A stretch of 64,000 nt of DNA. Origin: Oscillospiraceae bacterium. GTDB lineage: Bacteria; Bacillota; Clostridia; Oscillospirales; Ruminococcaceae. Below, piece by piece: positions 1 through 64,000 of this stretch. Numbering within the stretch: position 1 is the first letter of the stretch; each line of letters starts with the position of its first letter. The translations under genes and the position numbers were made by a program. Location of the stretch: assembly GCA_021200565.1 (NCBI GenBank), contig JAJQGJ010000017.1:154382-218381 (forward strand). Reading direction: 5' to 3'. The notes beneath the pieces were generated by a model. The model saw nothing but the letters and a program-made list of their open reading frames with translations, did no database searches and had not been told where the DNA came from.

Positions 1-98
1 TATTTGCGTTGCCGTTATCAAATTTAACATACATCGACCTCAAAGTCAAGTCTTTCGGTGTGCTATCTGACAATTCAAAAGAAAATAACAATCACCCC

Positions 99-127
99 TT
101 GCAATGTTAAAAGGGCTGTGATATAAT
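99..127 (+). promoter_or_regulatory. Sigma-A promoter of the GH130 gene
   Basis: TTGCAA (99-104), a 17-bp spacer and a perfect TATAAT (122-127) lie about 60 bp before the GH130 start. The 98 bases before it show no supportable gene. Confidence 0.7.
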
Positions 128-189
128 AATTTTGCAGAAGCCCGAAGGGGATATAAATTCTGAAATCAGACCGAAAGGACAGACTAAAA

Positions 190-1215
190 ATGGACAAGGT
201 AAAGATCATAAACGGCGAAAATCTTCCCAATATTCCTTGGCAGGACAAGCCGGAAAACTACAATCTCCCTGTATGGAGATACACTGAAAACCCCATCATC
301 GGTAGAAATCCGATTGAGGGAATTGCAAGAATATTCAACAGCTCAGTAGTTACCTACGGCGGACGTTTTGTCGGCGTATTCAGAGCTGAATCAATCAACG
401 GTGTTCCGTTCCTTTATCTCGGCTACAGCGACGATGCTATTCACTGGGAATTTGAGAAGGACAGAATCAACTTCGTAGATGAGGAAGGCAAGCCTTTCAT
501 GCCTGCGTACATGTATGATCCGAGACTTCTCAAGATTGAGGACACATTCTACATGATCTGGTGCCAGGACGGCTATGGCGCAACGCTCGGCATTGCTAAG
601 ACTACTGACTTCAAGAAGTTCGTAAGAATTGAGAATCCTTTCCTTCCGTTCAACAGAAACGGTGTTCTCTTCCCGAGAAAGATCAATGGCAAGTATATGC
701 TTCTTTCACGCCCGAGCGACTCCGGTCATACTCCTTTCGGCGACATCTTCCTGTCTGAGAGCTATGACATGGAATATTGGGGACATCACCGCCATGTGAT
801 GGGCATCTCCTACAACAACTGGTGGGAGGGAACCAAGATCGGTGCAGGTGCAGTTCCGATTGAAACTTCCGAGGGCTGGCTCCTTATCTATCACGGAGTT
901 GCCAACACTTGCAACGGCTTTGTTTACTCCATCGGCGGAGCAATCCTCGACATCAACGAGCCTTCCAAGGTTCTTCACCGCTGCTCTACTTATCTTCTCA
1001 CTCCCGAGGAGTGGTATGAAGAGAGAGGCTTCGTTCCGAATGTTGCTTTCCCATGCGCTACACTTCAGGATGCTGAAACCGGCAAGATGGCTATCTACTA
1101 CGGCTGCGCTGACAGCTACGTAGGTCTTGCTTTCACTCAGGTTGACGATTTGGTCAAGTACATCATCGACCACGACAACGCTGGTCCTGCTGAGCTTGAA
1201 ATCGGTAGAAGATAA
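190..1215 (+). CDS. beta-1,4-mannooligosaccharide phosphorylase (GH130)
   Basis: Glycoside hydrolase family 130 phosphorylase of 341 residues, the usual length for the mannooligosaccharide group (GH130_2). Family members use phosphate to remove the terminal mannose of beta-1,4-mannooligosaccharides, giving mannose 1-phosphate in the cytoplasm. The five-bladed propeller pattern is visible, with blade motifs such as YLGYSDDAIHWEF and the YDPRL segment whose Asp (D110) matches the general acid. There is no signal peptide, which fits an intracellular enzyme acting on imported oligosaccharides. GAAAGGA precedes the ATG, and the gene has its own promoter and terminator, so it is monocistronic. The family call is firm. 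The exact substrate (mannobiose, longer manno-oligomers or mannosyl-glucose) is inference. Confidence 0.9.
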   Translation: MDKVKIINGENLPNIPWQDKPENYNLPVWRYTENPIIGRNPIEGIARIFNSSVVTYGGRFVGVFRAESINGVPFLYLGYSDDAIHWEFEKDRINFVDEEGKPFMPAYMYDPRLLKIEDTFYMIWCQDGYGATLGIAKTTDFKKFVRIENPFLPFNRNGVLFPRKINGKYMLLSRPSDSGHTPFGDIFLSESYDMEYWGHHRHVMGISYNNWWEGTKIGAGAVPIETSEGWLLIYHGVANTCNGFVYSIGGAILDINEPSKVLHRCSTYLLTPEEWYEERGFVPNVAFPCATLQDAETGKMAIYYGCADSYVGLAFTQVDDLVKYIIDHDNAGPAELEIGRR

Positions 1216-1239
1216 TTCAAAATTTTATCAAGCGAAAAT

Positions 1240-1267
1240 GCCGTCTTCTTTATGAAGGCGGCTTTTT
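1240..1267 (+). terminator. Intrinsic terminator after the GH130 gene
   Basis: GCCGTCTTC (1240-1248) pairs with GAAGGCGGC (1254-1262) with one G-U pair and is followed by TTTTT. Confidence 0.8.
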
Positions 1268-1360
1268 GCAAAATATTATCTTTGCAGTGGTATATGCGAG
1301 ATGTGTGGACATACTACTTATGTGCACTGAACGTTCTTTTAAGAAACTATTCTATTCGGA

Positions 1361-1377
1361 TGTCGAGAATTGTCGAA
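1361..1377 (+). promoter_or_regulatory. Tandem Spo0A boxes (0A boxes)
   Basis: TGTCGAG (1361-1367) and a perfect TGTCGAA (1371-1377) are direct repeats exactly 10 bp apart. They end 7 bp upstream of the -35 element of the kinase gene. TGTCGAA is the established Spo0A~P box, and one-helical-turn spacing suits a head-to-tail Spo0A dimer. Spo0A control of the kinase is inferred. Confidence 0.65.
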
Positions 1378-1384
1378 AATAATC

Positions 1385-1413
1385 TTTACAAACGAGAATA
1401 TATATGATATAAT
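1385..1413 (+). promoter_or_regulatory. Sigma-A promoter of the orphan kinase
   Basis: TTTACA (1385-1390), a 17-bp spacer and TATAAT (1408-1413), directly downstream of the two Spo0A boxes. Confidence 0.7.
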
Positions 1414-1467
1414 ATGAATTACATCGGATAGTGCTTCAAGTGCGGATATTTTACGGACGGTGTCGCT

Positions 1468-2214
1468 ATGGAAGAACTTTTGAAACTTAATAAGCACGAA
1501 TGTACAGTCATAAGAAGCAACCTTATGGAGATTGTTTCTTGTGCTGAACGTCTGGAGCTTGCCCTTGAAGATGCCGATGTTCACGAAGAAATCGGAACAG
1601 CAAAGAGAATTGTGTCTTCCTGCTATAAAGTCCTTTCAGCAGTAATTAACGCCGAGGAATTAGCTAAGCTTGACGAGTACAATCGTGTTCCTTTCTGCCT
1701 GTCGGATCTGGTTGAGGATATGATTAATGTATGCCGATCCAAGCTCAGAAAATCAAATATTGAGATTATCACTGAAATCGAAAGAACTATTTATGTCAGT
1801 TCTGACCCGGATAGGCTTACTTCGTGCCTTATGAATCTTATTATCAACGCTGTCAAGAACGTAGACAATGATTTCGGAAAAATTACTGTGAATGTTTCAA
1901 GGCTCAATAACAAAGCTTCTATAACTATTTCTGATAACGGCTATGGTGCAAACTTAGATGATATTGAAGAACGTCTCAGAAATGAAAAATCCAACACAGG
2001 TCTGGCTGTTGTTGGTAAGTTTTGTCGTGAAGCAAAGACAAATATTGTTGTTGATGAGAGTTCTGACGGCGGTCTTGCGTTTTCATTCTGTCTTCCGCTT
2101 GCGAAAACCAATGAAATTACTCTCAAATCCCGAAAATCTTTTATCGAACGTAAATCGTTTTCCCCGATATTAGTCTATCTTTCCAAGATTGAAGAGGATG
2201 AAGAAGATGAATAG
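1468..2214 (+). CDS. Sensor-less soluble histidine kinase
   Basis: A 248-residue cytoplasmic protein with a histidine-kinase core but no sensor domain and no membrane segment. H10-E11 aligns with the phospho-acceptor H-box of HisKA domains, although the usual LRTP after it is replaced by CTVI. A helical dimerisation stretch follows to about residue 70. The HATPase_c domain (about 85-215) has an N-box (NLIINAVKN), a G1 box (DNGYG) and a weaker G2 box (NTGLAVV). The acidic tail (EEDEEDE) is unusual. No response regulator lies next to it. The Spo0A boxes at its promoter suggest a role in the sporulation phosphorelay, either as a Spo0A kinase or as a Spo0A-induced modulator. A Spo0B-like phosphotransferase is an alternative, since the catalytic boxes are not all canonical. 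The SD before the ATG is weak. Confidence 0.7.
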   Translation: MEELLKLNKHECTVIRSNLMEIVSCAERLELALEDADVHEEIGTAKRIVSSCYKVLSAVINAEELAKLDEYNRVPFCLSDLVEDMINVCRSKLRKSNIEIITEIERTIYVSSDPDRLTSCLMNLIINAVKNVDNDFGKITVNVSRLNNKASITISDNGYGANLDDIEERLRNEKSNTGLAVVGKFCREAKTNIVVDESSDGGLAFSFCLPLAKTNEITLKSRKSFIERKSFSPILVYLSKIEEDEEDE

Positions 2215-2237
2215 ACGGATTTTGTCTTGAAAGTATC

Positions 2238-2266
2238 TTGACATCTATACTTTTTCATGCTAAAAT
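2238..2266 (+). promoter_or_regulatory. Sigma-A promoter with extended -10
   Basis: TTGACA (2238-2243), 17 bp, TAAAAT (2261-2266), with TGC immediately before the -10. It drives the first beta-helix gene. Confidence 0.75.
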
Positions 2267-2326
2267 TTATTAAAGCTTAACACAAATAACTGTAGCTTAT
2301 TTTGGTTCTGTGCTGTGGGAGGGTCT

Positions 2327-3964
2327 ATGCTTAAAAGGGTTTCTTGTATCTTGACGGTTCTTGTTATGATTTTCTGCCTCTCATCCGGCAGTTATTTTCG
2401 TGCAAATGTATTTGCAGATGATGATACATCTATGGCTCTTCCATCTAAAGGAACCCTTACTGCCGGTACATATAAACTCACTTCTGATGTAACAATAACT
2501 AGCTACGTTACTGTCAGCTCCGGCACGGTGGTTACGATTGATTTGTGCGGATACTCCATAGTTGGTTCTGTAGGTCCTTTGATCACCGTCAATGGTGGAA
2601 CATTGAATCTGATTGACAGCAGCGAAAACGGAACCGGCTGCATCACAAATAAATTAACCAGTTCGTATGCTATCAAAGTTGCTAACAACGGAACATTGAA
2701 TATGTACGGTGGCAACGTCACCGGAGCTTATGGCATTTATATGGATGATACCAGCTGTGTTGTCAACATAACTGCTGGCTCCGTTACAGGTACGAAGTAT
2801 AATGCTGTTTATAACAAAAAGGGCACAGTTACAATCAGTGGTACTGAAAATGTATCTATATCAGCACTTGCCAGTGGCAGTGATAAATACGGAATATACT
2901 GTGGATCGGGCGGTCTGACAATATCAAATCCGAATACTTATGTAAGTGCGTCGAGTGCTTCAAAAGCCGTTTATAAACAGGCAACGACTAATATGAATAT
3001 TACTGCTGGGCACTATAGTACTACTGTGGAAAGATATGTTACAACCGAGGGATATTCCTGTAATGAGACCGATGACGCAGACTATCCTTATGTGGTTACG
3101 GCGGATGTCGTTGAGCCTGAGGTGGTTCTTCCTGCATTTTACGGCTGTGCACTCACTCTTGACGGCTACACCGGTGTTACATTCTACTATGATATGACTG
3201 GTGTTTCAAATCCGGATTCATTCACGCTTACAGCGAAAATAGGCTCGGACGGTGAGGAGCAAAGCATATCCGCTGGCACTACTAAAACCCTAGATAACGG
3301 AATTACCTACTACCGCTACACGGTTTATGTCAAGCCTCATGAATTCAGCACGCCTGTTTATGTGCGTCTCACTGATGGCACCAATGTGACTGAAACCCGC
3401 AAATACTCCGTGGAAGAGTACTGTATGTCTGCTATTGAGGACAATCTTGATGAGGCTGACCTCTGTAAAGCTCTTCTCAATTACGGCGATTATGCCACTG
3501 CATTTTACACTGGGGTCAGCTCCCAAAGTCTTGAAAGCATTGAAGGCTGGGTCGACCCTGTTACAGCAGAATTGGCTGTTGACCTGAGCGAATATTCTGG
3601 GACGGACACTCCCGGAACTGCAAAAGGCTTGCTTCTTGGAAGCTCAGTCGTTATCAGAATTTATCTGATGCCGGATGTTGCGAGCGAAAGTGACAGCTTC
3701 ACTTATAACGGCACAGCTCTGGAGCTGTATGCGGTTGATGATGAAAGCTATTCCTACTATATCGAATTTCCGGTTCCGGCCAGTGATATGTCAAGTACCT
3801 TGACAGTTTACAAAAACGGTGAAGAGTTCACTTCCTACAGCGTCCTGTCTTATGTGTATAATATAGTGCAGAAAGAGGGAAGCTCCGATTCAGCGCTAGT
3901 TAATCTCTGTAAAGCTATTTACTATTACAGTGTTGCAGCAGATAACTACGATTTCTGGCATTAA
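2327..3964 (+). CDS. Secreted beta-helix repeat protein
   Basis: A secreted protein of 545 residues. An upstream in-frame GTG (2315) exists, but GGGAGGG at 2317-2323 points to the ATG at 2327, which begins a clean signal peptide (MLKRVSCILTVLVM, cleavage near ANVFA-DD). Residues about 40-245 are Gly/Ser/Thr/Asn-rich short beta repeats (GTLNMYGGNVTG, GSVTGTKYN) typical of a right-handed beta-helix. The C-terminal half holds two units with a helical segment of the type LCKALLNYGDYA and LVNLCKAIYYYS, seen in many gut-Firmicute secreted proteins of unknown function. No anchor or catalytic motif is recognised. Together with the next gene it forms the first of two similar modules. A surface or carbohydrate-related role is inference. 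Confidence 0.75.
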   Translation: MLKRVSCILTVLVMIFCLSSGSYFRANVFADDDTSMALPSKGTLTAGTYKLTSDVTITSYVTVSSGTVVTIDLCGYSIVGSVGPLITVNGGTLNLIDSSENGTGCITNKLTSSYAIKVANNGTLNMYGGNVTGAYGIYMDDTSCVVNITAGSVTGTKYNAVYNKKGTVTISGTENVSISALASGSDKYGIYCGSGGLTISNPNTYVSASSASKAVYKQATTNMNITAGHYSTTVERYVTTEGYSCNETDDADYPYVVTADVVEPEVVLPAFYGCALTLDGYTGVTFYYDMTGVSNPDSFTLTAKIGSDGEEQSISAGTTKTLDNGITYYRYTVYVKPHEFSTPVYVRLTDGTNVTETRKYSVEEYCMSAIEDNLDEADLCKALLNYGDYATAFYTGVSSQSLESIEGWVDPVTAELAVDLSEYSGTDTPGTAKGLLLGSSVVIRIYLMPDVASESDSFTYNGTALELYAVDDESYSYYIEFPVPASDMSSTLTVYKNGEEFTSYSVLSYVYNIVQKEGSSDSALVNLCKAIYYYSVAADNYDFWH

Positions 3965-3987
3965 TCCAAGAGGATGGGGGATAGGGT

Positions 3988-4704
3988 ATGAAGCGTCGCA
4001 GAACCGTTCTTATCTGCATTGCAGTACTGTGCATAACTGCTATGCTTTCTGGCTGTGTTCGCATAACTGTCTCAAGAGCTTCTTCTGAGCAAAAAACTGC
4101 AGAGGTTACTGTTATCACGGTTGAGGAGACAACTCCCGCTATCACTACTGTCACCACGGAAGAAACATCACCGCTGCCAGCAACCACTGCTCCTGAAGCT
4201 TCTGAGTCTGTCTCTTCTGCAACTACTTCTGAATCTGAAGCAGAGCCTGCTGTCACTACTGCTCCTGAAACTCAGAATTCTGTCACGACAACCACTGTGG
4301 CAACAACCAGGAAACAGGCAACAGCCGTGGTTTCTTCTGATAATTCAGACGAAGTCGAGCTTGATGAGTCTGACGAAATCGTTTCTTTGGATGAATCTGA
4401 CGAAATTGTCGATCTTTCCGATGAAGCTTCAGAGGTCTTCTATTTCTATGATCCCGGCGTTTCGCCATCAGTCACCATCATTTTTGAGCTCGGCAGTGAA
4501 GTCACAACTACTTCTGCAACTGAAGCTTCCTCATCAGAAACAACTACTACCATTGAGCCTACCTCTTCGGAAACCTCCGCAACTACCACTACTGAGGGGA
4601 CAACCACCGCAGCGACAACCTCAACAGCGCAATCCACCAAGCCCTACATCAGCGTCTCCGACTCCCTGGGTCGCATCCCGCTTCCGATTGATCCTTTCGG
4701 ATAA
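3988..4704 (+). CDS. Acidic Thr/Ser-rich lipoprotein
   Basis: A 238-residue protein with a lipoprotein signal peptide (basic MKRRR, hydrophobic core, lipobox LSGC near residue 23). The mature part is low complexity: Thr/Ser/Glu tracts flank an acidic repeat in which LDESDEIV occurs with minor variation. A short distinct C-terminus ends in PLPIDPFG. It lies 23 bp after the beta-helix gene, so it is probably co-transcribed. Low-complexity Thr-rich tracts usually act as cell-wall-spanning stalks. No folded domain is recognised and the function is unknown. It resembles the lipoprotein at 11138-11788 in composition and in the LDESDE-type motif. Confidence 0.75.
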   Translation: MKRRRTVLICIAVLCITAMLSGCVRITVSRASSEQKTAEVTVITVEETTPAITTVTTEETSPLPATTAPEASESVSSATTSESEAEPAVTTAPETQNSVTTTTVATTRKQATAVVSSDNSDEVELDESDEIVSLDESDEIVDLSDEASEVFYFYDPGVSPSVTIIFELGSEVTTTSATEASSSETTTTIEPTSSETSATTTTEGTTTAATTSTAQSTKPYISVSDSLGRIPLPIDPFG

Positions 4705-4740
4705 TATTGTTTCAGATTGCGCATTTTTTTAAAAAACCTC

Positions 4741-4769
4741 TTGACAACCCCCACAATGAGTATTATAAT
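4741..4769 (+). promoter_or_regulatory. Consensus sigma-A promoter of the giant beta-helix gene
   Basis: Perfect TTGACA (4741-4746), 17 bp, perfect TATAAT (4764-4769). It is among the strongest promoters in the window. Transcription from about 4777 gives a leader of roughly 190 nt. Confidence 0.85.
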
Positions 4770-4776
4770 GTTTATA

Positions 4777-4970
4777 TGTGGTGGAAGGGCATGATAATGC
4801 TTAACCACAAAAAACATTGCGGGGGGGTACTGGTTCCCCGGCGCGAAATTTTTTCGACGTCCCATGAACCTTGATGCCCACATCAAACCTCCGACGCTAT
4901 CTAACAAGTGCAACGGAGGATTTTTTCTAATATTTTTCCTCCTTGTGCTAACACTAAGGAGGAATTTTTT
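4777..4970 (+). promoter_or_regulatory. Structured mRNA leader with alternative hairpins (candidate riboswitch or attenuator)
   Basis: The leader holds several hairpins: TGTGGT/ACCACA (4777-4809), CGGGG/CCCCG (4820-4840), CGAAA/TTTCG (4844-4856) and TTGATG/CATCAA (4871-4886). Four complementary segments follow: a = CCTCCG (4888-4893), b = CGGAGGA (4914-4920), c = TTCCTCCTT (4936-4944), d = AAGGAGGAA (4956-4964, containing the SD). Pairing a:b, followed by T6, makes a terminator. Pairing c:d, extended by GTG/CAC, buries the SD. Pairing b:c, extended by GTGCAA/TTGTGC, undoes both. This is the layout of a dual transcription/translation expression platform. No known riboswitch class was recognised in the upstream part. 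Confidence 0.6.
4888..4926 (+). terminator. Conditional leader terminator
   Basis: CCTCCG (4888-4893) pairs with CGGAGG (4914-4919), then A and TTTTTT (4921-4926). The stem is only 6 bp with a 20-nt loop, so it would be weak by itself. It competes with the downstream pairing. Confidence 0.45.
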
Positions 4971-5174
4971 ATGGCGAAACGTCTTATGTGCGTCATACTA
5001 AGCGTTTTAATGATCGTCTCACTCCTTCCCACCGGTGCGTTTGCCGTCGACTCAGAAGAAACAGTAGTCGAACTAGCAGACACACCCGAGACCGTTGTTG
5101 AGACGACGGATGACTCTGACGGAGAGGAGGAAGAAGCCGACACACCCACTTCGGACGACGAACCGGTTGTGTAA
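4971..5174 (+). CDS. N-terminal fragment of giant beta-helix surface protein (signal peptide, cut by in-frame TAA)
   Basis: It starts at ATG 4971 behind AAGGAGG (4956-4962). The first 27 or so residues are a textbook signal peptide (MAKRLMCVILSVLMIVSLLP, cleavage after GAFA). An acidic Glu/Asp/Thr stretch follows and ends at a TAA at 5172-5174 (67 aa). The reading frame continues unbroken past this stop for another 1,860 or so codons with the same acidic character (VTEEVVEETLLG), and the long ORF at 5277 is in exactly the same frame. This is therefore the start of one secreted protein split by a single nonsense codon. A GAA-to-TAA change is the simplest origin. Sequencing error, recent inactivation or readthrough are all possible. 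Confidence 0.7.
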   Translation: MAKRLMCVILSVLMIVSLLPTGAFAVDSEETVVELADTPETVVETTDDSDGEEEEADTPTSDDEPVV

Positions 5175-5276
5175 GTTACTGAGGAAGTTGTTGAAGAAAC
5201 GCTTCTCGGGACTGAAGCAACTAACGAAGGCGAGACAACCTATGTTGCTACTGTTAATGGCACACAGTATGAATCT

Positions 5277-8200
5277 TTGCAAGAAGCTGTTAATGCTGCT
5301 AGTGGAAGCACCGTAACACTCACCAGTAATGTTACATTGACTGGTACCCTCAATATCTACAATAGCATCACGCTTGCTCTTGGCGACTACACAATTACAA
5401 GCTCGGCTTCTGAAAAGGCTGTTTATACGACCAATACCCTTGTGATTACAGCTGGCAATGGCGGTATTACTGCAACAGCTGGTACTGCTATCACTAATCA
5501 AAAAGGCAGTGGTAGCGGATCTTTGACAATCAATGGCGGTACATATACGTCAAGTACAGCTAATGCTATTTATAATAACGGCGGTACTGTTACTATAAAT
5601 AGTGGATCTGTTACAACAACAGGCTCAACTGCATATGATGCTATTCTTTGTTCTTCTAGTGCGACTGTAACTGTTAACGGCGGCACTATCAACGGAACAA
5701 GATATGGCATTTATAGTACTGGTTCTGTTGTAATAACCAATGGAACAGTATCAGGTACAACTGCCGGTGTTTGCCTTGAAGGCGGAACTGCTACTATCAG
5801 TGGCGGCTCAATCAGCGGTGCAGAAGGCTTAAAGGCAACAAGCAGTGTTACAAGTATTTCGATTACCGAAGGTACTTTCACTGGCACAACACACGGTGCT
5901 TATGTTGCTTGCGATAATGTGACAGTTTCGGGCGGTACATTCTCAGCTACAGCAGACTGGTCCAGTTATCCCGTCGGATTCTACCTTGGAAGTGGCACAA
6001 GCGTTACTTTCTCCGGCGGTACTTTCAGCGGAAAGTATGCCCCAGTATGGAAAGCTGATTCTAATTGCACTATCAGCTATGGCGAAGGTTGTGCAGTAAA
6101 TACCGGAGACCTTACTGATAACAACAGCTTTTCTTCACCTGATACGATAACAAGGTCTGTTATTAAGGCTGTTGCTTCTATCACATCTGGTGGCACAACG
6201 ACAAATTATACATCCCTTGCCGCTGCCATCACCGCAGCCGGCACGACTTCAACCGAAATCGTCCTGCTCGCTGATACCGTCGAAGATGTTGAAATCCCGA
6301 GCGGCGCCAACATCACCCTCGATCTTAACGGCTACACGATTACCAACTCTACAACCCACACTATCATTAACTATGGTACTTTGACCATTATGGATAGTAG
6401 CGAGGGTGAAACTGGTACAGTCGACTGCGTAACTCATGCCTGCGCTGCACTTTATAACTACGGCACTATCACCGAAATCAGCGGCGGCACGTTTACACGT
6501 AGTGCTGAGCAGCCTTACCCATTGGCAGATGGCGTTAGCGCGAATTCTTGGTACACAGTTTACAATATCGGCACGATTACTTTAATCAGCGGCGGCACGT
6601 TCACGACCGGCGATGGCTCGTCTGAAAGCCTTGGAAACAATTCAAGCTTGATTTGTAATGGTGATGACGGTTCGAATCCTGGTACCATTACCACGATTTC
6701 AGGAGGCACGTTCACTGGCGCTGGAAACATCATAAAGAATGCTTCTGGTAGTTCAATAGGAACAATCAGTGGCGGCACGTTCACCATGGACAATACTGTA
6801 CATGGCTGGTGGGGTGGAAATAACCTCATTCAGAATAAGACCAATGCTACAATCGGTTCTATTACTGGTGGTACGTTCAATGCTCTTGGAACGGGTGTGT
6901 CTGCCAATGAAACTTATGCTACTGCGTATAACAGATACTTCCTCTCAACATACAGTAACGTTTCGATTAGCGATGCAACAATAGTTGTTGAAGGCGATCA
7001 GAATGTCGTTATCGATGTTGCTAGCGACAATACTACTGTTACCCTTACAGATACCACTGTTACGATTGATGAGGGTAGCACTACAACACTTGTCAGAACA
7101 ACAGGAACGTCATCTGTTAGCGGCGGTACATACTATCTTTATGACACGGATGAGGGAACATCGGTAACTGCGAGCTTGGTTGCAACTGTTGTTGCAAAAG
7201 ATAGTACAAATGCTTACTATTACACCTCCGTCGAAGATGCTTTCACTGCTGCGAGTGACGGATGCACAGTGACATTACTTGCTGATGCTTCTATGACTTC
7301 ATACTACACAGTAAGTGGCGGAAAGTCTATCACATTGGATTTGGATGGATATACCTTAGAAACTAAATTGAACGTCAGAAACGGTAGCCTGACTGTCAAG
7401 AACGGTACAATCAGTGGCACACAGCCGTTGAATGTTTACGGCAGCGCAGAGGATGTTTCTGGTTACTCAACTTTGACCATTGAAGATACTGTCACCATTT
7501 CAGATGCATACTGGGGCATTTGTCTGTTCCCGAATACTAATTCTGACAAGCTCGGATACGGTGCAACCATCAACTTGTATGGTAAAATTATTAGTGAAGA
7601 TGATAGCACTGGTATCTTCATCAGTGGTAACCTTGGCAATAGCTCTGAAACAGCTTCCGCTATGGCAGCTTCAAGTAATGCTTCGGTTGTAAACATCTAT
7701 GGCACAATCACAACTGGCAATCAGGCAGTTGCCATGAACGGCTACGCTATCGTAAACGTTAACTCTGGTGCAAAAATCACCGGTTCCGAAGCCATAGGCG
7801 TTAAGCGTGGCGTGCTGAATGTTTCCGGCGGCGAACTGACCGCTACTGGCGACTATGTCGACCCGGCAACCGCCAACTATAACGGCACAGAATCCACCGG
7901 TGCGGCGATCTCTGTCACCAGTACTTATAACTACGCTGGCACCATCGTTGTCAACGTCACCGGCGGCACTATTAAGAGTGCAAACGGCAATGCGCTCTAT
8001 ATCGGTCATTCGGGCTCAGAGTCTTCGACTACAACCTACTCAACTGGTTTGAACGTATCTATCACCGGCGGTGATTTCTCAACCTCTGCAGAATCAGGTG
8101 ATGTTGCTACAGTCTATGTAGCAGAAGCAGAAGAGGGCGACGCTGAGAGCTATACTCAGGCTATCATCTCGGGCGGTACTTTTGATTCGGATGTTAGTGA

Positions 8201-10760
8201 GTACTGTGTGAGCGGTATGGCAGCTGAATATGACACGGAAACTCAGTCCTACGGCATTGTTGCAGCGAAGGTAGCGTCTATCACGAGTGGGGATACAACA
8301 ACATACTATACCTCCCTCGCAGATGCGGTCTCTGCGGCATCCAGCACCGACACTATCACTATACTTTCTGACATAAGTGAGCTGGATACGATAGTAATTA
8401 CTGATGGTAAAACTGTCACGATTGATTTGAACGATCACACCATCACATTTGCCTATGAATGTAACTTTAGATTACAGAATGGCAGCCTTACTCTGACCGG
8501 AACCGGAACAGTTCGGGAAAAGGAAGACTATTACTATTATGCTCCTATTATGTTGTATGGCATGACAAGTAGTGAACAGTCAAATACTCTTGTTGTTGAT
8601 TCTGGTGTAACATTGAAGGGCTGGGCAGGTATATTCATAAATGCCAAATCCGAATGGGACTATTATTCGATGGATATTACATTCTCAGGAACAATAGTGT
8701 CCCAAAAAGATGTTGATAATACTGAAGGATCTGGCATTTACTTGAATGGAGTTGCTAAGAATACAACTTATTATCCTACAATTACCATCAAAGATGGTGC
8801 TAGTATTACCAATGAAGATGGTCATGGCATATACGCAGCAGGATATGGTGTATGGAATATTGAAGGCGGCACAATTACCTCTGCGTATACCGGAATTGAA
8901 ATTCGTGCAGGTGTACTGAATATTTCTGGTGGCGAAATTAAGAGCACGAAGACTGATTTTAATACATCTGCGAATAGAGATGGTGAAACTGTCTTCGGAG
9001 CTGGTGTGGCGATTTCTCAGCACACCACGGTATTGCCGTTGACAGTAAATATAACCGGTGGAACTATCTCCGGCTACTACGGCATCTACGAAATCAACTA
9101 CAACAGCAGCAACACAAACTCTGTCACTGTAAATGTTTCTGGCGATGATACAAAGGTAACCGCAACTGGTTCTGGAGCTTCTGCAATCTACAGTGTATCT
9201 GTAACTGGCGATGATTCAGTCAGCGCATCAACAAACTCAATCACTACGATTGCTGTTTCCGGCGGTAGCTTCTCAAGCATAGTTCCAGAAGCATACTGCG
9301 CAACTGGTTACTCACCTGTAACTGAAGCAACCGACGGTTACTATACAGTAACTGTTTCTGATAGCATGATCCTTCAGCTTACCACAACATCTGGAGCTTC
9401 GACATGCTACTCATCACTTGCTGATGCACTCGCAGCTGCAACTTCCGGTGACACCATCACCTTGCTTGATAACGTATCAATCACAACTGCTGCAACCGCA
9501 TCAGTTTCGATGACTATCGACCTTAATGGTAATACGCTTACAATCGGTGATTCGGTTGATACAGATATGGTTACGCTTACTGTTGCTGAAGGTGCATCGG
9601 TTGATACAGATATGGTTACGCTTACTGTTGCTGAAGGTGCAACGGTAGTCATTATTGACAGCAGCGAAGATGAGAAGGGTGTCGTCGCCAACTACGGCAC
9701 AATCTCCATCAGCGGTACTCTTGACATTCGTGATCTCGGCTATACCACCGATGCTACAAGTGCTGGCGGTCTCCTTGGTCAGACCAGCGGCAAGACAGAG
9801 ATGGCTGCAACCGGCGTGTTCATAGTTCCGGATGTTTGGGCGACAATGTGGTCAACTTCAGATAGCGACGTTTGGTCTCCGAACTGGACTTCTGCTACAG
9901 GTTCTTACTCCTATGGCAGTACAACTTATACTGGTATCTTCTCATCATTGGCAGTTGGCGCAAAGGTTTACACTTCCGGCACAGGCTATAAGTGCGCAAC
10001 TGAATTCGCACAGAACTCTTATGATGCTAATGTAAAATACTGGTCAACCGACAATTCTTACCTCGTTGAGTACTACAAGGAGTCCAACGGAAAAGTACTT
10101 AGCACTTACAATTACCCCGATGCAGTTGAAGACAACACCATCTTTGCAGGTTGGTATTTAGATAGTGGTTACGCTACTGTTTATACTGCTACCAATGGCG
10201 TCGCCTACGCCAAGTTTGTCCAGCTCAGCTCGACTACAGATACTGACGGCAACGTCACTGCCGGTGTCATCAACTTCTTGGGTGGTTCGTTGAGAACGAA
10301 TTACAAGAAAACTGATGAAGATGGAAATGAAACTGATGAGACAGACTACTCCATGGCTGACCTCAGATTCGGCTATGATGTATTCATTCCGGATGACTGC
10401 GAAGTTGTTAGCTGGAGCTGGTTGTATACTAAGCAGAATAGTACAACTCAAAAAACAGTAAACGGAGTTTACTACTCAAAGACTTTGAGTGAGACTACTT
10501 ACACCACAAATAAAGTAGCATCAGAAGACAACGAATCTGCTTTCCGCTCTAACTTGGTTCTTACTGGTATATCTGTAGAGGATTATGGACTTGAACGTTA
10601 TTCCAAGATGACAGTTGTCTATGAAACTGCGGACGGAACTACAGTAACTGCTACTGATGTTGTTCAGACTCGTACAGTCACGCAGGTTGCAAATGGACTT
10701 GGCAGAAGTGACACTCAGGGAGCTGGTATACTTGCAGCTATTGATGCGTTGAGTTCGTAA
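5277..10760 (+). CDS. Giant secreted beta-helix adhesin-like protein, body
   Basis: The open frame runs from 5175. The first possible start (TTG 5277) has no SD, so the natural start is ATG 4971 and this body lacks its own secretion signal. It contains about five repeats of a unit opening with Y-x-S-L-x-x-A-(8-10)-T(I/V)TLL, then a D-L-N/D-G-Y-T-I strand, then Gly/Thr-rich beta-helix coils (SGGTF, ISGGEI). Unit starts are near 5270, 6170, 7195, 8275 and 9380. The C-terminus has one Listeria-Bacteroides-type repeat (IFAGWYLDSGYA) and a terminal domain with FLGGSLRTNY and DLRFGYDVFIP. No sortase motif or membrane anchor is seen at the end (AAIDALSS). Likely role: adhesion or glycan contact at the cell surface, by inference from architecture. 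Confidence 0.7.
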   Translation: MQEAVNAASGSTVTLTSNVTLTGTLNIYNSITLALGDYTITSSASEKAVYTTNTLVITAGNGGITATAGTAITNQKGSGSGSLTINGGTYTSSTANAIYNNGGTVTINSGSVTTTGSTAYDAILCSSSATVTVNGGTINGTRYGIYSTGSVVITNGTVSGTTAGVCLEGGTATISGGSISGAEGLKATSSVTSISITEGTFTGTTHGAYVACDNVTVSGGTFSATADWSSYPVGFYLGSGTSVTFSGGTFSGKYAPVWKADSNCTISYGEGCAVNTGDLTDNNSFSSPDTITRSVIKAVASITSGGTTTNYTSLAAAITAAGTTSTEIVLLADTVEDVEIPSGANITLDLNGYTITNSTTHTIINYGTLTIMDSSEGETGTVDCVTHACAALYNYGTITEISGGTFTRSAEQPYPLADGVSANSWYTVYNIGTITLISGGTFTTGDGSSESLGNNSSLICNGDDGSNPGTITTISGGTFTGAGNIIKNASGSSIGTISGGTFTMDNTVHGWWGGNNLIQNKTNATIGSITGGTFNALGTGVSANETYATAYNRYFLSTYSNVSISDATIVVEGDQNVVIDVASDNTTVTLTDTTVTIDEGSTTTLVRTTGTSSVSGGTYYLYDTDEGTSVTASLVATVVAKDSTNAYYYTSVEDAFTAASDGCTVTLLADASMTSYYTVSGGKSITLDLDGYTLETKLNVRNGSLTVKNGTISGTQPLNVYGSAEDVSGYSTLTIEDTVTISDAYWGICLFPNTNSDKLGYGATINLYGKIISEDDSTGIFISGNLGNSSETASAMAASSNASVVNIYGTITTGNQAVAMNGYAIVNVNSGAKITGSEAIGVKRGVLNVSGGELTATGDYVDPATANYNGTESTGAAISVTSTYNYAGTIVVNVTGGTIKSANGNALYIGHSGSESSTTTYSTGLNVSITGGDFSTSAESGDVATVYVAEAEEGDAESYTQAIISGGTFDSDVSEYCVSGMAAEYDTETQSYGIVAAKVASITSGDTTTYYTSLADAVSAASSTDTITILSDISELDTIVITDGKTVTIDLNDHTITFAYECNFRLQNGSLTLTGTGTVREKEDYYYYAPIMLYGMTSSEQSNTLVVDSGVTLKGWAGIFINAKSEWDYYSMDITFSGTIVSQKDVDNTEGSGIYLNGVAKNTTYYPTITIKDGASITNEDGHGIYAAGYGVWNIEGGTITSAYTGIEIRAGVLNISGGEIKSTKTDFNTSANRDGETVFGAGVAISQHTTVLPLTVNITGGTISGYYGIYEINYNSSNTNSVTVNVSGDDTKVTATGSGASAIYSVSVTGDDSVSASTNSITTIAVSGGSFSSIVPEAYCATGYSPVTEATDGYYTVTVSDSMILQLTTTSGASTCYSSLADALAAATSGDTITLLDNVSITTAATASVSMTIDLNGNTLTIGDSVDTDMVTLTVAEGASVDTDMVTLTVAEGATVVIIDSSEDEKGVVANYGTISISGTLDIRDLGYTTDATSAGGLLGQTSGKTEMAATGVFIVPDVWATMWSTSDSDVWSPNWTSATGSYSYGSTTYTGIFSSLAVGAKVYTSGTGYKCATEFAQNSYDANVKYWSTDNSYLVEYYKESNGKVLSTYNYPDAVEDNTIFAGWYLDSGYATVYTATNGVAYAKFVQLSSTTDTDGNVTAGVINFLGGSLRTNYKKTDEDGNETDETDYSMADLRFGYDVFIPDDCEVVSWSWLYTKQNSTTQKTVNGVYYSKTLSETTYTTNKVASEDNESAFRSNLVLTGISVEDYGLERYSKMTVVYETADGTTVTATDVVQTRTVTQVANGLGRSDTQGAGILAAIDALSS
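9552..9641 (+). repeat. Perfect 45-bp tandem duplication
   Basis: Two identical 45-bp copies (9552-9596 and 9597-9641) encode a duplicated 15-residue segment, SVDTDMVTLTVAEGA. The frame is kept and one beta-helix rung is added. The lack of any difference between copies points to a recent event. Confidence 0.9.
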
Positions 10761-10782
10761 TGTTTAGAAAGGATGATGAATC

Positions 10783-10905
10783 ATGAACAATCAGTACGAA
10801 AGTCACAAGCTCGAATTGATCATTTTCTCGTTTGACGATGCGTATTTTGTATACACTACAAGCACAATAGAGAGTGAAATGCCTGATAACGAAACAGAGG
10901 CTTGA
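10783..10905 (+). CDS. Small ORF, YExxxxEIIxF-type peptide 1
   Basis: A 40-residue ORF with a good SD (AAAGGATG) before ATG 10783, 22 bp after the giant beta-helix gene. Its N-terminal half (NNQYESHKLELIIFSFDD) resembles the next small ORF: both read Y-E-x-x-x-(L/M)-E-(L/I)-I-(I/M)-F followed by acidic residues. It has no signal peptide or Cys. Very short proteins with a YExPxxEII-like start are, to my recollection, common but uncharacterised in gut Clostridia. The function is unknown. Confidence 0.5.
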   Translation: MNNQYESHKLELIIFSFDDAYFVYTTSTIESEMPDNETEA

Positions 10906-10946
10906 GTTTCTAAACGTTAAATTTGCCGAGAGGAGATGCATGAATT

Positions 10947-11066
10947 TTGAAGCAGCAGGAATATGAGGCTCCGGCTATGGAGATAATCATGTTTGCAGAT
11001 GAGGATTTATTCTGCACCCAAGAGGCATCAAACAGATATGATGATGGTTGGTCTCGCTATGTATAA
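10947..11066 (+). CDS. Small ORF, YExxxxEIIxF-type peptide 2
   Basis: A 39-residue ORF (LKQQEYEAPAMEIIMFADED, then LFCTQEASNRYDDGWSRYV). The frame is closed by TGA at 10941, so the start must be TTG 10947 (AGGAG 11 nt upstream) or the internal ATG that gives MEIIMF. ATGs at 10936 and 10940 sit better behind the SD but are in other frames, so a small frameshift is possible. Its similarity to the preceding ORF is the main support. It is followed by a strong terminator. Confidence 0.42.
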   Translation: MKQQEYEAPAMEIIMFADEDLFCTQEASNRYDDGWSRYV

Positions 11067-11088
11067 GCATAGTTGATCACCAAGCCCC

Positions 11089-11124
11089 AAAGGGAGATGT
11101 TGGAACTCCGGCATCTCCCTTTTT
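11089..11124 (+). terminator. Strong intrinsic terminator ending the beta-helix operon
   Basis: AAAGGGAGATG (11089-11099) pairs perfectly with CATCTCCCTTT (11112-11122), ending in TTTTT. It argues that the lipoprotein starts at 11138, not at an upstream in-frame ATG. Confidence 0.85.
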
Positions 11125-11137
11125 GAGAGGAGAGAAA

Positions 11138-11788
11138 ATGGGAAAGAAGATTTTTGGTCTGTTGATGGCGGCGTTGTTGATGGTGTCTTTGGCTGGGTGT
11201 CAGGCGATAAGTTCTGAGACTGAAACTGAGGCTGAGGCTACTACTTCTGCGGAGGTGACTGAGGAGGTTGGCTCGGGTTCTGTCGAGACTGAGGCTTCTT
11301 CTGAGGATGAAGCTGAGGCTGTGGCTGACGAAGAGGCTGAGGCGGAGAGTTCAGCTGGCGATTCTGCGAGCGCTGCAGTTCAGCACGTCGAAACTGAATC
11401 AGGAGACAACGTGATTTCTGCTTCTGATGAGGACGAGGAAGAGGCAACTGAGGCTGGCAATAGCTCTGCTGATGATTCCGTAAGCCTTGATGATGAGGAT
11501 GAATCTGTTGACCTCGATGAGTCGGAGGAGAGCTCCGGAAGTGCTTCGGCAGGTACGAGCACTGATTCAAGCACAAGCGCAAGTACGAGTACAAGCTCAA
11601 GCAGCTCACAGTCCGGCAACGTCTGTATAAGCGGTAATACCACTACATCGGGTTCAGGCGACTCCAGCTCTTCAACTGGCGATAACGACACCTCGAGTGG
11701 CGATGAATCTGGCAGCGATTCCGATACCGACAGCGACTCTGACAAGGAGATCGACAGCATGGACATCGGCTGGTCGGCTTACTACTAA
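11138..11788 (+). CDS. Acidic Ser/Asp-rich lipoprotein
   Basis: A 216-residue lipoprotein. The frame extends upstream to 11048, but ATG 11138 follows GAGAGGAG and begins the signal peptide MGKKIFGLLMAALLMVSLAGC with lipobox SLAGC. The mature part is almost wholly Ser, Glu, Asp, Thr and Gly, with LDDEDESVDLDESEE in the middle and Ser-Asp dipeptides near the end (SDSDTDSDSDKE). It finishes with an aromatic tail (IGWSAYY). Ser-Asp tracts form extended wall-spanning stalks in other Gram-positive surface proteins. It is a compositional counterpart of the lipoprotein at 3988-4704. No catalytic domain is visible and the function is unknown. Confidence 0.75.
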   Translation: MGKKIFGLLMAALLMVSLAGCQAISSETETEAEATTSAEVTEEVGSGSVETEASSEDEAEAVADEEAEAESSAGDSASAAVQHVETESGDNVISASDEDEEEATEAGNSSADDSVSLDDEDESVDLDESEESSGSASAGTSTDSSTSASTSTSSSSSQSGNVCISGNTTTSGSGDSSSSTGDNDTSSGDESGSDSDTDSDSDKEIDSMDIGWSAYY

Positions 11789-11799
11789 AGGGTACATAT

Positions 11800-12057
11800 A
11801 TGTCACGCAGAAAATTACCCCCGGAGGTTCTTGAGGAACACTTGCGCCGGCAAAAGAAAATCGATAGGAAGAGATACTACGGCAAGACCGCAAATCTCTA
11901 TCCTAGGCACGCCTGGACTAAGGAGGAAGAGAAGCTGGTCATGGAGCACTCCATGCCTGATAGCGAGCTCTCCTTGAAGATTGGGCGGTCTCTCAAATCA
12001 ATTCAAGAAAAACGTCGCCGTCTGAAAAGCAACGAAACCGAATCAACTGACGAATAA
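11800..12057 (+). CDS. Small Myb/SANT-like helix-turn-helix protein
   Basis: An 85-residue basic protein 11 bp after the lipoprotein, with AAGGG before the ATG. Residues about 38-77 (HAWTKEEEKLVMEHS, then LSLKIGRSLKSIQEKRRRLK) match the Myb/SANT-like fold in which W-T-x-E-E-E opens helix 1 and the IGRS-x-x-(S/A)-(I/V)-Q-x-(K/R)-R segment is the recognition helix. Such small proteins occur in Firmicutes and their phages, and their target here is unknown. The acidic tail TESTDE is short. It probably binds DNA, perhaps regulating the envelope genes before it (inference). Confidence 0.6.
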   Translation: MSRRKLPPEVLEEHLRRQKKIDRKRYYGKTANLYPRHAWTKEEEKLVMEHSMPDSELSLKIGRSLKSIQEKRRRLKSNETESTDE

Positions 12058-12064
12058 TGCAGGT

Positions 12065-12101
12065 TGCCTGAGAATTTATGGTCTCAGGCACTTGCTTTTT
12101 T
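12065..12101 (+). terminator. Intrinsic terminator
   Basis: TGCCTGAGA (12065-12073) and TCTCAGGCA (12082-12090) form a perfect 9-bp stem, followed by CTTGCTTTTTT. Confidence 0.8.
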
Positions 12102-12120
12102 ATGAAAAACTTGCTACAAT
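12092..12120 (+). promoter_or_regulatory. Probable promoter of the lepB operon
   Basis: TTGCTT (12092-12097), 17 bp, TACAAT (12115-12120). The -35 overlaps the T-tract of the preceding terminator. Confidence 0.5.
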
Positions 12121-12146
12121 AGAGATACTTATTTTTGGGAGACATG

Positions 12147-12692
12147 ATGATGGAAGAAACAAACAAGAAAAGTAATATTGTAGACAGTGCGCTTGACTGG
12201 CTCAAGTCGCTTTGCATAACATTCGCCGTTGTAGTTCTGCTCTTCACATTTGTAGTGAGAACAGCCGTCGTCAACGGCAGTTCTATGACCGATACCTTGC
12301 AGGATGGCGATTTCCTGGTTCTTTGGAGTCTTTTCTACACTCCTAAGCAGGGAGATATAATTTCTGCAAATTGCGACGGTCTCGATGAAGTCATTGTCAA
12401 GAGAATCATCGCCACAGAAGGTCAGACAGTCGATATAGATTTCGAAACCGGAAGCGTCTATGTCGATGGTGAGCTTTTGGATGAGCCATATATTAGAAAC
12501 CTCACACTCAATGATGAGGGAGGGTTTACCTATCCGGTCACAGTCGGAGAAGGTCAGTACTTTGTGATGGGCGATAACCGCCAGGGCTCTCGTGATTCAA
12601 GAGACGCATCTGTTGGACTGATTGATCGTGAAGACATCTTGGGAAAAGTAGTGCTCCGGCTCTATCCGTTCTCTGACATAACGGTTTTCTGA
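12147..12692 (+). CDS. lepB: Signal peptidase I
   Basis: Type I signal peptidase (S26), which removes signal peptides from exported proteins at the outer face of the membrane. It has one N-terminal membrane segment (about residues 20-38), then GSSMTDTL with the catalytic Ser (about S46) and VIVKRIIA with the general-base Lys (about K85). Box D/E (YFVMGDNRQGSRDSR) follows. About 181 residues is typical of Gram-positive SipS enzymes. Three consecutive ATGs (12144, 12147, 12150) follow GGGAG; 12147 or 12150 has the best spacing, and a TTG at 12135 is unlikely. Its substrates include the secreted proteins of this window. Confidence 0.92.
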   Translation: MMEETNKKSNIVDSALDWLKSLCITFAVVVLLFTFVVRTAVVNGSSMTDTLQDGDFLVLWSLFYTPKQGDIISANCDGLDEVIVKRIIATEGQTVDIDFETGSVYVDGELLDEPYIRNLTLNDEGGFTYPVTVGEGQYFVMGDNRQGSRDSRDASVGLIDREDILGKVVLRLYPFSDITVF

Positions 12693-12706
12693 AAACGGAG
12701 GTTTAA

Positions 12707-13570
12707 GTGGCAGAAAAAGATATAACAATACAGTGGTTTCCGGGACACATGGCAAAGACTCGTCGCCTGATGACTGACAGTCTGAAGCTTGTCGATGCTG
12801 TTGTAGAAGTTACAGATGCAAGAATTCCTCTTTCGAGCCGAAATCCGGAAATGGACGAGCTTGTCGGAAGAAAGCCCCGAATAGTTCTTCTAAACAAATG
12901 TGACACTGCGAATGAAACAGTTACAAGCTGTTGGATTCAGAAATACAGAGAATCAGGAATTCCTGCACTCGCAACCGATTGCAAAAGCGGAAAGAACGTG
13001 TCAAAGGTTCTTCCTCTTGTCCGTGAGACTTTGAAAGATACAATAGAACGCTGGAACCAGAAAGGCATGACTGGAAGAGCTGTGAGGCTTATGATAGTCG
13101 GAATACCTAATGTCGGCAAGTCCTCTCTTATCAACCGCCTTTCAGGAACGAAGAGCACCAAGGTCGAAGACAGACCGGGCGTCACCAAGGGCAAGCAGTG
13201 GGTGACACTATCAAAAGATTTCGAGCTTCTTGATATGCCCGGAGTTCTCTGGCCGAAGTTTGAAGACCAGAATGTCGGTCTTGCGCTTGCATTTACAGGC
13301 GCAGTCAAGGATGATATAATGGACATGGAATCTCTTGCATGCCACTTCATCGCCACCTTAAGAAGCAACAGCACAGTTCCGATAGAAACGAGATACAAGA
13401 TTTTTGTTTCCAATGACATGACAGATTACGAGATTCTTGAGCTTATCGGCAGAAAGCGTGGATTTTTAGTTTCAGGTGGCGAAATTGACACTGAAAGAAC
13501 GGGCATAATGCTTCTTGATGAGTTTCGCTCCGGAAAGCTCGGAAGAATTTCACTTGAGGAGCCGAAATGA
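12707..13570 (+). CDS. rbgA: Ribosome biogenesis GTPase RbgA/YlqF
   Basis: A circularly permuted GTPase that assists a late step of 50S subunit assembly. The order of motifs shows the permutation: G4 (NKCD, about residue 62) comes before G1 (GIPNVGKSS, about 128) and G3 (DMPG, about 176). The N-terminus IQWFPGHMAKT is diagnostic, and the C-terminal ANTAR-like RNA-binding tail is present. It starts at GTG 12707 behind CGGAGG. It overlaps rnhB by 4 bp, and rbgA-rnhB-yraN is a common Firmicute order. Confidence 0.93.
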   Translation: MAEKDITIQWFPGHMAKTRRLMTDSLKLVDAVVEVTDARIPLSSRNPEMDELVGRKPRIVLLNKCDTANETVTSCWIQKYRESGIPALATDCKSGKNVSKVLPLVRETLKDTIERWNQKGMTGRAVRLMIVGIPNVGKSSLINRLSGTKSTKVEDRPGVTKGKQWVTLSKDFELLDMPGVLWPKFEDQNVGLALAFTGAVKDDIMDMESLACHFIATLRSNSTVPIETRYKIFVSNDMTDYEILELIGRKRGFLVSGGEIDTERTGIMLLDEFRSGKLGRISLEEPK

Positions 13571-14172
13571 CGCTATTTGAATTTGACCGACAATTTGACA
13601 GTGAGGCTGAGCTTATTGTTGGAATAGATGAAGCTGGCAGGGGACCGCTTGCAGGCGATGTCTATGCCGCTGCAGTCGTCTTCGACAGGAAAACAGTGAT
13701 AGATGGCATCAACGACTCAAAGAAGCTTTCAGCTAAGAAGCGGGATGTGCTTTTCGATGTAATAAGGGATAAAGCCCTGAAATATTCGATAGCCACCGCT
13801 ACTGTTGAGGAGATAGAAGAGCTCAATATCCTGAATGCAGCAATGCTCGCAATGCGAAGAGCCTATGACGGTCTTGGAATAGATGCTTATAATGCAATCG
13901 CATTGATTGACGGCAACCGTTCTCCGGAGTTGCCTTGCAGATGTAAAACTGTAATTCATGGTGACGCTCTTTCACAGTCAATAGCCGCCGCATCAATCCT
14001 TGCAAAGGTTCAGAGAGACAGATATATGGCGGAGCTTGCAATCAGATACCCTGAGTATCAGTTTGAAAAGCATAAAGGTTATGGCACCAAGCTTCATTAT
14101 GAAATGATAAAAAAGTATGGCATAAGTCCAGTTCACAGAATGAGCTTTTTAAAGAATCTGAGTGAAAAATAA
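13567..14172 (+). CDS. rnhB: Ribonuclease HII
   Basis: RNase HII, which cuts RNA in RNA/DNA hybrids and removes misincorporated ribonucleotides. The signature GIDEAGRGPLAGDV (Asp and Glu near residues 22-23) and the later acidic residue in LIDGNRSPELP are present, as is the C-terminal HKGYGTKLHY motif. At 201 residues it is of usual length. Its ATG overlaps the rbgA stop, and its own stop overlaps the start of yraN, so the genes are translationally coupled. Confidence 0.94.
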   Translation: MTLFEFDRQFDSEAELIVGIDEAGRGPLAGDVYAAAVVFDRKTVIDGINDSKKLSAKKRDVLFDVIRDKALKYSIATATVEEIEELNILNAAMLAMRRAYDGLGIDAYNAIALIDGNRSPELPCRCKTVIHGDALSQSIAAASILAKVQRDRYMAELAIRYPEYQFEKHKGYGTKLHYEMIKKYGISPVHRMSFLKNLSEK

Positions 14173-14528
14173 TGACCACAAGGGAAATCGGAAATATAGG
14201 TGAGGATTATACGGCGAAGTTTCTTGAGAGAAAAGGCTGCCAGATCCTCAGCCGGAACTTTACAATCAAAGGCGGAGAGATTGACATCATCGCAAAGAAA
14301 GGCGATATAATCCATTTCGTTGAGGTCAAAACCCGCAAGCCCAACCCGATTGAAACAGGCGAAGAAGCCATCCGTCCTGAAAAAATCGCTCATATAATCA
14401 AAACCGCAAGGTTTTATATCCACCGTTACAAAATTGATTGCTCGTGCGTGTTTGACGTTGCCGTCGTTGAATTGACGGGAACCAAGGTCACGGGCTTCAA
14501 ATACATTCAACGTGCCTTTACAGCATAA
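14172..14528 (+). CDS. UPF0102 / YraN-family nuclease-like protein
   Basis: A 118-residue protein with the UPF0102 pattern: an N-terminal G-E-x-x-A-x-x-(F/Y)-L helix (GEDYTAKFLERKG), then GGEIDIIAKKGD and FVEVKTRK. The D...E-x-K arrangement is that of the PD-(D/E)xK (RecB-like) nuclease fold. The role is not established in general; DNA processing is inferred from the fold. It is the third gene of the coupled rbgA-rnhB-yraN set. Confidence 0.88.
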   Translation: MTTREIGNIGEDYTAKFLERKGCQILSRNFTIKGGEIDIIAKKGDIIHFVEVKTRKPNPIETGEEAIRPEKIAHIIKTARFYIHRYKIDCSCVFDVAVVELTGTKVTGFKYIQRAFTA

Positions 14529-14547
14529 AAGCACGAAAGGAGAAAAT

Positions 14548-16038
14548 ATGTTCTATCAAAGTACAAGAAACAAGAATCTTCATCTCAGCTCTGCTGAGGC
14601 AATCTCGCAGGGCATTTCTTCCGACGGAGGACTTTTCATTCCGTCAGAGGTTCCGTCGCTCACCTCGGATGACTTGACTGCTCTTGAAGGCATGAGCTAT
14701 CCTGAAAAGGCATCCTTCGTCCTGTCTAAGTATCTCACCGACTTTACTGAAGCCGAGCTCAGGTATTGCACCGAAGGCGCTTACAACACCAGAAATTTTG
14801 ACAGCGAAAGCATAATGGAGCTCGCTCATCTGTTTGACGGCAGATACATGCTTGAGCTCTGGCATGGACCGACATGTGCATTCAAGGATATGGCTCTTCA
14901 GATATTGCCGTATCTTCTTACTGTTTCGGTCAAGAAGCTCGGAATTGATAAGAAGGTTGTAATTCTTGTTGCTACCTCAGGTGACACTGGAAAGGCAGCT
15001 CTTGAAGGATTCAAGGATGTTGAAGGAACCAGCATAATGGTCTTTTATCCTGCCCATGGAGTCAGTGCGATGCAAAAGCTTCAGATGACTACTCAGGAGG
15101 GTCATAACGTCTCAGTCTGTGCTATCGACGGCAATTTCGATGATGCACAAACCGGAGTTAAAAAGATATTTACTGATGCCAAGGTTCTTGAAAAGCTTAA
15201 TCAGGGTGGAATGATGTTCTCCAGCGCAAACTCAATTAACTGGGGCAGATTAGTTCCACAGATTGTCTACTATGTTTCCTCATATGTAGAGCTTGTCAAG
15301 GACGGCGAGATAAAGATGGGCGATAAGCTCAACTTCTGTGTCCCTACGGGCAACTTCGGCAACATTTTGGCAGCTTATTACGCCAAAATGATGGGAATCC
15401 CGGTCGGCAAGCTTATCTGCGCTTCTAATTCCAATAATGTACTCACCGACTTTATCAGAACTGGTGTCTATGACAGAAACAGAAAGTTCTATACCACCAT
15501 TTCTCCGTCCATGGATATTCTTATTTCATCCAATATCGAAAGACTTCTGTTCCTGCTCTCAGGCGGTGACGATGAATATATAAGAAGTCTCTACAAAGAG
15601 CTTTCGGAAACCGGAAAATTTGAAGTCAGCGATGAAATCAAGTCCAAGCTGAGCGAAATATTCTATGCGGATTACTGCACTGATGAGGAAACCAAGGCTG
15701 AAATTAGAAGAGTATTTGAGAAGTACTCCTACACGATGGATACTCATACTTCTGTAGCAGCTAAAGTTTACGATAATTATGTTCAGGCGACAGGCGACAC
15801 AACAAAGACTGTTATTGCATCAACTGCAAGCCCCTATAAATTCTCTGCATCGGTCTTGGATGCACTTGGAAGCGAGGCTGACGGAGCTGATGAATTTGAA
15901 ATGGTGAAGCTTCTTGAAGAGAAATGCGGAGTTTCGGCACCTGAATCTTTGGCTTCCATCAAGGATAAGACCGTAAGATTCACGGATACTGTCTCGCCAG
16001 ATGAGATGAGCAATGCTGTTCTTGGTTTTCTGTTCTGA
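14548..16038 (+). CDS. thrC: Threonine synthase
   Basis: PLP-dependent conversion of O-phosphohomoserine to threonine. The protein has 496 residues from ATG 14548, which follows AAAGGAG; an upstream in-frame start inside yraN is rejected. Features of the long threonine synthase class are visible: an N-terminal FYQSTRNK and SSDGGLFIP segment, the PLP lysine in GPTCAFKDMALQ (K113), and the phosphate-binding loop VATSGDTGKAALEGF. No T-box or other amino-acid leader precedes it, so it seems to be co-transcribed with the upstream genes. No other threonine-pathway gene lies nearby. Confidence 0.95.
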   Translation: MFYQSTRNKNLHLSSAEAISQGISSDGGLFIPSEVPSLTSDDLTALEGMSYPEKASFVLSKYLTDFTEAELRYCTEGAYNTRNFDSESIMELAHLFDGRYMLELWHGPTCAFKDMALQILPYLLTVSVKKLGIDKKVVILVATSGDTGKAALEGFKDVEGTSIMVFYPAHGVSAMQKLQMTTQEGHNVSVCAIDGNFDDAQTGVKKIFTDAKVLEKLNQGGMMFSSANSINWGRLVPQIVYYVSSYVELVKDGEIKMGDKLNFCVPTGNFGNILAAYYAKMMGIPVGKLICASNSNNVLTDFIRTGVYDRNRKFYTTISPSMDILISSNIERLLFLLSGGDDEYIRSLYKELSETGKFEVSDEIKSKLSEIFYADYCTDEETKAEIRRVFEKYSYTMDTHTSVAAKVYDNYVQATGDTTKTVIASTASPYKFSASVLDALGSEADGADEFEMVKLLEEKCGVSAPESLASIKDKTVRFTDTVSPDEMSNAVLGFLF

Positions 16039-16048
16039 GGTAAATAAA

Positions 16049-16078
16049 TCAGCATCAGGAGATTAAACCTGATGCTGA
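16049..16078 (-). terminator. Terminator between thrC and the DUF1540 gene
   Basis: CAGCATCAGG (16050-16059) pairs perfectly with CCTGATGCTG (16068-16077). The T-rich side (GATTTATTT) is on the - strand, so it mainly ends the - strand gene. It may also stop thrC transcripts. Confidence 0.55.
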
Positions 16079-16084
16079 ATAACC

Positions 16085-16255
16085 TTAAAAGCTTCTAGGC
16101 TTAAAGGTTTTACACTCTGTCTGAGCGGAGCAGTTGGGATGTGAGCACCCACAAGAGCACACGTCTATCTTTCCTGCAACACACTCCTTGGCTTCTCTGT
16201 TGTAAACACATTCGGATACATCACATTTGATACCATAGATTTTATCGTTTTCCAT
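16085..16255 (-). CDS. DUF1540 small cysteine-rich protein
   Basis: A 56-residue ORF on the - strand with GAAAGGAA before its ATG. The sequence carries the DUF1540 spacing of cysteines: KCDVSECVYN, ECVAGKIDV, a CSCGC cluster, NCSAQTECKTF. Members are short Cys-rich proteins of Clostridia, presumably metal-binding, with no established function. The C-x(4)-C and closing T-x-C-x-T-F pattern make the family call reliable. It is transcribed away from the metallophosphoesterase and towards thrC. Confidence 0.8.
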   Translation of the reverse strand: MENDKIYGIKCDVSECVYNREAKECVAGKIDVCSCGCSHPNCSAQTECKTFKPRSF

Positions 16256-16280
16256 CTGTATTATTCCTTTCGGACAGTAT

Positions 16281-16330
16281 TAATCCATACAAAGAAGGAT
16301 TGATAGTATTATTCCTCTTTGTCTGGATTA
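16281..16330. repeat. Near-perfect inverted repeat in a divergent intergenic region
   Basis: TAATCCATACAAAGAAGG (16281-16298) and CCTCTTTGTCTGGATTA (16314-16330) are complementary apart from one mismatch and one extra A. They enclose 15 AT-rich bases. No T-tract follows, so it is not an obvious terminator. It lies between the starts of the DUF1540 (-) and metallophosphoesterase (+) genes. It may be an operator or a leader hairpin. Confidence 0.55.
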
Positions 16331-16376
16331 TATGCTGCCTAGCAGATTGGTTATTTTCAAGGATAGGTTGCCCAAG

Positions 16377-17087
16377 ATGTCTTTATTTGTTATCGCTGAT
16401 CTTCATCTTTCTTTAGCTTCTGACAAGCCGATGGATATATTCGGCGGTTGGAATAACTATGTCGAAAGACTTGAAAGAAACTGGCAGAATGTTGTCAGAC
16501 CGGAGGATACAGTAGTCATCCCGGGCGATATTTCATGGGCAATGGATCTCGAAGAAGCACTTGAGGATTTCAAGTTCATAAGCAAGTTAAATGGAAATAA
16601 GATCATTCTTAAGGGCAATCATGACTACTGGTGGTCTACTAAGACAAAAGCCGACAGGTTCTTAGCGGAAAATGGAATCAAAAACATAAGCTTTCTTCAT
16701 AACAATCACTATCGCTATGAAGAGTTCGGAATATGCGGTACAAGAGGATGGATAAACGACGGAAGCGAACCAGCGGATGCTAAAGTGATAGCAAGAGAAG
16801 CCGGCAGACTCTCGCTTTCAATTCAGGGAGCAATAGATGAGGGTCTTATTCCGGTTGTCTTTTTGCACTATCCGCCGGTATATGCCGAGGTGGAAAATCC
16901 TGATATACTTGAGGTTTTGAAGAGATATGATGTCAAGCTTTGCTTCTATGGACATCTCCATGGAAGGTCGCATGGGTTAGCAATAAATGGAGATAAATAC
17001 GGCATAAATTTCAGATTGATTTCAAGTGATTATTTACAATTTATGCCTCTCAATGTTACGGAAATTGTGCATAACAGCAAAAAATAA
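16377..17087 (+). CDS. Metallophosphoesterase (calcineurin-like)
   Basis: Calcineurin-like phosphoesterase of about 236 residues. The start is placed at ATG 16377 (AAGGATAGG upstream), because the motif IADLHLS should lie at the very N-terminus; the frame extends 15 codons further but without family character. Metal-binding motifs appear in order: D-x-H (ADLHLS), GDISW (the GDxxW variant), GNHDYWW, an HYPP motif and GHLHG. The WW after GNHDY and the HYPP segment mark a YkuE-like clostridial subgroup. The substrate is unknown. Confidence 0.88.
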   Translation: MSLFVIADLHLSLASDKPMDIFGGWNNYVERLERNWQNVVRPEDTVVIPGDISWAMDLEEALEDFKFISKLNGNKIILKGNHDYWWSTKTKADRFLAENGIKNISFLHNNHYRYEEFGICGTRGWINDGSEPADAKVIAREAGRLSLSIQGAIDEGLIPVVFLHYPPVYAEVENPDILEVLKRYDVKLCFYGHLHGRSHGLAINGDKYGINFRLISSDYLQFMPLNVTEIVHNSKK

Positions 17088-17107
17088 TTTTGCCGTTTTA
17101 TTATATG

Positions 17108-17136
17108 GTGCAAAGGGAATCAATATGTGCTATAAT
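17108..17136 (+). promoter_or_regulatory. Promoter of tig
   Basis: GTGCAA (17108-17113), 17 bp, TATAAT (17131-17136) preceded by TGC (extended -10). The leader is about 90 nt. Confidence 0.6.
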
Positions 17137-17229
17137 AAAAGGACGTATGAAAAACGCAGGAACTGTGAGTTTTTCTTTTTACAGCTTCATTGCGATTTTA
17201 CATAAACAATAAAAAATCGGAGGTTCAGT

Positions 17230-18564
17230 ATGTTAAAGACAAAGAATCAAGTTGAAACAAACAAGTATGAATTGGAGATAGAGATTTCGCCTGAGGCGTT
17301 TGAGGACGCTCTTCAGAGGGCTTATCTGAAGAATAAATCGAAAATTACCGTTGCCGGCTTTCGCCCTGGTAAGGCTCCGAGAAAGGTAATCGAAAAGGAG
17401 TATGGTGAGGCTTGCTTCTTCGAGGATGCAGCGAACGAGCTTTATGGTCCTGCTGTTGAAGAAGCTGTAAAGGAATCTGAGCTTGAGCTCGTTGCTACAC
17501 CTGATGTTGAAATCACTGAGATTTCCAAGGAAGTCGGTATCAAGATGAAGGCTACCTGCACAGTAAAGCCTGTTATTGAGGTCAAGGACTATCTCGGAAT
17601 CAAGGCTACAAAGACCCTTCATCCTGTAACCGAGCATGAGGTTGAGCACGAAATAGGTCATATGCTCGAAAAGAATGAGAGAACTATCAACATTGATTCA
17701 AGACCATGCGAAATGGGCGATGATGTTGTTATCGACTATGAAGGCTTCAAGGACGGAGTTCCGTTCGAGGGCGGCAAGGCTGAGGGAGCCACTCTCTCTT
17801 TAGGAAGCGGACAGTTTATTCCCGGCTTTGAGGAGCAGGTTGTCGGTCATAGCGTTGACGAGGAATTCGAAATCAGTGTCAAGTTCCCGGAAGAATATCA
17901 TTCGGCAGAGCTTGCTGGCGCAGATGCTGTCTTCAAGATCAAGCTTCATGAGATTCAGAAGAAAGAGCTTCCTGAATTCGACGATGATTTTGCTAAGGAC
18001 ACTTCCGACTTTGATACCGCTGAGGAACTCAGAGCCGATGTTAAGAAGCAGATTGAAGAGCATATGGAAGAGCATGCTCAGGCAGAAGCTGAGGATGCAG
18101 TTATGGATGCCCTTATCGAAAAGGTTGAGGGTGAAATCCCTGAGGTTATGTATGAGAACAAGGTTCACGACATGGTTGACCAGCTTTCTGCAAGACTTCA
18201 GCAGCAGGGCATTCCGCTTGATTTGTATCTCCAGTATACTGGCATGACCGAGGAGTCTTTGAGAGAAACCTATAAGAAGCCGGCTGAAAAGCAGGTTAAG
18301 CTCAGACTTGCTCTTGAAAAAATCGTAGAGCTCGAGAAGATCGAGGTTACTGATGAGGACATAGAAAAGGAGTATGCTGATATTGCTTCTTACTATGAGA
18401 TGCCTGTAGACACCGTCAAGCAGTATATTTCTGCTGCCGACATCAAGGCTGACGTAGCTGTTGGCAAGGCTGCAGAGCTCGTCAAGGACAATGCAGTTAT
18501 CGAAACTGTAACAGCTGAGCCTGACGAAGACGATGAGCACATCCACAATCATCTCTCACATTGA
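17230..18564 (+). CDS. tig: Trigger factor
   Basis: Ribosome-associated chaperone and peptidyl-prolyl isomerase. All three parts are visible in 444 residues: the ribosome-binding N-domain with the signature GFRPGKAPRKVIEKEYG (about residues 43-59), the FKBP-type domain (about 150-245, GDDVVIDYEGFKDG), and the long helical C-domain. The tail DEDDEHIHNHLSH is acidic and His-rich. CGGAGG precedes the ATG. The order tig-clpP-clpX links nascent-chain folding with proteolysis and is conserved in Firmicutes. Confidence 0.96.
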   Translation: MLKTKNQVETNKYELEIEISPEAFEDALQRAYLKNKSKITVAGFRPGKAPRKVIEKEYGEACFFEDAANELYGPAVEEAVKESELELVATPDVEITEISKEVGIKMKATCTVKPVIEVKDYLGIKATKTLHPVTEHEVEHEIGHMLEKNERTINIDSRPCEMGDDVVIDYEGFKDGVPFEGGKAEGATLSLGSGQFIPGFEEQVVGHSVDEEFEISVKFPEEYHSAELAGADAVFKIKLHEIQKKELPEFDDDFAKDTSDFDTAEELRADVKKQIEEHMEEHAQAEAEDAVMDALIEKVEGEIPEVMYENKVHDMVDQLSARLQQQGIPLDLYLQYTGMTEESLRETYKKPAEKQVKLRLALEKIVELEKIEVTDEDIEKEYADIASYYEMPVDTVKQYISAADIKADVAVGKAAELVKDNAVIETVTAEPDEDDEHIHNHLSH

Positions 18565-18613
18565 GATATAAAACGGCATATATGAACCATTTAACAAGTA
18601 AGGAGGTTATATA

Positions 18614-19204
18614 ATGGCTCTTGTACCAAACGTAATTGAACAGACAAGTCATGGCGAAAGATTTTATGACATCTTTTCACGCCTTCTTAACGACAGAATC
18701 ATAGTACTTTCTGACCAGGTTGATGACGCTACAGCAAGTATAGTTGTTGCACAGCTTTTGTTCCTTGAGGGACAGGATGCTGAGAAGGACATCTATCTCT
18801 ACATCAATAGCCCTGGGGGTTCCATAACCGCAGGAATGGCAATATACGACACAATGCAATATGTCAAGTGTGACGTTTCCACCATCTGTGTAGGTATGGC
18901 TGCATCTATGGGAGCAGTTCTTCTTGCAGGTGGTGCAAAGGGAAAGAGAATCGCACTGCCTAACAGTGAAATCCTCATCCATCAGCCTCTTATTGGCGGC
19001 GGAGGACTTTCCGGACAGTGCACCGACATAAAGATTCAGTCTGATCATATGGTGAAGACACGTGAAAAGCTTAACCGCATTCTCTCTGAGTGCACTGGCA
19101 AGCCGATTGAAGAGATTACCCGTGACACAGAAAGGGACAACTATATGACTCCCGAGGAAGCTTTGGAGTACGGTCTTATCGACAAGATAATGGTAAGACA
19201 GTAA
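18614..19204 (+). CDS. clpP: ATP-dependent Clp protease proteolytic subunit
   Basis: Serine protease ClpP of 196 residues. The catalytic Ser98 lies in [11 protein letters not shown] and His123 in [11 protein letters not shown], with the third residue (Asp) in the RDTERDNYM region. The N-terminal VPNVIEQT begins the axial loop needed to dock ClpX. AAGGAGG precedes the ATG. It is encoded immediately before its unfoldase partner, with a possible attenuator in between. Confidence 0.97.
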
Positions 19205-19220
19205 GAAAGTAAAGAGAATA

Positions 19221-19277
19221 CTGCCGAACCGCACAGCGTTAAGGCTTATGACTTATGCGGCTCGGCAGGATATTTTT
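19221..19277 (+). terminator. Possible attenuator between clpP and clpX
   Basis: CTGCCGAACCGCA (19221-19233) and TGCGGCTCGGCAG (19256-19268) pair over 13 positions with one A-C mismatch. GATATTTTTG follows. clpX begins 18 bp later, so this would lower clpX relative to clpP. Confidence 0.55.
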
Positions 19278-19295
19278 GAGAAGGAGGAATCCTGG

Positions 19296-20549
19296 ATGCC
19301 GGGATCCGATGGCGGCATGAAAAGATGCGATTTTTGCGGAAAGCCGCAAAGCCAGGTAAGAAGCCTGTTTTCCGGAGGAGATGTCAATATCTGCGATGAT
19401 TGCATCATGCTATGCTACGACATACTTGAAGAAAGAAATTTAATTGACAGCACTGCTCGCAAGTCTTCCGAAATCACGCTGACAAAGCCGATTGAAATAA
19501 AGAAAGAGCTTGACAAATACGTTATCGGTCAGGATGAAGCTAAGCTTGCTTTGTCTGTTGCCGTGTATAATCACTATAAGAGAGTAATTTCAAGCGATAA
19601 TGCCGATGATGTTGAGATTCAGAAGTCGAACGTTCTGCTTTTGGGACCCACAGGCGTAGGAAAGACACTACTTGCACAAACTCTTGCCAGAACTCTTAAC
19701 GTTCCCTTTGCGATAGCAGATGCCACAACGCTTACCGAAGCTGGATATGTCGGCGATGATGTCGAAAACGTCCTGCTGAGACTTTTGCAGGCAGCTGACT
19801 ATGATGTATCTGTTGCTGAGCATGGCATTATCTATATCGATGAGATAGACAAGATTGCAAGAAAGTCTGAAAATAAATCCATCACTAGAGATGTAAGTGG
19901 CGAAGGCGTTCAGCAGGCGCTTCTGAAGATAGTTGAGGGCACCATTTCTAATGTTCCTCCGCAAGGTGGAAGAAAGCATCCGACTCAGGAATTCATCCAG
20001 GTCGACACAAAGAACATTCTCTTCATCTGTGGCGGTGCATTTGACGGACTTGAAAATATAATCCGCAGGAGAACCGATTCTTCTAAGATTGGCTTCGGCG
20101 GGACACTTAATGAAAGCAAGAAGCTGGAGTCAAAAGAGGTTCTTAAAAAGGTAATTCCTCAGGACCTTGTCAAATTCGGAATGATTCCAGAGTTAGTAGG
20201 AAGACTTCCCGTTGTGACTGTTTTGTCGCCTCTGGATGAAGAGGCTCTGGTTTCAATTCTCTCTGAGCCCAAGAATTCTCTTGAGAAGCAGTACAAAAAG
20301 CTCTTTGATTATGACAACATTGACCTCGAGATTACCGACGAGGCAAAGGTTGAAATTGCAAAGAAGGCTTTGGAACAGAAAACTGGTGCAAGAGGTCTCC
20401 GCTCGATAGTTGAGGGGATTTTGATGAAGTCGATGTTCGAGGCTCCGTCCGATCCGAGTATTTTGAGTATTGTCATTACTCCTGAGTGTGTAACTGAGGG
20501 TAACGATCCGGAAATAGTAAGAAAGTCTACGTCAGACAGAAAGAAGTAA
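19296..20549 (+). CDS. clpX: ATP-dependent Clp protease ATP-binding subunit ClpX
   Basis: AAA+ unfoldase that feeds substrates to ClpP. It has 417 residues from ATG 19296, chosen because AAGGAGG lies at 19281-19287; the in-frame ATG at 19248 sits within the hairpin and lacks an SD. The N-terminal zinc-binding domain has CDFCGK and ICDDC (4 Cys). Walker A is GPTGVGKT, Walker [14 protein letters not shown], and the sensor/box VII regions follow. The ClpP-binding loop region (IGFGGTL) is present. Confidence 0.97.
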
Positions 20550-20554
20550 ATTAT

Positions 20555-20597
20555 AAGGGCGCACTTTCATGGTTATTCAGGAAAATGCGCCCTTTTT
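20555..20597 (+). terminator. Intrinsic terminator after clpX
   Basis: AAGGGCGCA (20555-20563) pairs with TGCGCCCTT (20586-20594), followed by a T-tract. The loop is 22 nt. Confidence 0.8.
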
Positions 20598-20620
20598 GAT
20601 AACAATAAGAAAGGGGATAT

Positions 20621-21892
20621 ATGATGAGTTCACCGCTTGCAGATAAGATAAGACCGAAAACTCTTGATGATGTTGTCGGTCAGTCACATCTATTAGGCAA
20701 GAATAAACCGCTCCGAAGAATCATCGACAGCAGTCATATCCCCAACATGATTTTCTACGGTCCATCAGGAATCGGAAAGACGACTGTCGCGAGAATAATT
20801 GCTGATAATGCAAAGATGCGGATGTATAAGCTTAATGGCACATCCGCCTCTGTGCAGGATATTAAAGATATTATTTCTGATGCCGATTCACTTTTTGGCT
20901 ACAACGGAATACTTCTCTATCTCGACGAGATTCAATACTTAAACAAGAAGCAACAGCAGTCTCTTCTTGAGTATATTGAGAATGGAAAGATAACTCTCAT
21001 ATCCTCGACGACTGAAAATCCCTATTTCTCTGTCTATAACGCAATCATCAGCCGTTCGACAGTATTTGAATTTCTGCCAGTTCCTCCCGACGAGATAGCA
21101 CCTGCGATCAAAAGAGCATTCCAGATTTGTGCAGATGAAATGGGGAAGAAGCTTCGCCTTGAAGGCGGCGTTATAGAACACATTGCCCATGGTTGCGGTG
21201 GTGATGTCAGAAAATCTGTCAATACCGTTGAACTGTGCGTATTGTCAGCAGACGTCAAAGATGATTGCATCATGGTGACCCTCGAAAATGCGAAGCTGCT
21301 CACTCAAAGAAGCAATATGCGCTATGACCGTGACGGAGACGAACACTACAATATCCTGTCTGCGCTTCAGAAGTCGATCCGAGGCTCTGATGAGAATGCG
21401 GCTCTCCACTACGCAGCAAGGTTGATGGAAGCGGGAGATATAATCTCACTTTCGAGACGGCTTCTTGTGATAGCGTGTGAGGATGTCGGACTTGCTTATC
21501 CTCAGGCTATTTCGATAGTCAAAGCTTGCGTCGACAGTGCGATGCAGCTGGGGCTTCCGGAAGCGAGGCTTCCCTTAGCTGAGGCGGTAATTCTTCTTGC
21601 AACCGCTCCGAAATCAAACAGCGGAATCTGCGCCATTGACGAAGCCATAGCAGATATAAGAGCCGGCGACGCCGGTGATGTACCAAGCTATCTTCAGGAT
21701 GGTCATTATGCCGGCTCTAAAGCGCTTGGCAAGGCTCAGGGATACAAATACCCTCATTCCTATCTAAATTCATGGGTTGAACAGCAGTATCTTCCAGATA
21801 ATCTGAAGGACAGGAAATATTATACCTACGGCGATAACAAAGCTGAGCAAGCAGCCAAGGAATACTGGGATAAGATAAAAGGAAAAAAATAA
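20621..21892 (+). CDS. rarA: Replication-associated recombination protein A (RarA/MgsA AAA ATPase)
   Basis: AAA+ ATPase of the RarA/MgsA/WRNIP1 family that acts at stalled replication forks. The N-terminus PLADKIRPKTLDDVVGQSHLL is diagnostic. Walker A is GPSGIGKTT, Walker B LYLDEIQ, and sensor 1 SSTTENP. The C-terminal half includes the tetramerisation segment (SRRLLVIACEDVGLAYPQA) and the GYKYPHSY motif. The length of 423 is typical. GAAAGGGG precedes the first of two adjacent ATGs. It ends 5 bp before the convergent S1-domain gene. Confidence 0.93.
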   Translation: MMSSPLADKIRPKTLDDVVGQSHLLGKNKPLRRIIDSSHIPNMIFYGPSGIGKTTVARIIADNAKMRMYKLNGTSASVQDIKDIISDADSLFGYNGILLYLDEIQYLNKKQQQSLLEYIENGKITLISSTTENPYFSVYNAIISRSTVFEFLPVPPDEIAPAIKRAFQICADEMGKKLRLEGGVIEHIAHGCGGDVRKSVNTVELCVLSADVKDDCIMVTLENAKLLTQRSNMRYDRDGDEHYNILSALQKSIRGSDENAALHYAARLMEAGDIISLSRRLLVIACEDVGLAYPQAISIVKACVDSAMQLGLPEARLPLAEAVILLATAPKSNSGICAIDEAIADIRAGDAGDVPSYLQDGHYAGSKALGKAQGYKYPHSYLNSWVEQQYLPDNLKDRKYYTYGDNKAEQAAKEYWDKIKGKK

Positions 21893-21897
21893 AAGCC

Positions 21898-22815
21898 CTA
21901 CTGAAATACTGTTTCTATAAGCCGTGATGAATTTTCTGGCGAATACCGCCAGCGGTCTATGACACCATCTGTTATGAAATAGCGATTTTCAAACCGAAGA
22001 GGCGTGTTTGAAACATCTACTATAATTAACTTTATCTTCATCTTCTCAGGATTTATAGATTTGATATATACGCTTGCAGTCTGACCGACACTGACTCCGT
22101 CCTTTGGCTCGGCTAATCCGGCAAGGTTAGGAGCAAGTTCGATAAATATCCCGTAGCTTTCGACGCTTCTGACAATTCCACGGACTGTCTCACCAGCTGA
22201 GAACATATCTGCATTCTCTTCCCAGCTTCCTAAGAGTTCTTTATGCGTTATGTAAAACTTTTCGCCATCGGTGCCCTTGTAGACTACTTTTATCTTTTCT
22301 CCGACAGTAAATCTGTCTGCTGGAGATGATATTCTTGAAACGGAAACTTCGTCTATCGGTATCATTGACGGTATCCCTGAGCCTATGTCTACAAAGCAGC
22401 CAAACTGTTCGATATGCGTGACTCTTGCGTCTATGATTTCGCCACTTGATAGCCTGGAAAGATAGTTGCTTATACACTTTTCCTGTGCCTTTCTTCTTGA
22501 AAGTATAGCTGATGTTTTGCTTTGATCTTCTTTAAAACCTATTACATTGAACATAACCGGTCTTCCGACTCTTGATATTATTGCAATGTCCTTGGTTTTG
22601 CCTTCTTTTATTCCTATTGCGCATTCTTCTCTTGGCATAATTGCGTTTATGCAAGGGATGTTTACCATCAGTTCGTGCGAGGCTGTACACATATCGGCTT
22701 TTGCTTCAAGGATTATTTCTTGCTCCATTGCTTTTCTTAAGTTCTCTTCTGAACTCAGGTATTCAAGGTTTTCTGACCTGTTTATCAGATAGCCCTCCGG
22801 CGGAAATTTTATCAT
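21898..22815 (-). CDS. S1 RNA-binding domain protein (ribosomal protein S1-like)
   Basis: A 305-residue protein with two clear S1 (OB-fold) domains at about 122-195 (SGEIIDARVTHIEQFGCFVD) and 205-270 (GETVRGIVRSVESYGIFIEL). A divergent N-terminal region may be a degenerate S1 repeat. The start is ATG 22815 (AAAGGAAGG upstream); the TTG at 22836 is not needed. It is shorter than the 4-6 domain S1 of Gram-negatives, as is common for Firmicute S1-like proteins. A role in mRNA binding or translation is inferred. It faces rarA tail to tail, with no terminator visible between them. Confidence 0.82.
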   Translation of the reverse strand: MIKFPPEGYLINRSENLEYLSSEENLRKAMEQEIILEAKADMCTASHELMVNIPCINAIMPREECAIGIKEGKTKDIAIISRVGRPVMFNVIGFKEDQSKTSAILSRRKAQEKCISNYLSRLSSGEIIDARVTHIEQFGCFVDIGSGIPSMIPIDEVSVSRISSPADRFTVGEKIKVVYKGTDGEKFYITHKELLGSWEENADMFSAGETVRGIVRSVESYGIFIELAPNLAGLAEPKDGVSVGQTASVYIKSINPEKMKIKLIIVDVSNTPLRFENRYFITDGVIDRWRYSPENSSRLIETVFQ

Positions 22816-22839
22816 TAGTGAGCCTTCCTTTCCCAATCG

Positions 22840-22868
22840 GTGTTACGACTGTTAAAATAATATGTCAA
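22840..22868 (-). promoter_or_regulatory. Possible promoter of the S1-domain gene
   Basis: On the - strand, TTGACA (complement of 22863-22868) is followed after 17 bp by TAACAC (22840-22845). The -35 is perfect and the -10 poor. The leader is very short. Confidence 0.4.
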
Positions 22869-22905
22869 TCTGGATTTTTATAGACCTGAATGAGAAAGTT
22901 CAATA

Positions 22906-22934
22906 TTGCGAAGTTCAGAATACTGTGCTATAAT
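22906..22934 (+). promoter_or_regulatory. Promoter with extended -10 for the DUF951-prfA operon
   Basis: TTGCGA (22906-22911), 17 bp, TATAAT (22929-22934) with TGC before it. It is back to back with the S1 gene promoter. Confidence 0.7.
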
Positions 22935-22973
22935 AATGTGTTAATTCAGACTAAGCTTGGGGAGGAAAAGAAT

Positions 22974-23177
22974 ATGGACATAAGAAAAGGCGACGTTCTT
23001 ACAATGAAGAAGCCGCATCCTTGCGGCTCAAATAAAATGCGTGTTCTGCGCTCCGGAATGGATTTCAAGCTTAAGTGTGAGGGTTGCGGACACGAATTCA
23101 TGATTCTCAGATCCAAAGCTGAAAAGAACGTCAAAAGTATCAACACAGATGAAAGAGAACTTCCCGAAAAACAATAA
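22974..23177 (+). CDS. DUF951 family protein
   Basis: A 67-residue protein from ATG 22974 behind GGGGAGG; the frame is open upstream of the promoter, but that part is not expected to be transcribed. The DUF951 pattern is complete: KKPHPCGSNKM-x-V, R-x-G-x-D-x-K-x-KC-x-GCGH. The Cys/His set suggests a small zinc-binding OB-like protein. Family members are widespread in Firmicutes and their role is not established. It is the first gene of an operon with prfA and the tRNA-modification gene. Confidence 0.88.
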   Translation: MDIRKGDVLTMKKPHPCGSNKMRVLRSGMDFKLKCEGCGHEFMILRSKAEKNVKSINTDERELPEKQ

Positions 23178-23190
23178 AGGATTGATATGA

Positions 23191-24267
23191 ATGCTTGAAA
23201 AATTAGCCGCATTACTCGACAGATATAACGAAATAAACGAGCGTTTGATGCAACCTGAAATGGCAGGCAGCGGCGAACTTTACAGAAGCCTGATGAAAGA
23301 ATACAATCAGCTTACACCGATAATCGACATGTACAAAGCGTATCTCAAGGCTGAAGAAGCTAAGTCTGAGGCAGAAGAGCTTATCAAGAACGAAACTGAC
23401 CCTGATTTTAAGCTTATGGCTGAGGAGCAGCTGAGAGAAGCTAAAGAGGAAATAGCCAACACCACAGAACAGCTCAAGCTTCTTCTTTTGCCTAAGGATC
23501 CTAATGACTCGAGAAATGTTATTATAGAAATCCGTGCCGGTGCCGGCGGCGAGGAGGCTGCACTCTTTGCTGGTTCACTTTTCAGAATGTATACAATGTA
23601 TTCGGATGCCAAGAGATGGAAGACAGAGGTTCTTGGAGCAAACAGAACCGAGCTTGGAGGATTTAAGGAAGTCTCGTTCTCGGTTGAAGGCGAAGGAGCA
23701 TACTCTCGCTTCAAGTATGAAAGCGGCGTTCACCGTGTTCAGAGAGTGCCTGAAACCGAATCTCAGGGCAGAATTCAGACCTCAACTGCCACAGTTGCGG
23801 TTCTTCCCGAGGCTGAAAATGTCGAACTCAATATTGATGACAAGGATCTGAAAATAGACGTGTTCAGAGCTTCCGGTGCGGGTGGACAGCACATCAACAA
23901 GACTGAATCAGCAGTCAGAATAACTCACTTGCCAACAGGTATGGTTGTCGAATGCCAGGATGAGAGAAGCCAGCAGAAGAATAAGGACAGAGCTATGAAA
24001 GTGCTATGTTCAAGGCTTCTCGAAATGAAGCAGGAGGAACAGGATAAAGCCATCGCTGGCGAGCGCCGTTCACAGATTGGCACAGGTGATCGCTCTGAGA
24101 GAATCAGAACCTATAACTTTCCAGAAGGCAGAGTCAGCGACCACAGAATCGGCTTGACTCTTTATAAGCTTGATTCTATTTTGAATGGAGATCTTGACGA
24201 GGTGATTGACTCGCTCGCAACAGCTGACCAGGCGGCAAAACTTGCAAAGCAAGCGGGTGAAATATGA
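23191..24267 (+). CDS. prfA: Peptide chain release factor 1
   Basis: Class I release factor that recognises UAA and UAG. The GGQ motif (231-233, [10 protein letters not shown]) catalyses peptide release. The stop-recognition P-x-T motif is PET (187-189), in the position of the RF1 PAT. At 358 residues it is of normal length. The stop overlaps the start of the next gene (ATGA). Because it decodes UAA, it is the factor expected to act at the premature TAA in the giant beta-helix gene. Confidence 0.96.
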
Positions 24268-25277
24268 TGGAAACGCTTTTATTAGGGGCATCTCAAAGTG
24301 ATATAGAAAAAGCAGCGGAGCTGATTAAAAAAGGCGAGGTTGTTGCGATTCCAACTGAGACTGTCTATGGTCTTGCAGCTAATGCATTTGATGAAAATGC
24401 TGTCAGAAAGATATTTGAAGCTAAAAATCGTCCGTGTGACAATCCGCTTATCGTTCACATCAGCCGGTTCGATATGGTATATGATATTGCTTCAAGCGTG
24501 CCGGAGCTTGCCTACAAGTGTGCCGAGCTTTTCTGGGCAGGACCGCTCACGATGATTATGCCAAAAAAAGGCACCATTCCGCTAGTAACGAGTGGTGGTC
24601 TTGACACAGTTGGCATAAGATTTCCGTCTAATCCTATAGCTCAGAAGATAATCGATAGGTGTGGTTTACCGCTTGCAGCTCCTTCAGCGAATCTCTCCGG
24701 AAGCCCCAGCCCCACCAACGCCCAAAGGGTGTATGAAGATATGTCCGGCAGAATTGCTGCTATTGTTGATGGTGGAGAATCGGATGTTGGAGTAGAGTCA
24801 ACAGTTATTACTTTTGAAAATGATGGCATCAGAATTCTTCGTCCCGGAGGAATATCCAGGGAAGATTTACTGAGGGTTTGCGATAACGTAGTAATTGATG
24901 AGGGAGTTGCAGCAAAGCTTCCTAGTGGAACTGTTGCACGCTCACCTGGAATGAAGTATAAGCACTATTCGCCGAAGGCTGACGTCATACTTATTGACAG
25001 TGATATTGACAGCTTCCGTAAGTATGTTGTTGAAAATCAGGTTGAAAACACATATTGCCTGCTTTTCGACGAAAATGAAGCGATTGAAGGCATACCATAT
25101 CTAACATATGGCGATGACTCTTTGGAACAGGCCCACAATCTTTTTGAGAGGCTCAGGCAGTTTGATGAAATAGGTGCTGAGCGTGTTTATGCAAGATGTC
25201 CTGAGCAATCGGGCGTGGGACTTGCTGTGTATAACAGAATTCTTCGCTCAGCAGGGTTCAACCTGATTAAGCTTTAA
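24264..25277 (+). CDS. L-threonylcarbamoyladenylate synthase (Sua5/YwlC type)
   Basis: Makes threonylcarbamoyl-AMP from threonine, bicarbonate and ATP for t6A modification of tRNAs reading ANN codons. The YrdC fold fills residues 10-210 ([44 protein letters not shown]). A Sua5 C-terminal domain follows after the [11 protein letters not shown] linker that gates the active site. At 337 residues it is the long Sua5 form. It overlaps prfA by 4 bp, and a prfA-sua5 linkage is common in Firmicutes. Confidence 0.94.
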
Positions 25278-25294
25278 AGATAGGAGATTGACCG

Positions 25295-25915
25295 ATGGGA
25301 CTGTTTGAATCTGACAATATAAGAGTAATAGGGCTCACCGGTCAGAGTGGTGCTGGAAAATCTACAGTCAGCAGATTTTTTCTGGATGAAGGATTCCCGA
25401 CGATAAATGCCGATGAGATTTCACATTCGGTGTCCTATGATCAGGGCTTTTTGGCTGAAGTGAGAAGGCTTTATCCCGATTGTGTTACGGATACAGATCT
25501 TGACAGACAAAAGCTTGCCGGAATCGTGTTCTGCGACAGCGAAAAGCTCAAAGCCTATACAAATATAATTTTCCCGTACATAACAAGAGAGGTTTTCAGG
25601 CGAATTGAGAGCTTCAGAGCGAGTGGCGAGCGACTTGTGCTTCTTGATGCACCAACACTTTTTGAAAGTGGTCTTGACGACATCTGCTCGTCTGTGATAA
25701 GCGTAATTGCACCGATGGAGCTTAAAATCAAGAGAGTTCTTGAACGGGATGGGATACCTGTTGAGATGGCTCGCTCAAGGCTGGGCTCGCAGAAATCGGA
25801 TGATATGTTTATCAGTAGATCCCGGTTTACAATAGTGAATAATTCGGACATTGACAGTCTGAGAGAAAAAACTCTCTCAGTTATAGAAGAATTAAGGCGG
25901 ATATATGACTTATGA
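25295..25915 (+). CDS. coaE: Dephospho-CoA kinase
   Basis: Last step of coenzyme A synthesis, ATP-dependent phosphorylation of dephospho-CoA. The P-loop is GLTGQSGAGKSTVSRFF, and the LDAPTLFESGLD segment matches the conserved D-x-P-L-L-x-E-x-G region with Thr in the middle. At 206 residues it is of normal length. It overlaps the following lytic transglycosylase by 4 bp. Confidence 0.92.
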   Translation: MGLFESDNIRVIGLTGQSGAGKSTVSRFFLDEGFPTINADEISHSVSYDQGFLAEVRRLYPDCVTDTDLDRQKLAGIVFCDSEKLKAYTNIIFPYITREVFRRIESFRASGERLVLLDAPTLFESGLDDICSSVISVIAPMELKIKRVLERDGIPVEMARSRLGSQKSDDMFISRSRFTIVNNSDIDSLREKTLSVIEELRRIYDL

Positions 25916-26484
25916 CTGTGATTAAGAGAATTGCTGCTTTTTTGCTTCTTATACTGTTTGTTTGCGGCTTAGGTGCGTTTCTGTTTGGCTATATGCCATA
26001 TTGGTTTGGACATGAGAGTTATCGAACCGATTATCATGAAATTGTAGAAAAGTACTGCGAGGAATTCGGAATTGACGAGGCGTTTGTGTTTGCAGTAATA
26101 AAAACCGAATCCAACTTTGATGCAGCTGCCGTTTCCGATGCTGGAGCTGTCGGTCTTATGCAGATTATTGAGGATTCATTTGACTGGGTGAGTTCAAAAC
26201 TTGACGAAGATGAATTGAATTATGAAGACATGTTTACACCTGAATACAGCATCATGTATGGCTCGTATATGCTCGCTTTTTTATATGACAGATACGGAAG
26301 CTATGAGCTTGCTGCGGCGGCATATCATTCTGGAATAGGCGAGGTTGACGGGTGGATCGAGGATGGAATAGTTTCTCTTGAAAATCCGGATATAGCGGAT
26401 TTTGTGGGGAGCAATACGAGACACTACGTAAGAAAGATAATGAAAGCATATGATAAATATACTGAAATTTTAGCGAAAGGATGA
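25912..26484 (+). CDS. Membrane-anchored lytic transglycosylase (SLT domain)
   Basis: A 190-residue peptidoglycan-cleaving enzyme. One N-terminal hydrophobic segment (about 6-28) exports or anchors it. The Slt70-type domain follows: the catalytic Glu66 in VIKTESNFD, then SDAGAVGLMQI, and the AAYHSGIGEVDGWI motif. Lytic transglycosylases cut the MurNAc-GlcNAc bond with formation of an anhydro product. It is coupled to coaE by overlap. Involvement in cell-wall turnover is expected, while a specific sporulation role is not shown. Confidence 0.9.
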   Translation: MTVIKRIAAFLLLILFVCGLGAFLFGYMPYWFGHESYRTDYHEIVEKYCEEFGIDEAFVFAVIKTESNFDAAAVSDAGAVGLMQIIEDSFDWVSSKLDEDELNYEDMFTPEYSIMYGSYMLAFLYDRYGSYELAAAAYHSGIGEVDGWIEDGIVSLENPDIADFVGSNTRHYVRKIMKAYDKYTEILAKG

Positions 26485-26491
26485 TTTTATC

Positions 26492-27910
26492 ATGTCAGAA
26501 GTAAAAAACGAAAAAGAAAAATCTCAGGGTAAAGCACTTCAGGAGAAGCTATTTACTCAGAAGAAGAACGGAATGCTCAAGATTAACGAGCAAGAAAAAG
26601 AGGCTGTAGACAGCTTCTGCGAAGGCTATAAGAGCTTCCTTGATAGCTCAAAGACCGAGCGTGAGGCTACTGACACCGCTGTTAAGCTTGCCGTAGAAGC
26701 GGGCTTCAAGGAGTATGACCCGAAGAAAGCATACTCTGCCGGCGAGAAGGTCTACTGGAATAACCGTGGCAAGAGCATAGTTCTTTGCATCTTTGGCACA
26801 GAGCCACTCGAGAATGGCGTAAAGATTGCTGCTGCTCATATCGACTCTCCGAGACTCGACCTCAAGCAGCATCCGGTTTATGAGTCAAATGAGCTTTGCT
26901 TGTTTAAGACTCACTATTATGGCGGCATAAGAAAGTATCAGTGGCCTACAATTCCGCTTGCCCTCCATGGAGTTATTTATAAAGCAAACGGCGAAAAGGT
27001 TACCGTAACAGTCGGCGAAGAGGAGACTGACCCTATCTTTATTATCACCGATCTTCTTCCGCATCTTGCTCAGGAGCAGTCGAAGAGAACTCTTGGCGAC
27101 GGCATCAGAGGAGAAGAGCTCAATGTCCTCATCGGCTCACGTCCCTTCAACGATGATGAAGTATCTGAAAAAGTAAAGCTCAATGTTCTATCTGTCTTGT
27201 TCGATAAGTACGGAATTGTTGAGGATGATTTCATCTCAGCTGAGCTCGAAATCGTTCCTACGTTCAAGGCAAGAGATGTTGGCTTTGACAGAGGACTCAT
27301 TGCCGCTTACGGGCAGGACGACCGCTCTTGTGCTTACACAGCTTTGCAGGCTATTTTAACCTGTGAAAATCCGAAGACCACCTGCGTTACCGTCCTTACT
27401 GACAAAGAGGAAATTGGAAGCATGGGCAATACAGGACTTCAGAGCCATTATCTTGAAGATTTCATCTTCCACATCGCAAAGAATGCAGGAACTGATGCTC
27501 CTACAGTTTTGTCTCACTCATCCTGCCTTTCTGCTGATGTTTCCGCTGCATTTGACCCCACCTTCCCGGAGGTTAATGAGCCAAGAAACGCATCCTACTG
27601 CAATTATGGTGTTGCAATGTGCAAGTTCACTGGTTCCCGTGGAAAGAGCGGCTGCAATGATGCTCATGCTGAGTTTGTATCCTACGTCAGAAATATCTTC
27701 GATTCGAACGATGTTATCTGGCAGACCTGTGAGCTCGGAAGAGTCGACCTCGGCGGCGGCGGAACCGTTGCGGCATATGTTGCAAACCTCGGCATAGATG
27801 TTGTAGATGTCGGAGTTCCTGTGCTTTCGATGCACTCTCCTTATGAAGTCACAGCAAAGCTTGATGTTTACATGGCTTACAAGGGATTTGCAGTCTTCTT
27901 CAATAACTAA
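26492..27910 (+). CDS. M18 family aminopeptidase
   Basis: Cytoplasmic zinc aminopeptidase of the M18 family, 472 residues. Metal-ligand motifs are visible in order: AAHIDSPRLDLK, GQDDRSCAYTAL, TDKEEIGSMG, SCLSADVSAAFDP and the C-terminal SMHSPYE. The length and the internal insertions fit the bacterial aminopeptidase I-like subgroup. The Lys/Glu-rich N-terminus (MSEVKNEKEK) has no signal peptide. A terminator follows. It releases N-terminal residues from peptides, with substrate preference unknown. Confidence 0.92.
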   Translation: MSEVKNEKEKSQGKALQEKLFTQKKNGMLKINEQEKEAVDSFCEGYKSFLDSSKTEREATDTAVKLAVEAGFKEYDPKKAYSAGEKVYWNNRGKSIVLCIFGTEPLENGVKIAAAHIDSPRLDLKQHPVYESNELCLFKTHYYGGIRKYQWPTIPLALHGVIYKANGEKVTVTVGEEETDPIFIITDLLPHLAQEQSKRTLGDGIRGEELNVLIGSRPFNDDEVSEKVKLNVLSVLFDKYGIVEDDFISAELEIVPTFKARDVGFDRGLIAAYGQDDRSCAYTALQAILTCENPKTTCVTVLTDKEEIGSMGNTGLQSHYLEDFIFHIAKNAGTDAPTVLSHSSCLSADVSAAFDPTFPEVNEPRNASYCNYGVAMCKFTGSRGKSGCNDAHAEFVSYVRNIFDSNDVIWQTCELGRVDLGGGGTVAAYVANLGIDVVDVGVPVLSMHSPYEVTAKLDVYMAYKGFAVFFNN

Positions 27911-27924
27911 TTTCATAGTGTTTC

Positions 27925-27960
27925 AAAGGCTTCGCCCAATCAGCGGAGCCTTTTATTTTT
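27925..27960 (+). terminator. Intrinsic terminator after the M18 aminopeptidase
   Basis: AAAGGCTTCGC (27925-27935) pairs with GCGGAGCCTTT (27943-27953) with one G-U pair. TTTTATTTTT follows. Confidence 0.82.
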
Positions 27961-27968
27961 ATATCCAC

Positions 27969-28002
27969 TTGTACTTAATTCGACAGATTGTGCTGGCTGT
28001 CC
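27969..28002 (+). promoter_or_regulatory. spoIIG-type promoter with a Spo0A box
   Basis: TTGTAC (27969-27974) and TAGAAT (27997-28002) are 22 bp apart. This matches the unusual spacing of the Spo0A-dependent sigma-A promoter of spoIIG in Bacillus subtilis. TTCGACA at 27979-27985 is a perfect Spo0A box (TGTCGAA) on the - strand, just downstream of the -35. Spo0A activation of this operon is established in B. subtilis and inferred here. Confidence 0.6.
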
Positions 28003-28028
28003 GATATAGAATTAAACAGGTGACGGAC

Positions 28029-28817
28029 ATGAGTATTTATCTTGACACGCTTGTAATTGTTAACGCATATATCACATGGCTCACGCTGAGCCTGACGTCA
28101 AAGCTTTCGCATCAATATTCTTCTCCACTAAGAATGGCTACAGGTGCATTTATAGGTGGCTTTTCGGCACTCATAATTATTATTCCGCAGAATACAGGCG
28201 TTATATTTCTCAAAGCGTTGTCTTTCTTGATCATAATCATAGTTACTTTCCTAAGAAAGGGAATGGGCAAGATAAGGTTTTTGATACTAAGTGTTGAGTT
28301 TTTGGGAGTAAATATAGTTTTCGGCGGAGCGGTTTACCTGCTTCAGACGCTGATGGGCAGAGATATTATCTACATAAATAACGCTTCATTCTATTTTGAC
28401 ATTTCACTCGGAACACTGATATTTTTTACCGCCGTCATTTATGTGCTGACAGTGATAATTTCAGGAATTCTAGAAAGGAGAGCAGACAGAAATCATGCTT
28501 ATCGTGTTATGTTTACATCAAGCGGAACTCGCTATAGCTACGATGGTGTTGCCGATACCGGAAATACTGTGACAGATCTGTTCAGCGGCAAACCGGTTAT
28601 AATCTGTACCGGTTCTGATGAAAAACCGGGCTCAGATGGTTTTTCGGTAGTGCCATATTCGACGATAAATGGCGAAGGGCTTTTGTATGCATTCTCACCC
28701 GATGATCTCTACATAGAAGATGAGACTGGGAAAAAGATGACTGTAAATGCACTTCTTGCATTCACTGATAGCGGTGAACGGCGAGCGGTATTTAATCCTG
28801 CAATTTTGCATCAATGA
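28029..28817 (+). CDS. spoIIGA: Sporulation sigma-E processing peptidase
   Basis: Membrane-embedded aspartic protease that removes the pro-sequence of sigma-E in the mother cell after a forespore signal. The start is ATG 28029 (AGGTGA upstream); the longer frame overlaps the aminopeptidase and the promoter. The N-terminal half has five hydrophobic segments. The C-terminal domain carries the catalytic motif [18 protein letters not shown] with Asp176. The 262 residues are slightly short of the Bacillus protein. sigE lies 13 bp downstream. Confidence 0.94.
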
Positions 28818-28830
28818 AAGGACTTGTGAT

Positions 28831-29544
28831 ATGAAAACGCCAGAATTTTTACGAGTAATCAAGACAAGGATAATCAAACTGTTTGGTTTTGCTTTGCCGG
28901 TTGACTATATCAACGGCTCGGACACGCTTCCAGCGCCACTGAAGGGTGAGGAAGAGAGACGAGTGTTTGAAATGCTCACAACCAATCCGAAAAAAGCGAG
29001 GGAAATACTTATTACTCATAATCTTCGGCTTGTAGTTTACATATCGAAAAAGTTTGAGTCTACGGGAATAGGAATTGAAGACTTGATCTCAATAGGCACA
29101 ATAGGGCTTATAAAAGCTGTAAATACTTTTAATCCGGAAAAGAATATAAAGCTTGCAACCTACGCTTCAAGGTGCATTGAAAACGAGATACTTATGTACC
29201 TGAGAAAGACCAGTCAGCAGAAGAACGAGGTGTCAATAGATGAGCCTCTCAATATCGACTGGGATGGCAATGAGCTTCTTTTATCTGATGTTATCGGGAC
29301 AGAGCCAGACGAAGTGTACCAAAGACTTGAGGGAGAAACTGAGGTTCAGCTTCTTATAAAAGCTGTTGATTCCCTGAACGGTAGAGAAAAACTCATTATG
29401 CAGATGCGCTTTGGTCTGAATGGTGGCAGGGAAATGACACAAAAAGAAGTTGCAGACGTTGTCGGCATATCTCAGTCATATATTTCAAGGCTTGAAAAGA
29501 GAATACTTAAAGAGCTGAAAAAAGAATTGGAGGCTATCTGCTGA
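28831..29544 (+). CDS. sigE: RNA polymerase sporulation sigma factor SigE (pro-sigma-E)
   Basis: Early mother-cell sigma factor of 237 residues from ATG 28831 (GAAAGGA upstream). The N-terminal 30 or so residues form the pro-sequence cleaved by SpoIIGA, rich in Lys/Arg and hydrophobics ([15 protein letters not shown]). Regions 2 ([37 protein letters not shown]) and 4 ([21 protein letters not shown]) are clear. It is in an operon with its protease. Read-through would carry on towards sigG. Confidence 0.96.
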
Positions 29545-29578
29545 ATGTAATTTCCAGATAATGCTTAAACCCTTAGCT

Positions 29579-29608
29579 GAATAGCAAACGAACACTCCGG
29601 CAATAATG
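29579..29608 (+). promoter_or_regulatory. Sigma-F/G-type promoter of sigG
   Basis: GAATA (29579-29583), 15 bp, GGCAATAATG (29599-29608) matches the forespore pattern GNATA - N15 - GGNNANANT. Transcription would begin near 29615, inside the loop of the sigG leader hairpin. Confidence 0.6.
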
Positions 29609-29652
29609 ATATAAGATTTCCTCTGGGAAGTATCAATCATTATTCGGAGTGT
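29592..29652 (+). promoter_or_regulatory. SD-sequestering hairpin before sigG
   Basis: ACACTCCG (29592-29599) plus AATAATGAT (29602-29610) pairs with ATCATTATT (29636-29644) plus CGGAGTGT (29645-29652). That is 17 base pairs interrupted only by a 2-nt GC bulge. The sole SD-like stretch, GGAG (29646-29649), is in the right arm. The left arm overlaps the sigma-F-type -10, so only read-through mRNA contains both arms. No T-tract follows, so it is not a terminator. Confidence 0.75.
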
Positions 29653-29658
29653 ATACTT

Positions 29659-30432
29659 ATGATGCAATACAATAAGGTTGAGATAAGCGGAGTAAACACA
29701 CGGGACTTAAAGGTTCTGAGTGAAGACAAGAAAATGGAGCTTTTAGCAAAAGTAAAACAGGGCGACAAAAAGGCAAGGGACGAACTGATTCAGGGAAACC
29801 TTCGCCTTGTTTTGAGCGTCATTCAGAAGTTCATGTCAAGAGGAACACCTCCTGACGATTTATTTCAGGTTGGCGTAGTCGGGCTTATAAAGGCGATAGA
29901 CAATTTCAACATCGATCTCGATGTGAAGTTTTCAACCTATGCAGTTCCGATGATAACAGGCGAGCTGAGAAGATACCTTCGTGACGATAATGCAATAAGA
30001 GTGTCACGTTCAACCCGAGACCTGGCTTACAAAGCTATGCAAGCTAAAGAAAGGCTGACAGCATCAAGCGATACAGAGCCTACTGCCCGGGATATTTCAA
30101 AAGAGCTCGGTGTGAAGGAATCGGAGATTGTGTTTGCACTTGAATCCATAAGTGACCCGGTTTCGATATATGAGCCGGTATATTCGAGTACAGGTGATAC
30201 TCTTTATGTCCTCGATCAGCTCGGCGATAGCTCGAGCGATGAGGGTTGGATAGATGAGCTATTGCTCCGTGAAGCAATAAAAATGCTTTCGGACAGAGAG
30301 AAAAATATTCTCTATCTGAGATTCTATCAGGGCAAAACACAGGTGGAGGTTGCTAATGAAATTGGCATTTCACAGGCGCAGGTTTCGAGAGTTGAAAAAA
30401 GTGCGCTGTCGAGGATAAAATCTAAAGTATAG
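29659..30432 (+). CDS. sigG: RNA polymerase sporulation sigma factor SigG
   Basis: Late forespore sigma factor, 257 residues. It matches the SigG pattern from the first residues (YNKVEISGVNTRDLKVL) through region 2 (GNLRLVLSVIQKFMSRG, VKFSTYAVPMITGELRRYLRD), region 3 (TARDISKELGVKESEIVFAL) and region 4 (GKTQVEVANEIGISQAQVSRVEK). There is no pro-sequence. Two adjacent ATGs (29659, 29662) are available. The order spoIIGA-sigE-sigG is conserved in spore formers. Expression is probably limited to the forespore by the promoter-hairpin arrangement just upstream. Confidence 0.96.
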   Translation: MMQYNKVEISGVNTRDLKVLSEDKKMELLAKVKQGDKKARDELIQGNLRLVLSVIQKFMSRGTPPDDLFQVGVVGLIKAIDNFNIDLDVKFSTYAVPMITGELRRYLRDDNAIRVSRSTRDLAYKAMQAKERLTASSDTEPTARDISKELGVKESEIVFALESISDPVSIYEPVYSSTGDTLYVLDQLGDSSSDEGWIDELLLREAIKMLSDREKNILYLRFYQGKTQVEVANEIGISQAQVSRVEKSALSRIKSKV

Positions 30433-30435
30433 CAC

Positions 30436-30464
30436 TTGACATTTTTAATTTCCCGTGTTAAGAT
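30436..30464 (+). promoter_or_regulatory. Promoter of tyrS with extended -10
   Basis: TTGACA (30436-30441), 17 bp, TAAGAT (30459-30464) preceded by TGT. The short leader has no T-box. Confidence 0.75.
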
Positions 30465-30503
30465 AGTTTATCTACTAAGAAGAGATGAAACGAGGAAATT
30501 TAA

Positions 30504-31703
30504 ATGCAGATTTATGAAGAACTGAAAGCAAGAGGGCTTATTGCTCAGGTAACAGATGAGGAAGAAATAAGAGATCTTATCAACAATGGTAAGGCTACAT
30601 TCTATATTGGCTTTGATCCGACAGCGGATTCCTTGCATGTAGGGCACTTTATGGCTCTTTGCCTTATGAAGAGGCTTCAGATGGCAGGAAACCGTCCTGT
30701 CGTACTTATCGGCGGAGGAACAGGATATATCGGCGACCCGTCTGGAAGAACCGATATGCGCTCAATGATGACTCCCGAGATGATTCAGCATAACTGCGAT
30801 TGCTTCAAGAAGCAGATGGAGCGCTTCATTGAATTCGGTGATGATAAGGCTATTATGGTAAATAACGCTGATTGGCTTCTCAATCTCAATTATATTGAGC
30901 TTTTGAGAGAAGTCGGGGCATGCTTCTCTGTCAATAATATGCTCCGTGCCGAGTGCTATAAGCAGAGAATGGAGAAGGGACTTTCTTTCCTTGAATTCAA
31001 CTACATGATTATGCAGTCTTATGACTTCTACTATCTGTATCAGCATTACAGTTGCAACATGCAGTTCGGCGGAGACGACCAGTGGTCGAATATGCTCGGC
31101 GGTACAGAGCTTATAAGAAAGAAGCTTGGCAAGGATGCCTATGCCATGACCATAACTCTTCTTCTTAACTCTGAAGGCAAGAAGATGGGCAAGACCCAGA
31201 GCGGTGCAGTATGGCTCGACCCGAACAAGACCTCTCCTTATGACTTCTTCCAGTATTGGAGAAATGTCGGCGATGCCGATGTTATGAAGTGCATAAGGAT
31301 GCTTACGTTCCTGCCTCTTGAGCAAATCGACGTAATGGATTCATGGGAGGGAAGCGAGCTTAACAAAGCAAAAGAGATTCTCGCATATGAGCTCACAAAG
31401 CTTGTTCACGGTGAGGAAGAAGCCGACAAGGCTCTTGCCGCGGCGAGAGCGGTGTTTGGTGGCTCTGGCTCCAATGAGAACATGCCCACTTTTGAGTTTG
31501 AAACTGATTTTATTGGTATTCTCGATGCCATGGTGGCGACAAAGCTTGCGCCGAGTAAAGGAGAGGCAAGAAGGCTCATCCAGCAAGGCGGAGTTACTCT
31601 CAATGACGAGAAGGTCACTGATGTTTCACTTGACGTTGACCTTTTTTCTGAAGTAATTCTCAAGAGAGGCAAAAAGCAGGTTGTAAGGCTTGTTAAGAAA
31701 TAA
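30504..31703 (+). CDS. tyrS: Tyrosyl-tRNA synthetase
   Basis: Class I synthetase charging tRNA-Tyr, 399 residues. The HIGH motif is HVGH in [15 protein letters not shown]. The tyrosine-binding region contains [13 protein letters not shown] and GGDDQWSN, and the KMSKS loop is KMGKT. A C-terminal S4 RNA-binding domain ([20 protein letters not shown]) closes the protein. It is the TyrRS type common in Firmicutes. It has its own promoter and terminator and no T-box leader, which is notable because many Firmicute tyrS genes are T-box controlled. Confidence 0.96.
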
Positions 31704-31717
31704 TCAGGCACAATAAT

Positions 31718-31750
31718 AGCCGTCTCCGTAAATCGGAGGCGGTTGTTTTT
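31718..31750 (+). terminator. Intrinsic terminator after tyrS
   Basis: AGCCGTCTCCG (31718-31728) pairs with CGGAGGCGGTT (31734-31744) with two G-U pairs, then GTTTTT. It separates tyrS from the convergent helicase-loader gene. Confidence 0.8.
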
Positions 31751-31753
31751 GTA

Positions 31754-32767
31754 TTAGCTGAATATCCCTTCACGTCGTTTTATCTGTCTTATGTCTTCGC
31801 CGATAAAGCGGAGCGTATGGTAGTTTCCTATTAGTCGGGAAATGATTCTGTCATCATACCTTTCTGACAACTCATTGATGGATAAGTTCGACGAAACGAT
31901 TGTCGGCTTGCCCATATTGCATCTTGAATTGATGAGATTATAGATAGTAGCTGAGTTGAAGGAAGACTTGTATTCACAACCGAGGTCATCAAGGATCAGC
32001 AGCTCTGCGCTCAGAAGAAGTTCAAGAGTATCTCCCTCAGCACGTCCGAAATGCTCGTTTTCGATGTATCTGAGATAATTCTGGATAGAGTCAAAAGCAA
32101 CGTTTACTCCTTTGTTTATGAGAACATTTGCAATGCAGGACGACAAAAATGTCTTTCCGAGTCCTGTCTTTCCAAGCATGAAGAGGCTTTGAGAATGTTC
32201 TGAAAAGCCGTTGGCATAGGCTAGACAGAAGTCATAAATCTCAGCCATCCTGCTCCTGCAGTTATATGAAGCACCGTTATACTGAAATGTTTCAGGGTAG
32301 AAGCACAGATCAAACTCAGAAAAGCTGTGGAGCTTAATTTTGCATTGCTCGTTGAGCTTGGATATTGTAAAAGATGTCATGAGCTCTTCGGCACACTTAC
32401 ACCGGTTTCCCAAGTGAATGCCTGTGTCTTGACAAATAGGGCAGGTGTAATTGACTGAAAGATAATCTTCGGGGTAACCGAATGCTGAAAGAGCGTTTTT
32501 AAGCTTTTCCTGGTTAGCTAAATTCTCGTTCTTGATTTTTTCAACTGCCTCTGTAACATTGACTAATGGCTTTCCATCCTGATCCTTTGCGAAAATCACT
32601 TTTGCAAGCTTTGACGAGGTTTTCGATATGTCCAGGAATATTTCATATATTTCCGGATGATGCTCTTTTATGACACTGACATGGGCATCATAGGTTGTCA
32701 GAGCATCCTGCCGCCTTGCTTCGAGGACGGAATATGCGGCGTTTACCGCTTCCTGAGTGTATTTCAT
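31754..32767 (-). CDS. DnaI/DnaC-type replicative helicase loader
   Basis: AAA+ ATPase of 337 residues that loads the replicative helicase. An N-terminal helical region is followed by a zinc-binding cluster (CPICQDTG, then RCKC near 110-125). The ATPase domain has Walker A GKTGLGKTF, Walker B LLILDDLG and sensor 1 SSNLS. IstB-like transposase helper proteins share this fold, but the zinc domain and the DnaD-domain neighbour favour the helicase loader. It lies 14 bp after the DnaD-domain gene, in the same operon. Confidence 0.88.
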   Translation of the reverse strand: MKYTQEAVNAAYSVLEARRQDALTTYDAHVSVIKEHHPEIYEIFLDISKTSSKLAKVIFAKDQDGKPLVNVTEAVEKIKNENLANQEKLKNALSAFGYPEDYLSVNYTCPICQDTGIHLGNRCKCAEELMTSFTISKLNEQCKIKLHSFSEFDLCFYPETFQYNGASYNCRSRMAEIYDFCLAYANGFSEHSQSLFMLGKTGLGKTFLSSCIANVLINKGVNVAFDSIQNYLRYIENEHFGRAEGDTLELLLSAELLILDDLGCEYKSSFNSATIYNLINSRCNMGKPTIVSSNLSINELSERYDDRIISRLIGNYHTLRFIGEDIRQIKRREGIFS

Positions 32768-32781
32768 AAAGGTAACCTCCG

Positions 32782-33759
32782 CTACTTATTTGAGTGTGAC
32801 TGAGAAAGAGTAAAGCTGTCGAACTCGTTTAGATCGAATGAACTGTCTTTAGACTTTCTCTCGCTTTGAGTATTTGTAGATTTAGTCCTGTTTACTTCGT
32901 CAGCTTCGAGCATTTCACGAGTGAAGATTCTCTTTTCAGCCCACGACTGTAAAATCTTATTTATGTATGGGAAAGAGAGCTTGTTGGTCTGGTTTACGCA
33001 CCTTTCACGGGCTTCTGCAATCATTTCAACACTGAATCCCATCTCCTGCCAGGATGAGATATATTGAGATTGCTTTGCAGTTGGCTTGGTTTCGAGATAC
33101 ATAGCACGTCTGACCTCGTTCTCGAAGCTATGATATTCCGTTCTGCGCTTGATTTCCGCATCAATTTCGAAAAATCCGCTGATGCCATTCTGGAAAAGCT
33201 CTGTCGCAAAATTTTCGATGGCTTTTGCGGAGGTCTTCCCACAGTCTCGACAATATTCGAGCATCAGTATAATCGATTGCGTGTCGAATCCGTAGTAATC
33301 CCGGAGATTTATAAGCAGCTCCTGCTCAGCGTGTTTAAGTAGCCTTCCAACGGTTCTCTCAGCCTCTGAGAAAAGCTCACGCAGAGATTCGTCGGTGTCA
33401 ATCATATCGGAAATGCTCTTCGGAGTGTAGCTGAGGCGGACTTTTACGTCAGAAACAGCTGCAGGCTTTACTTCCATGGTTTTCTTTTCAACAGGCTCGA
33501 TACTTGTGCTTTCGTCTTCTATTACGCCAAGCTCTTTCCAGAAAATGACGGCGTCATCGAATGCAGCATCTTTGATTCCGAGCTTCTTGCAGATCTGGGA
33601 TTTGTCGATTTCGTCCGATTCATCACACATCAGGTAGAGTATCAGCTTAAGTGCAGGTTCATTAGCAACACGAATATAATCGTCAACGACTGCACATGGA
33701 ACAGAAAAGAACCTTTTCCACCTAGAATTATTGAGTTTTAGAGATACCTTTTCAGCCAT
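32782..33759 (-). CDS. DnaD domain primosome protein
   Basis: A 325-residue protein. The N-terminal winged-helix-like region (about 10-85, FSVPCAVVDDYIRVANEPALKL) resembles DnaD/DnaB N-domains. A C-terminal DnaB_2/DnaD domain follows near 120-190 (RTVGRLLKHAEQELLINLRDYYGF, MILMLEYCRDCGKTSAKAIENFA). This is the primosome family that works with the helicase loader, encoded just downstream. The tail is Ser/Asn-rich. The start ATG 33759 has a GAGG upstream. Confidence 0.88.
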   Translation of the reverse strand: MAEKVSLKLNNSRWKRFFSVPCAVVDDYIRVANEPALKLILYLMCDESDEIDKSQICKKLGIKDAAFDDAVIFWKELGVIEDESTSIEPVEKKTMEVKPAAVSDVKVRLSYTPKSISDMIDTDESLRELFSEAERTVGRLLKHAEQELLINLRDYYGFDTQSIILMLEYCRDCGKTSAKAIENFATELFQNGISGFFEIDAEIKRRTEYHSFENEVRRAMYLETKPTAKQSQYISSWQEMGFSVEMIAEARERCVNQTNKLSFPYINKILQSWAEKRIFTREMLEADEVNRTKSTNTQSERKSKDSSFDLNEFDSFTLSQSHSNK

Positions 33760-33796
33760 TATTACGCCTCATTCGACATTTGATTTTGATACAGAC

Positions 33797-33825
33797 ATTA
33801 TATCACGGTTTTCAGGTGAAATCAA
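33797..33825 (-). promoter_or_regulatory. Promoter of the dnaD-dnaI operon
   Basis: On the - strand, TTGATT (complement of 33820-33825), 17 bp, TATAAT (complement of 33797-33802). A perfect Spo0A box (TGTCGAA, complement of 33772-33778) lies about 20 bp downstream of the -10, in the transcribed leader. Confidence 0.75.
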
Positions 33826-33903
33826 CTATACCGAGCGCATAATTTCTTATGAGATATTTTTTATTATTCTATAGACAAAATTTTATGAGTAGCTGTATGA
33901 CGA

Positions 33904-33932
33904 TTTACATTTGTTTGCGCATATGTTAAAAT
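33904..33932 (+). promoter_or_regulatory. Promoter of the GH30 cluster with extended -10
   Basis: TTTACA (33904-33909), 17 bp, TAAAAT (33927-33932) with TGT before it. Confidence 0.7.
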
Positions 33933-33966
33933 AGACATAAGTCGGTTGAAAGGATGAGTTTATATT

Positions 33967-35685
33967 ATGAAATTTTACAGTCGCTTTGTAGCATTACTCA
34001 CGGCTTTTGTCTTGACCGTTACCATGTTTGCCGGATGTGCGAACACTGCCGGTAAAGATGCTTCCGGATCGTCAGTCGTCACTTCAGATGCAGAGGTAAT
34101 TGAAGAGATTGTTGGAGTTACTACCGAAGTTACCACCGAAGAAGTCAAAACTCCCGAGGCTGTTACGACAACTGAAGAGACTACAACTACTGTAGAAACT
34201 ACAACCGCTGAGGTTACAACGACTACTGAGAAAACAACAGCTCCCGTCACTTCGGCTACTACATCAGCAACCACCGTTACAACTACTGCAGCTACTACTG
34301 TTACTACCACTACAGCCGCTACAACCACCACTGTAACGACAACGACGGCAGCTACTACTTCAGCGACAACTGCCGCAACCACGGCTGCAACAACTGCCGC
34401 CACGACAGCCTCAACAGTCGCTTCCACTTCAAGCGATGACATCCGTGATGACGAATTATTCACGCCAAATTACGCCGGAACGTCTTCTTCAAATGTTGTC
34501 ACTGTTTCGGCAAGAACAGAATATCAGACAATTATCGGATTCGGCGGAATGAATTATCCCGCATGGAATGCCGCAGGTGACCTCACGGCGTCTGAAAGGG
34601 AGACAGTTTTCGGAAATGATGAGGACGATTTAGGATTTACGATTTTAAGAATACATATTGATCCTGTCAAGAGCAACTGGTCAAAGGAAGTTGCCACAGC
34701 AAAGGCGGCGTATGAGAGCGGAGCGCTTGTTATAGCATCCGTGTGGAGCGCACCGAGCAGTATGCTTGAGAACTTTACGAAATCCGGTGATTCCGATGCG
34801 TTGAGAGTCAAGTATTCCTGCTATGCAGATTATGCCGAGTATATCAACGATTTCGTCGAGTATATGGAAAAACAGGGGGTAGAAATCTATGCGGTTTCGT
34901 TCCAGAATGAGCCCGACTATGCATCGGAATGGGTATGGTGGACTACTGATGAGATTATAGACTTTATCGTCAATTATTCTGATGCCATTGACTGTAAGCT
35001 TATGACTCCGGAATCTTTCCAGTACAGAAAAGATTTCTACAATGCGATTTTAAATAACTCTGCAGCTTTGAAGAGAATTGATATATTTGCTACACACTTG
35101 TATGGAACATCGCTTTCCGACTACAGCTACTCTCTGTTTGAAAGCAAAGGTACCGACAAAGAGCTCTGGATGACAGAGATTATTGAACCATCAGGCACAA
35201 ACAACAACCAATACGACGCTAACGACTGGGATTATGCTATAGGTGTCGCAGAGAGCGTGCATAACTCACTTGTCAAGGGCAATTTCCAGGCGTACCTTTG
35301 GTGGTACATCAAGAGGTATTATGGACCGTTGGGAGAGGATGGAGAAATCACCAAGCGCGGCTATTGCATGGCTCAGTATTCAAAGTTTGTCCGTCCGGGA
35401 TATGTGAGGGTCTCCGCTACAGAGACTCCTGCGACAGGGGTAAGCGTGTCGGCTTACAAGAGTGACGGCAAGCTTGTCATAGTTGCTATCAACGATTCAA
35501 GCAAAAAGTATGCTCAGACATTCACCCTGAATGGTCTGGACTTTGATATAGGATATATTGAAGCATATACAACCAATGAAAACGTAAGTCTTGAGCGAAC
35601 AGGGAACATCACCTACAGTGGAAAGATGTTTGGATATGTTCTTGGTGCCTACAGTGTTACAACGTTCGTAATTTCAGAATACTGA
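33967..35685 (+). CDS. GH30 glucuronoxylanase lipoprotein (subfamily 8-like) with long Thr-rich linker
   Basis: A surface lipoprotein (lipobox MFAGC, Cys24) with a roughly 100-residue Thr/Ala/Val-rich linker (about 52-152) and a GH30 domain (about 178-572). The catalytic acid/base is E315 in SFQNEPDY and the nucleophile E404 in LWMTEI. R450, in WWYIKRYYGPLGEDG, matches the arginine that GH30_8 enzymes use to recognise the 4-O-methylglucuronic acid branch. The protein probably cuts glucuronoxylan next to glucuronosyl side chains. The C-terminal beta-sandwich typical of the family is present. The linker should hold the catalytic domain away from the membrane. The next gene is a close paralogue without the linker. 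Confidence 0.88.
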   Translation: MKFYSRFVALLTAFVLTVTMFAGCANTAGKDASGSSVVTSDAEVIEEIVGVTTEVTTEEVKTPEAVTTTEETTTTVETTTAEVTTTTEKTTAPVTSATTSATTVTTTAATTVTTTTAATTTTVTTTTAATTSATTAATTAATTAATTASTVASTSSDDIRDDELFTPNYAGTSSSNVVTVSARTEYQTIIGFGGMNYPAWNAAGDLTASERETVFGNDEDDLGFTILRIHIDPVKSNWSKEVATAKAAYESGALVIASVWSAPSSMLENFTKSGDSDALRVKYSCYADYAEYINDFVEYMEKQGVEIYAVSFQNEPDYASEWVWWTTDEIIDFIVNYSDAIDCKLMTPESFQYRKDFYNAILNNSAALKRIDIFATHLYGTSLSDYSYSLFESKGTDKELWMTEIIEPSGTNNNQYDANDWDYAIGVAESVHNSLVKGNFQAYLWWYIKRYYGPLGEDGEITKRGYCMAQYSKFVRPGYVRVSATETPATGVSVSAYKSDGKLVIVAINDSSKKYAQTFTLNGLDFDIGYIEAYTTNENVSLERTGNITYSGKMFGYVLGAYSVTTFVISEY

Positions 35686-35704
35686 TTTATCTTGGAGGAT
35701 GAAT

Positions 35705-37036
35705 ATGAAACAAATTCTTAAAAAGACACTTTGCCTTACTCTCACAGTTTTGATGCTTCTGCCTCTTGTTTCTTGTGGAAATACTGCTGGGGAAGAAGCC
35801 ACAAAGATTCGTGATGATGAGCTTTTTACACCTGATTATACCGACACAGTTGAATCAGAAACCATTGAGATTTCAGCGAGCACAGAATATCAGACAATCA
35901 TAGGATTCGGCGGCACAAACTTCCCAGTCTGGGCTGGGGATTTAACCGAAGAAGAGCGACAGACTGCCTATGGCAACGGCGAAGGAGAACTCGGATTCAC
36001 AATCCTGAGACTTCACATTGATCCTGACAGCGAAAGATGGGCTGATGACCTTGAAACTGCAAAGGTAGCTCAGGATGCTGGAGCTACAATAATGGCTTCT
36101 CCGTGGACTGCTCCAGATGACATGATGGAGAGCTATGAAAAAGCCGGCGAGGACAACCCAATCAGAATCAAGCATGATAAATATGCTGAATATGCCGAGC
36201 ATCTCAATGACTATGTAACTTTCATGAAAGAGAACGGCATAGAAATCTACGCTATATCATTCCAGAACGAGCCTGACTTGTCCAACTCCGGCTGGGTATC
36301 ATGGACTACAGAAGAGATTATGGATTTTATTCTCAACTACTCTGATGTTATTGACTGTAAGCTGATGACGCCAGAATCGTATAACTATGACAAAGAGTAC
36401 TACGATGCAATTCTAAATGACGAAGAGGCTCTTGAGAAGATAGATATATTTGCAACTCACCTTTATGGTACAAAGGTATCTGATTTCAGCTATCCGCTTT
36501 TTGAGGAGCTTGGCAAGGGCAAGGAACTTTGGGTTACAGAAATGATATACCCTAATTCAACTTCAATAGCTGATAAATGGCCTGAAGCTCTGGAAACAGC
36601 AGAGCATATTTCTGATGCACTGACAGTGGGAAATATGCAGGCTTATGTCTGGTGGTATATCAGCAGGTTCTACGGTCCTATCGACGAGTATGGCGATGTA
36701 ACCAAACGCGGCTACTGCATGGCACAGTTTTCAAAGTATGTCAGACCTGGTTATGTGAGAATCGACGCTACAGAAGAGCCGGCAGAGGGGGTAAGCGTCT
36801 CTGCATTCAAGACGGATGATGAGATAGTTATAGTAGTGATTAATAATTCTGAGAACGATTATGAACAGCAGTTCAGCCTGAGTGACATGAGCTTTGATAT
36901 AGGTTATATTGAAGCTTACACAACCAGTAAAACCAAAAGTCTTGCAAGAACGGGCAACATTTCTTATAGCGAAAACAGTTTCGGATATGTCCTTGACTCT
37001 TATAGCATCACAACTTTTGTAGTATCACAGAGTTAA
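35705..37036 (+). CDS. GH30 glucuronoxylanase lipoprotein (subfamily 8-like), tandem paralogue
   Basis: A 443-residue lipoprotein (lipobox LVSC, Cys24) starting at ATG 35705. GGAGG at 35694-35698 is 6 bases away, whereas the earlier ATG 35699 abuts the SD. The mature protein begins almost at once with IRDDELFTPDYTDT, closely matching the first enzyme after its linker. Catalytic residues E189 (SFQNEPDL) and E279 (LWVTEM) and the specificity Arg321 (WWYISRFYGP) are conserved. It lies 19 bp after the first gene, so this is a tandem duplication in an operon. The two differ mainly in the stalk, which suggests action at different distances from the membrane. Confidence 0.88.
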   Translation: MKQILKKTLCLTLTVLMLLPLVSCGNTAGEEATKIRDDELFTPDYTDTVESETIEISASTEYQTIIGFGGTNFPVWAGDLTEEERQTAYGNGEGELGFTILRLHIDPDSERWADDLETAKVAQDAGATIMASPWTAPDDMMESYEKAGEDNPIRIKHDKYAEYAEHLNDYVTFMKENGIEIYAISFQNEPDLSNSGWVSWTTEEIMDFILNYSDVIDCKLMTPESYNYDKEYYDAILNDEEALEKIDIFATHLYGTKVSDFSYPLFEELGKGKELWVTEMIYPNSTSIADKWPEALETAEHISDALTVGNMQAYVWWYISRFYGPIDEYGDVTKRGYCMAQFSKYVRPGYVRIDATEEPAEGVSVSAFKTDDEIVIVVINNSENDYEQQFSLSDMSFDIGYIEAYTTSKTKSLARTGNISYSENSFGYVLDSYSITTFVVSQS

Positions 37037-37054
37037 AATTTTCTTGAATAACGA

Positions 37055-37083
37055 TTGACCTTCCGCTCGGAATGTGCTATTAT
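37055..37083 (+). promoter_or_regulatory. Promoter of galE with extended -10
   Basis: TTGACC (37055-37060), 17 bp, TATTAT (37078-37083) preceded by TGC. Confidence 0.7.
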
Positions 37084-37118
37084 ATAAGCATAAATATGAG
37101 TAGGGAGGTCTATTTTCT

Positions 37119-38150
37119 ATGTCAATTTTGGTTTCGGGAGGAGCCGGTTACATCGGTTCACATACAGTTCTGACTCTTTTGGAAAAAGGCTATGATGTTG
37201 TTGTCTTTGATAATCTTGCAAATTCAAGCGAAGAGTCGCTCAAAAGGGTTGAAAAGATAACCGGTAAGTCGGTCAAATTCTATAAGGCGGATATGCTTGA
37301 TCGCTCAGCAATGGACAAAATCCTTGATGAGAATCCGGACATAACAGCTCTTATCCATTTTGCGGGACTCAAGGCGGTTGGCGAATCTGTTGAAAAGCCG
37401 CTTGAGTATTATAAGAATAATATTGGTGGAACTTTGACTCTTCTTGAGAGCATGAAGGCTCATGGCGTTAAAAATATCATATTCAGCTCTTCAGCTACTG
37501 TCTACGGTGCACCGGAAAGAGTTCCGATTACTGAGGATTGCCCCAAGGGAACCTGCACTAATCCCTATGGCTGGACAAAGAGCATGATTGAGCAGATTCT
37601 GACAGATATTCACACAGCAGATAACGAGTGGAATGTAATTTTGCTCAGATACTTCAACCCGATAGGTGCGCATCCCTCAGGTCTCATTGGTGAGGACCCT
37701 CAGGGAATTCCGAATAATCTGGTTCCGTACATTGCACAGGTTGCAGTTGGAAGAAGAGATCATCTCAATGTCTGGGGAAATGATTATAAGACTCATGACG
37801 GCACCGGAGTCCGTGACTATATCCATGTTTGCGATCTTGCTGACGGTCACGTCAAAGCTCTCGAAAAGATTGACGAATCTAAGAACGGCGGAGTTTACAT
37901 ATATAATCTCGGGACTGGAATAGGATATTCTGTTCTTGATGTTGTGAAAGCCTATGAGAAAGCTTGCGGCAAGGAGATTCCTTATGTAATCGGTCCGAGA
38001 CGTGCGGGAGATCTCGATGAAAACTATTCTGATCCGACTCTTGCAGAAAAGGAGCTTCATTGGAAAGCTGTTTATGGCATCGACGACATGTGCAGGGATT
38101 CCTGGAACTGGCAGAAGAATAATCCATATGGTTATAACGGAAGCTGCTGA
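37119..38150 (+). CDS. galE: UDP-glucose 4-epimerase
   Basis: Short-chain dehydrogenase-type epimerase interconverting UDP-glucose and UDP-galactose with bound NAD. The nucleotide-binding motif is GGAGYIGSH at the N-terminus, and the catalytic pair Y-x-x-x-K is in [34 protein letters not shown] and [14 protein letters not shown] complete the GalE signature. At 343 residues it is of normal length. It sits among GH30 genes but has its own promoter, so a link to hemicellulose use or surface-glycan synthesis is only suggested. Confidence 0.95.
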
Positions 38151-38192
38151 AGCAACCTGGTTATAAATACTTGGAACTGATAGGTGAACATT

Positions 38193-40055
38193 ATGAAGAA
38201 AACTAAGAGCGTTTTGCTCAGAACACTTGGAGTTCTGGTGTGTGCGGTGCTTTTTGCCACATCGCTGAGCATTACCTCGTTTGCAGCAACTGAATTCAGC
38301 TTCACTGTGTTTTCCGGTGAAGAAAAGATTGACGGATGGTATCCTTCGTTCATAACAAGTTGGATTGATTCTGACCTGATGAGCGGATTTATTGATGCCA
38401 TCAGCCATTCCGGTGCAACGATAGAGGTCACCTACACTGGCACTGCCGATATTTCGCTCCTTTTGCAGAGTGGTGATTACGGCGGAGGTCAGTATCCGTG
38501 GGCAAGCTATTCGACTCATACTACAACTACAAGCAGCGGCAAGAAAGTGGCGTCATTCTCTGCTGAGAAGTTAATCAGTGCCTATACCGCAAAAACTCAC
38601 CCGGAAACCGGAGAGGCACTCAGTCTTGACAATCTGATGAACTTCGGAATAGGCGGAGAGGGCAATACAATCTACTCGGTAGTTGTCAGGTGGAAGGTCA
38701 GCGGCAGCCCGTCAATAACCTTTGATATTGATACCACATATCAGACTATAGAGGGCTGGGGTGCATCTTACACATGGTATTCCGATTGGTTTGTCCGCAA
38801 TATTCATTCGGAAGAGGTTTATGACTGGATTTTTGAAGATTGCGAATTCAACATTCTCAGATTCAGAGATCTGAATCACGTAGGTGATGAGTATCAGGAT
38901 GCTCTTGACGGCTATGAAACCTATAAAGCTTTCTATGAAGCCGCAATCGAACGGGATATAGAGCCTGTCGTATTGGTTACGAGTTGGGGCGAGTATGACA
39001 GAGACCTGGACTTTGTTCAGTTTGTCAAGTCTGACAGTGACGGCTATTCCTACTACACTCTTGCCAAGGATAAAAACGGCGAGTATATGTATGATGAGTT
39101 GGCAAAGTTCTGCGTCGAATCGGTTCAGCTTTTCCTGGATGCAGGAATTCCTGTTGACTATTTCTCTATTTCAAACGAAACAGAGCTTCAGGGTCTGCAG
39201 CAGGATGAAAAAGGCAATGCAAGAGATAATGCCGGATTCTATTTTGGAGCAGATGAAGACGACTATCACTGCGCATACTGGAAGGCACATTTAGCAGTCT
39301 ATGAGGCATTTCAGGAAGCTTTCGGTGACGATGCACCTGAAATTATGGGCGCAGAGGTAATGGCTGATACTGCAAGCCTCATGGAGGAATATCTTGAACC
39401 TCTTATTGAAGAGAATCCTGACAGCTTTACAACAATAGCACATCATCTCTACGGAAGCGTAAATACTAAGCTCAGCTTTACAGCTGTCAGGGAAGCTTTT
39501 CCTGACTATACTATCTGGCAGACTGAGTGGTATAATAATGACTTACTTGGTCATGCTGACACTATAATCAACGAGCTTAACTATGAAAATATAAGCGCTT
39601 ATCTCTACTGGAACGGGGTTTGGGTTGAAGATGATGGAAACTGTCTGATTCAGGTTGACGGCTGGAGCTCAAGCTCTGACGTTGTGAGACGTGGAAATCA
39701 TTATGTGATGATGCACTTTTCAAAGTTTATCAAGGCTGGGTACACTCGTGTAGAAACGACTCTGAATGCTGCGTATTCAAATGCTACAGCGTTTGTATCT
39801 CCGGAAGGTGATAAGCTTGTACTGGTTCTTGTGAATAGCTCAGAAAATGACGAGAAGCTCAAGCTTAAGCTTGGCGACTATAAGATCAAGTCTGGCAGAA
39901 TCTATCAGTCAATTATAAATACCGAAAACGAGGAAGAGGAAACCGAGCTTAATGAGTATATGCAGAATCTTGGATACCTTAAATACTACAGTATTGAGTC
40001 TCCGGCTAACTCGATTACCACACTCGTTATGAATATTTATCCTGTTTCTGATTGA
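38193..40055 (+). CDS. Secreted GH30-family glycosidase with N-terminal beta-sandwich domain
   Basis: A secreted 620-residue protein. The start is ATG 38193 (AGGTG upstream; GTG 38184 less likely). The signal peptide ends near TSFAA-TE. Residues about 34-172 look like a carbohydrate-binding beta-sandwich ending in a WKVSG linker. The catalytic part (about 176-620) opens with TYQTIEGWGAS, the GH30 N-terminal signature. The clan GH-A acid/base pair is in SISNETEL (E329), where GH30 enzymes usually have QNEP, and the nucleophile is E445 in IWQTEWYN. The C-terminal MMHFSKFIKAGYTRVE matches the GH30 beta-domain. It is much diverged from the two upstream enzymes, so the substrate is open. Confidence 0.78.
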   Translation: MKKTKSVLLRTLGVLVCAVLFATSLSITSFAATEFSFTVFSGEEKIDGWYPSFITSWIDSDLMSGFIDAISHSGATIEVTYTGTADISLLLQSGDYGGGQYPWASYSTHTTTTSSGKKVASFSAEKLISAYTAKTHPETGEALSLDNLMNFGIGGEGNTIYSVVVRWKVSGSPSITFDIDTTYQTIEGWGASYTWYSDWFVRNIHSEEVYDWIFEDCEFNILRFRDLNHVGDEYQDALDGYETYKAFYEAAIERDIEPVVLVTSWGEYDRDLDFVQFVKSDSDGYSYYTLAKDKNGEYMYDELAKFCVESVQLFLDAGIPVDYFSISNETELQGLQQDEKGNARDNAGFYFGADEDDYHCAYWKAHLAVYEAFQEAFGDDAPEIMGAEVMADTASLMEEYLEPLIEENPDSFTTIAHHLYGSVNTKLSFTAVREAFPDYTIWQTEWYNNDLLGHADTIINELNYENISAYLYWNGVWVEDDGNCLIQVDGWSSSSDVVRRGNHYVMMHFSKFIKAGYTRVETTLNAAYSNATAFVSPEGDKLVLVLVNSSENDEKLKLKLGDYKIKSGRIYQSIINTENEEEETELNEYMQNLGYLKYYSIESPANSITTLVMNIYPVSD

Positions 40056-40274
40056 GAAATTCGAAAATTCATGAGCTTTCATATCGGATAAGATCGAAAA
40101 AGTTCATGAAAATGTTACATTTGGTATGCAATATTTTTGCAATTTTTGCATAACGTCAATTTTGGAGCTTTTTGATACAAAAAGATTGTATAAATTGGCA
40201 ATAGTAAATCTCGCAAGAATAATGTATAATATAAGTACTAAGCGGTTTGCTTAACAAAAAGGAGGTTTTTCATT

Positions 40275-40508
40275 ATGAAAAAAATTGTTGCACTTCTTCT
40301 TTCCCTCGTTATGGTTCTTTCCATGCTGACTGTTGCTGCTTTTGCAGAGGAAGGCGAGACTGAGACCGAAGACGATGAGACCATCAGCGTTGATGATACC
40401 GAAGGAACTGAAGAGACCACCGATTCCAACCCGACCACAGGTATAGCACTTGCTGTTCTTCCTATGGTAGTTGCTGCTGCTGGTGTTGTTGCTTCCAAGA
40501 AGCACTAA
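40275..40508 (+). CDS. Miniature sortase-type surface peptide (NPTTG)
   Basis: A 77-residue protein made of a signal peptide (MKKIVALLLSLVMVLSMLTV, cleavage after AAFA), a mature spacer of about 30 acidic Glu/Asp/Thr residues, and a C-terminal sorting-like signal: NPTTG, a hydrophobic stretch and a basic tail KKH. That order fits sortase substrates, and NPxTG variants are common in Clostridia. After cleavage only about 30 residues would remain on the wall. AAGGAGG precedes the ATG, and a strong terminator follows. The 219 bp upstream are AT-rich with only weak promoter-like sequences (for example TTGGCA 40195, 17 bp, AATAAT 40218). An alternative reading is a simple tail-anchored membrane peptide. 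Confidence 0.7.
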   Translation: MKKIVALLLSLVMVLSMLTVAAFAEEGETETEDDETISVDDTEGTEETTDSNPTTGIALAVLPMVVAAAGVVASKKH

Positions 40509-40537
40509 TCTTCACTTAAGAAGTATGTAACGAAGAT

Positions 40538-40560
40538 GCCCCGATTTTCGGGGCGTTTTC
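40538..40560 (+). terminator. Intrinsic terminator
   Basis: GCCCCGA (40538-40544), loop TTT, TCGGGGC (40548-40554), then GTTTTC. Confidence 0.85.
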
Positions 40561-40613
40561 TTGTCTTCGAATAAATTTTAAGTGCTTGCATACATCAAAT
40601 TGAGTGCAATGAC

Positions 40614-40642
40614 TTGTATTTTACAAGGGGTTGTGGTATAAT
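40614..40642 (+). promoter_or_regulatory. Promoter of the ylbF-like/mutSL operon
   Basis: TTGTAT (40614-40619), 17 bp, TATAAT (40637-40642). Confidence 0.6.
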
Positions 40643-40716
40643 ATCTAAGTGCAATCAGTGAAAAGCACAACCAAGAATAGTTATTTATACGATATGTAAT
40701 ACAAGGAGAGTTTACG

Positions 40717-41121
40717 ATGGATGTAATCGAACTTACAAGACAGCTTGGCAAGGCTATCCAGGCTGATGAGAGGTATTCAGATTATATAAGAGCCCGTGTT
40801 GCCAACGACGGTGATGCTGAGCTTCAGAGCATGATAGAAGAGTTTAATCACGGAAGAGCCGTCCTTAACAATGAGGTTTCAAAGCCTTCCCGGGATGAAG
40901 CTAAGATTGAGGAGCTTAAAAGCAGCGTCGGCGAATTATATTCGAAAATAATGTCAAACGAGCATATGATCGCCTATAATGACGCCAAAAGTGAGATGGA
41001 CAACCTTCTCAGGCAAATAACAACCATAATCAGCATGTCTGCAAACGGTGAGGACCCGGATACCTGTGATGCTAATTATGGCTGCACCGGAAATTGCGCT
41101 TCCTGCGGTGGCTGCCACTAA
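40717..41121 (+). CDS. YlbF/YmcA family protein with cysteine-rich tail
   Basis: A 134-residue helical protein of the YlbF/YmcA (RicF/RicA) family: MDVIELTRQLGKAIQADERY and LQSMIEEFN are characteristic. In Bacillus, RicA and RicF form a complex with RicT (YaaT) that binds Fe-S clusters and affects RNase Y processing, biofilm, competence and sporulation. The C-terminus here has six cysteines in 17 residues (CDANYGCTGNCASCGGC), compatible with Fe-S ligation. Placement directly before mutS resembles the ymcA locus of Bacillus. The family is secure, while the RicA versus RicF assignment is inference. Confidence 0.85.
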   Translation: MDVIELTRQLGKAIQADERYSDYIRARVANDGDAELQSMIEEFNHGRAVLNNEVSKPSRDEAKIEELKSSVGELYSKIMSNEHMIAYNDAKSEMDNLLRQITTIISMSANGEDPDTCDANYGCTGNCASCGGCH

Positions 41122-41162
41122 ACGTTTTAAGTAATACAAAGTACAAGAAAGGATGAATAAGT

Positions 41163-43772
41163 ATGCCGCTTTTACTCAAGGACGTTGATATAAATTCTCT
41201 GTCTAAGGGAATGAGACAATATGTTGAGATAAAGCTTGAGCATATGGAAAGCATCCTTTTCTTCAGGCTTGGAGATTTTTATGAAATGTTCTTTGATGAT
41301 GCCATTCTGGCGTCAAGAGAGCTTGAGCTTGCTCTGACATCCAAGGATTGTGGGCTTCCGGAGCGTGCTCCTATGTGTGGAGTTCCGCACCATGCCTGTG
41401 ATGCATACATTAAAAAGCTGATAGACAAGGGCTATAGCGTTGTCATATGTGAACAGCTTGAGGACCCTGCAACAGCAAAGGGAATAGTCAAGCGTGATGT
41501 AATAAGAATTGTAACTCCAGGAACGTTAACCGACAGCAGCATGCTTGATGAAGGCAACAATAACTGGCTGTCATCAATATATCTTGAAGCTGGAACTGTT
41601 GCAGTATGCTTTGCGGATATGTCTACAGGTGAGGCACACATCTATAAATCATCCGAGGGCGATTTGCAGGCATTTCTTATTAATAAGCTTTCGAGATATT
41701 CGCCAGTCGAGATTCTCTGTCAGGCTAAATTTCCCATGGACAGCGATGTTGCAAGGTTTATTGCGGACAAGTTGAAAGCAGGACTCAAAATTCTTGATGA
41801 GAGCTCGTTTGATTTCTCTAAAAATCGTCAGATAGTTCTGGATCAGTTCTCTAACGACTCATTCGTCAAGCTTGAACTTTCGGATAATGACGCTGAAGCT
41901 AAGGCAGTCTCTGCGCTGTTCAGCTACATTGCCGATTCTCAAAGAGGAACTATCCCGAGATTTTCGTCTATCGAGAGACATTCAGATGATCAGATTATGG
42001 CTCTCGGCTATACTGCTAGAACCAATCTGGAGCTCACCAAAACCATCAGAAGTGGCGAGAAGAAAGGCTCTCTTCTTTGGGTTCTCGATATGACGAAAAC
42101 TTCTATGGGCAAGAGAATGTTGAAATCATGGATAGAGCAGCCTTTGTGCAATCCGACTCGTATTATAAAAAGGCTTGGTGCAGTTGAAGCTCTATGTCGT
42201 AATTCTGCATTGCTGTTTAATCTTGAAGATGAGCTGAGCGGTGTGTATGACCTTGAGAGACTTATGACCAAGGTCATCTACAAAACTGCAACTCCAAGAG
42301 ATTTGAAGGCACTTTCGAGCACATCATCAAGGCTTCCTGAAATTAAACGGATTTTAGGTGAGCTCGGCTCCGATATGATCAGAAGCCTGAATGATGATAT
42401 TTCTACGCTTGAGGACATTGCGAATCTTATTGACAATGCAATTTCCGATGATCTTCCGGCAACATTCAAGAACGGCGGCATAATCAGAGAGGGCTTCAAT
42501 GATGAACTTGACAATCTAAGAAAGATCGCTTCTGATGGCAAGGGTGTCATAGAGGAAATTGTTGCCAAAGAGCGTGAAAAAACCGGGATCAAGAATTTGA
42601 AGTCTGGCTTTAACCACGTATACGGCTACTATATGGAGGTCACACGTTCGTTCATTGAACAGGTACCTGATTACTTCATAAGGAAGCAGACTCTGGTCAA
42701 CGCTGAGCGTTACATAACTGAGGAACTAAAAAATGCAGAGAACATGATTTCTGGTGCGTCTGAGAGGATTCTTGCTCTTGAGAACGAAATCTTTAACGAA
42801 GTCAGAGAGTATGTTGCCGGCAAACTGTCTGAGGTTCAGAAGACAGCGGTTGCTGTTGCGACGATAGATGTTTTGGCTTCGTTTGCTTCCGTTGCTATCA
42901 AGAATAACTACACCAAGCCGGAAATTGCCATTGACGGAATAATAGATATAAGAAACGGCAGGCACCCAGTAGTCGAGCTTATGCTTAAAGATGAGCTGTT
43001 TGTTCCCAACGATGCTTATCTCGATCTGACCGATAACCGTATGGCAATAATTACTGGACCGAATATGTCCGGCAAGTCTACATATATGAGGCAGGTTGCA
43101 CTTATAACTCTTATGGCGCAAATTGGTTCATTCGTGCCTGCTGACTATGCTAAAATTTCAATCTGTGATCAGATATTCACAAGAGTAGGAGCTTCAGATG
43201 ACCTTACAGCCGGTCAGTCAACCTTCATGGTTGAAATGAGCGAGGTTGCGGATATAGTTAAGAATGCTACACGAGACAGCCTTGTGATACTTGATGAAGT
43301 GGGAAGAGGAACATCGACATACGATGGATTGAGTATCGCCAAGAGCGTTGCAGAGTACATATCTAATCCGAGAAAAGTCGGTTGCAAGACGCTTTTTGCC
43401 ACACACTATCATGAACTTATTTCTCTTGAAAACGAAAAGCCTGGAATCAAGAATTACAGCGTCGCTGTCAAGAAGGGCTCTGATGGAATCAGATTCTTAA
43501 GAAAGATTGTCCGTGGTGGCGTTGATGAGTCATATGGTATTGAAGTAGCAAAGCTCGCAGGTCTACCCGAATCGATTCTGAAACGCTCAAGAGAGATTCT
43601 GAAAGAGCTCGAAGTCAAACCGGTTGCCGAAGCCCCTGCTGAAAGTGACCAGGTGTCGTTTGACGGGATAAACGAAAAAGCGGTAATAAATATGCTGAGA
43701 AAAACGAATATCGATGAGCTGTCGGACAAGGAGCTCCGTGAACTCATTTCTGACATAGTGAGATATATCTGA
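41163..43772 (+). CDS. mutS: DNA mismatch repair protein MutS
   Basis: Mismatch-recognition ATPase, 869 residues. The mismatch-binding N-domain has the F-x-E motif in RLGDFYEMFFDDA, which stacks on the mispaired base. The connector, lever and clamp regions follow. The C-terminal ABC-type ATPase carries Walker A GPNMSGKSTYMRQ, the signature-like STFMVEMSE, Walker B LVILDEVGRGTSTYDG, and LFATHYHEL. An SD (GAAAGGATG) precedes the ATG. It is in an operon with mutL. Confidence 0.97.
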   Translation: MPLLLKDVDINSLSKGMRQYVEIKLEHMESILFFRLGDFYEMFFDDAILASRELELALTSKDCGLPERAPMCGVPHHACDAYIKKLIDKGYSVVICEQLEDPATAKGIVKRDVIRIVTPGTLTDSSMLDEGNNNWLSSIYLEAGTVAVCFADMSTGEAHIYKSSEGDLQAFLINKLSRYSPVEILCQAKFPMDSDVARFIADKLKAGLKILDESSFDFSKNRQIVLDQFSNDSFVKLELSDNDAEAKAVSALFSYIADSQRGTIPRFSSIERHSDDQIMALGYTARTNLELTKTIRSGEKKGSLLWVLDMTKTSMGKRMLKSWIEQPLCNPTRIIKRLGAVEALCRNSALLFNLEDELSGVYDLERLMTKVIYKTATPRDLKALSSTSSRLPEIKRILGELGSDMIRSLNDDISTLEDIANLIDNAISDDLPATFKNGGIIREGFNDELDNLRKIASDGKGVIEEIVAKEREKTGIKNLKSGFNHVYGYYMEVTRSFIEQVPDYFIRKQTLVNAERYITEELKNAENMISGASERILALENEIFNEVREYVAGKLSEVQKTAVAVATIDVLASFASVAIKNNYTKPEIAIDGIIDIRNGRHPVVELMLKDELFVPNDAYLDLTDNRMAIITGPNMSGKSTYMRQVALITLMAQIGSFVPADYAKISICDQIFTRVGASDDLTAGQSTFMVEMSEVADIVKNATRDSLVILDEVGRGTSTYDGLSIAKSVAEYISNPRKVGCKTLFATHYHELISLENEKPGIKNYSVAVKKGSDGIRFLRKIVRGGVDESYGIEVAKLAGLPESILKRSREILKELEVKPVAEAPAESDQVSFDGINEKAVINMLRKTNIDELSDKELRELISDIVRYI

Positions 43773-43801
43773 TAGAACTTCTTTAGAGTTGGTGGTATAA
43801 A

Positions 43802-45709
43802 ATGAATAGAATACATCTTTTAAAAAAATCGGTTTATGAACTTATCGCTGCTGGTGAAGTGGTGAACAAACCCTCTTCAGCTATTAAGGAGCTCGTTGAA
43901 AATGCAGTCGATTCTGGTGCTGATAATATTGTCGTTGAGGTTAAGAATGGCGGCAAGACATATATTCGTGTCACCGATAACGGCTGCGGCATAGCTGCTG
44001 AAGATGTTCCCTTAGCTTTCCTGAGGCATGCAACGAGCAAAGTTGAATCTAAGGAAGATCTTGACTCGATAGGAACTTTAGGCTTCAGAGGTGAAGCTCT
44101 TGCTTCGATTTGCGCTATGGCAAAGGTTGAGCTGCTGACAAAAAGGCGTGAAGACGATCTTGGTCTGCGATACGAGATAGAGAGCAGCGAGGAAGTATCC
44201 TCAGAAGCCACTGGTTGTCCTGATGGCACGACAATAATTGTAAGAGACATATTCTTCAATGTACCTGCAAGACAAAAGTTTTTGTATAGCGATACTTCTG
44301 AGGCAAATTCTGCTGCTACGATCGTCCAGAAGATTGCTCTTTCTCGCCCGGATATTTCTTTTAAGTTTATCAGAGACAATAAGGTTGAGTTTGTCACATC
44401 AGGTGATGGAAAGCTTTTATCTGCGATATACTCTGTTTTGGGCAAGGATTTTTATGACGCCTGTATACCAGTTGATTACAAATACATGTATGTTACAGTC
44501 AAAGGCTACGTTTTAAAGCCGCTTGCAGCGAGAGCGTCCAGATCTTTTCAGACCTACTTTCTCAATTCAAGATACATTAAGAACACTTTAATAGCTTTAG
44601 CCCTTGAGGAAGCTTATACTGATAAAATTATGACTGGAAAGCATCCGGGATGCGTTCTTGATATTTCAATGCCTGCAAATACTGTCGATGTCAACGCTCA
44701 TCCTACAAAGCTTGACGTGAGGTTTCAGGATAACAATACTATGCACAGCGCCATTTTTTACGCAGTTAAGGATGCGCTTCAGAAATATGACTCACCCGAG
44801 GAGATTAGTGCTTACGGCTCAAGAGCTTCTGCCAATAGTTCTTTCACGCATAGACAGCTTTATGCTGCAGCCACTGTGTCTCATTCGGGCAATGAACAAC
44901 TGTCGTTTGCTTCTACAGCAACCGTTCCTCACACGACCTATATCAAGAGAAGCGATTTTGCAAAAACTATCCTGAAAGACTACAAGTCGCCTCATGAAAA
45001 TACAGGGAGTAAAGATTCTTCAGAGGCAGATTCAGTTGAGTCTCATGATTACGTTACCTCAGATGAAAATAAATCTGGAAACAGTTTTTCGTACATAAAT
45101 GAGCAGTCTTTTTCAAGACCTGCTGTGGTTGAGCCTGTTTGCGAAGACGTTCCTCTGGAAATTCGTGTTATCGGTGAAGCCTTTAAAACCTACATAGTTG
45201 CTGAGTGCGGCGATGATATTTTTCTTGTAGACAAGCACGCTGCACATGAAAGGCTTATATATGAGGATCTCAAGCGAAAAAGGGCAGAGCTCGACACGCA
45301 GATGCTTTTGTATCCTGTCACTGTCACGCTTACATATGACCAGTATCAGGCACTCTATGAGAATCAGGATGTCTGTCGCAGACTTAAATTCAATAAAGCT
45401 CCTGAAGTTGTCATAACCGGTTCACCAATGATAGCCGATGACATGGATCCTATCGATGTAGCGGTTCAGGTTGCCGATAGTATTGTGGCGGGCAAGAACA
45501 GCAAAGGCGAAGATATTTTCGACGATTTATATCATACGTTCGCCTGCAAGGCTGCAATCAAGGCAAATAGCAACACCAGATTTGTCGAGCTGGAAAGACT
45601 TATGGAGCTTATAACTGAGGAAGACATCCGTTATTGTCCTCATGGCAGACCGATACTCGTAAAGCTGTCAAAGCATGAAATTGAGAAGATGTTCAGAAGG
45701 ATAGTATAA
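43802..45709 (+). CDS. mutL: DNA mismatch repair protein MutL (endonuclease type)
   Basis: GHKL ATPase of 635 residues that links MutS to strand removal. The N-domain has AAGEVVNKPSSAIKELVENA, DNGCGI and GFRGEALASI. A Ser/Lys-rich linker spans about 345-450. The C-terminal domain carries endonuclease motifs: DKHAAHERLIYE (a variant of DQHAxxExxxxE with Lys for Gln), FACKAAIKAN and CPHGRP. Nicking activity is therefore expected, as in organisms without MutH. It ends 3 bp before miaA. Confidence 0.95.
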   Translation: MNRIHLLKKSVYELIAAGEVVNKPSSAIKELVENAVDSGADNIVVEVKNGGKTYIRVTDNGCGIAAEDVPLAFLRHATSKVESKEDLDSIGTLGFRGEALASICAMAKVELLTKRREDDLGLRYEIESSEEVSSEATGCPDGTTIIVRDIFFNVPARQKFLYSDTSEANSAATIVQKIALSRPDISFKFIRDNKVEFVTSGDGKLLSAIYSVLGKDFYDACIPVDYKYMYVTVKGYVLKPLAARASRSFQTYFLNSRYIKNTLIALALEEAYTDKIMTGKHPGCVLDISMPANTVDVNAHPTKLDVRFQDNNTMHSAIFYAVKDALQKYDSPEEISAYGSRASANSSFTHRQLYAAATVSHSGNEQLSFASTATVPHTTYIKRSDFAKTILKDYKSPHENTGSKDSSEADSVESHDYVTSDENKSGNSFSYINEQSFSRPAVVEPVCEDVPLEIRVIGEAFKTYIVAECGDDIFLVDKHAAHERLIYEDLKRKRAELDTQMLLYPVTVTLTYDQYQALYENQDVCRRLKFNKAPEVVITGSPMIADDMDPIDVAVQVADSIVAGKNSKGEDIFDDLYHTFACKAAIKANSNTRFVELERLMELITEEDIRYCPHGRPILVKLSKHEIEKMFRRIV

Positions 45710-45712
45710 CGC

Positions 45713-46669
45713 ATGAAGCAGAAGTTGATAGTTGTATGCGGTCCTACAGCTTCAGGAAAAACTGAGCTTGCAGTGTCGCTGGCGGAACTGTTCGGTTGCG
45801 AGATTGTTTCTGCTGATTCGATGCAGATTTATAAGGAAATAAATATTGCGACCGCTAAACCTACTGCAAAAGAAATGCGTAACATCAGGCATCATATGAT
45901 TGATATTCTCAATCTTTCCGAAGAGTTTTCAGTTGCAGATTACGTAAGGATGGCTGGTGAATGTACCAATGATATAACGAGCCGTGGAAAGATACCGATG
46001 GTTTGTGGAGGAACAGGACTATATATTTCTTCGCTTGTCAACGGAATAAGTTTCGACGAAACCTGTTCGTCAAGCAAGCTGAGAGAAGAGCTCACAAAGC
46101 TTGCCAAAGAAAAGGGTGGGGAATATCTTTTGGATATTCTGAGAGAGTTTGATCCGGATTCGGCAGACAGACTTCATCCTAATAACCTTATGAGGATAAT
46201 TAGAGCTATCGAGGTTTATAAGGTTTCCGGAGTTACCATGACTGAAGCTAACAGACTCTCTCAGAAAGAAAGCCCGTATGATCCGATTATGATTGGACTC
46301 AACTATTCGGACAGAGAACTGCTATATAAGAGGGTAAACTCAAGAGTTGACAAAATGCTCGCAATGGGACTTCTGGAAGAAGCAAAGATGGTTTTGTCTA
46401 TGGATGATGTTGCCACTGCTGGGCAGGCTATCGGCTATAAGGAATTCAAGCCATATTTTGCCGGCGAAAAAACTCTTGAAGAAAGCGTCGAATGTGTCAA
46501 GCAGGATTCGAGAAGATACGCCAAAAGGCAGCTCACATGGTTCAGGCGTGATGAGAGAATCAACTGGATTTACAGAGATTTGCTTTCAGATGGGGAGAAT
46601 GAAGTTGAAATTGCGTCTGACATAATCAGAAGAAATGGTGTTCCGTGTAAAATTCAGAAGGAGGATTAA
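45713..46669 (+). CDS. miaA: tRNA dimethylallyltransferase
   Basis: Adds a dimethylallyl group to A37 of tRNAs reading UNN codons. The P-loop is VVCGPTASGKTELAV, followed by SADSMQIYKEINIATAKP and HHMIDIL, and GGTGLYI in the middle. The tRNA-binding C-terminus has AIGYKEF and KRQLTWFRR. At 318 residues it is of normal length. It is coupled to mutL, a widespread order. Confidence 0.95.
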   Translation: MKQKLIVVCGPTASGKTELAVSLAELFGCEIVSADSMQIYKEINIATAKPTAKEMRNIRHHMIDILNLSEEFSVADYVRMAGECTNDITSRGKIPMVCGGTGLYISSLVNGISFDETCSSSKLREELTKLAKEKGGEYLLDILREFDPDSADRLHPNNLMRIIRAIEVYKVSGVTMTEANRLSQKESPYDPIMIGLNYSDRELLYKRVNSRVDKMLAMGLLEEAKMVLSMDDVATAGQAIGYKEFKPYFAGEKTLEESVECVKQDSRRYAKRQLTWFRRDERINWIYRDLLSDGENEVEIASDIIRRNGVPCKIQKED

Positions 46670-46671
46670 AG

Positions 46672-47958
46672 GTGAGATTCAGGCGGCTGAGAGATCTTTT
46701 GATATATGCTGTTATCCTGGCGTGCATCGCTGCTATAGTCGTGTCACAGATTTATCTCACATTGTCCTCGGATTCTGATACTGAGGATGCCACGCTTTTT
46801 ACGACCAGTAAGACGTTGAGCTTTACCGGAGTCATTGTCCGTGATGAATCACTTGTTTACACGAGCTACCTTGGGGACGGCGTACTGACGTATGATATTG
46901 ATGATGGAAGCCGTGTTTCAAACGGATCTTCAATAGCTAAAATATACAATTCCTATTCTCAGATATATAACAGACATGAGATTGAGAAGCTTGAGGAAGA
47001 GATTGAAGCTTTAGAAAAGGCACAGGACAACGGCACAACCGACTATGTTCAGCCTGAATTCATTTCTACTCAGATAGCAGAGCAGTATAAGGAACTTATC
47101 TCGGATATCAAGACTCAGGATTTTGAAAACCTGAATTCTGAGCGTGTACAGCTATTGAAGCTGATGTGTATCCTAAATGTCTCATCGAATGTCGAAAGTG
47201 ATTATACTGATAGAATCAGTGTTCTGACTGAAAGGCTCAATGCACTTGAGGTATCGCTTGTGAATGCGGTAGCAACTGTCTCTGCGTCATCATCCGGATA
47301 TTTCACGTCTGTCGTTGATGGCTATGAATCCGACCTGACTACTGATGGAATTTCTGAACTGACTGTTGATGATATAAACTCAATTATTTCTTCTCCACAG
47401 AAGAACACTACGATGAGCTCAAACGTAATCGGAAAGCTTTTTTCTGACTATAAGTGGCAAATGGTAGGAGTGATTTATACCGACGACAGGTATTTTGTAA
47501 ACGAGAGCTTTGATCTGACATTTACCTCAGTTGGAAAGACATATACAGTCACTGTTGATTCAATAACGGCTACAGGTAACGGCAACGAAGCTATCATCGT
47601 TTTGTCTTGCGATCAGATGGATGAGACTGTTGCTGCATCAAGAGTGGTTGACGTTGAGATTCTTTTTGGAACTTATAGCGGAATCAAGGTTTCCCGCAGT
47701 GCAATCAGATTCCAGAATGGTCAGAAGGGTGTGTATGTCGTGAGTGGCGGACAAACTGAGTTCCGGCTTATCAATGTTATTTACGAGGGCGACGATTACG
47801 TTTTGTCCGAGGTCACATCTGATGATGGGTATCTGACTTTATATGACAGTGTTCTTCTTGACCCTGTTTCAACTACGGAAGGTCAGAGCTCGTCAGAAGC
47901 TTCTGACGATGTTGAGGAAGAGGAAAGTGAAAAGTCTGACGATGACGAAACGTCTTAG
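46672..47958 (+). CDS. HlyD-like membrane-anchored protein of the division operon
   Basis: A 428-residue protein with one N-terminal transmembrane segment (LIYAVILACIAAIVVSQIYL) and a large extracytoplasmic part. GTG 46672 follows AGAAGGAGG. Residues about 50-105 and 270-400 have the biotinyl/lipoyl-like and beta-barrel character of HlyD-type membrane fusion proteins (GVIVRDESLVY, GDGVLTYDIDDGSRVSNGS, and KVSRSAIRFQNGQKGVYVV). A coiled-coil hairpin lies between (IEKLEEEIEALEKAQ). The tail is acidic, with Ser, Glu and Asp. No transporter gene is adjacent. Homologues preceding sepF are, to my recollection, common in Clostridia. The function is unknown; an envelope or division role is inferred from position. 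Confidence 0.7.
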   Translation: MRFRRLRDLLIYAVILACIAAIVVSQIYLTLSSDSDTEDATLFTTSKTLSFTGVIVRDESLVYTSYLGDGVLTYDIDDGSRVSNGSSIAKIYNSYSQIYNRHEIEKLEEEIEALEKAQDNGTTDYVQPEFISTQIAEQYKELISDIKTQDFENLNSERVQLLKLMCILNVSSNVESDYTDRISVLTERLNALEVSLVNAVATVSASSSGYFTSVVDGYESDLTTDGISELTVDDINSIISSPQKNTTMSSNVIGKLFSDYKWQMVGVIYTDDRYFVNESFDLTFTSVGKTYTVTVDSITATGNGNEAIIVLSCDQMDETVAASRVVDVEILFGTYSGIKVSRSAIRFQNGQKGVYVVSGGQTEFRLINVIYEGDDYVLSEVTSDDGYLTLYDSVLLDPVSTTEGQSSSEASDDVEEEESEKSDDDETS

Positions 47959-48011
47959 AGAAAACGGGAAAAAGATTGACGCTGGTTCGTATCATTTTTT
48001 CATATTTTGTC

Positions 48012-48040
48012 TTGACATTTGCTCAAAAATATATGATAAT
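48012..48040 (+). promoter_or_regulatory. Promoter of sepF
   Basis: TTGACA (48012-48017), 17 bp, GATAAT (48035-48040), in the gap after the HlyD-like gene. Confidence 0.65.
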
Positions 48041-48097
48041 AGAGGAGTATAGATATTTGTTATTTTATCGCTATATAAATAAATGCGGAGGTACATT

Positions 48098-48523
48098 ATG
48101 GGTTTGTTAGATTCTATTAAGAACTTTGTAATCGGGGAAGAGGAAGTCGAAGATTACGAGCCTCTTGTCGACGAAGAAAATGAAATGGAAACAGTAGATG
48201 TTGCTCAGGAGAGAAGAAACAGAGAGGTCAAGATCAATACAACTGCCACCGTACAGATCGTTCTCTGCCGTCCTACCGATCATTCCGAGGTCAAGTCCAT
48301 TGGCGACGATCTTAACAATCAGAAGACGGTTCTCTTGAATCTTGAGCTGGTTAAGCCTGATGAGGCTAAGCGCATCATGGACTTTCTTACAGGGGTAGCA
48401 TATGCGAATGGTGCAACAATCAAGATGACTGCTTCAAAGACATTTGTCATTATGCCAAAGAATGTAGGGTTCAGTGGTGTTGACCTGATGAGTGAAATCG
48501 AGAACAACGGATATAGCTTCTGA
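48098..48523 (+). CDS. sepF: Cell division protein SepF
   Basis: FtsZ-binding membrane tether of the Z-ring, 141 residues from ATG 48098 (CGGAGG upstream; the earlier in-frame ATG 48083 lacks an SD). The short N-terminal amphipathic helix MGLLDSIKNFVIGEEE should bind the membrane. An acidic linker and the SepF core follow (VQIVLCRPTDHSEVKSIGDD, LDFLTGVAYANGATIKMTASKTF after the KRIM segment). It heads the sepF-ylmH-divIVA-ileS run typical of Firmicutes. Confidence 0.94.
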   Translation: MGLLDSIKNFVIGEEEVEDYEPLVDEENEMETVDVAQERRNREVKINTTATVQIVLCRPTDHSEVKSIGDDLNNQKTVLLNLELVKPDEAKRIMDFLTGVAYANGATIKMTASKTFVIMPKNVGFSGVDLMSEIENNGYSF

Positions 48524-48525
48524 TA

Positions 48526-49308
48526 ATGGAGAATGATAGCCACAGACTGAGGCTTTTGTCTTCCGCTAACGAGGACGAGAAAGTTCTTATCCGGCACGTC
48601 ATCGATCTTGGCAGGAGTAGCTTGGCATCGGGGCGTTCTAGGTTCAGCTGCTTTTTGGATGAAAGGCAGCTCGCTCTTTGCAGTTTATCTCTCAGACAGT
48701 ATGCTTTAAAGGGCGAACTTCAGGATTACGAATGCTTGGGCGGATATGACAAAGCAGAACGGCGAGTGATCATCTTTCCTGGCTATGGGTATGCTGTGCC
48801 ATTTTCTCCTGTTGTATTCACCGGAAGAGATATACAAAAACTTACTCACCGTGATTTTCTCGGGACAATCATGTCTCTTAACATCAAGCGTGAGATGATC
48901 GGCGATATTCTTGTCGGAGAAAAGAAAACTGTAGTTTTCGTGATGAACTCTGTTCTTCCGCTTGTTGAGGAAGTTTCAAAAGTCGGTGGTGTTGGAGTAA
49001 CTATCGGGCACGAATTCTCTGATGAGGATATTCCCGAAAAGAAGTTCGAGGTCATTAACTCTACAGTCAAGTCTTTAAGAATTGATGCTGTTTTAGCCGA
49101 TGCTGTAGCTATGTCACGTGAGAAGGTACAAGCTCTTATTCGCTCAGAGGGTGTTATTCTGAATCACCTTATGATTTTTGATCCAAGTCAAAGGGTAGAT
49201 GAGGGAGATGTGTTTTCGCTACGTGGAAAAGGAAAGTTTACGCTTTATCGCATCGGTGGTATGTCTAAGAAAGACAGAATTTTCATTACAATACACAAGT
49301 ACAAATAA
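48526..49308 (+). CDS. YlmH-family S4 RNA-binding protein
   Basis: A 260-residue protein beginning 2 bp after sepF. The N-terminal domain (HRLRLLSSANEDEKVLIRHV, RFSCFLDERQLAL) and the C-terminal S4 domain at about 185-240 (LRIDAVLADAVAMSREKVQ, then ALIRSEGVILNH) match YlmH. YlmH family proteins bind RNA and have been linked to rescue of stalled 50S-peptidyl-tRNA complexes in Bacillus. The position between sepF and divIVA is the classical one. Confidence 0.9.
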   Translation: MENDSHRLRLLSSANEDEKVLIRHVIDLGRSSLASGRSRFSCFLDERQLALCSLSLRQYALKGELQDYECLGGYDKAERRVIIFPGYGYAVPFSPVVFTGRDIQKLTHRDFLGTIMSLNIKREMIGDILVGEKKTVVFVMNSVLPLVEEVSKVGGVGVTIGHEFSDEDIPEKKFEVINSTVKSLRIDAVLADAVAMSREKVQALIRSEGVILNHLMIFDPSQRVDEGDVFSLRGKGKFTLYRIGGMSKKDRIFITIHKYK

Positions 49309-49319
49309 GGAGGACTAAT

Positions 49320-50114
49320 ATGAACGCCAAAGACATCGCTCAAAAGAAGTTTTCAAAAGCAACCGTCGGTTATAAGCCGGAGGAGGTCGACGAATACTTA
49401 AAGGACGTTGCCATTGCTCTTGCCAATGCTGTTAAGGAAAAGGAAGAGAGCGAGGCAAAGATTGTCAAGCTTGTAGAGCGAATAAACGAATACAGAAACG
49501 ATGAGGATGCCATTCGTGATGCGATTTTGGTTTCCCAGAAGCAGGGCAATAAAATTGTAGCCGACGCTCGTGCTGAGGCTGACAGAATAGTTACCGAGGC
49601 TCAGGCTCAGAGAGATGCGCTCCTTGCCGACATTTCCGATGACTGTGAAGCCTTAAAACGTTCTGAGGTCGAGAAGATTGCTGTTGCGATCAGGGAAGAG
49701 AACGACAAGCTTAATGCTGTAACTGCGGCTTCCAAGACTCAGACCGAGATGCAGACGGACAAGCTTAACAAGCTCAAGGTTGAAATCACTGATTTTAAGA
49801 AGAAGATTCTTCTCGTCCTCAATGAGCAGATAAGAGTTGTTTCAAGCTTGCCGGAGCTTACTGACGAAGAAATATCTAAAATTGTTTCCGGTCAGGTCAA
49901 GCCACCGGTTCAGACGCCTGCAAAACCAGCTGAAAAGCCTGCTGAGACCGCACCGGCAGCTCCTGAAGCAGAAAAGAAGCCTGCAGTTCAGCAGACAAAG
50001 CCAACTGCAGAAAAGCGTCGCACGACTTTCGGATTCGATGAATCCATGTATAAAAAACAGGAGTTTACGTCCGAAGAATTGAAATTCGGTCATAATTCGC
50101 CTAACAAAAAATAA
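49320..50114 (+). CDS. divIVA: DivIVA domain protein
   Basis: A polar/septal scaffold of 264 residues. The N-terminal DivIVA motif (MNAKDIAQKKFSKATVGYKP, then EEVDEYL) binds negatively curved membrane. A long coiled coil rich in Glu, Lys, Ala and Arg spans about 35-185. The C-terminal part is Pro/Ala/Lys-rich (PPVQTPAKPAEKPAE) and ends in a short conserved-looking tail. AAGGAGG precedes the ATG. Confidence 0.92.
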   Translation: MNAKDIAQKKFSKATVGYKPEEVDEYLKDVAIALANAVKEKEESEAKIVKLVERINEYRNDEDAIRDAILVSQKQGNKIVADARAEADRIVTEAQAQRDALLADISDDCEALKRSEVEKIAVAIREENDKLNAVTAASKTQTEMQTDKLNKLKVEITDFKKKILLVLNEQIRVVSSLPELTDEEISKIVSGQVKPPVQTPAKPAEKPAETAPAAPEAEKKPAVQQTKPTAEKRRTTFGFDESMYKKQEFTSEELKFGHNSPNKK

Positions 50115-50136
50115 TCATTACTAAGGGGTAAAGGAT

Positions 50137-52953
50137 ATGGACTATAACAAGACCTTGAATCTTCCTGAAACCGACTATCCCATGAGGGGTAATCTGGCAG
50201 CAAAAGAGCCGCCGATGGTCGAGAATTGGGACAAAGAAGGCTTATACAAAAAGATTCTCAAGAAGAACGAAGGTCGTCCTTCATATATTTTGCATGATGG
50301 ACCGCCATACGCAAACGGGGATATTCACCTTGGAACGGCTCTTAACAAGGTTCTCAAGGATATAATCGTCAAGCAGAAGAATATGAGCGGTTATTGTGCC
50401 AACTATGTTCCGGGCTGGGACACTCATGGACTTCCGATTGAGCTTAAAGCCATGAAGAAGATTGGCGTTGAGAATGGCACAATTCCTCCACTGGAATTAA
50501 GAAAGCACTGCCGTGAGTTTGCCATGTCTTATGTCGACACTCAGAGAACACAGTTCCGAAGACTTGGAGTTCTCGGAGATTTCGATGACCCATATCTTAC
50601 TTTGAAGCCTGAATTTGAGGCTAGACAGGTCGAGGTCTTTGGCGAGATGGCAAAGAAAGGCTACATCTACAAGGGCTTGAAGCCGGTTTACTGGTGCCCC
50701 GAGTGCCAGACTGCACTTGCCGAAGCTGAAATTGAGTATCAGGATGATCCTTGCCTTTCTATCTACGTGAAATTCAAGGTTGTTGATGATAAGGGACTCT
50801 TCACTTCTCTTGGCTTGAGTCTTGATAATACCTATTTTGTAATATGGACGACTACCACATGGACACTGCCTGGTAACCTTGCTATCTGCCTGGGTCCTGA
50901 ATATGAATATACAATAGTTCAGGCTAACGGCGAGAACTATATAATGGCTCGTGAGCTTATAGAGCCTACTCTTGCAGCAGCTGGTATCACTGAATATACT
51001 ACTATTGGTTCATTCACAGGCAAGGAGCTTGAATACTGCACTGCACAGCATCCTTTCATGGACAGACTTTCACTTGTCATTGTCGGAGATCATGTAACGC
51101 TTGACAGCGGCACCGGATGCGTTCATACTGCACCTGGTTATGGTGTCGATGACTTCGAGATTGCAAAGAAGTACGATGAAGTTGGAATTATTGTCGCTGT
51201 AGACGGTAAAGGCGTTCTCACAGAAGAAGCCGGACAGTTTGCAGGACTCACTACTGATGAAGCTAATAAAGTAATTTCCAAGCATCTTATTGAAACTGGT
51301 GCAATGTTCGCTTCAAGCAAAATTGTGCACCAGTACCCTCACTGCTGGAGATGCAAATCTCCGATTCTCTTCAGGGCTACCGAGCAGTGGTTCTGTTCCG
51401 TTGAAGACTATAAGGCAGAAACAGTAAAAGCTATTGAAGATGTTCAGTGGATTCCTGCATGGGGCGAGGACAGAATCAAGGGAATGGTTATGGATCGTTC
51501 CGACTGGTGCATTTCACGTCAGCGCACATGGGGCGTCCCTATTCCGATTGTATATTGCAAGGATTGTGGCAAACCGATCATAAATGATCAGACAATAAAG
51601 GCTATCTCTGACTTGTTCAGGCGTGAAGGCTCTGACGGATGGTACAAGCATGATGCAAGCGAGTTCATTCCTGAGGATGTCGAGTGCGAATGCGGATGTC
51701 ATGAGTTTACAAAGGAAACCGACATCATGGATGTGTGGTTCGATTCTGGCGTAACGCATACAGCGGTTCTTGATCAAAGAGAAGGGCTTTCTTCTCCTGC
51801 CGACCTTTATTTGGAGGGAGCAGACCAGTATAGAGGCTGGTTCCAGTCTTCACTTCTTACTTCAGTTGTTGTAAACGGTAAGGCTCCTTATAAGGCAGTT
51901 TGCACACACGGCTGGGTTGTCGACGGCGAAGGCAAGGCTATGCACAAGTCTCTCGGAAACGGCATTGAGCCACACGAGATTTATGACAAGAACGGTGCCG
52001 ACATTTTGAGACTCTGGGCTGCTTCCAGCGATTATCACGCAGATATAAGAATCTCGAAGGAAATATTGGGTCAGCTGTCTGATGCCTACAAGAAGATAAG
52101 AAATACTGCTAGATATATCTTAGGTAACCTCTCTAATCAGGGCGGATTCGATTTCGACACTCAGGCAGTGGAGCTTTCTGAACTTGAAGAGATCGACAAG
52201 TGGGCTATAATGAAGCTTGACAACCTCATCACAAAGGTTGATGAAGTATACAATGCTTTTGATTTCCATATTGTAGTTCACTCTATCCATAACTTCTGCG
52301 TTGTTGACATGAGTAACTTCTATCTCGACATAATTAAGGACAGGCTTTATTGCGATGCTGTTGATTCCAAGGAAAGACGCTCTGCTCAGACTGCAATGTA
52401 CATGATTCTTTCAGCTCTGGCACGTCTTTTGGCTCCAATCCTTTCGTTTACAGCCGATGAAATCTGGTCGTACATGAGACACTCTGCATCCGAGAATCCT
52501 GAGAGCGTGTTCCTTAACGACATGCCAAAGGTATCCGGGCTCACTTTTGACAGTGATTTTACAGATAAATGGGATTACATCTATAACCTCAGAGTTGATG
52601 CAAAGAAAGCTCTTGAACTTAAGAGAGCTGAAAAGGTAATCGGTTCTTCTCTTGAAGCAAGCGTTATGATTACGGCTGGCGACAGCTATGATAAGCTGAT
52701 GTCTGTCAAGGAGCTCCTTCCCACCGTACTCATCGTTTCTAATGTTGATATTGAGAAGGAAGGTAGCCCTGAATTTACCGGTGAGACAACCGGTCTTGGC
52801 TTCACAGTCAATAAAGCTGATGGAGAGAAGTGTGAACGCTGCTGGATTTATTCTGATGAGGTCGGATGCTCTCATGATCATCCAACGCTCTGCAAGCGTT
52901 GTGCTGAGACGGTATCTCAGATCGCTACTAACTCAGAAGAAGCTGAGGCGTAA
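50137..52953 (+). CDS. ileS: Isoleucyl-tRNA synthetase
   Basis: A class I synthetase of 938 residues. HIGH is in DGPPYANGDIHLGTALNK. The editing domain lies at about 200-400 (WTTTTWTLPGNLA). The KMSKS loop reads KAMHKS in GEGKAMHKSLGN. A C-terminal zinc site is formed by CERCW and CKRC. It is embedded in the division operon without a T-box, and AAGGGGTAAAGG precedes the ATG. A strong hairpin follows before lspA. Confidence 0.97.
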   Translation: MDYNKTLNLPETDYPMRGNLAAKEPPMVENWDKEGLYKKILKKNEGRPSYILHDGPPYANGDIHLGTALNKVLKDIIVKQKNMSGYCANYVPGWDTHGLPIELKAMKKIGVENGTIPPLELRKHCREFAMSYVDTQRTQFRRLGVLGDFDDPYLTLKPEFEARQVEVFGEMAKKGYIYKGLKPVYWCPECQTALAEAEIEYQDDPCLSIYVKFKVVDDKGLFTSLGLSLDNTYFVIWTTTTWTLPGNLAICLGPEYEYTIVQANGENYIMARELIEPTLAAAGITEYTTIGSFTGKELEYCTAQHPFMDRLSLVIVGDHVTLDSGTGCVHTAPGYGVDDFEIAKKYDEVGIIVAVDGKGVLTEEAGQFAGLTTDEANKVISKHLIETGAMFASSKIVHQYPHCWRCKSPILFRATEQWFCSVEDYKAETVKAIEDVQWIPAWGEDRIKGMVMDRSDWCISRQRTWGVPIPIVYCKDCGKPIINDQTIKAISDLFRREGSDGWYKHDASEFIPEDVECECGCHEFTKETDIMDVWFDSGVTHTAVLDQREGLSSPADLYLEGADQYRGWFQSSLLTSVVVNGKAPYKAVCTHGWVVDGEGKAMHKSLGNGIEPHEIYDKNGADILRLWAASSDYHADIRISKEILGQLSDAYKKIRNTARYILGNLSNQGGFDFDTQAVELSELEEIDKWAIMKLDNLITKVDEVYNAFDFHIVVHSIHNFCVVDMSNFYLDIIKDRLYCDAVDSKERRSAQTAMYMILSALARLLAPILSFTADEIWSYMRHSASENPESVFLNDMPKVSGLTFDSDFTDKWDYIYNLRVDAKKALELKRAEKVIGSSLEASVMITAGDSYDKLMSVKELLPTVLIVSNVDIEKEGSPEFTGETTGLGFTVNKADGEKCERCWIYSDEVGCSHDHPTLCKRCAETVSQIATNSEEAEA

Positions 52954-52969
52954 AGTGAAATAACTTGTT

Positions 52970-52995
52970 CGGCTGCTGCCTAATAGCGGCAGCCG
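52970..52995 (+). other. Stable hairpin between ileS and lspA
   Basis: CGGCTGCTGC (52970-52979), loop CTAATA, GCGGCAGCCG (52986-52995): 10 bp with one G-U pair. No T-tract follows, so it is more likely an mRNA-stability or processing element than a terminator. Confidence 0.55.
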
Positions 52996-53021
52996 GTCGT
53001 TGTAGTTAAGGATGTGTTTAC

Positions 53022-53591
53022 TTGCTGATTCTTTCGTTAGTTCTGGCTGGACTGCTTGTGGTGCTCGACCAGCTTCTGAAGCTTTATATATCGAGTAACT
53101 TCGAGCTCTGTACATCTGTTATCCATCGGTATTTTACATTTTCAATAGGAAGCTTCGATATTTTCAGCATCACGCATATCCGGAACGACGGTGCCGGCTG
53201 GAGTATATTAGGCGGTCAAACTACTTTTCTGATTGCTTTTACATCCATAGTTCTGATAGTTATTCTTGTATACATGGTGATCAAGAGAAAGAAAATCGGC
53301 ACGCTTGAGTACCTTACTCTTTCGCTGATTATAGGCGGCGGAATCGGAAATTTGATTGACAGATTCAGGATGCTCATTGATCCTGACTTCACTGGCGTTG
53401 TAGACTATATCGCACTTGATTTTATCGATTTTCCTGTTTTCAACTTTGCTGATATGTGCGTAGTGGTTGGTGGAATCGGAGTTTGCATTATCTACATCTT
53501 GCAAGAGAGCAAAGAATCCAAAGCCAAAAAGCATGCGAACGCAGTTCATAACGACGACGATGCAGAGCAGCTGCAAGGTGATGAAAAGTGA
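53022..53591 (+). CDS. lspA: Lipoprotein signal peptidase (signal peptidase II)
   Basis: Membrane aspartic protease that cleaves prolipoproteins after lipid attachment. It has 189 residues and four hydrophobic segments. The catalytic aspartates are D113 in GGGIGNLIDRF and D144 in VFNFADMCVV. It starts at TTG 53022 with AAGGA about 9 bp upstream; the nearby GTG frame stops at once. The C-terminal extension is polar and acidic. It should process the lipoproteins of this window, including the two GH30 enzymes. Confidence 0.94.
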   Translation: MLILSLVLAGLLVVLDQLLKLYISSNFELCTSVIHRYFTFSIGSFDIFSITHIRNDGAGWSILGGQTTFLIAFTSIVLIVILVYMVIKRKKIGTLEYLTLSLIIGGGIGNLIDRFRMLIDPDFTGVVDYIALDFIDFPVFNFADMCVVVGGIGVCIIYILQESKESKAKKHANAVHNDDDAEQLQGDEK

Positions 53592-54523
53592 CACTGTACG
53601 ACTTTATCGTCGATGGCACTTATGAGGGCAAAAGGCTCGACAGCTGGATTGCATTGCAGGATGAAGTTGATATTACTCGCTCCTTTGCTGCAAAGCTGAT
53701 TGATGATGGCAATGTCCTGGTTAACGGGAAGCCTGCCCACAAAAGCGTAAAGCTTACTGCTGGCGATGAAGTCACTCTTAATTTGCCTGATCCGGTTGGG
53801 CTGTCTGTTGAGCCAGAAAATATTCCTCTTGATATAGTCTATGAGGATAGTGACCTACTTGTTGTGAATAAGCCAAAAGGCATGGTAGTTCATCCAGCAG
53901 CTGGAAACTATCAAGGAACATTAGTGAATGCTCTTCTGTGGCATTGCAAAGGCGAGCTTTCCGGAATAAATGGTGTTATCCGCCCTGGAATCGTTCATCG
54001 GATTGATAAGAATACGAGTGGACTCCTGATTGTAGCCAAGACTGATAAGGCTCATCTTGGGCTCGCTGAACAGATAAAGGCACATAGCTTTACACGTGAA
54101 TATGAGGCTATCTGCACAGGCGGAAGATTCAAAGAAGAGTCGGGGACAATCGATGCTCCGATAGGAAGAGATAAGAATAACCGCAAGCGCATGTGCGTGA
54201 CGGATATTAATTCAAGGTCTGCAGTTACTCACTATACTGTCCTGGAAGAGCTTTATGAGCGCTCACTTGGCATATGTTCGTATGTCAATTTCCGATTGGA
54301 GACGGGAAGGACACATCAGATAAGAGTGCATTCTGCTTATATAGGACATCCGATATTAGGCGATGATGTTTACGGAAAGCCCTATAAAGGCTGTGAAGGT
54401 CAATGCCTTCACGCAAGAAAAGTTGGCTTCATTCATCCAATAAGCGGCGAATATCTTGAATTTACAAGCGAGCTTCCGGGATACTTTGTGAAGCTTCTTG
54501 AGAAAATGAGAGACAAAACATGA
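53588..54523 (+). CDS. RluD-family 23S rRNA pseudouridine synthase
   Basis: A 311-residue pseudouridine synthase. The N-terminal S4 domain (GKRLDSWIALQDEVDITRSF) binds RNA. The catalytic domain has the HRIDKNTSGLLIVAKT motif with the catalytic Asp, preceded by VVNKPKGMVVHPAAG, and LETGRTHQIRVH near the end. It starts at GTG 53588, overlapping lspA by 4 bp. lspA-rluD is a near-universal Firmicute pair (B. subtilis lspA-ylyB). The exact uridine sites are not deducible here. Confidence 0.93.
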   Translation: MTLYDFIVDGTYEGKRLDSWIALQDEVDITRSFAAKLIDDGNVLVNGKPAHKSVKLTAGDEVTLNLPDPVGLSVEPENIPLDIVYEDSDLLVVNKPKGMVVHPAAGNYQGTLVNALLWHCKGELSGINGVIRPGIVHRIDKNTSGLLIVAKTDKAHLGLAEQIKAHSFTREYEAICTGGRFKEESGTIDAPIGRDKNNRKRMCVTDINSRSAVTHYTVLEELYERSLGICSYVNFRLETGRTHQIRVHSAYIGHPILGDDVYGKPYKGCEGQCLHARKVGFIHPISGEYLEFTSELPGYFVKLLEKMRDKT

Positions 54524-55329
54524 CAACATTTGACAAAACAATTTTCGTGACGGATATGGACGGGACACTTCTTGCTCCGGATAAATCGGTTTCTGACGGA
54601 AATCTGAGAGCTATAGCGGAGTACAGAAATGCCGGCGGTCTTTTCGGAGTTGCAACCGGCAGACCGATTCACACTATGAGAAAATATCTCAGTATCTTAG
54701 ATATAGATTTGCCGTTGATTCTCTACAATGGATGTATTATCTATGATCATCATGCCGATAAGATTCTTTCTGCGACCTATCTTCCTGATTGCGCAAGAGA
54801 TATTTTAAATGATATTTTCTCAGCTTTTCCTGGTATTGCTCCGGAGATATTTACTTTTGAAGGTCAGTACTATCTTAATCTCAATGATGCTGAAAAGTGG
54901 CATCATGAGATACTTCAGGTCAGTTACATCAAGAAGACTTCGGGCGATGAGGTTACGGAGCCGTGGTGCAAACTGCTTTTTGCGGACAGCGTCGAAGTTA
55001 TCGATAAGCTCATGAAGTATGTCAGAAGATTTGACGGAATGGGAGTAAGATTTGTAAGGAGCTGTCCCTACTTTCTGGAGTTACTTCCTGAGGATGTATC
55101 GAAGGGAAGTGCTCTTAAAGAAATGTGTCAAGTGATAAAGCTTGACAGCAAAACTATCATCTCCGCAGGAGATTATGACAACGATATTGAGATGCTTAAA
55201 GCATCCGATATAAGCTTTTGCCCATCGGATTCACAGCCTGCTGTTAAAAAGGCGGCGGATTATATATTGAAATCCACCTGTTCCGATGATACAATGGCGG
55301 AAGCACTTGCTATTTTGGCAACATTATAA
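54520..55329 (+). CDS. HAD-superfamily Cof-type phosphatase
   Basis: A 269-residue haloacid-dehalogenase hydrolase of the Cof/YidA type (subclass IIB cap). Motif I is VTDMDGTLLAPD, with the nucleophile Asp and the acid/base Asp two residues later. Motif II is in VATGRP, and motif IV is SAGDYDNDIEML. The cap domain lies between about 85 and 185. Substrates of this group are usually sugar phosphates or phosphorylated cofactors such as FMN. Which applies here cannot be told. It overlaps rluD by 4 bp. Confidence 0.88.
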   Translation: MTTFDKTIFVTDMDGTLLAPDKSVSDGNLRAIAEYRNAGGLFGVATGRPIHTMRKYLSILDIDLPLILYNGCIIYDHHADKILSATYLPDCARDILNDIFSAFPGIAPEIFTFEGQYYLNLNDAEKWHHEILQVSYIKKTSGDEVTEPWCKLLFADSVEVIDKLMKYVRRFDGMGVRFVRSCPYFLELLPEDVSKGSALKEMCQVIKLDSKTIISAGDYDNDIEMLKASDISFCPSDSQPAVKKAADYILKSTCSDDTMAEALAILATL

Positions 55330-55344
55330 TTTGGAGGTTTTTCT

Positions 55345-56193
55345 ATGGACGAACTACTAAAGAAGCAGCTCAGTATAACTGCCTGTAAGGTAAGAATGGG
55401 CATTATTGAGGGTGTTTATAACGCTAAGAGCGGTCACCCAGGGGGATCTTTATCTATCGCTGATCTTCTTACCTACCTTTATTTCACAAAGATGAATGTA
55501 TATCCTGATAAGCCTGATCTTCCTGACAGAGATCGTTTTGTACTTTCCAAGGGACATACTGCTCCTGCTCTATACTCAACCTTGGCTAACAGAGGCTACT
55601 TTGATGTTGAGGAGTTAAAAGGCTTAAGGCACATCGGCTCTATGCTTCAGGGACACCCTGACATGAAGCACATTCCCGGTGTTGATATGTCCTCCGGCTC
55701 TTTAGGACAGGGAATATCTGCCGCATGTGGCATGGCTCTTTCTGCTAAGCTCACTAACGACACATATCACGTATATTGTGTTCTTGGTGATGGTGAAATT
55801 GAAGAGGGACAGGTCTGGGAAGCTGCTATGTTCGCAGCTCAGCACAAGCTTGACAATCTCATTGCAATAGTCGACAACAACGGTTTGCAGATTGATGGTA
55901 AGATTTCTGATGTTTGCTCTCCTTATCCTATTACTGATAAGTTCTCTGCATTCGGCTGGCATGTCATAGCAATGGATGCTCATGATTTTGACAGCATCGA
56001 CGCTGCTTTTAAGGAAGCAGAGACCGTTGTAAATCAGCCTGTTATGATCGTTATGTCCAGTGTCAAAGGCAAGGGTGTATCGTTCATGGAAAATCAGGTT
56101 TCATGGCACGGAACTGCTCCTAACAAGGAACAGTATGAACAGGCTATGAGTGAGCTACAGGCTCAGCTTCATGAATTGGAAACGGAGGAATAA
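55345..56193 (+). CDS. Transketolase, N-terminal subunit
   Basis: The thiamine-diphosphate-binding half of a split transketolase, 282 residues. SGHPGGSLS, GHTAPALYS and the TPP motif GDGEIEEGQVWEAAMFA (GDG...N-type, ending at VDNNGLQ) are clear. TTTGGAGG precedes the ATG. It acts with the following gene to move two-carbon units in the pentose phosphate pathway, which would also serve xylose from xylan. Split transketolases are frequent in Clostridia. Confidence 0.94.
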   Translation: MDELLKKQLSITACKVRMGIIEGVYNAKSGHPGGSLSIADLLTYLYFTKMNVYPDKPDLPDRDRFVLSKGHTAPALYSTLANRGYFDVEELKGLRHIGSMLQGHPDMKHIPGVDMSSGSLGQGISAACGMALSAKLTNDTYHVYCVLGDGEIEEGQVWEAAMFAAQHKLDNLIAIVDNNGLQIDGKISDVCSPYPITDKFSAFGWHVIAMDAHDFDSIDAAFKEAETVVNQPVMIVMSSVKGKGVSFMENQVSWHGTAPNKEQYEQAMSELQAQLHELETEE

Positions 56194-56196
56194 GAA

Positions 56197-57144
56197 ATGG
56201 CAGAATTGATTAAGAAGGCGACCAGAGAAAGCTATGGTGAAGCTTTGGCTGAGCTCGGCGATAAGTATGAGAATCTCTATGTTTTGGATGCCGACCTCGC
56301 CGCTGCAACCAAGACGGGCATATTTAAGAAAAAGTTCCCGGACAGACATATTGACTGCGGAATTCAGGAAGCAAATATGATGGGCGTTGCAGCTGGTCTT
56401 GCGGCAACCGGAAAGATTCCATTTGCTTCATCATTTGCAATGTTTGCAGCCGGAAGAGCATTTGAGATTGTCAGAAACTCTATCGGCTATCCTCATCTCA
56501 ATGTGAAAATCGGCGCCACTCATGCCGGCATTTCGGTTGGTGAAGACGGTGCTACCCATCAGTGCAATGAAGATATAGCACTGATGAGAACTATTCCGGG
56601 AATGACAGTTATCAATCCCGCAGATGATGTAGAGGCAAGAGCAGCAGTTGAGGCAGCTATCCAGTATGTTGGACCTGTTTATATGCGCTTTGGAAGACTT
56701 GCTACTCCCGTTTTCAACAACAAGGAAACCTACAAGTTTGAACTCGGCAAAGGCATTCAGCTAACTGATGGAAATGATGTAACTATCGTTGCAACTGGAC
56801 TTCTAGTTTACGAAGCTTTGGTTGCTGCTGAGCAACTTAAGAACGATGGCATCAATGCAAGAGTAATTAACATCCACACTATCAAGCCTTTGGATGAGGA
56901 AATTATCGTTAAGGCAGCTCGTGAGACAGGGCTTGTTGTCACTGCGGAAGAGCACAGCGTTATTGGCGGACTCGGCTCTGCTGTATGTGATACTCTTTCT
57001 GCCAACTGCCCGACCAAGGTTATCAAGATCGGAGTAAACGATGTTTTCGGTTACTCAGGTCCTGCTGTACAGCTTCTCAAAGAATTCGGACTTTGCTCTG
57101 AAAATATTGTAGCTACCGTTAAGGAAGCAGTAAGAAGCAAATAA
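56197..57144 (+). CDS. Transketolase, C-terminal subunit
   Basis: The partner half of the split transketolase, 315 residues, 3 bp after the first. It contains the pyrimidine-binding domain (LDADLAAATKTGIFKKKFPD, DCGIQEANMMGVAAGLA) with the Glu that activates TPP and the GEDGATHQ segment. The C-terminal transketolase domain (TVIATGLLVYEAL-like, VTAEEHSVIGGLGSAV) follows. Both subunits are needed for activity. Confidence 0.94.
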   Translation: MAELIKKATRESYGEALAELGDKYENLYVLDADLAAATKTGIFKKKFPDRHIDCGIQEANMMGVAAGLAATGKIPFASSFAMFAAGRAFEIVRNSIGYPHLNVKIGATHAGISVGEDGATHQCNEDIALMRTIPGMTVINPADDVEARAAVEAAIQYVGPVYMRFGRLATPVFNNKETYKFELGKGIQLTDGNDVTIVATGLLVYEALVAAEQLKNDGINARVINIHTIKPLDEEIIVKAARETGLVVTAEEHSVIGGLGSAVCDTLSANCPTKVIKIGVNDVFGYSGPAVQLLKEFGLCSENIVATVKEAVRSK

Positions 57145-57164
57145 TTTTTAAGAGATATTCAGTT

Positions 57165-57203
57165 TCCCGTTCCGAAAGCATAGTATGTCTTATCGGGACG
57201 GGA
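57165..57203 (+). promoter_or_regulatory. Hairpin overlapping the yunB SD
   Basis: TCCCGTTCCGA (57165-57175) pairs with TCGGGACGGGA (57193-57203) over 11 bp with one G-U pair. The right arm includes the first bases of the SD (GGAGG, 57201-57205). No T-tract follows. Confidence 0.5.
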
Positions 57204-57212
57204 GGCGATATT

Positions 57213-57851
57213 TTGCAAAGACGCAGGCACAGAACTAAGCGTGATAACAGCAATACAGGCATAGCAGTGATGCTGGTTCTGTTTTTGACTGTCATTCTTT
57301 TATTCATAAACGCCGCTCTCAAGCCGGTCATTATTGAAATGGCTGAGTCTTACGGAAAGATGTCGGTGGCAAAGGTTGTTGACGAAGCGGTCAGCGAGCT
57401 TTTTGAGGATGAGGACATCGGCTACTCTGATATTGTGAAGCTGACGTTCAGCGATTCGGGCTTTGTAACGGCTGTAGAGTATAATTCGGCTGAGATTAAT
57501 AAGATTAAAATTTCTCTCAGTAACATACTAGTTTCAAGGCTGGAAAAGCTAAGAGCTTCAAAGATAAAAGTGCCTATAGGAAGTTTAACTGGAAACGCTT
57601 ATTTAAGCGGAAGAGGACTTAGCTTGAGGCTTCGGATAATGCAGTCTTCAGTTCCGGTTATCGAAGTGATTTCATCATTTGAGAGCGAGGGTATAAATAC
57701 CGTTTTACACCGCATTATAATAAGAGTCACTGTTGAGACAGAGGCGTATCTTCCTCCAAGAAAAGCTAACTTTTCTCTTACGCAGGATTTTGTAATAGCA
57801 CAGACAATAATTGTCGGCGATATACCTTCAGGATACGCCGATGTTGGATAG
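57213..57851 (+). CDS. yunB: Sporulation protein YunB
   Basis: A 212-residue sporulation protein, in Bacillus a sigma-E-dependent gene of unclear biochemical role. One N-terminal membrane segment (AVMLVLFLTVILLFINAAL) is followed by the YunB core with KVPIGSLTGNAYLSGRG and the C-terminal FVIAQTIIVGDIPSGYADV. It starts at TTG 57213 behind GGGAGG. It lies just before ligA with no gap. The SD is partly inside a hairpin. Confidence 0.9.
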   Translation: MQRRRHRTKRDNSNTGIAVMLVLFLTVILLFINAALKPVIIEMAESYGKMSVAKVVDEAVSELFEDEDIGYSDIVKLTFSDSGFVTAVEYNSAEINKIKISLSNILVSRLEKLRASKIKVPIGSLTGNAYLSGRGLSLRLRIMQSSVPVIEVISSFESEGINTVLHRIIIRVTVETEAYLPPRKANFSLTQDFVIAQTIIVGDIPSGYADVG

Positions 57852-59849
<1,998 letters not shown>

Positions 59850-59881
59850 ACGACATTAGAGATGAAAGAAAGGCGGACGAA

Positions 59882-60163
59882 ATGACGAATAATTCGAATA
59901 TAGATATTAAGCATGTTGCAAAGCTTGCAAGAATCAAAATATCTGATGATGAGCTTCCAAAGTATTCTGAGGAAATGAACAACATCATTAAGATGGTTGA
60001 GGCTATGCCGGAAATCGACGATGAACTTTTGGTTGACGAAAGTGGCGTTATGGATTTGAGAGAGGATAAGCTTGCAGATAGCAAGATTTCACGGGATGAG
60101 ATTCTTAAGAACGCTCCAAAGGTCGTTGCCGGTTGCGTAGTAGTGCCGAAGACTGTTGAATAG
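59882..60163 (+). CDS. gatC: Aspartyl/glutamyl-tRNA amidotransferase subunit C
   Basis: The small 93-residue stabilising subunit of Gat[23 protein letters not shown] is the family signature, and the C-terminal [13 protein letters not shown] wraps GatA. GAAAGAAAGG precedes the ATG. It is the first gene of the gatCAB operon. Confidence 0.93.
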
Positions 60164-60173
60164 GGGAGGAACC

Positions 60174-61655
60174 GTGTTGGAACTTTATGAATATAAGGCG
60201 AGCGAACTGAGCGAAATGCTCAGTAAAGGCGAAGTATCGTCCGTTGAGCTCACAAAATCAGTATTTGACAGAATTGAAGAGGTAGAGCCTACTATTGATG
60301 CCTATCTCACGCTTAACCGTGAATCTGCGCTCTCAGAAGCAGAGAAGATCGACTCAAGAAGAGCATCTGGCGAAGAGTTATCTCCACTTTCAGGAATTCC
60401 AATAGGAATCAAGGACAATATTTCGACGACAGGAATCAGGACAACCTGCGCTTCAAGAATGCTTGAAAATTATACGCCTGTTTTTGATGCCACAGTTATC
60501 TCTAAGCTTAAAAATGCCGGTGCAATTATAACCGGAAAGCTCAATATGGATGAATTTGCAATGGGCTCATCCACCGAGACTTCGTACTTCAAGCAGACTA
60601 AAAATCCGTTTGATACTTCATGTGTCCCTGGCGGTTCTTCGGGAGGTTCGGCAGCGGCTGTAGCTTCTATGGAGGCTGTGATGGCTCTTGGTTCTGACAC
60701 CGGAGGTTCCATAAGGCAGCCGTCTTCGTTGTGCGGCGTTGTCGGTCTGAAGCCTACATATGGCTCAGTTTCGAGATATGGTCTTGTGGCTTTTGCTTCT
60801 TCACTTGATCAGATAGGTACGATTGCAAGAAGTGTCAAAGATTCGGCAATGCTTTTTGATGCCATTTGCGGTCATGACCCGATGGATGCAACAAGCGCAA
60901 GAAGGGATTATTTACCCATCTCTGAAGCTCTTGATGGCGATGTCAGGGGACTCAAGATAGGGATTCCTAAAGAATATTTCGGTGACGGAATCAAATCGGA
61001 TGTCAAGGATGCTGTTATGAAATCTGTCAAAGCTCTTGAAAGCAGGGGAGCCACTGTCAGAGAGATTTCTCTCCCATCGACTGATTACGCTCTTTCTGCT
61101 TACTATATAATTGCCTGCGCTGAAGCTTCCTCCAATCTCGCTCGTTTTGATGGAGTGAAGTATGGCTATCGCTGTGAGAATCCTGAAAATCTCATGGATA
61201 TGTATGAAAGAACGAGGAGCGAAGGCTTCGGAAGGGAAGTCAAGAGAAGAATAATACTCGGCACTTTCGTATTGAGCTCCGGTTATTATGACGCTTATTA
61301 CAAGAAAGCAAAGCTTTTGCAGAAGAGGATTCGCTCCGAGTTTGACAGCGCATTCAGCGACGTTGACATTATAATTACTCCTACTTCGCCGTTTGAGGCT
61401 TTCCAATTCGGCGACAAAATGGATGATCCTCTTGCTATGTACTCGGCTGATATTTGCACCGTCACTGTCAATATCGCCGGTCTCCCTGCTGTCAGCGTAC
61501 CTTGTGGCTATTCTGAGACTGGCTTGCCTTATGGCATGCAGTTAATAGGCAGAAGCTTTGACGAGAAAACGATACTTAATACAGCATATGCTCACGAGCT
61601 TTGCTTCGGTGGCTTTAAAGTGCCTGTAATTGCAAGTAAGGGGGTAGAGCTATGA
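60174..61655 (+). CDS. gatA: Aspartyl/glutamyl-tRNA amidotransferase subunit A
   Basis: The amidase subunit that releases ammonia from glutamine for transfer to misacylated Glu-tRNA-Gln or Asp-tRNA-Asn. The Ser-cisSer-Lys triad is visible: Lys in [11 protein letters not shown], the cis-Ser in [14 protein letters not shown], and the nucleophile Ser in [11 protein letters not shown]. The start is taken as GTG 60174 after GGGGAGG (TTG 60177 also possible), so it begins about 10 bp after gatC. The length is about 493. Confidence 0.95.
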
Positions 61656-63085
61656 TAAGAGGATATGAGGTTGTAGTTGGCTTGGAGGTTCATGCCGAGC
61701 TCAATACAACGACTAAGATTTACTGCAGCTGCAAGAATTCATTCGGACTTGAGGTCAATACTCAGGTTTGCCCGATTTGTCTTGGAATGCCAGGTACTCT
61801 TCCCACGCTGAATGAGAAAGTTGTTGAATACGCTATTAAGATGGGGCACGCTCTCAACTGCGGAATCAACAGAATCTGCAAACAGGACAGAAAGAACTAC
61901 TTCTATCCTGACTTGCCGAAGTCATATCAGATTTCCCAGGCTGATATTCCACTTTGCCATGATGGTTATCTCGACGTTATCGTCGGCGATGAGACCAAGA
62001 GAATTGGCATTGAACGTATTCATATTGAGGAGGATGCCGGAAAGCTTCTTCATTCTGACAAGTTTGATGGTTCACTTGTAGACTTCAATCGTTGTGGAGT
62101 TCCACTTATCGAAATTGTCTCGAGACCAGATATGAGAAGCTCCGACGAAGCTAAGGCTTATCTCGAAACTATCCGTTCAATACTCAGATACATCGACATC
62201 TCAGACTGCAAGATGCAGGAAGGCTCGATCCGTTGCGACGTCAATGTCTCTGTCCACAAGCCTGGTGAGCCTCTTGGCACCAGATGTGAGATGAAGAATG
62301 TAAACAGCTTTTCTGCAGTCGTCCACGGCATCGATTACGAAGCTAATCGCCAGATTGAGGTACTTGAAGCTGGTGGCACGATCACTCAGGAAACCCGAAG
62401 GTGGGATGACGCCAAAGGTGAAAGCGTTTCCATGCGTTCAAAAGAGGATGCGCAGGACTACAGATACTTCCCGGAGCCCGACCTTGGAACCATAGTAGTT
62501 TCAGAGGAGAAGGTGCAGTATCTCGAGGACACTTTGCCAGAGCTTCCGAACGCAAGAATTATGAGATATATAAGCAGCTGCAGTCTTTCGTATTCCGATG
62601 CTGCGATGATAGTCGACGTTCCTGAAAAGGCTGAATTGTTTGACAGGACTCTCGAAGCGGGCTGCAAGTCAGGTAAGCTCTTATCCAACTGGATTTTAGG
62701 TGAGATTTCAAAGCTTATGAATGACGGAACCGATATTTCAGGTACGAATCTCACTCCCAAAAAGCTTGCAACGATTGTCAATTATATCGACGATGGCAAG
62801 ATTTCCACTGCTGCTGGCAAGAAGGTATTCGATGCAGTTATCGCAGATAATGTCGATATAGACGAATTTATCGAGAAAAATTCTCTTTCGCAGATTTCGG
62901 ATGTTTCGTCTCTAGAAAAAATTGCCGCTGAGGTCGTTGCACAGAACGAGAAATCGGTCAATGACTATAAGAACGGTAAGACCAACGCTCTTGGTTATCT
63001 TGTAGGTCAGTGTATGAAGGCTTCCAAGGGCAAAGCGAATCCCACTGTTATGAAAGAGCTCGTTATGAGGCTTCTTGAAAAATAG
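61652..63085 (+). CDS. gatB: Aspartyl/glutamyl-tRNA amidotransferase subunit B
   Basis: The kinase/transamidase subunit that binds the misacylated tRNA, 477 residues. [20 protein letters not shown], the zinc-site cysteines ([17 protein letters not shown]), [14 protein letters not shown] and the C-terminal YqeY-like tail are all present. It overlaps gatA by 4 bp. A terminator follows. Confidence 0.96.
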
Positions 63086-63098
63086 TTCTACAGACTCT

Positions 63099-63130
63099 AA
63101 AGCGACTGCTGTTTCAGCGGTCGCTTTTTT
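63099..63130 (+). terminator. Intrinsic terminator after gatB
   Basis: AAAGCGACTGCTG (63099-63111) pairs with CAGCGGTCGCTTT (63115-63127) with one G-U pair and ends in TTTTTT. It overlaps the stop codon of the convergent gene. Confidence 0.85.
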
Positions 63131-64000
63131 GCTTTCTATATGTAAGTGCGATAAGAACCATTCCGGAAATACAGATGAAAGGCACAATGCTTCCTGATTT
63201 TGAGAATTCAATATTAGCAGGTGTGCCAGTTTCAATGCTTATATGATTTTGTACGATGAGATAGCCAAGCGCAGAGAAAATGGCAGTAAGCAAGACCTGA
63301 ATAGGCCGTGTTAGATAGAACTTTCTCAAGGAAAAACCAGCCAAACATGCTACCTGCATATGTACGCAAAGCCCGCCGAAGGACAGCAAAACAGTAGCCA
63401 ATACAAAGAATGCTAATCCGCTTCCTTGAAGTGATGTGATATTGGATATTTCAAATATCGCTGAAAACGCCGGACTGATTGAAGGCATAAGCACTTTTAT
63501 AAGCGCAAGCATAGCTGAAAAGAAGACAATGGATGAACATATTGAAATCATAGAATAAGCAGAAGAGCCTATTGAGTCCATAACGGCTGTAGTAAGTGGA
63601 ACGCCTTTACATACCTGGCTTGCGTCAGCAGACCTTTTGCGCCTGACTACAAAGACAATAAATAAAACTGTGTTTGACAATAAAATCGACAGAAATGCTG
63701 TAAAGCCTAAAAGCTTTGCGTGAAATACAGCTGCACTTACGATTCCTAAGATATAAGCCGGACCTGAAGCATACGAAAAGCAAATAGCTGTTTCAGCTTG
63801 TTTGGATGTAATTGTATTATCCTTTACAAGCTCACTCAGCATTTTTGCACCAATCGGATAACCGCATATATTTCCGAGAATATAAGCTAGAATTATTGCG
63901 TAGTCTGCAGCTGTAATTCTCTTTGGCTTTAGCGATTTCGATGATTTTATGAGTACGCTTGAAAGAACGCTATTCAGAAATAATGATGGGATAATGCCTG
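63114..64000 (-). CDS. YlbJ-like sporulation/nucleoside-recognition membrane protein (partial)
   Basis: The frame stays open to the window end, so the 5' part is missing; the ATG at 63842 is internal. The visible 295 or so residues are a polytopic membrane protein with about seven hydrophobic segments. The segment GNICGYPIGAKMLSELV, then TSKQAETAICFSYASGP, matches the Gate (nucleoside-recognition) domain as in YlbJ and the spore maturation proteins SpmA/B. YlbJ in Bacillus is sigma-E-dependent and affects spore cortex quality. The call rests on this motif. Transport of a small molecule is inferred. Confidence 0.75.
   Translation of the reverse strand, partial: GIIPSLFLNSVLSSVLIKSSKSLKPKRITAADYAIILAYILGNICGYPIGAKMLSELVKDNTITSKQAETAICFSYASGPAYILGIVSAAVFHAKLLGFTAFLSILLSNTVLFIVFVVRRKRSADASQVCKGVPLTTAVMDSIGSSAYSMISICSSIVFFSAMLALIKVLMPSISPAFSAIFEISNITSLQGSGLAFFVLATVLLSFGGLCVHMQVACLAGFSLRKFYLTRPIQVLLTAIFSALGYLIVQNHISIETGTPANIEFSKSGSIVPFICISGMVLIALTYRKQKSDR

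Follow-up and report, generated by a model that had tools for sequence, protein, structure and literature searches.

The window, a stretch of DNA of 64,000 nucleotides, contains upstream of a putative surface-protein gene a leader in which four short segments, a, b, c and d, are mutually complementary. This arrangement raises the question of whether the leader is a switch that acts on both transcription and translation and, if so, to which class of RNA it belongs and what could operate it. In the initial annotation, a:b plus c:d was proposed as an OFF state and b:c as an ON state, and no known riboswitch class was recognised. The latter statement agrees with a search of Rfam 15, in which no family, T-box included, was reached: there were no matches over the gathering score in the window, and 16 related loci gave only a tRNA. 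At relaxed thresholds, PyrR, NsiR1, ncr1575, trpB, Phe_leader and other names were returned, all of them sub-threshold (best E 0.055), including the PyrR leader (RF00515; E 8.7, scoring 15.8 bits where 54 are required), and these were rejected. No description of the leader was found in the literature searched, a body that excluded most subscription papers and all bioRxiv preprints. The analyses described below indicate that it is probably a default-OFF switching leader belonging to a family absent from Rfam.

Layout of the leader

Coordinates are positions within the window, and all features of the leader lie on the + strand, as follows (the evidence is given after the semicolon).

4741–4769, +, sigma-A-type promoter, TTGACA (4741–4746) and TATAAT (4764–4769) with a 17-nt spacer; 12/12 consensus matches
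4778–4808, +, 5′ hairpin P0, GTGGT (4778–4782) with ACCAC (4804–4808), containing the conserved GGAAGGGC; 23-copy alignment and minimum-energy fold
4820–4823, +, 5′ strand of P1, C4820 followed by GGG from the G-tract at 4821–4827; covariation with the base after CCUCC
4825–4879, +, hairpin P2, GGGUA (4825–4829) with UGCCC (4875–4879); compensatory changes in the family
4888–4893, +, segment a, CCTCCG, whose partner is b or, via UCCG (4890–4893), the 5′ strand of P1; sequence
4908–4920, +, segment b, CGGAGGA (4914–4920), plus a 5′ extension (GTGCAACGGAGGA); pair counts and own-versus-swapped test
4921–4926, +, T6 after a:b, the first presumed termination point; sequence, with a T-run after a:b in 60/65 parsed leaders
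4936–4948, +, segment c, TTCCTCCTT (4936–4944), with a 3′ extension (TTCCTCCTTGTGC); own-versus-swapped test
4956–4964, +, segment d, the Shine-Dalgarno (SD) sequence AAGGAGGAA; 9/9 pairs in c:d
4965–4970, +, T6 after c:d, the second presumed termination point, abutting the ATG at 4971; T-run after c:d in 63/65 parsed leaders
4971–5174, +, first frame after the leader, 67 aa, with the Sec-type signal peptide MAKRLMCVILSVLMIVSLLPTGAFA and ending at TAA 5172–5174; sequence
5277–10760, +, same frame beyond the stop (piece only), a putative beta-helix surface protein rich in repeats; sequence

Indices computed from the sequence place the segments where they had been reported (a at 4888, b at 4914, c at 4936 and d at 4956), and the promoter described as perfect indeed has 12/12 matches to TTGACA/TATAAT with a spacer of 17; the same promoter arrangement is found in most of the close copies of the leader. 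P0 is putatively part of a sensor.

Folding of the window copy

The segments of the window copy pair at 6/6 positions in a:b, 6/6 in b:c (GGAGGA:UCCUCC) and 9/9 in c:d. The extension of b:c by GTGCAA/TTGTGC is present and is formed by 4908–4913 with 4943–4948, C4914 being bulged; the inner extension of c:d by GTG/CAC also exists in this copy but is not general across the family. The folding energy of 4780–4980 is −68.2, versus −48.05 (sd 3.96) in 200 shuffles (z −5.09), none of which folds as well (0/200). The minimum-energy fold of 4779–4986 (−73.0) contains both a:b and c:d, and the proposed OFF state with a buried SD is thus the predicted ground structure of the window copy. When only b:c was enforced, the best fold had a paired with d, and therefore a free SD requires that a be held elsewhere. 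The proposed ON state is upheld as regards its 6/6 pairs and the own-versus-swapped support described below, but b:c by itself may leave the SD paired.

A consensus terminator scan of 4650–5050 called none; by its standards, the stem of a:b is discontinuous and c:d has a long loop. The earlier designation of a terminator accordingly rests on the stem and the T-run, which are both present, and does not extend to a call by the scan. A sensor made of four upstream hairpins had also been suggested and is upheld only in part; P2 stands by its compensatory changes, and the sequence of P0 is conserved in 23 close copies but is not common to the second-tier leaders described below. Overlooked at that stage were P1, which links a to the upstream domain, the existence of a family, and the possibility that a pairs with d and so hides the SD again.

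Distribution and anatomy of the family

A blastn search of the window's own genome identified two more copies, one of them diverged. Among 99 relative genomes (own included), matches were obtained in eight: six genomes of the genus had long matches (weaker in G002), and two others, G033 and G075, had matches of 21–28 bases only. A sequence-only model (R1) built from 22 copies matched 14 of the 31 genus genomes, three of them marginally, and revealed a second tier of leaders that are mostly shorter. A covariance model of the leader core (R2), built from 15 sequences, yielded 106 matches in 11 of the 31 genomes of this genus, with 3 to 18 per genome and 11 in the window's own; the R1 matches in G009, G016 and G018 (E 0.003–0.01) were not recovered by R2 and were taken as chance. 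R2 matched only two genus members among 396 genomes drawn from the family, those two and G467 (locus L154) among 394 genomes of the order, and only the own genome among 391 of the class. Because these wider searches score few candidates and use stricter filters, weak relatives could be missed. L154 (E 2.6e-4), the sole match from outside the family, reads as an ordinary terminator and was dropped. An exact pattern search of a genome collection returned 13 stretches, all from MAGs (seven Oscillospiraceae, five Ruminococcus sp. and one Clostridiales), and the leader was absent from phage records (blastn) and viral contigs (exact pattern). As far as seen, the leader is a multi-copy element of one clade. 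Close copies have leader and signal-peptide DNA in common, and identical leaders occur on different contigs (L017 and L022). The cores of L156 and L157, on contigs C5 and C21 of the own genome, are likewise identical, and each lies before a short first frame only.

The order of elements is near-universal and consists of Y, a tract of 5–9 G, UA and P2, whose closing pairs are GGGU/ACCC; a short link then leads to CCUCCR (a), followed downstream by a loop with CACU/AGUG in many members and by b (GGRGG). In close copies, P0 carries the conserved motif GGAAGGG. Compensatory changes in P2 were found at 4/9 pairs in 15 sequences and at 7/9 pairs in 68 distinct sequences, in an alignment fitted to the model; over the whole structure, the 68 sequences contain 80 double-changed cells, versus 24 in shuffles.

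Comparative tests of the helices

Leaders that could be parsed with all four segments number 65, one double row of L040 having been removed; the parsing pattern itself selected leaders for the core motifs, and L003, L072, L086 and L088, which are diverged and devoid of the G-tract/a core, fall outside this set. In the own-versus-swapped test, the pairing energy of the leader's own segments is compared with that of segments exchanged among leaders, using sets of 40, 20 and 10 diverged representatives, whereby relatedness is lowered while the statistics ignore kinship. For these three sets, respectively, the z values were −6.7, −3.9 and −3.0 for b:c and −6.5, −5.2 and −3.0 for c:d, and for either helix 0/5000 swaps were as good at 40. 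The values for a:b were −2.4, −0.7 and +0.9; such a loss of signal is expected because a:b is a near-invariant helix, and the test is not proof of a:b. The control pairs a:d, b:d, a:c and G-tract:c gave no own-versus-swapped signal. When the invariant GGRGG:CCUCC core was replaced with a fixed clamp, the flanks of b:c alone retained z values of −6.6, −4.0 and −3.1, and those of c:d gave −4.0 and −3.5 and then lost significance at 10 representatives (−1.45; 426/5000). The outcome originally named as refuting, an absence of covariation across homologous leaders, is not borne out: homologues exist, own segments surpass swapped ones in b:c and c:d, and the controls are null.

P1 is formed by YGGG (4820–4823) with UCCR (4890–4893). 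In 105 distinct copies, the bases that precede the G-tract and follow CCUCC are tied to each other, as C-G in 56, U-A in 27, U-G in 21 and A-G in one, with no C-A, and are hence compatible with P1 (C-G, U-A or U-G) in 104; Fisher's test gives p 0.016 for 29 diverged copies and 0.029 for 18. This count omits L154 and the reverse-strand matches L158:337 and L169:337 and includes five copies read by hand (L030, L173, L175, L176 and L186). Because P1 and a:b both use UCCR, they exclude each other, which gives a chain of alternatives, P1 / a:b / b:c / c:d. At the level of sequence comparison, P2, b:c, c:d, P1 and the family itself are supported.

The four diverged leaders outside the parsed set have retained the 5′ hairpin and the end with the SD, and their G-tract/a core is gone. 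In three of them b:c folds, and the sequence of this helix is entirely different in L003 and L072; the computed openness of the SD is 0.56 in L003, 0.67 in L072 and 0.19 in L086, and none of the 65 parsed leaders exceeds 0.5. The remaining one, L088, folds c:d and not b:c (SD 0.02). These four are perhaps unswitched versions of the leader.

Variants of the output

A long ORF starts directly after d in 57 of the 65 leaders (50 found by script, plus the seven GTG starts of L037–L039 and L066–L069), and in L009 a GTG after d opens only 27 codons. Seven of the 65 are without a start after d, and there c:d is a plain terminator-like hairpin; in three of these seven (L059, L074 and L110), the segments are changed to UCUCC with GGAGA. 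L052, L059, L074, L075 and L110 form a subgroup in which both hairpins resemble terminators and no start codon is adjacent; the next ORFs, 95–198 nt on, encode PP2C, Sel1, YbjN-like and TPR proteins in L052, L059, L074 and L110, and none was called for L075. Among leaders not in the set of 65, the helix a:b occurs without c:d in L160, L161, L189 and L194 (upstream of a protein for which at least 986 residues were retrieved), as well as in L190, which is cut by a contig end, and L162, which lies before a pilin. In some members the upstream core is thus joined to other outputs, in which c:d would serve as a terminator only or a:b stands by itself.

Genes downstream of the leaders

In the window, the in-frame TAA at 5172–5174 splits a long surface-protein frame and reflects either true pseudogene formation or a mistake in the assembly. 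The frame at 5277–10760 has no Pfam family above the cut-off, and "beta helix" is the name it received in the initial annotation; the Pfam domain Beta_helix was found in a family relative, L083. By a hydrophobicity rule, 84 of 103 distinct first ORFs appear to bear a signal peptide, versus 9 of 46 window ORFs (86/103 and 11/46, respectively, with a second look for both sets), a contrast that fits the suggestion of a leader for surface proteins. The secreted-looking first genes encode adhesins, pilins and beta-helix proteins. In 28 proteins scanned against Pfam, the domains identified included BspA-type LRR, SpaA, Gram-positive pilin backbone, Wzz, signal peptidase, acyltransferase, PP2C, Sel1, dynamin and beta helix, and 10 of the 28 had no match. 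Another secreted-looking repeat protein, encoded just upstream at 2315–3964 of the window, has neither this leader nor a Pfam match.

The close leaders L008, L015, L018 and L030 precede peptides of 39–60 aa, several of which contain a YEEP motif. A radical SAM protein follows one of these short-peptide leaders (Pfam above the cut-off; the nearest NCBIfam RiPP maturases score under their thresholds), and one or two of them are followed by a protein with weak similarity to HprK-related kinases. Since the short peptides adjoin radical SAM or HprK-like proteins, RiPP precursors are likely to be part of the regulon. An 85-aa basic protein (..AWTxEE..LSxKIGRS..), for which no Pfam or NCBIfam match was obtained, recurs within 3 kb of L008, L018, L030 and L084 (partial) and is encoded at 11800–12057 of the window.

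Energetics and a proposed switch

In 60 of the 65 leaders, the energy of the OFF state (a:b plus c:d) differs from the optimum by no more than 2 kcal/mol, and the computed probability of a:b exceeds 0.5 in 65/65 once b has been made; OFF is the ground state predicted by folding. The mean energy of the ON state (P1 plus b:c) exceeds that of OFF by 9.7 kcal/mol, and ON is the lower of the two in 2/65. Because OFF is favoured and ON lies some 10 kcal/mol higher, something must hold P1 for ON to be reached. Before b is transcribed, P1 has a median probability of 0.79 and exceeds 0.5 in 44/65, with only 0.08 in the window copy. We infer that P1 is the regulated stem, that the signal acts in the ON direction and that some partner would bind.

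The following mechanism is proposed. In the OFF state, a:b would form a terminator-like hairpin with its T-run, and c:d would form another hairpin, in which the SD is buried and which has a T-run of its own. A signal, most likely a small ligand at the G-tract/P2/P1 core and otherwise a protein, would hold P1. P1 would remove a from b, b would then take c, and d would be left single-stranded. A single event would in this way disarm both attenuators and allow read-through and translation. The leader can tentatively be read as a new riboswitch class in which the aptamer-closing stem P1 is the antiterminator, in which the relay runs from P1 to b:c to a free d, and which serves a surface regulon of adhesins, pilins, Wzz and RiPP precursors; as no GGDEF proteins are detectable in this clade, it may replace control by c-di-GMP there; this whole is possible, if somewhat doubtful.

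Candidate signals and alternative explanations

An RNA-binding protein, and not a metabolite, might hold P1, P0 or b:c, which would make the leader a protein-controlled antiterminator or attenuator. The conserved GGAAGGG motif in P0 of close copies would suit such a protein, as would the many copies per genome that serve one surface-type regulon, but there is no second NusG of the LoaP kind (exactly one PF02357 match in 30 of the 31 genomes and none in G020), and CsrA was found in 0/31 genus genomes by a search that was positive in 3/14 control genomes; protein control is therefore judged rather unlikely, though well worth considering. The PF02357 match spans 321–330 nt in the 11 leader genomes and 309–312 nt in the other 19 that have one, and a small NusG insertion marks the leader clade. 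A passive attenuator would need no sensor at all: two hairpins would keep surface-protein expression low and would have spread together with the genes through duplication and gene conversion. The leader and signal-peptide DNA shared by close copies, the identity of L017 and L022 and the dominance of OFF in silico are all in keeping with this, yet P1 and b:c covary in diverged copies, a device that is merely passive would have no need of them, and the core is retained while genes and outputs vary, so that the passive explanation appears improbable.

The choice between a:b and b:c could also be made by an antisense RNA or by a ribosome on a leader ORF, in the manner of pT181 or trp. The pairing scheme of a, b, c and d matches that of the trp attenuator, but no start codon occurs at a common place after GGAAGGG in 23 aligned copies inspected by eye, and attenuation of this type is considered decidedly improbable. 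That the leader is a diverged c-di-GMP riboswitch, as its regulon of adhesins, pili and Wzz might suggest, is scarcely credible. According to one report, C. difficile riboswitches of that kind control adhesins and pili (PMC11477304), a regulon similar to the present one; however, GGDEF was detected in 0/11 leader genomes versus 18/20 other genomes of the genus, RF01051 (c-di-GMP-I) occurs in the genus only in G008 and G021, both without the leader, and not in the window, and RF01786 (c-di-GMP-II) is over the cut-off in 0/31 genomes, with one sub-threshold match in the leader genome G024 (23 bits). GGDEF is also absent from G023 and G026, genus genomes without the leader. As a signal, c-di-GMP is disfavoured, and a small ligand, or a protein other than a second NusG or CsrA, remains.

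Significance

The leader, which precedes surface, pilus and secreted-protein genes in one clade, may represent a novel type of RNA sensor. As a candidate orphan riboswitch it has about ten copies in each genome and a single coherent regulon, and for this reason the search for its signal is tractable: the four-segment logic offers a clear read-out from just one purified leader. If the switch is real, a lineage without detectable GGDEF could still coordinate its adhesins and pili, and the leader would represent a compact natural design in which a single pairing event governs both transcription and translation.

Comparison with known systems

Riboswitches are characterised by a conserved structured core with compensatory changes, which is seen here in P2 and P1, and by a core stem that is exclusive with a helix of the platform, as holds structurally for P1 and a:b, which both need UCCR. 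The PyrR leader (RF00515), the best cis-regulatory name obtained, is weakly alike in its tandem hairpins and is linked to other genes. Class II c-di-GMP riboswitches of C. difficile are described as transcriptional ON switches (PMC11477304). The c-di-GMP riboswitches of Clostridia (RF01051/RF01786) resemble the leader in having many copies per genome before adhesin or pilus genes, but there is no match in sequence or structure, the leader genomes are without GGDEF, and the leader has a second, SD-burying hairpin. The trp attenuator has four segments with the exclusive pairings 1:2, 2:3 and 3:4. The leader shares this exclusive four-segment pairing but adds an upstream strand, that of P1, which competes for segment 1; its last helix buries the SD, and no conserved leader ORF was seen in its 23 aligned close copies. 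A combined transcription-translation RNA regulator reportedly builds on pT181, an antisense-controlled plasmid system. In that regulator, one RNA is reported to act on both processes (PMC5435934), whereas the leader would instead use two separate hairpins for the two outputs. The leader would thus be a riboswitch-like candidate with a trp-like relay and putative ligand binding, outside every named class tested.
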